Shown here: piece after piece, positions 1-10,998 of the stretch
Layout of the letters: every line of letters starts with the position of its first letter
Position numbering within the stretch: position 1 is the first letter of the stretch
From: Schwartzia sp. (in: firmicutes)
GTDB taxonomy: Bacteria > Bacillota > Negativicutes > Selenomonadales > Selenomonadaceae
NCBI GenBank assembly: GCA_024691625.1
Contig: JAILNL010000110.1
Location: 1 to 10,998 of the forward strand
Length of the DNA: 10,998 bases
Direction: 5' to 3'
The notes under the pieces: model-generated
The model's input: the letters and a program-made list of their open reading frames with translations, nothing else
Database searches by the model: none
What the model was told of the DNA's origin: nothing
Position numbers and translations under genes: made by a program

Positions 1-1
1 C

Positions 2-1327
2 CGTCAGCTCATGAAACGCGGCCTCACAATCAAAGAGGCTGCAGGACAGATTTTCTTCGGTATTTCCATGGGCGCGAACTTCTTCATGCAGATTGCGAAA
101 CTGCGTGCATCCCGTCCAATCTGGGCAAATATCATCAAAGCCTTCGGCGGCGACGAAGAAGATATGGCTATGCATGTACACGGCCGTCCGGCGCTCTTCT
201 TCAAGACCGTACTCGACCCGTATGTTAACATGCTCCGCAACACGACAGAGATTTTCTCCGGCGTTGTAGGCGGTCTTGATTCCTACGAGAACGAACCGTT
301 CGATGAGCCTATCCGCAAAGGTGATGTATTCTCCCGCCGTATTGCCCGCAACGTGCAGGTAATGCTTCAGGAAGAATTCGGACTTCTCCAGCCGATTGAC
401 CCCTCCGGCGGTTCATGGGCTGTTGAGACCCTCACAAAGCAGATTAAAGAAAAAATCTGGGCAGAGTTCCAGGCTATCGAAGCAAAAGGCGGTATTGTAA
501 AGGCTCTGGAGGAAGGCTATCCTCAGGAGATAATCGCAAAGACGCTGGCAGACCGCTTCAAGGCTCTGGAGTTCCGCAAAGACCGTATCGTCGGCAGCAA
601 CATGTATCCGAATATGGCAGAGGAGCTTCTTGACAAGCGTGAAGAGGACCATGCAGCACTCAAGAAACAGCGTCAGGCGGATATCGATGCATATCTCTCT
701 GATATGGACGAGACGCATAAAGCAGAAAGCCTCAAGGCTCTCAAAGAAGCAGCTACCCTCGACGCAGCTCTCAAAGCATTCCAGGCAGGTGCTACAATCG
801 GCGAAATCCGCGCAGCTCTCAACAAAGGGGGCGCTTCCGAGACGCTGAAGGCAATCGAGCCGCACCGCTGGAGCGAGCGCTTTGAAGACCTCCGTATGAC
901 TACGGAAGCTTACAAGAAAGCTCATAACGGAGACAACGTCAAGGTATTCCTTGCCAACATGGGACCAATCCCGCAGCATAAGGCTCGTGCGGATTTCTCC
1001 ACCAGCTTCCTGCAGGTCGGTGAATTCGATGTTGAGCTCAACAACGGCTTCAAGACAACGGACGAGGCAGCAGCTGCTGCAAAAGAATCCGGTGCTGATG
1101 TCGCTGTCATCTGCTCGACGGATAAAACATATCCGGAAATCGTTCCGGATCTCGCACCGAAACTCCGTGCAGCTCTGCCGAAAGCAACGATTTACCTGGC
1201 AGGCGCAGCTCCGAAAGACCTTGAACCGGTCTATCGCGAAGCAGGCGTTGATGACTTCATTTCCGTCAAAGCCAACTGCTATGAAATTCTGCGGTTCCTG
1301 CAGAAGAAGAAAGGGATGATTAATTGA
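2..1327 (+). CDS. mutA: Methylmalonyl-CoA mutase small (beta) subunit, 5'-truncated by window edge
   Basis: Open from base 2, so the true start lies upstream; 441 residues are visible of a protein usually about 620 long. It is the non-catalytic partner of MutB in the AdoCbl-dependent mutase that interconverts succinyl-CoA and (R)-methylmalonyl-CoA in the cytoplasm. The visible part has the end of the TIM-barrel domain ([15 protein letters not shown], then [14 protein letters not shown] and [10 protein letters not shown]), a helical linker, and a C-terminal cobalamin-domain-like fold beginning near [11 protein letters not shown]. Where MutB has DxHxxG, this chain reads [11 protein letters not shown], so the lower-ligand His signature is absent, as expected for the small subunit, which does not bind B12. 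The stop overlaps the mutB ATG by one base (TGATG), suggesting translational coupling. The internal ATG at 11 is not the start, because conserved sequence runs through it. The family call is certain; the promoter and any cobalamin riboswitch would be outside the window. Confidence 0.96.
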
Positions 1328-3525
1328 TGGCATTGAATCCTGATTTTACTAAACTGGAACTGGAGACGGCACCGGCTCAAAATGAAGCAGAGTGGAAAAA
1401 ACGCCTCCAGGAGGAAACGCATAAAAACTACGATGACATCGTCAATACGACGATGGAGCATGTCAAAGTGCGTTCCTTTTATAACCATGACGAATACGAC
1501 CACATGACGCATCTGGACTTTGCCAGCGGCATCCCTCCATGCCTGCGCGGACCTTACTCCACGATGTATGTCTTCCGTCCATGGACGGTTCGTCAGTACG
1601 CAGGTTTCTCCACGGCAGAAGAATCCAACGCATTCTACCGCAGAAACCTCGCAGCAGGTCAGAAAGGTCTTTCCATCGCATTCGACCTTCCGACTCACCG
1701 CGGCTACGATGCCGATAACCCGCTCGTCTTCGGCGATGTCGGTAAAGCCGGCGTTTCCGTTTGCTCCATGCTTGATATGAACATCCTGTTCTCGGGAATC
1801 CCTCTCGACCAGATGTCCGTATCCATGACAATGAACGGCGCCGTTCTTCCGATTCTCTCCTTCTTCATCCAGTCGGGTGTTGAGCAGGGCGTCGACAAGG
1901 CTATCATGGCAGGTACGATTCAGAACGATATCCTGAAGGAATTCATGGTTCGTAACACGTACATCTACCCACCTGATATGTCCATGCGTATCATCGGTGA
2001 TATTTTCGAATACACCACAAAATACATGCCGAAATTCAACAGCATCTCCATTTCCGGCTATCATATGCAGGAAGCAGGTGCTCCGGCAGATATTGAGCTG
2101 GGCTACACGCTGGCTGACGGTCTTGAATATATCCGCACGGGTATTAAAGCAGGCCTCCCGGTCGATGCCTTCGCAAAGCGTCTGTCCTTCTTCTGGGCTA
2201 TCGGCAAAAACTACTTCATGGAGATTGCAAAGATGCGCGCTGCCCGCGTGCTCTGGGCAAAAATCGTCAAATCCTTCGGTGCGACGAACGACAAATCCAT
2301 GGCACTCCGTACGCACAGCCAGACATCCGGCTGGTCTCTTACAGCACAGGATCCGTTCAACAACGTATCCCGTACGGCAATGGAAGCTATGGGTGCAGCT
2401 CTCGGACATACACAGTCCCTGCACACCAACGCATTGGACGAAGCTATCGCTCTTCCGACAGACTTCTCCGCACGTATTGCCCGCAATACGCAGCTCTATA
2501 TCCAGGACGAGACGAGCGTCTGCAAAATCATCGACCCGTGGGGCGGTTCCTACTATGTCGAAGCTCTCACGAACGAAATTATTCGCCGTGCATGGGCTCA
2601 CATTCAGGAGGTCGAATCCCTCGGCGGTATGGCAAAAGCTATCCCGACAGGTCTTCCGAAGATGCGTATCGAGGAAGCTGCTGCACGCCGTCAGGCACGT
2701 ATCGACTCCAACAACGAGTCTATTGTCGGCCTGAACCGTTATCGTCTGGACAAAGAGGATCCGTTGGAAATCCTCGCAATCGACAATACGGCCGTCCGCA
2801 ACGCTCAGGTTGCACGCCTCGAAAAGCTGCGTGCTGAACGTAACGAAGACGATGTACGCAACGCTCTTGAAGCAATCACGAAAGCAGCAGAAAGCCGCGA
2901 AAACGGCAACCTGCTGGAGTGTGCTGTCGAGGCTGCACGCGTACGCTGCTCCCTCGGTGAGATTTCCGATGCTGTCGAGAAAGTCTCCGGACGTTATCAG
3001 GCTGTCATCCATACGATTTCCGGCGTTTACTCCTCGGAGTTCACGGACAAAACAGCTCTGGACAAAGCACGTGCACTTGCTGATGAATTCGAAAACATCA
3101 GCGGACGCCGCCCGCGTATCTTCGTAGCAAAGATGGGCCAGGACGGTCACGACCGCGGCCAAAAGGTTATCGCTTCCTCCTTCGCGGATATGGGCTGGGA
3201 CGTCGACGTAGGACCGCTCTTCCAGACACCGGAGGAAACAGCGCAGGATGCTGTTGATAACGACGTTCACATGGTTGGCTTCAGCTCGCTGGCAGCCGGC
3301 CACAACACACTCCTTCCGGAGCTTGTTCAGGAACTCAAGAAACGCGGCCGCGACGACATCATGGTTGCCATCGGCGGCGTCATCCCGGTTCAGGATTACG
3401 ACCACCTCTACGAAGGCGGTGCTGTCGCTATCTTCGCACCGGGCACGAACATCCCTGAAGCAGGCATTAAGCTTCTGAATCTGCTCATCGAAAGAGCAAA
3501 GGCAGAAGCAGCAGACAACGGCTGA
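1327..3525 (+). CDS. mutB: Methylmalonyl-CoA mutase large (alpha, catalytic) subunit
   Basis: 732 residues, full length for the family. It is the B12-binding catalytic subunit that converts succinyl-CoA to (R)-methylmalonyl-CoA, which feeds decarboxylation to propionate in fermenting Negativicutes. The N-terminal region (about 1-45) contacts MutA. The TIM barrel carries [17 protein letters not shown] (residues 79-95), [10 protein letters not shown] (207-216) and [12 protein letters not shown] (241-252). Tyr91, Arg209 and His246 correspond to the Propionibacterium catalytic Tyr89, Arg207 and His244. The C-terminal cobalamin domain has the DxHxxG motif (DGHDRG, Asp606 and His608) and a GFSSLAAGH loop. 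ATG 1327 overlaps the mutA stop; an in-frame TTG at 1324 is an alternative start adding one residue. An AAGGG-type ribosome site lies about 12 nt upstream in mutA. Codon use is strongly biased (CGT, GCT/GCA, CTC), as in highly expressed genes. meaB follows after 10 nt. Confidence 0.98.
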
Positions 3526-3535
3526 GAGGCACATT

Positions 3536-4726
3536 ATGGCAGAGTACACGACTTCTAAACCGGAATGGGCACCGGACAAAGACGATGAAAACAAATTCGC
3601 CTGCGGTGTGATGAGCGGAATCGACGGCATCACCGACACAACTGTCGGCAACCTGAATCCGGCACTGAAAAACGGAACAATGAAGCCGAAACGCAAGATG
3701 GTCCTGAGCGTAGACGACTATGTCAAGGGCGTCAGCGCAGGCGACCGCGTCACTCTCGCCCGGGCCATCACGTTGATTGAAAGCAATAACCCAAAGCATT
3801 TCAGAAAAGCACAGGAGGTTCTTCAGGGCCTTTTGCCAAGGACAGGAAAAGCTCTGCGCATCGGTATCACCGGTGTTCCCGGAGCCGGAAAAAGTACGAC
3901 CATCGAGGCCTTCGGCAATATGCTCTGTGATATGGGACATCGTGTAGCGGTTCTCGCGGTAGACCCGACAAGCTCGGTAACCCGCGGTTCCATTCTCGGT
4001 GATAAAACCCGTATGGGAACTCTTTCACGGCGCCAAGAGGCATTCATCCGTCCTTCACCGGCAGGTGGAACCCTCGGAGGTGTCGCACGCAAAAGCCGCG
4101 AAACAATGCTTCTCTGCGAGGCTGCAGGTTATGATATCATCCTTGTGGAAACAGTCGGCGTCGGCCAGTCTGAAACGACCGTCCGCTCCATGGTAGACTT
4201 CTTTATGCTCATTGTTCTGACAGGTGCAGGTGACGAATTGCAGGGCATCAAAAAAGGAATCATGGAACTTGCGGATGCAATCGTTGTCAACAAAGCAGAC
4301 GGCGACAATCTCCTCAAGGCAAAGGTTGCGCGCGCCGAATACGAGCGCATGATAGAATTCATAAGACCCGCTACAGAAGGCTGGAGAACCCACGCCTATC
4401 TGGCGTCCGCCTACAAGAAAACAGGACTGAAGGAATTGTGGGACGTCATACGTGCCTTTGACAAGGTCACGCACGATTCCGGAGTGTTCAAACGCAGACG
4501 CGACAGCCAGCTTTTGGACTGGGTGCACAGCATGATTGACGAGCATTTGCACAACCTCTTCTTCGACGATCCGGTGGTGCTTGGACGAATGCCCGAAATC
4601 AAAGACGCGGTTCTCAGAGGAATTATATCACCGACACAGGCAGTGGCAGAGCTCATTCACATCTTTGATGTGCAGAGAGCCACCCAGCGCCATGTCGACC
4701 TTTTCCACCCGGATAATCAGAAATAA
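3536..4726 (+). CDS. meaB: MeaB/ArgK-family GTPase, methylmalonyl-CoA mutase chaperone
   Basis: 396 residues. A G3E-type P-loop GTPase that gates AdoCbl delivery to the mutase and protects or reactivates it. Visible motifs are Walker A GVPGAGKST (113-121), AVDPTSS (141-147), the switch region ETVGVGQSE (205-213) and the guanine-specificity motif NKAD (252-255), followed by a helical C-terminal dimerisation region. The ribosome site GAGAGG overlaps the mutB stop 7 nt before the ATG, so the gene is coupled to mutB. Compared with stand-alone bacterial MeaB (about 330 residues), this one has roughly 55 extra N-terminal residues (acidic/Lys-rich with one Cys) before the usual MeaB start region VDDYVKGVSAGDR. 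Starting later at Met49 or Met55 is possible but would lack the good ribosome site. Neighbours settle the function as the mutase chaperone rather than the once-proposed arginine/ornithine transport kinase. Confidence 0.96.
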   Translation: MAEYTTSKPEWAPDKDDENKFACGVMSGIDGITDTTVGNLNPALKNGTMKPKRKMVLSVDDYVKGVSAGDRVTLARAITLIESNNPKHFRKAQEVLQGLLPRTGKALRIGITGVPGAGKSTTIEAFGNMLCDMGHRVAVLAVDPTSSVTRGSILGDKTRMGTLSRRQEAFIRPSPAGGTLGGVARKSRETMLLCEAAGYDIILVETVGVGQSETTVRSMVDFFMLIVLTGAGDELQGIKKGIMELADAIVVNKADGDNLLKAKVARAEYERMIEFIRPATEGWRTHAYLASAYKKTGLKELWDVIRAFDKVTHDSGVFKRRRDSQLLDWVHSMIDEHLHNLFFDDPVVLGRMPEIKDAVLRGIISPTQAVAELIHIFDVQRATQRHVDLFHPDNQK

Positions 4727-4741
4727 AGGAGGAAGCCACCT

Positions 4742-5311
4742 TTGTACACGAAGAAAATATACTTCGCCGGAGGCAGCTTTCACGAGCTTCAGGAAGTGTT
4801 TTCAAGAATTGAGGGTGTCAGCGGGGTAACCGCGGGCTACATCAACTCCGACATACAAGCTCCTACATACGATGAAGTGATGACAGGCAGCTCAGGTGCT
4901 GCCATGGGAGTAGAGGTTCTGTTCGACCCCAAACGTATAGACCTCTCATCTCTAATGGATATCCTGTTTGCCGTAATCAATCCGTATGTAAAGGATAAGC
5001 AGGGAGACTGCGAAGGGCCTATGTACCGAAGCGGCGTTTACTACACATCGGCAGAGGATGAACCTATGGTGGAGTATCACATGAACTTCATCAGAAATCG
5101 GAAAAAAATCCCGGCCGTGACAGGTTCGCAGCTCACACTGAATGACCCCAACAGCGACCCTGAGGGGATACGCCAATGCTACGCTGAGGCTATGAGGCTT
5201 CAAAACTTCACCCCCGCGGAGGATGAGCATCAGCATTATCTCAAAAACCATCCCGAAACAAATACAAATATCGATTTCGCGTTACTGAAGAAACTGAATA
5301 TAATTCGGTGA
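4742..5311 (+). CDS. MsrA-fold protein lacking the catalytic cysteine (probable pseudoenzyme)
   Basis: 189 residues from a TTG start, with AGGAGG at 4727-4732 and a 9-nt gap. The chain aligns end to end with peptide methionine (S)-sulfoxide reductase MsrA: FAGG (8-11), GV..VTAGY (25-33), APTYDEV (40-46), VEVLFDP (57-63), QG..EG..YRS (87-97) and AEDEHQHYL (159-167). The residues that do MsrA chemistry are changed. The GCFW motif reads GSFH (Ser12 for the nucleophilic Cys, His14 for Trp), the Glu of the GHAEAV motif is Met55, and the Asp of the GNDxGTQYRS motif is Cys90. Tyr33 and Tyr95 remain. The frame is intact with a strong ribosome site, so this is not simple decay. It is the last gene of the mut operon, where the methylmalonyl-CoA epimerase gene often sits. 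Sulfoxide reduction is unlikely; the actual role is unknown, possibly binding of methionine, CoA or the mutase (inference). Confidence 0.85.
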   Translation: MYTKKIYFAGGSFHELQEVFSRIEGVSGVTAGYINSDIQAPTYDEVMTGSSGAAMGVEVLFDPKRIDLSSLMDILFAVINPYVKDKQGDCEGPMYRSGVYYTSAEDEPMVEYHMNFIRNRKKIPAVTGSQLTLNDPNSDPEGIRQCYAEAMRLQNFTPAEDEHQHYLKNHPETNTNIDFALLKKLNIIR

Positions 5312-5318
5312 AAGATGC

Positions 5319-5341
5319 CCCACGACTTCTATAAGCGTGGG
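5319..5341 (+). other. Small hairpin just after the mut operon's last stop
   Basis: CCCACG (5319-5324) pairs with CGTGGG (5336-5341) around an 11-nt loop, starting 8 nt after the stop of the MsrA-like gene. No T-run follows, so it is not a terminator by itself. It could be an RNA-stabilising 3' hairpin or chance. Confidence 0.35.
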
Positions 5342-5402
5342 CCCGGACAAATAACAGGCGGCATGTACATATCCTCGCCTCATTGAAACGCTGACAGAAG
5401 AT

Positions 5403-5421
5403 GTTTTTCCTGCGGAAAAAC
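5403..5421. repeat. Perfect 8-bp inverted repeat with 3-bp spacer
   Basis: GTTTTTCC (5403-5410), TGC, GGAAAAAC (5414-5421). The arms match perfectly. It lies in the 278-bp gap between the mut operon and the DUF1847 gene, 33 bp before the terminator stem. It is short and A/T-tailed enough to be an operator-like site or a weak hairpin; no function can be assigned. Confidence 0.5.
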
Positions 5422-5453
5422 TTGAACGAAGGCGTTATAATCCGGTAAAACAG

Positions 5454-5492
5454 CACGGAGCCCCGCCGAAAGGCAGGTGCTCCGTGTTTTTT
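5454..5492 (+). terminator. Rho-independent terminator of the mut operon
   Basis: CACGGAGC (5454-5461) pairs with GCTCCGTG (5479-5486). Inside, CC/GG and GCC-GAAA-GGC pairs give a nearly continuous stem with a GAAA tetraloop. Six T follow directly (5487-5492). It is the only strong terminator after the MsrA-like gene. Confidence 0.92.
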
Positions 5493-5522
5493 ATTCCTTC
5501 CTTCACACGATAGATGTATAAC

Positions 5523-5552
5523 TAGGCAAAACTGTATCAACTGCGTTATAAT
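5523..5552 (+). promoter_or_regulatory. Candidate promoter of the DUF1847 gene
   Basis: A perfect -10 TATAAT (5547-5552) is preceded at 18 bp by TAGGCA (5523-5528), a 4/6 match to the -35 consensus. Transcription would start near 5559, giving a leader of about 30 nt with the GGAGGG ribosome site at 5578-5583. It lies after the mut terminator, as an independent promoter should. The -35 is weak. Confidence 0.55.
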
Positions 5553-5589
5553 CAATATAACGACGAATATATCGAACGGAGGGATTAAC

Positions 5590-6195
5590 ATGAAATGCGA
5601 CTGCGCGAACTGTCCCACACACGCCTGCTACACCAAGGGTGTAAACTGTACCGGAGCCGATATCGAAGAGGTTAAGGCTCTATACACTGAAGAAGAACGG
5701 AAAATAATGGAAGCTGCAGCATACGTGGAAGGTACCTTCTACAGCAACATCACACGCCTTGAGGAAACAGCAGAATTTGCAAAGGCGATGGGGTACAAGA
5801 CCCTCGGCATGGCATTCTGTATCGGACTTAACTCCGAAGCAAAGACCATTGCGCGCTATTATACGAAGCAGGGCTTCAAATTTTACAGCGTATGCTGTAA
5901 GAACTGCAGCGTACCAAAAAAAGACCTTGGCTTAAAGCAGGTCAAACCTGAGCTTGACCACGAAGCCATGTGCAATCCCAAAATGCAGGCAAAATTCCTT
6001 GAGGAAAACGGGGTAGAGCTTTATATATCCTGCGGACTTTGCGTGGGGCACGACACGATTTTCAACATGAACTGCCCGGGTCCTGTCACAACACTCGTTG
6101 CAAAGGACAGAGTCCTTGCCCATAATCCTCTTGGAGCAGTCTATTCACGCTATTGGAAACGCAAGCTGGGTATCCTCGGTGACGGCGAGGTCTAA
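5590..6195 (+). CDS. Cys-rich DUF1847-family putative metal-binding protein
   Basis: 201 residues, with ATG behind GGAGGG (5578-5583). No signal peptide or membrane segment is visible, so it is probably cytoplasmic. Thirteen Cys are clustered. The N-terminus has CDCANC (3-8), then Cys13 and Cys20. Cys77 sits in MAFCIGLNSEA. The middle has VCCKNC (101-106) and Cys128, and the C-terminal part has SCGLCVGHD (147-155) and NCPGP (161-165). This pattern and the CANCPTHACY opening match, from memory, the DUF1847 family of uncharacterised anaerobe proteins. The spacing suggests zinc or iron-sulfur binding, but no ligand set can be assigned from sequence. It is monocistronic, with its own promoter candidate and a terminator right after it (6219-6257). 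The function is unknown; I find no link to its neighbours beyond position. Confidence 0.85.
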   Translation: MKCDCANCPTHACYTKGVNCTGADIEEVKALYTEEERKIMEAAAYVEGTFYSNITRLEETAEFAKAMGYKTLGMAFCIGLNSEAKTIARYYTKQGFKFYSVCCKNCSVPKKDLGLKQVKPELDHEAMCNPKMQAKFLEENGVELYISCGLCVGHDTIFNMNCPGPVTTLVAKDRVLAHNPLGAVYSRYWKRKLGILGDGEV

Positions 6196-6218
6196 AGAAT
6201 ACATAACAATTTTAATCA

Positions 6219-6260
6219 AAAAGCCACTTCCCCGTGATATACTGGGTAGTGGCTTTTATT
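6219..6260 (+). terminator. Terminator between the DUF1847 and MATE genes
   Basis: AAAAGCCACT (6219-6228) pairs with AGTGGCTTTT (6248-6257); inner CCC/GGG pairs extend the stem. The T-rich tail TTTTATTT follows. The A-run on the 5' side could also let it work on the minus strand, though no minus-strand gene ends here. It ends only about 25 nt before the MATE start codon. Confidence 0.8.
6235..6243 (+). promoter_or_regulatory. Candidate extended -10 promoter of the MATE/deformylase pair
   Basis: TGATATACT (6235-6243) is a full extended -10 element (TGn plus TATACT). It lies in the loop of the upstream terminator. No good -35 is visible at 16-18 bp. Start near 6250 would yield mRNA containing only the 3' arm of the hairpin, so the terminator could not form in it. 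The ribosome site GGAGAGG (6267-6273) comes next. Confidence 0.45.
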
Positions 6261-6282
6261 TACATCGGAGAGGAAGTCCTTA

Positions 6283-7644
6283 ATGGCCCGCAATTTTACT
6301 ACAGGCAGCATCAGCAGAGCTGTTCTCGTCTTTTCCATACCATATCTGCTCACATATTTCCTGCAGATGTTCTACGGCATGGCAGACCTTTTCATCGTAG
6401 GTCAGTACAACGGCGTTGATGAGATTACCGCCGTAGCCGTCGGCAGTCAGATAATGCACATGGTCACAGTCATGCTTGTAGGCCTCGCCATGGGTACAAC
6501 AGTCTGTATAGCCCGTGCAGTCGGCGCAGCAGATAAAAAACGCATAGCAAAGGCAGTAGGGGGCACGGCAGCACTTTTTTTCGCTGTGTCTATTCTGGCT
6601 ACCGTCCTCACTCTGATTTTCCTGGACTCCATAGTGTCTGTAATGGCAACCCCTGCGGACGCGGTTCCCGGTACAACGTCATATCTTCGCATATGCTTCC
6701 TTGGAATTCCTTTTATAACAGCTTATAACGTCATCAGCGCCATGTTTCGCGGCCTTGGAGATACCCAAAGCCCTCTTTTGTTTGTTGCGGCTGCCTGCGT
6801 TCTGAATATATCTCTTGATTATGCCTTTATCGGAGGCATGGGCCTGGGCGCTGAAGGCGCAGCATATGCTACCATTCTCGCGCAGGCGGCAAGTGTCCTG
6901 ATATCTATCGTTTATATCCGTCTCAAAGACACAGGAATATCACTTAATACAGCATACCTGCGGCCTGATTCTTCCGTTCTTCGTGAGCTTCTGCGCGTAG
7001 GAGCCCCCATTTGCGTACAGGATGCCTTTATTCAGATTACGTTCCTTATTCTCACGATTATAGCAAACAGCAGGGGACTTGAACAGGCAGCGGCCGTTGG
7101 AATCGTCGAAAAGCTTCTTGGCTTTTTCTTCCTTGTTCCTTCCTCAATGCTCTCCGCAGTTTCCGCTCTTGCCGCTCAGAATCTCGGAGCAGGAAAACCG
7201 GAAAGAGCTCTCGGCACTCTCCGCTATGCCCTGAGTATCACTGTCATCTATGGTCTCTCCCTCGGTATACTAATGCAGTTCTTTGATGCTGCGGTGCTGG
7301 CACAGTTCACCACAGATGCTGCGGTCATAGCCATGGGCTGCCAGTACATGGGCGCGTACATTTGGGATGTGGCGATTGCAGGGGTGCATTTCTGCTACAG
7401 TGGTTATTTCTGCGCCTACGGCATCTCCATTGCAGCATTCATACATAACGCCGTTTCAAGCGTCGCAATACGCGTATCGGGAGCTTATCTTGCTGCCATT
7501 ATGTGGCCGGATACACTTATGCCGATGGGTGCCGCAGCGCCACTGGGTTCGATTCTTTCAATCATCATATGCCTTCTTATAGCCAACTGGATGAAAAAAC
7601 ATCCCGAAAAGATGACCGGCATTGTCAAAGTAAAGGAGAATTAA
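6283..7644 (+). CDS. MATE-family multidrug efflux transporter
   Basis: 453 residues, the usual MATE length, with about 12 hydrophobic segments along the whole chain. It is an inner-membrane exporter that expels cationic drugs or other organic compounds in exchange for Na+ or H+. Family features are the opening SISRAVLVFSIPYLLTYFLQ and YGMADLFIVGQY in TM1, VGLAMGTTVCIARAVGA in the TM2-3 region, NVISAMFRGLGDTQSPL near residue 148, and the second-half repeat (VGIVEKLLGFFFLVPSSML then AAQNLGAGKPERA). It resembles the NorM/MepA-like branch; the substrate cannot be read from sequence. ATG 6283 has GGAGAGG 9 nt upstream. The peptide deformylase gene begins 2 nt after its stop, so the two are cotranscribed. 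Transcription probably starts within the upstream hairpin or by read-through. Confidence 0.94.
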   Translation: MARNFTTGSISRAVLVFSIPYLLTYFLQMFYGMADLFIVGQYNGVDEITAVAVGSQIMHMVTVMLVGLAMGTTVCIARAVGAADKKRIAKAVGGTAALFFAVSILATVLTLIFLDSIVSVMATPADAVPGTTSYLRICFLGIPFITAYNVISAMFRGLGDTQSPLLFVAAACVLNISLDYAFIGGMGLGAEGAAYATILAQAASVLISIVYIRLKDTGISLNTAYLRPDSSVLRELLRVGAPICVQDAFIQITFLILTIIANSRGLEQAAAVGIVEKLLGFFFLVPSSMLSAVSALAAQNLGAGKPERALGTLRYALSITVIYGLSLGILMQFFDAAVLAQFTTDAAVIAMGCQYMGAYIWDVAIAGVHFCYSGYFCAYGISIAAFIHNAVSSVAIRVSGAYLAAIMWPDTLMPMGAAAPLGSILSIIICLLIANWMKKHPEKMTGIVKVKEN

Positions 7645-7646
7645 CA

Positions 7647-8060
7647 TTGGTAAAAGATATCATACACGAAGAAGCCTTCCTAAAACAGCCATCCATCGCT
7701 GCAGAAAAAGCTGATATCCCCATTGCTCAGGATTTATTGGATACTCTTGCGGCGCATAAAGAAAAATGCGTTGGAATGGCAGCCAATATGATTGGTGTAC
7801 TCAAAAATATTATTGTTATCAATACAGGTACAGAGGCAATAGCAATGCTCAATCCTGAGATCACAAAGACCTCCGCAAAACGCTACAAGACTGAAGAAGG
7901 CTGCCTTTCTCTCACAGGAGAGCGCGAAACAGAGCGTTTTGAAAGCATTGAAGTAAAATACCGTGATATGAATTGGAACAAGCAGAAGCAAAAATTCTCG
8001 GGCTTCACTGCTCAGATTATCCAGCATGAAATAGACCACTGCAGGGGAATTCTGATTTGA
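7647..8060 (+). CDS. def: Peptide deformylase, short Gln-to-Met motif-I variant
   Basis: 137 residues from TTG 7647, with AAAGGAG (7632-7638) 8 nt upstream inside the MATE 3' end. A metalloenzyme that removes the formyl group from N-terminal formyl-Met of new proteins. Motif I reads VGMAANMIG (42-50) with Met48 where the classical GLAAPQ motif has Gln. Motif II EEGCLS (83-88) supplies Cys86, and motif III HEIDH (127-131) supplies two metal His and the catalytic Glu. The metal site is therefore complete. The protein lacks any C-terminal extension, ending six residues after motif III. Small GMAANMIG-type deformylases are, from memory, known in Clostridia and relatives, so activity is plausible despite the changed oxyanion residue. 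It is likely a second deformylase, because essential def copies usually sit beside fmt or priA. Terminator 8071-8110 follows. Confidence 0.9.
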   Translation: MVKDIIHEEAFLKQPSIAAEKADIPIAQDLLDTLAAHKEKCVGMAANMIGVLKNIIVINTGTEAIAMLNPEITKTSAKRYKTEEGCLSLTGERETERFESIEVKYRDMNWNKQKQKFSGFTAQIIQHEIDHCRGILI

Positions 8061-8070
8061 TAAATACAGC

Positions 8071-8110
8071 AAAAAGACGGAAGCGCATTCACATGCATTT
8101 CCGTCTTTTT
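8071..8110. terminator. Bidirectional terminator between convergent operons
   Basis: A perfect 12-bp stem, AAAAAGACGGAA (8071-8082) with TTCCGTCTTTTT (8099-8110), plus an inner GCAT/ATGC stem (8085-8088 and 8093-8096). The A-run and T-run flanks make it work on both strands. It ends the deformylase transcript on + and the coiled-coil gene transcript on - (stop 9 nt away). Confidence 0.94.
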
Positions 8111-8118
8111 CAGTCTGC

Positions 8119-8565
8119 TCATCCGAACAAATCATCGAGCAGAGCTCTCTTGGGGATGAACTTCATTTTCTGCTGTCCTGTCAAACGAGTTCCGTCATTC
8201 GCGCGCGGAACAGGAGCGGATTCATCAGGGACCTCCTTATAATGAGGCCGTTTGAAAAATCGATTGACGACTTTTCCTTTTTCATAATGAGTCACCATGA
8301 TCGTCCCATCAGGGAGTACACGGCGGATAATCTCCGTAACCTGCCGCTGTGCCTGCAGTTCTTCAAGTTCTTTTCTAGTTTCATCATTCTGTTCGAGCGT
8401 TTCTTCCAGTGTCTCTCCACGCTCCTCCACGAGACGTTGGAACAAAGACTTAAAATCCTGCTGCTGCGCTTTATTTCGTTGTTTCTTATCGGTCGATGAA
8501 GACGTTGCCGATACCGGCTGCATCCAGAACCCCGGGTGCTCTGTTGATAAATAGAACTCTGCCAT
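8119..8565 (-). CDS. Hypothetical protein with central coiled coil, last gene of the rep operon
   Basis: 148 residues starting at ATG 8563-8565, chosen because AAGGAGGTG sits 6 nt upstream; a longer reading from 8619 would bypass this site. I do not recognise the family. The N-terminal 35 residues are Ser/Thr/Gln-rich and probably disordered. Residues about 36-75 (QDFKSLFQRLVEERGE then a Glu/Gln/Leu-rich run) form a charged coiled-coil-like helix. A compact beta-rich part follows (VLPDGTIMVTHYEKGK, then VNRFFKRPHYKEVPDE), and the chain ends in a hydrophobic/acidic tail (RALLDDLFG). There is no signal peptide or membrane segment. It lies 76 bp after azlD with no terminator between, and ends at the shared terminator. 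A small coiled-coil protein near a plasmid-type rep gene could be a partition or copy-control accessory, but nothing in the sequence shows that. Confidence 0.75.
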   Translation of the reverse strand: MAEFYLSTEHPGFWMQPVSATSSSTDKKQRNKAQQQDFKSLFQRLVEERGETLEETLEQNDETRKELEELQAQRQVTEIIRRVLPDGTIMVTHYEKGKVVNRFFKRPHYKEVPDESAPVPRANDGTRLTGQQKMKFIPKRALLDDLFG

Positions 8566-8574
8566 GTTTTTCAC

Positions 8575-8604
8575 CTCCTTATACCTATATATCGTAGTAA
8601 GGAG
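8575..8604 (-). promoter_or_regulatory. Inverted repeat that could mask the ribosome site of the coiled-coil gene
   Basis: On the minus strand, CTCCTTA (8604-8598) pairs perfectly with TAAGGAG (8581-8575), the Shine-Dalgarno of the gene starting at 8565, around a 16-nt loop. In a read-through transcript from azlD the ribosome site could be sequestered. A 7-bp stem may be only marginally stable. Confidence 0.4.
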
Positions 8605-8641
8605 ATGACTTCTTAACAATAAATTGAATAATATTAGGACT

Positions 8642-8971
8642 TTAAGGGAAGAATTTTTGGACTAAAAGCATATAGACAACTGTTCCGACCAATGTAGAAA
8701 TCAGCATCTGCCTCAGCCATAAATGAGTGATTACAGTACAGATAATTCCTACCAGCTCAGGAATCCCGTGCGAGCCTGTAATAAAAGAAGTATTTTTCAG
8801 GCAGTAAACAACAAGCATCGCAAAAATTGCAGACGGAAGAGCATTGCCAAGATACCTGACGAGAGCAGGCGTCGGTTTTGATGGAGAAAATACAAGAAAA
8901 GGAATGGCCCTGGTAAGAACGCTGGCCAAAGCGCATAACGTTATCGTAACAACCTGTTCAAAGAATGTCAT
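8642..8971 (-). CDS. azlD: AzlD-like branched-chain amino acid export subunit
   Basis: 109 residues with about four hydrophobic segments. The opening ITLCALASVLTRAIPFLVF and the following LVRYLGNALPSAIFAMLVVYCL match the AzlD family, the small partner of AzlC (BrnE in corynebacteria). Together they export branched-chain amino acids and related compounds across the inner membrane. The start ATG overlaps the azlC stop (ATGA, 4 nt), typical of azlCD pairs and indicating translational coupling; an AAGGT element sits 11 nt upstream. Length is normal for the family. The gene shares a transcript with rep and azlC. Confidence 0.93.
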   Translation of the reverse strand: MTFFEQVVTITLCALASVLTRAIPFLVFSPSKPTPALVRYLGNALPSAIFAMLVVYCLKNTSFITGSHGIPELVGIICTVITHLWLRQMLISTLVGTVVYMLLVQKFFP

Positions 8972-9687
8972 GTACCCTGTACCTTCTTTTCAAGGAATCC
9001 CCGTCCCAAAACAAGACTCCCCAGAATCAGAATCATCGTAGGCAGCATAAAAGAATCCGGGCCAAATACGCGAAGGCATATTATCGCAGACAGTATCCCG
9101 ATTCCGGCTGTATAATGCTGTTTTTCGTGCATCCACTGCTCAAGAAAAATAACAACAAACATAGCGGTCATGACAAAATCAAGACCCTTTGTATCGAATG
9201 GCAGGAACCCACCGAAAAGCCCACCCAAGGTCGCCCCCGCAACCCAATAGCACTGGTTCAAAAACGTCACCCATAACATAAACCAACCGCGATCTATTCC
9301 CTGCGGAATTTTCGCCGTATAATTTATAGAAAAGGTTTCATCGCAAAGCCCGTAAATCAAGTACCACCGTTTCCATCCAAGCCCTTTGAATCGATATAGC
9401 ATAGCTATTCCGTAAAAAAGATGACGAGCCTGTATCATAAGCGCCAAAAGGAATACAGCTATAGGGGCAAAAGGTGAAAGGAGCATTGAGACAGCAACGA
9501 ATTCCAACGATCCTCCGAAAATAACCGCTGACATAATCATGGGATATACAAATGAGAATCCGTACGCATTCATATATACTCCATATGCCATTCCCAAAAA
9601 CAAAAATCCGGCAAGAATCGGCAACGTATACGGAACCGCGGCCTTTAATGCCGCTATCCTTGTATCATATGTATTTTTATTATGCAT
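8968..9687 (-). CDS. azlC: AzlC-like branched-chain amino acid export permease
   Basis: 239 residues, normal for AzlC/BrnF, with several hydrophobic segments. Recognisable parts are ILAGFLFLGMAYGVYMNAYG (about 19-38), the conserved IFGGSLEFVAVSMLL, QARHLFYGIAMLYRF, and YGLCDETFSI, which matches the family's LTDETFA-type motif. It is the large subunit of the AzlCD inner-membrane exporter for leucine, isoleucine, valine and analogues. Its ATG shares one base with the rep stop (TAATG), with AAGGAAG as ribosome site 5 nt upstream inside rep, so synthesis is probably coupled to that of the replication initiator. This arrangement is unusual, since azlCD more often sits with an Lrp- or AraC-type regulator. 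No such regulator is in the window. Confidence 0.94.
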   Translation of the reverse strand: MHNKNTYDTRIAALKAAVPYTLPILAGFLFLGMAYGVYMNAYGFSFVYPMIMSAVIFGGSLEFVAVSMLLSPFAPIAVFLLALMIQARHLFYGIAMLYRFKGLGWKRWYLIYGLCDETFSINYTAKIPQGIDRGWFMLWVTFLNQCYWVAGATLGGLFGGFLPFDTKGLDFVMTAMFVVIFLEQWMHEKQHYTAGIGILSAIICLRVFGPDSFMLPTMILILGSLVLGRGFLEKKVQGT

Positions 9688-10688
9688 TACGCTTCCTTAT
9701 TTTTCTCCTTAAAAAGGTTATCCATGTGAGGAGAATGATATCCCTGCTCTTCAAGAGCTCGCTTAAGACTGCCATCCGACGGAGCATGGTAGACCGGCTC
9801 CGGGCGATATACCTGTGTTTCCTCGGTCTTTCTTTTCGAAACCGAATGCTTCACATAAGTATAATCCTTCTCTGACGCATCGTATGTTCTCGTATCGTCA
9901 GTCATATCCTCCGGTACCGCAGAAATATCCATCTTTATCAAGAAGGCAACGATTCGTCTTCCCTCTTTGATGGATTCATAACTCATAACATAATTCGTCT
10001 TCCTATTGATTTCACGAATAGGTCCGTCCAGTACACGGCTACGGAAATGGGCAATCCTGTCATAGGCTCCTTCAGGAACATCAAGCACATTGCGAAGCTC
10101 CTCAACAGAAAATTTTCGTTCTATGATTCCCGTCCCGTTTTTGCGGGCAAAACCCCTATACTGGATTAAAAGCTCAACAAGGCGCCATGCATACGAAGAA
10201 CTCAACGGGAAAATCTGTTTCATCGTGATGCGCGTATAGCCATACTCCTTGTCCAAAAGCTGCAGGAGATACGGCTTCATATCATCACCGAATTTCATAA
10301 TCAGTCCCTCGTCTCCGATATAACGGAAAGACTGAAAGATAACAGACTCACCGCCCTTATCCTTAGGATTTTTGGGATTCTGAGGCGGAAGCTTTACCGT
10401 GTGGGAAAGCATTTTCTTTGCGATGGTCGGGACAACATTAAGATACTTATCATTGCCGAGTGCCGCCGCAAGAGCTGCAGGTTTGATTTTAATCTGTTTG
10501 AATTCGGTCTCATTCCATGGATCTACAGCCTGCAGTGCCAATGCAAAAAGGCGCAGCTGCAAAGTATCCATGCCTTTTCTGACATTAATCAGGGGGTTTG
10601 CCTGATAAATGCTGTCACGAAAAGGAGCAAGTTGAAAGTTTCCGCTTTCTTCTTCAAAGAGGTCTTTTTCATCTTCCTTGCGTTCCAT
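9687..10688 (-). CDS. Rep_3-family (RepB-like) replication initiator of an iteron origin
   Basis: 333 residues from ATG 10686-10688, with GAGGTG 9 nt upstream. An upstream in-frame ATG at 10769 is rejected because it lies inside an iteron and before the promoter. Two winged-helix domains are expected. WH1 spans about 28-180, from YQANPLINVRKGMDTLQLRL to the Rep_3 signature FPLSSSYAWRLVELLIQY (160-177). WH2 spans about 190-252: RKFSVEELRNVLDVPEG, then HFRSRVLDGPIREINRKTNY and a GRR...FLIKM strand. A charged tail follows. Such proteins bind iterons as monomers to open the origin and bind an inverted repeat as dimers to repress their own gene, as in pSC101, F and pPS10. Both kinds of site lie directly upstream (10721-10956). 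The stop overlaps azlC. The call as replication initiator is firm; whether the replicon is a plasmid, a chromid or an integrated element is open. Confidence 0.95.
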   Translation of the reverse strand: MERKEDEKDLFEEESGNFQLAPFRDSIYQANPLINVRKGMDTLQLRLFALALQAVDPWNETEFKQIKIKPAALAAALGNDKYLNVVPTIAKKMLSHTVKLPPQNPKNPKDKGGESVIFQSFRYIGDEGLIMKFGDDMKPYLLQLLDKEYGYTRITMKQIFPLSSSYAWRLVELLIQYRGFARKNGTGIIERKFSVEELRNVLDVPEGAYDRIAHFRSRVLDGPIREINRKTNYVMSYESIKEGRRIVAFLIKMDISAVPEDMTDDTRTYDASEKDYTYVKHSVSKRKTEETQVYRPEPVYHAPSDGSLKRALEEQGYHSPHMDNLFKEKNKEA

Positions 10689-10710
10689 AATCAAATTCAC
10701 CTCAAGATGT

Positions 10711-10739
10711 AGTATATCATTAAGTGTCACACACATCAA
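10711..10739 (-). promoter_or_regulatory. Promoter of the rep-azlC-azlD operon
   Basis: On the minus strand, -35 TTGATG (10739-10734) and -10 TATACT (10716-10711) are separated by exactly 17 bp. Start near 10704 would leave only a short leader before ATG 10688. The -35 lies in the middle of the dyad at 10721-10755, so Rep bound there would exclude RNA polymerase. Confidence 0.82.
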
Positions 10740-10755
10740 CGTCATGTGACACTTA
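10721..10755. promoter_or_regulatory. Inverted-repeat operator for Rep autorepression
   Basis: TAAGTGTCACA (10721-10731) and TGTGACACTTA (10745-10755) are perfect 11-bp arms with a 13-bp spacer. The arm core TGTGACA/TGTCACA resembles the iteron half GTGACAT/GTGTCAT, the usual relation between Rep dimer operators and Rep monomer iterons. The right arm runs into the first iteron. It covers the -35 and most of the spacer of the rep promoter. Confidence 0.8.
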
Positions 10756-10956
10756 CAATTTGGTGTCATTTCGGGCTTACTTTTTGTGACATTTACACTT
10801 TGTCCTTACAATTTGGTGTCATAAAAAACGATTTTATCGGGATTCACATATCACGTCACTTACAATTTGGTGTCATTTTGAGCTTACTTTTTGGTGTTAT
10901 ATCGGCAGAAAAAAAATAAAAAATTTTTCATTTTTCCAACTTACTTTTTGTGACAT
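10752..10956. repeat. Iteron array, probable replication origin
   Basis: Six direct repeats of 17-18 bp. Type A, CTTACAATTTGGTGTCAT, is at 10752-10769, 10805-10822 and 10859-10876 (three identical copies). Type B, CTTACTTTTTGTGACAT, is at 10776-10792 and 10940-10956 (identical). A hybrid, CTTACTTTTTGGTGTTAT, is at 10883-10900. Type A copies are spaced 53-54 bp apart, and A is followed by B or the hybrid at exactly 24 bp twice. The block from 10750 recurs at 10857 over about 37 bp with two mismatches, 107 bp apart. A degenerate copy may sit at 10792-10804. Placement directly upstream of a Rep_3 gene marks it as the origin or incompatibility/copy-control region. Confidence 0.9.
10909..10936. 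other. A/T-rich stretch inside the iteron region (candidate DNA unwinding element)
   Basis: About 28 bases that are A or T except for one C, between the hybrid iteron (ends 10900) and the last iteron (starts 10940). Iteron origins typically melt at an adjacent A/T-rich segment. The 42 bases after the last iteron (10957-10998) are also A/T-rich and contain GCAA three times at 6-bp intervals (10981, 10987, 10993). No clear DnaA box was found before the window ends. Confidence 0.5.
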
Positions 10957-10998
10957 AAAAAATATTTACATCGCTAAATTGCAATAGCAAATGCAACA

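What the first reader, a model, noticed from the sequence alone, without database searches (positions are those of the whole stretch)
4742..5311. MsrA pseudoenzyme built into the methylmalonyl-CoA mutase operon
The protein keeps MsrA landmarks along its full length, but the four pocket residues that define the chemistry are replaced: nucleophile Cys to Ser12, Trp to His14, Glu to Met55, Asp to Cys90. The reading frame, ribosome site and operon position are intact, pointing to selection for a new role rather than decay. It follows meaB directly, where an epimerase gene would be common. A repurposed MsrA fold attached to B12-mutase metabolism could be a mutase accessory protein, a sensor of oxidised methionine, or a CoA-ester binder or enzyme. 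I know of no description of such a system.
Basis: partly seen in the sequence, partly recalled or inferred. Interest (0 to 1): 0.72.

Follow-up and report, generated by a model that had tools for sequence, protein, structure and literature searches.

The report
Dead MsrA enzyme in mutase operon
Gut and rumen bacteria related to Selenomonas carry a former protein-repair enzyme that has lost its active site but is kept, usually in the same operon, with a vitamin-B12-dependent enzyme of propionate metabolism, so it has probably become a helper of that enzyme.

Summary
ORF 4742-5311 is a full-length MsrA-fold protein without the catalytic Cys, Trp, Glu and Asp. It is the last gene of a mutA-mutB-meaB operon closed by a strong terminator. 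It is not a strain mutation: 0 of 62 distinct Selenomonadaceae homologues keep the Cys, and median dN/dS is 0.09. Among the 380 Negativicutes genomes searched this pseudo-MsrA (pMsrA) was found in three families. It forms one clade whose nearest relatives (four genomes of a fourth family) keep the catalytic residues and lie away from the mutase genes. It lies downstream of meaB or upstream of mutA and follows one clade of mutases (one gain and two losses suffice).

The Ser/His/Met/Cys set is not a conserved new active site (12 of 62 rows). Epimerase replacement is unlikely: 129 of 151 genomes have an epimerase match over the cut-off.

Best reading: a non-catalytic accessory protein of MutAB/MeaB, with weak evidence favouring MutA as partner. 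Association is shown; binding and function are inferred and untested. Public models call the window protein MsrA, and in 89 of 151 Selenomonadaceae genomes pMsrA is the only MsrA-family protein found.

The parts
11..1327 (+). mutA, methylmalonyl-CoA mutase small subunit; the gene begins before the window and the ATG at 11 is internal
   Evidence: PF01642 298 bits from profile position 234 on; TIGR00642 293.9 bits, partial
1324..3525 (+). mutB, methylmalonyl-CoA mutase large subunit with B12-binding domain
   Evidence: PRK09426 model 1227.4 bits, cut-off 876; PF01642 and PF02310
3536..4726 (+). meaB, mutase-associated GTPase, with an N-terminal extension before the MeaB domain (match starts at residue 74)
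   Evidence: PF03308 350 bits; PRK09435 model 480.5 bits, cut-off 329; extension aligned
4727..4734 (+). ribosome-binding site AAAGGAGG of the pMsrA gene
   Evidence: read from the sequence
4742..5311 (+). pMsrA: catalytically dead MsrA-fold protein, TTG start, 189 aa
5105..5167 (+). insertion loop of pMsrA (residues 122-142) with Asn134-Asp135, present in 62 of 62 rows, absent from canonical MsrA, predicted below pLDDT 50
5452..5493 (+). intrinsic terminator that ends the operon after pMsrA
   Evidence: hairpin -26.8 kcal/mol, z -6.39, followed by a U run; the simple scan did not list it

Best explanation
pMsrA descends from a long form of methionine sulfoxide reductase A seen here only in Negativicutes. 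It lost catalysis and was recruited once into the operon of one clade of methylmalonyl-CoA mutases. It now works as a non-catalytic accessory protein of the MutAB-MeaB assembly. Shown: loss of the catalytic residues, purifying selection, a single clade, linkage to mutAB/meaB in three families with two gene orders, and its place as last gene before a terminator in the window. Inferred: it binds the mutase, more likely MutA than MeaB, perhaps through the conserved N-terminal strand and helix and the insertion loop with Asn134-Asp135; there it stabilises the MutA/MutB dimer or tunes loading or reactivation of the B12 cofactor with MeaB.
For: No Cys in 62 of 62 rows; MsrA fold; dN/dS median 0.09 over 21 pairs. 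Directly after meaB in 39 of 55 named-collection loci, gap at most 2 nt in 15 of the 39. Upstream of mutA in 7 of 7 genomes of f15 and after meaB in 5 of 6 of f35. pMsrA and type I mutB: both 117, pMsrA only 5 (all below 90% complete), mutB only 9, neither 20 of 151 genomes. Mutases with pMsrA lie in one clade; Selenomonadaceae genomes with the other mutase type lack it. meaB-pMsrA stay together in G028 when mutAB lies on another contig. pMsrA distances follow MutA after control for MutB: partial r 0.63, p 0.0002, 14 loci.
Against: No binding or activity was tested. The joint MeaB-pMsrA model was uninformative: pTM 0.36, loop still below 50. Mutase lineages in other families do without pMsrA (12 loci of 10 families), and within the pMsrA clade of mutases it was lost twice. 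In most of the g13 genomes it lies away from mutAB, with varying neighbours, and G040 and G091 have in-frame stops. Linked genes are lost together by a single deletion, so co-occurrence is partly expected. The MutA covariation has no unrelated fast-evolving gene as control, and control for MutA or MeaB leaves MutB with 0.47.
Confidence: 0.5

Rival explanations
1. pMsrA is an enzyme with new chemistry: the MsrA fold acts on a CoA ester, on B12 or on a side product of the mutase, with new catalytic residues outside the old pocket.
For: Several polar residues are in 62 of 62 rows: Glu105, Asp106, Asn134, Asp135 and Tyr82. Position 14 is His in 45 of 62 rows. The gene sits in a metabolic operon.
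Against: Nothing polar is constant in the old pocket: positions 12, 14, 55 and 90 vary within and between families. Asn134-Asp135 lie in a loop that the model does not fold. The f15 short forms of about 140 aa lack the C-terminal part. No fold search hit at E <= 0.001 suggests another enzyme family apart from one chain titled cGrx1(C16S), not examined.
Confidence: 0.2
2. pMsrA has a cell function unrelated to the mutase, and its place in the operon is inherited by descent only.
For: In most g13 genomes it lies away from mutAB next to varying genes. It is absent from several mutase-bearing lineages.
Against: It was not found without type I mutB in any genome at least 90% complete (0 of 5 exceptions reach 90%). 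Two different gene orders beside the mutase genes in three families. It follows the mutase clade even within one bacterial family.
Confidence: 0.22
3. pMsrA replaces a missing methylmalonyl-CoA epimerase.
For: It stands where an epimerase gene could be expected. No epimerase match was found in the window's own genome (63.85% complete) and in 8 other pMsrA genomes.
Against: 136 of 151 genomes match TIGR03081, 129 over the cut-off, among them the genus mate G020; the loose threshold also matches controls such as E. coli, so the 129 is the better number. In L031 and L117 an epimerase gene stands in a second mutase cluster near the first.
Confidence: 0.03
4. The gene is a decaying remnant of an msrA gene.
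For: It evolves faster than its operon partners (dN/dS 0.09 against 0.03, 0.008 and 0.046). G040 and G091 copies have in-frame stops, and loops are deleted in some lineages.
Against: Median dN/dS 0.09 (21 pairs); open frame in nearly all of the listed copies; 28 invariant columns in 62 rows.
Confidence: 0.03

Closest known systems
Peptide methionine sulfoxide reductase A (MsrA; PF01625, TIGR00401)
   Same: Homology over the length and fold; Tyr43, Tyr95 and His163 of the pocket are kept in the window.
   Different: No nucleophilic Cys, Trp, Glu or Asp of the active site and no GYC motif; an extra loop with Asn-Asp; bound to a mutase operon.
Long-form MsrA of family f28 (four Negativicutes genomes, found here)
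   Same: Nearest relatives in the tree (clade 100/94); same kind of insertion between helix and strand.
   Different: Keep Cys, Phe, Trp, Glu, Asp, Tyr and His in 4 of 4, are not beside mutAB; two of the four genomes have no type I mutase.
MeaB/MMAA G-protein chaperones of B12 mutases
   Same: Proposed role as a dedicated helper of the mutase, encoded with it.
   Different: Unrelated fold, no GTPase domain; pMsrA is an addition to MeaB, which is present too.
Prozyme, the inactive paralogue that activates S-adenosylmethionine decarboxylase in trypanosomes (PMC6221367, start of abstract seen in the listing)
   Same: A dead enzyme kept as partner of an active enzyme.
   Different: Prozyme is a paralogue of its partner; pMsrA is unrelated to the mutase, and its binding is not shown.

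Membership tests
MsrA (peptide-methionine (S)-S-oxide reductase) | Sequence homology over the domain | tested here: met
   PF01625 120.7 bits over profile positions 1-150 of 153; TIGR00401 108.6 bits, cut-off 108.1
MsrA (peptide-methionine (S)-S-oxide reductase) | MsrA fold | tested here: met
   AlphaFold pLDDT 85.3; 44 of 45 PDB chains at E <= 0.001 are titled MsrA, MsrAB, PilB MsrA domain or Mxr1
MsrA (peptide-methionine (S)-S-oxide reductase) | Catalytic Cys (or Sec) in GCFW | tested here: not met
   Ser12 (codon AGC); 0 of 62 rows Cys; 32 of 32 canonical rows Cys
MsrA (peptide-methionine (S)-S-oxide reductase) | Trp, Glu and Asp of the active site | tested here: not met
   His14, Met55, Cys90 in the window; Glu kept at position 55 in 3 of 62 family rows and 5 of 6 f35 rows
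MsrA (peptide-methionine (S)-S-oxide reductase) | Reductase activity on methionine sulfoxide | not testable with these tools
   needs purified protein
Methylmalonyl-CoA epimerase (TIGR03081) | Homology to the epimerase family | tested here: not met
   no epimerase model among Pfam or NCBIfam hits of the ORF at E <= 1
Methylmalonyl-CoA epimerase (TIGR03081) | Fills a gap left by a missing epimerase | tested here: not met
   129 of 151 genomes over the cut-off; 9 of 122 pMsrA genomes without a match
Accessory protein of a B12 mutase | Gene linkage and co-occurrence with the mutase | tested here: met
Accessory protein of a B12 mutase | Physical binding to MutA, MutB or MeaB | tested here: inconclusive
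   joint MeaB-pMsrA model uninformative; covariation with MutA only
Accessory protein of a B12 mutase | Effect on mutase activity or cofactor loading | not testable with these tools
   needs biochemistry

The most novel reading that the evidence does not exclude
A defunct repair enzyme has become an additional component of a bacterial methylmalonyl-CoA mutase: a dedicated non-catalytic factor that sits on the catalytically dead MutA subunit and controls assembly or B12 loading. I know of no such factor for any B12 mutase.
Probability: 0.35. Interest if true: 0.78.

Novelty: new variant of a known kind. Interest (0 to 1): 0.64.

Why it matters
If true, B12 mutases of Selenomonas-type rumen and gut bacteria use an extra factor besides MeaB, recruited from a repair enzyme. 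The material to test it exists in nature: a catalytic sister group (f28), mutases that never had the factor, and secondary losses. There is also a practical point. Pfam and, narrowly, NCBIfam models call the window protein MsrA, while only 35 of 151 Selenomonadaceae genomes show a canonical MsrA (178.9 bits or more; the other matches score at most 124.8). Genome-based claims of MsrA activity are therefore doubtful for many of these bacteria.

Tried and rejected
Epimerase replacement: unlikely. Strain-specific mutation or decay: rejected for the family as a whole. Recoded selenocysteine: the codon is AGC. A natural MeaB-pMsrA fusion in G012: the joint frame lies at a contig end with a duplicated stretch and looks like an assembly fault; not used. 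Long open frames before pMsrA in L048 and L049: only L048 was read, where a ribosome site and ATG stand before pMsrA and the longer frame looks like chance. MeaB N-terminal extension as docking site: its motif differs between the pMsrA clade and other Negativicutes but is unchanged in the genomes that lost pMsrA, so only a lead. Joint fold of MeaB and pMsrA: mean pLDDT 52.2, pTM 0.36; uninformative. Rfam: no match. The terminator scan did not list the terminator found by folding. Complexes with MutA or MutB could not be predicted here.

Rows dropped before counts: for A1, identical proteins, L016, L028, L029 and the seven canonical loci L057-L063. For dN/dS, only pairs with dS 0.15-1.5 and more than 150 codons (115), then disjoint pairs (21); one mutA pair with infinite dS entered its median as 0. 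For covariation, 30 of 55 loci with long enough copies of all four genes, thinned to 14. For the MutB tree, 45 of 51 chosen loci passed a length filter. The protein tree uses 25 chosen Selenomonadaceae rows and 25 canonical rows of Negativicutes, not all hits. In one search the column printed as Tyr82 is one off; one search gives the right column for the 62 family rows only.

Full report
What is there. The window is contig C198 of a 63.85% complete genome. Its genus mate G020 has the homologue on a contig of 199,291 bases, the length of the Schwartzia succinivorans DSM 10502 contig found separately, so the genus is taken as Schwartzia. The gene order is mutA (cut by the window edge), mutB, meaB, then the ORF of the finding at 4742-5311. 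It starts with TTG behind AAAGGAGG, 15 nt after the meaB stop. A hairpin with a U run follows at about 5452-5493 (-26.8 kcal/mol, z -6.39, 0 of 200 shuffles as good), before the next gene at 5590. The ORF is therefore most likely the last gene of the operon. I call it pMsrA.

The protein. PF01625 matches residues 5-173 with 120.7 bits. TIGR00401, the NCBI model that names MsrA, gives 108.6 bits against a cut-off of 108.1, so automatic annotation would name it MsrA. The AlphaFold model has pLDDT 85.3 and pTM 0.81. Of 45 PDB chains at E <= 0.001, 44 have MsrA-type titles; one is titled cGrx1(C16S) and was not examined. All 32 canonical rows and all 4 f28 rows compared keep Cys, Phe, Trp, Glu, Asp, Tyr and His at the sites numbered 51, 52, 53, 94, 129, 134 and 186 in E. 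coli MsrA (numbering recalled); the window has Ser12, Phe13, His14, Met55, Cys90, Tyr95 and His163.

Conservation. The named genome collection gave 62 loci; L002-L056 (55) belong to Selenomonadaceae or carry labels of near kin, and L057-L063 (7) are canonical GCFW proteins of other bacteria. In the alignment of 62 distinct family proteins, position 12 is Asp 30, Ser 25, Asn 7; position 14 is His 45, Tyr 7, Arg 4, Asn 4, Asp 2; position 55 is Met 39, His 6, Ser 4, Pro 4, Asp 3, Glu 3, Phe 2, Thr 1; position 90 is Cys 21, Ala 19, gap 16, Leu 6. The window's quartet occurs in 12 of 62. Tyr82, Glu105, Asp106, Asn134 and Asp135 are in 62 of 62. Asn134-Asp135 lie in an insertion that is gapped in 32 of 32 canonical rows and that the model leaves below pLDDT 50 (residues 122-142). 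A conserved but unfolded loop fits a partner-binding element; this is inference. Median dN/dS is 0.09 for 21 pairs (0.03 to 0.25), against 0.03 for meaB (17 pairs), 0.008 for mutB (8) and 0.046 for mutA (8): purifying selection, weaker than on the operon partners.

Gene neighbourhood. meaB lies directly upstream in 39 of 55 named loci, with gaps from -1 to 165 nt, at most 2 nt in 15; 35 of the 39 also show mutB. The 16 others are L028, whose start is not readable, and 15 short-form loci with varying neighbours; those I could match by place belong to genus g13. In G028 mutAB lies on one contig and meaB-pMsrA together on another. In g13, type I meaB was found in 27 of 28 genomes searched and as a fragment in the 28th, G012; G149 keeps the full order mutA-mutB-meaB-pMsrA, G078 keeps meaB beside pMsrA, while others such as G116, G135 and G147 have pMsrA away from mutAB.

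Distribution. The class search covered 380 Negativicutes genomes. Outside Selenomonadaceae (f1) I verified pMsrA in seven genomes of family f15 and six of f35; family names were not available. In f15 it lies upstream of mutA in 7 of 7; in f35 after meaB in 5 of 6, while G375 has it at the start of another contig. Other class hits were weaker; the 25 canonical-type Negativicutes proteins that I read all have GCFW, the rest were not read. Twelve type I mutase loci of 10 families or sub-families without pMsrA were read and none shows it nearby (L187-L198). In a phylum sample of 398 genomes nothing outside f1 passed E 1e-36; weaker forms would be missed there. In 151 Selenomonadaceae genomes: pMsrA with type I mutB 117, pMsrA only 5 (all below 90% complete), mutB only 9, neither 20 (recount; G040, with three in-frame TGA, is counted as present). 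Of the 9, G024, G036 and G047 carry a mutase only 73-74% identical to the window's; G067 is a fragmented genome whose contig ends within meaB, so its absence is unsure.

Evolution. In the tree of 74 proteins the pMsrA of f1, f15 and f35 form one clade (100/99) inside a long-form clade (100/94) whose other members, the four f28 proteins, keep the catalytic residues. The f28 proteins are not beside mutAB; two of the four f28 genomes have a type I mutase, without pMsrA beside it. On the MutB tree one gain and two losses of pMsrA are enough; f28 branches next to the pMsrA clade, and two Selenomonadaceae genomes with outgroup mutases (L108, L109) have none. L202, from G375, was labelled as bearing it because the genome has the gene elsewhere. 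pMsrA thus follows the mutase type rather than the bacterial family.

Partner. In 14 thinned loci, pMsrA distances follow MutA after control for MutB (partial r 0.63, permutation p 0.0002), MeaB hardly (0.15, p 0.17); MutB after control for MutA keeps 0.47. With 30 loci the first two values are 0.60 and 0.005. No unrelated fast-evolving gene was available as control, so MutA as partner is a lead, not a result. A joint fold of MeaB and pMsrA, made from their neighbouring frames with nine similar rows, was uninformative (pTM 0.36).

Function. Epimerase replacement is unlikely: TIGR03081 matches in 136 of 151 genomes, 129 over the cut-off; 9 of 122 pMsrA genomes have no match, two of them (G029, G078) at least 90% complete. 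In L031 and L117 an epimerase gene stands in a second mutase cluster near the first. A new active site in the old pocket is unlikely because its residues vary. [quoted passage not shown] pMsrA is best seen as a further non-catalytic component of that assembly; its biochemical role is not shown.

Canonical MsrA. With PF01625, 35 of 151 genomes have a match of 178.9 bits or more, and the other listed matches score at most 124.8. Two of the 35 (G024, G047) lack pMsrA, so 33 of 122 pMsrA genomes have both and 89 show pMsrA alone, incomplete genomes included.

Literature. Methylmalonyl-CoA mutase with methionine sulfoxide reductase and operon gave 4 papers, peptide methionine sulfoxide reductase with methylmalonyl-CoA gave 8, MsrA with pseudoenzyme gave none. 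I saw only the listings; none of the titles or starts of abstracts concerns such a gene. Broader searches on MeaB, Selenomonas, Negativicutes and inactive MsrA showed nothing of the kind among the rows listed. Only open-licence PMC papers are held, so absence from print is not shown.

Noticed in passing
window 9687-10769 (-): A Rep_3 replication initiator gene (Rep3_N, Rep3_C) lies a few kilobases from the mutase operon and is kept at the same place in Schwartzia succinivorans (88% identity, L002) on a 199 kb contig. A plasmid-type initiator on what looks like a chromosome or chromid.
   Followed up: partly
L031 8001-15906; L117 2039-15924: Two different mutase systems side by side in Anaerovibrio-type genomes: mutA-mutB-meaB-pMsrA, then a CoA-transferase-like gene, split mutase, second meaB, epimerase, decarboxylase-like gene and biotin carrier (names of the last genes by eye).
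   Followed up: partly
window 3536-3754 (MeaB residues 1-73): MeaB carries an N-terminal extension whose motif differs between the pMsrA clade (ACSVMxGI..., KDTT or NSVT) and other Negativicutes (ACRVMxGV..., HDG).
   Followed up: partly
G040:C72:11844-12290; G091:C47:32527-33039: pMsrA copies with in-frame stop codons in genus g13 (three TGA; one TGA and one TAA), a sign of local decay.
   Followed up: no
L036 8001-11107: In one relocated case pMsrA is followed by genes that look like cobyrinate amidase (cbiA) and cobU of B12 synthesis, judged by eye; other relocated copies have other neighbours.
   Followed up: no
window 5590-6195: A DUF1847 gene follows the operon; it was found there only in the two Schwartzia genomes (96% identity) among the loci fetched.
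   Followed up: no
window 7503-8060: The mechanical ORF of a peptide deformylase starts at a GTG inside the MATE transporter gene; the true start is probably further down.
   Followed up: no
L185, L186, L199, L200 (f15): pMsrA of f15 includes a short form of about 140 aa that lacks the C-terminal part yet still sits upstream of mutA.
   Followed up: partly
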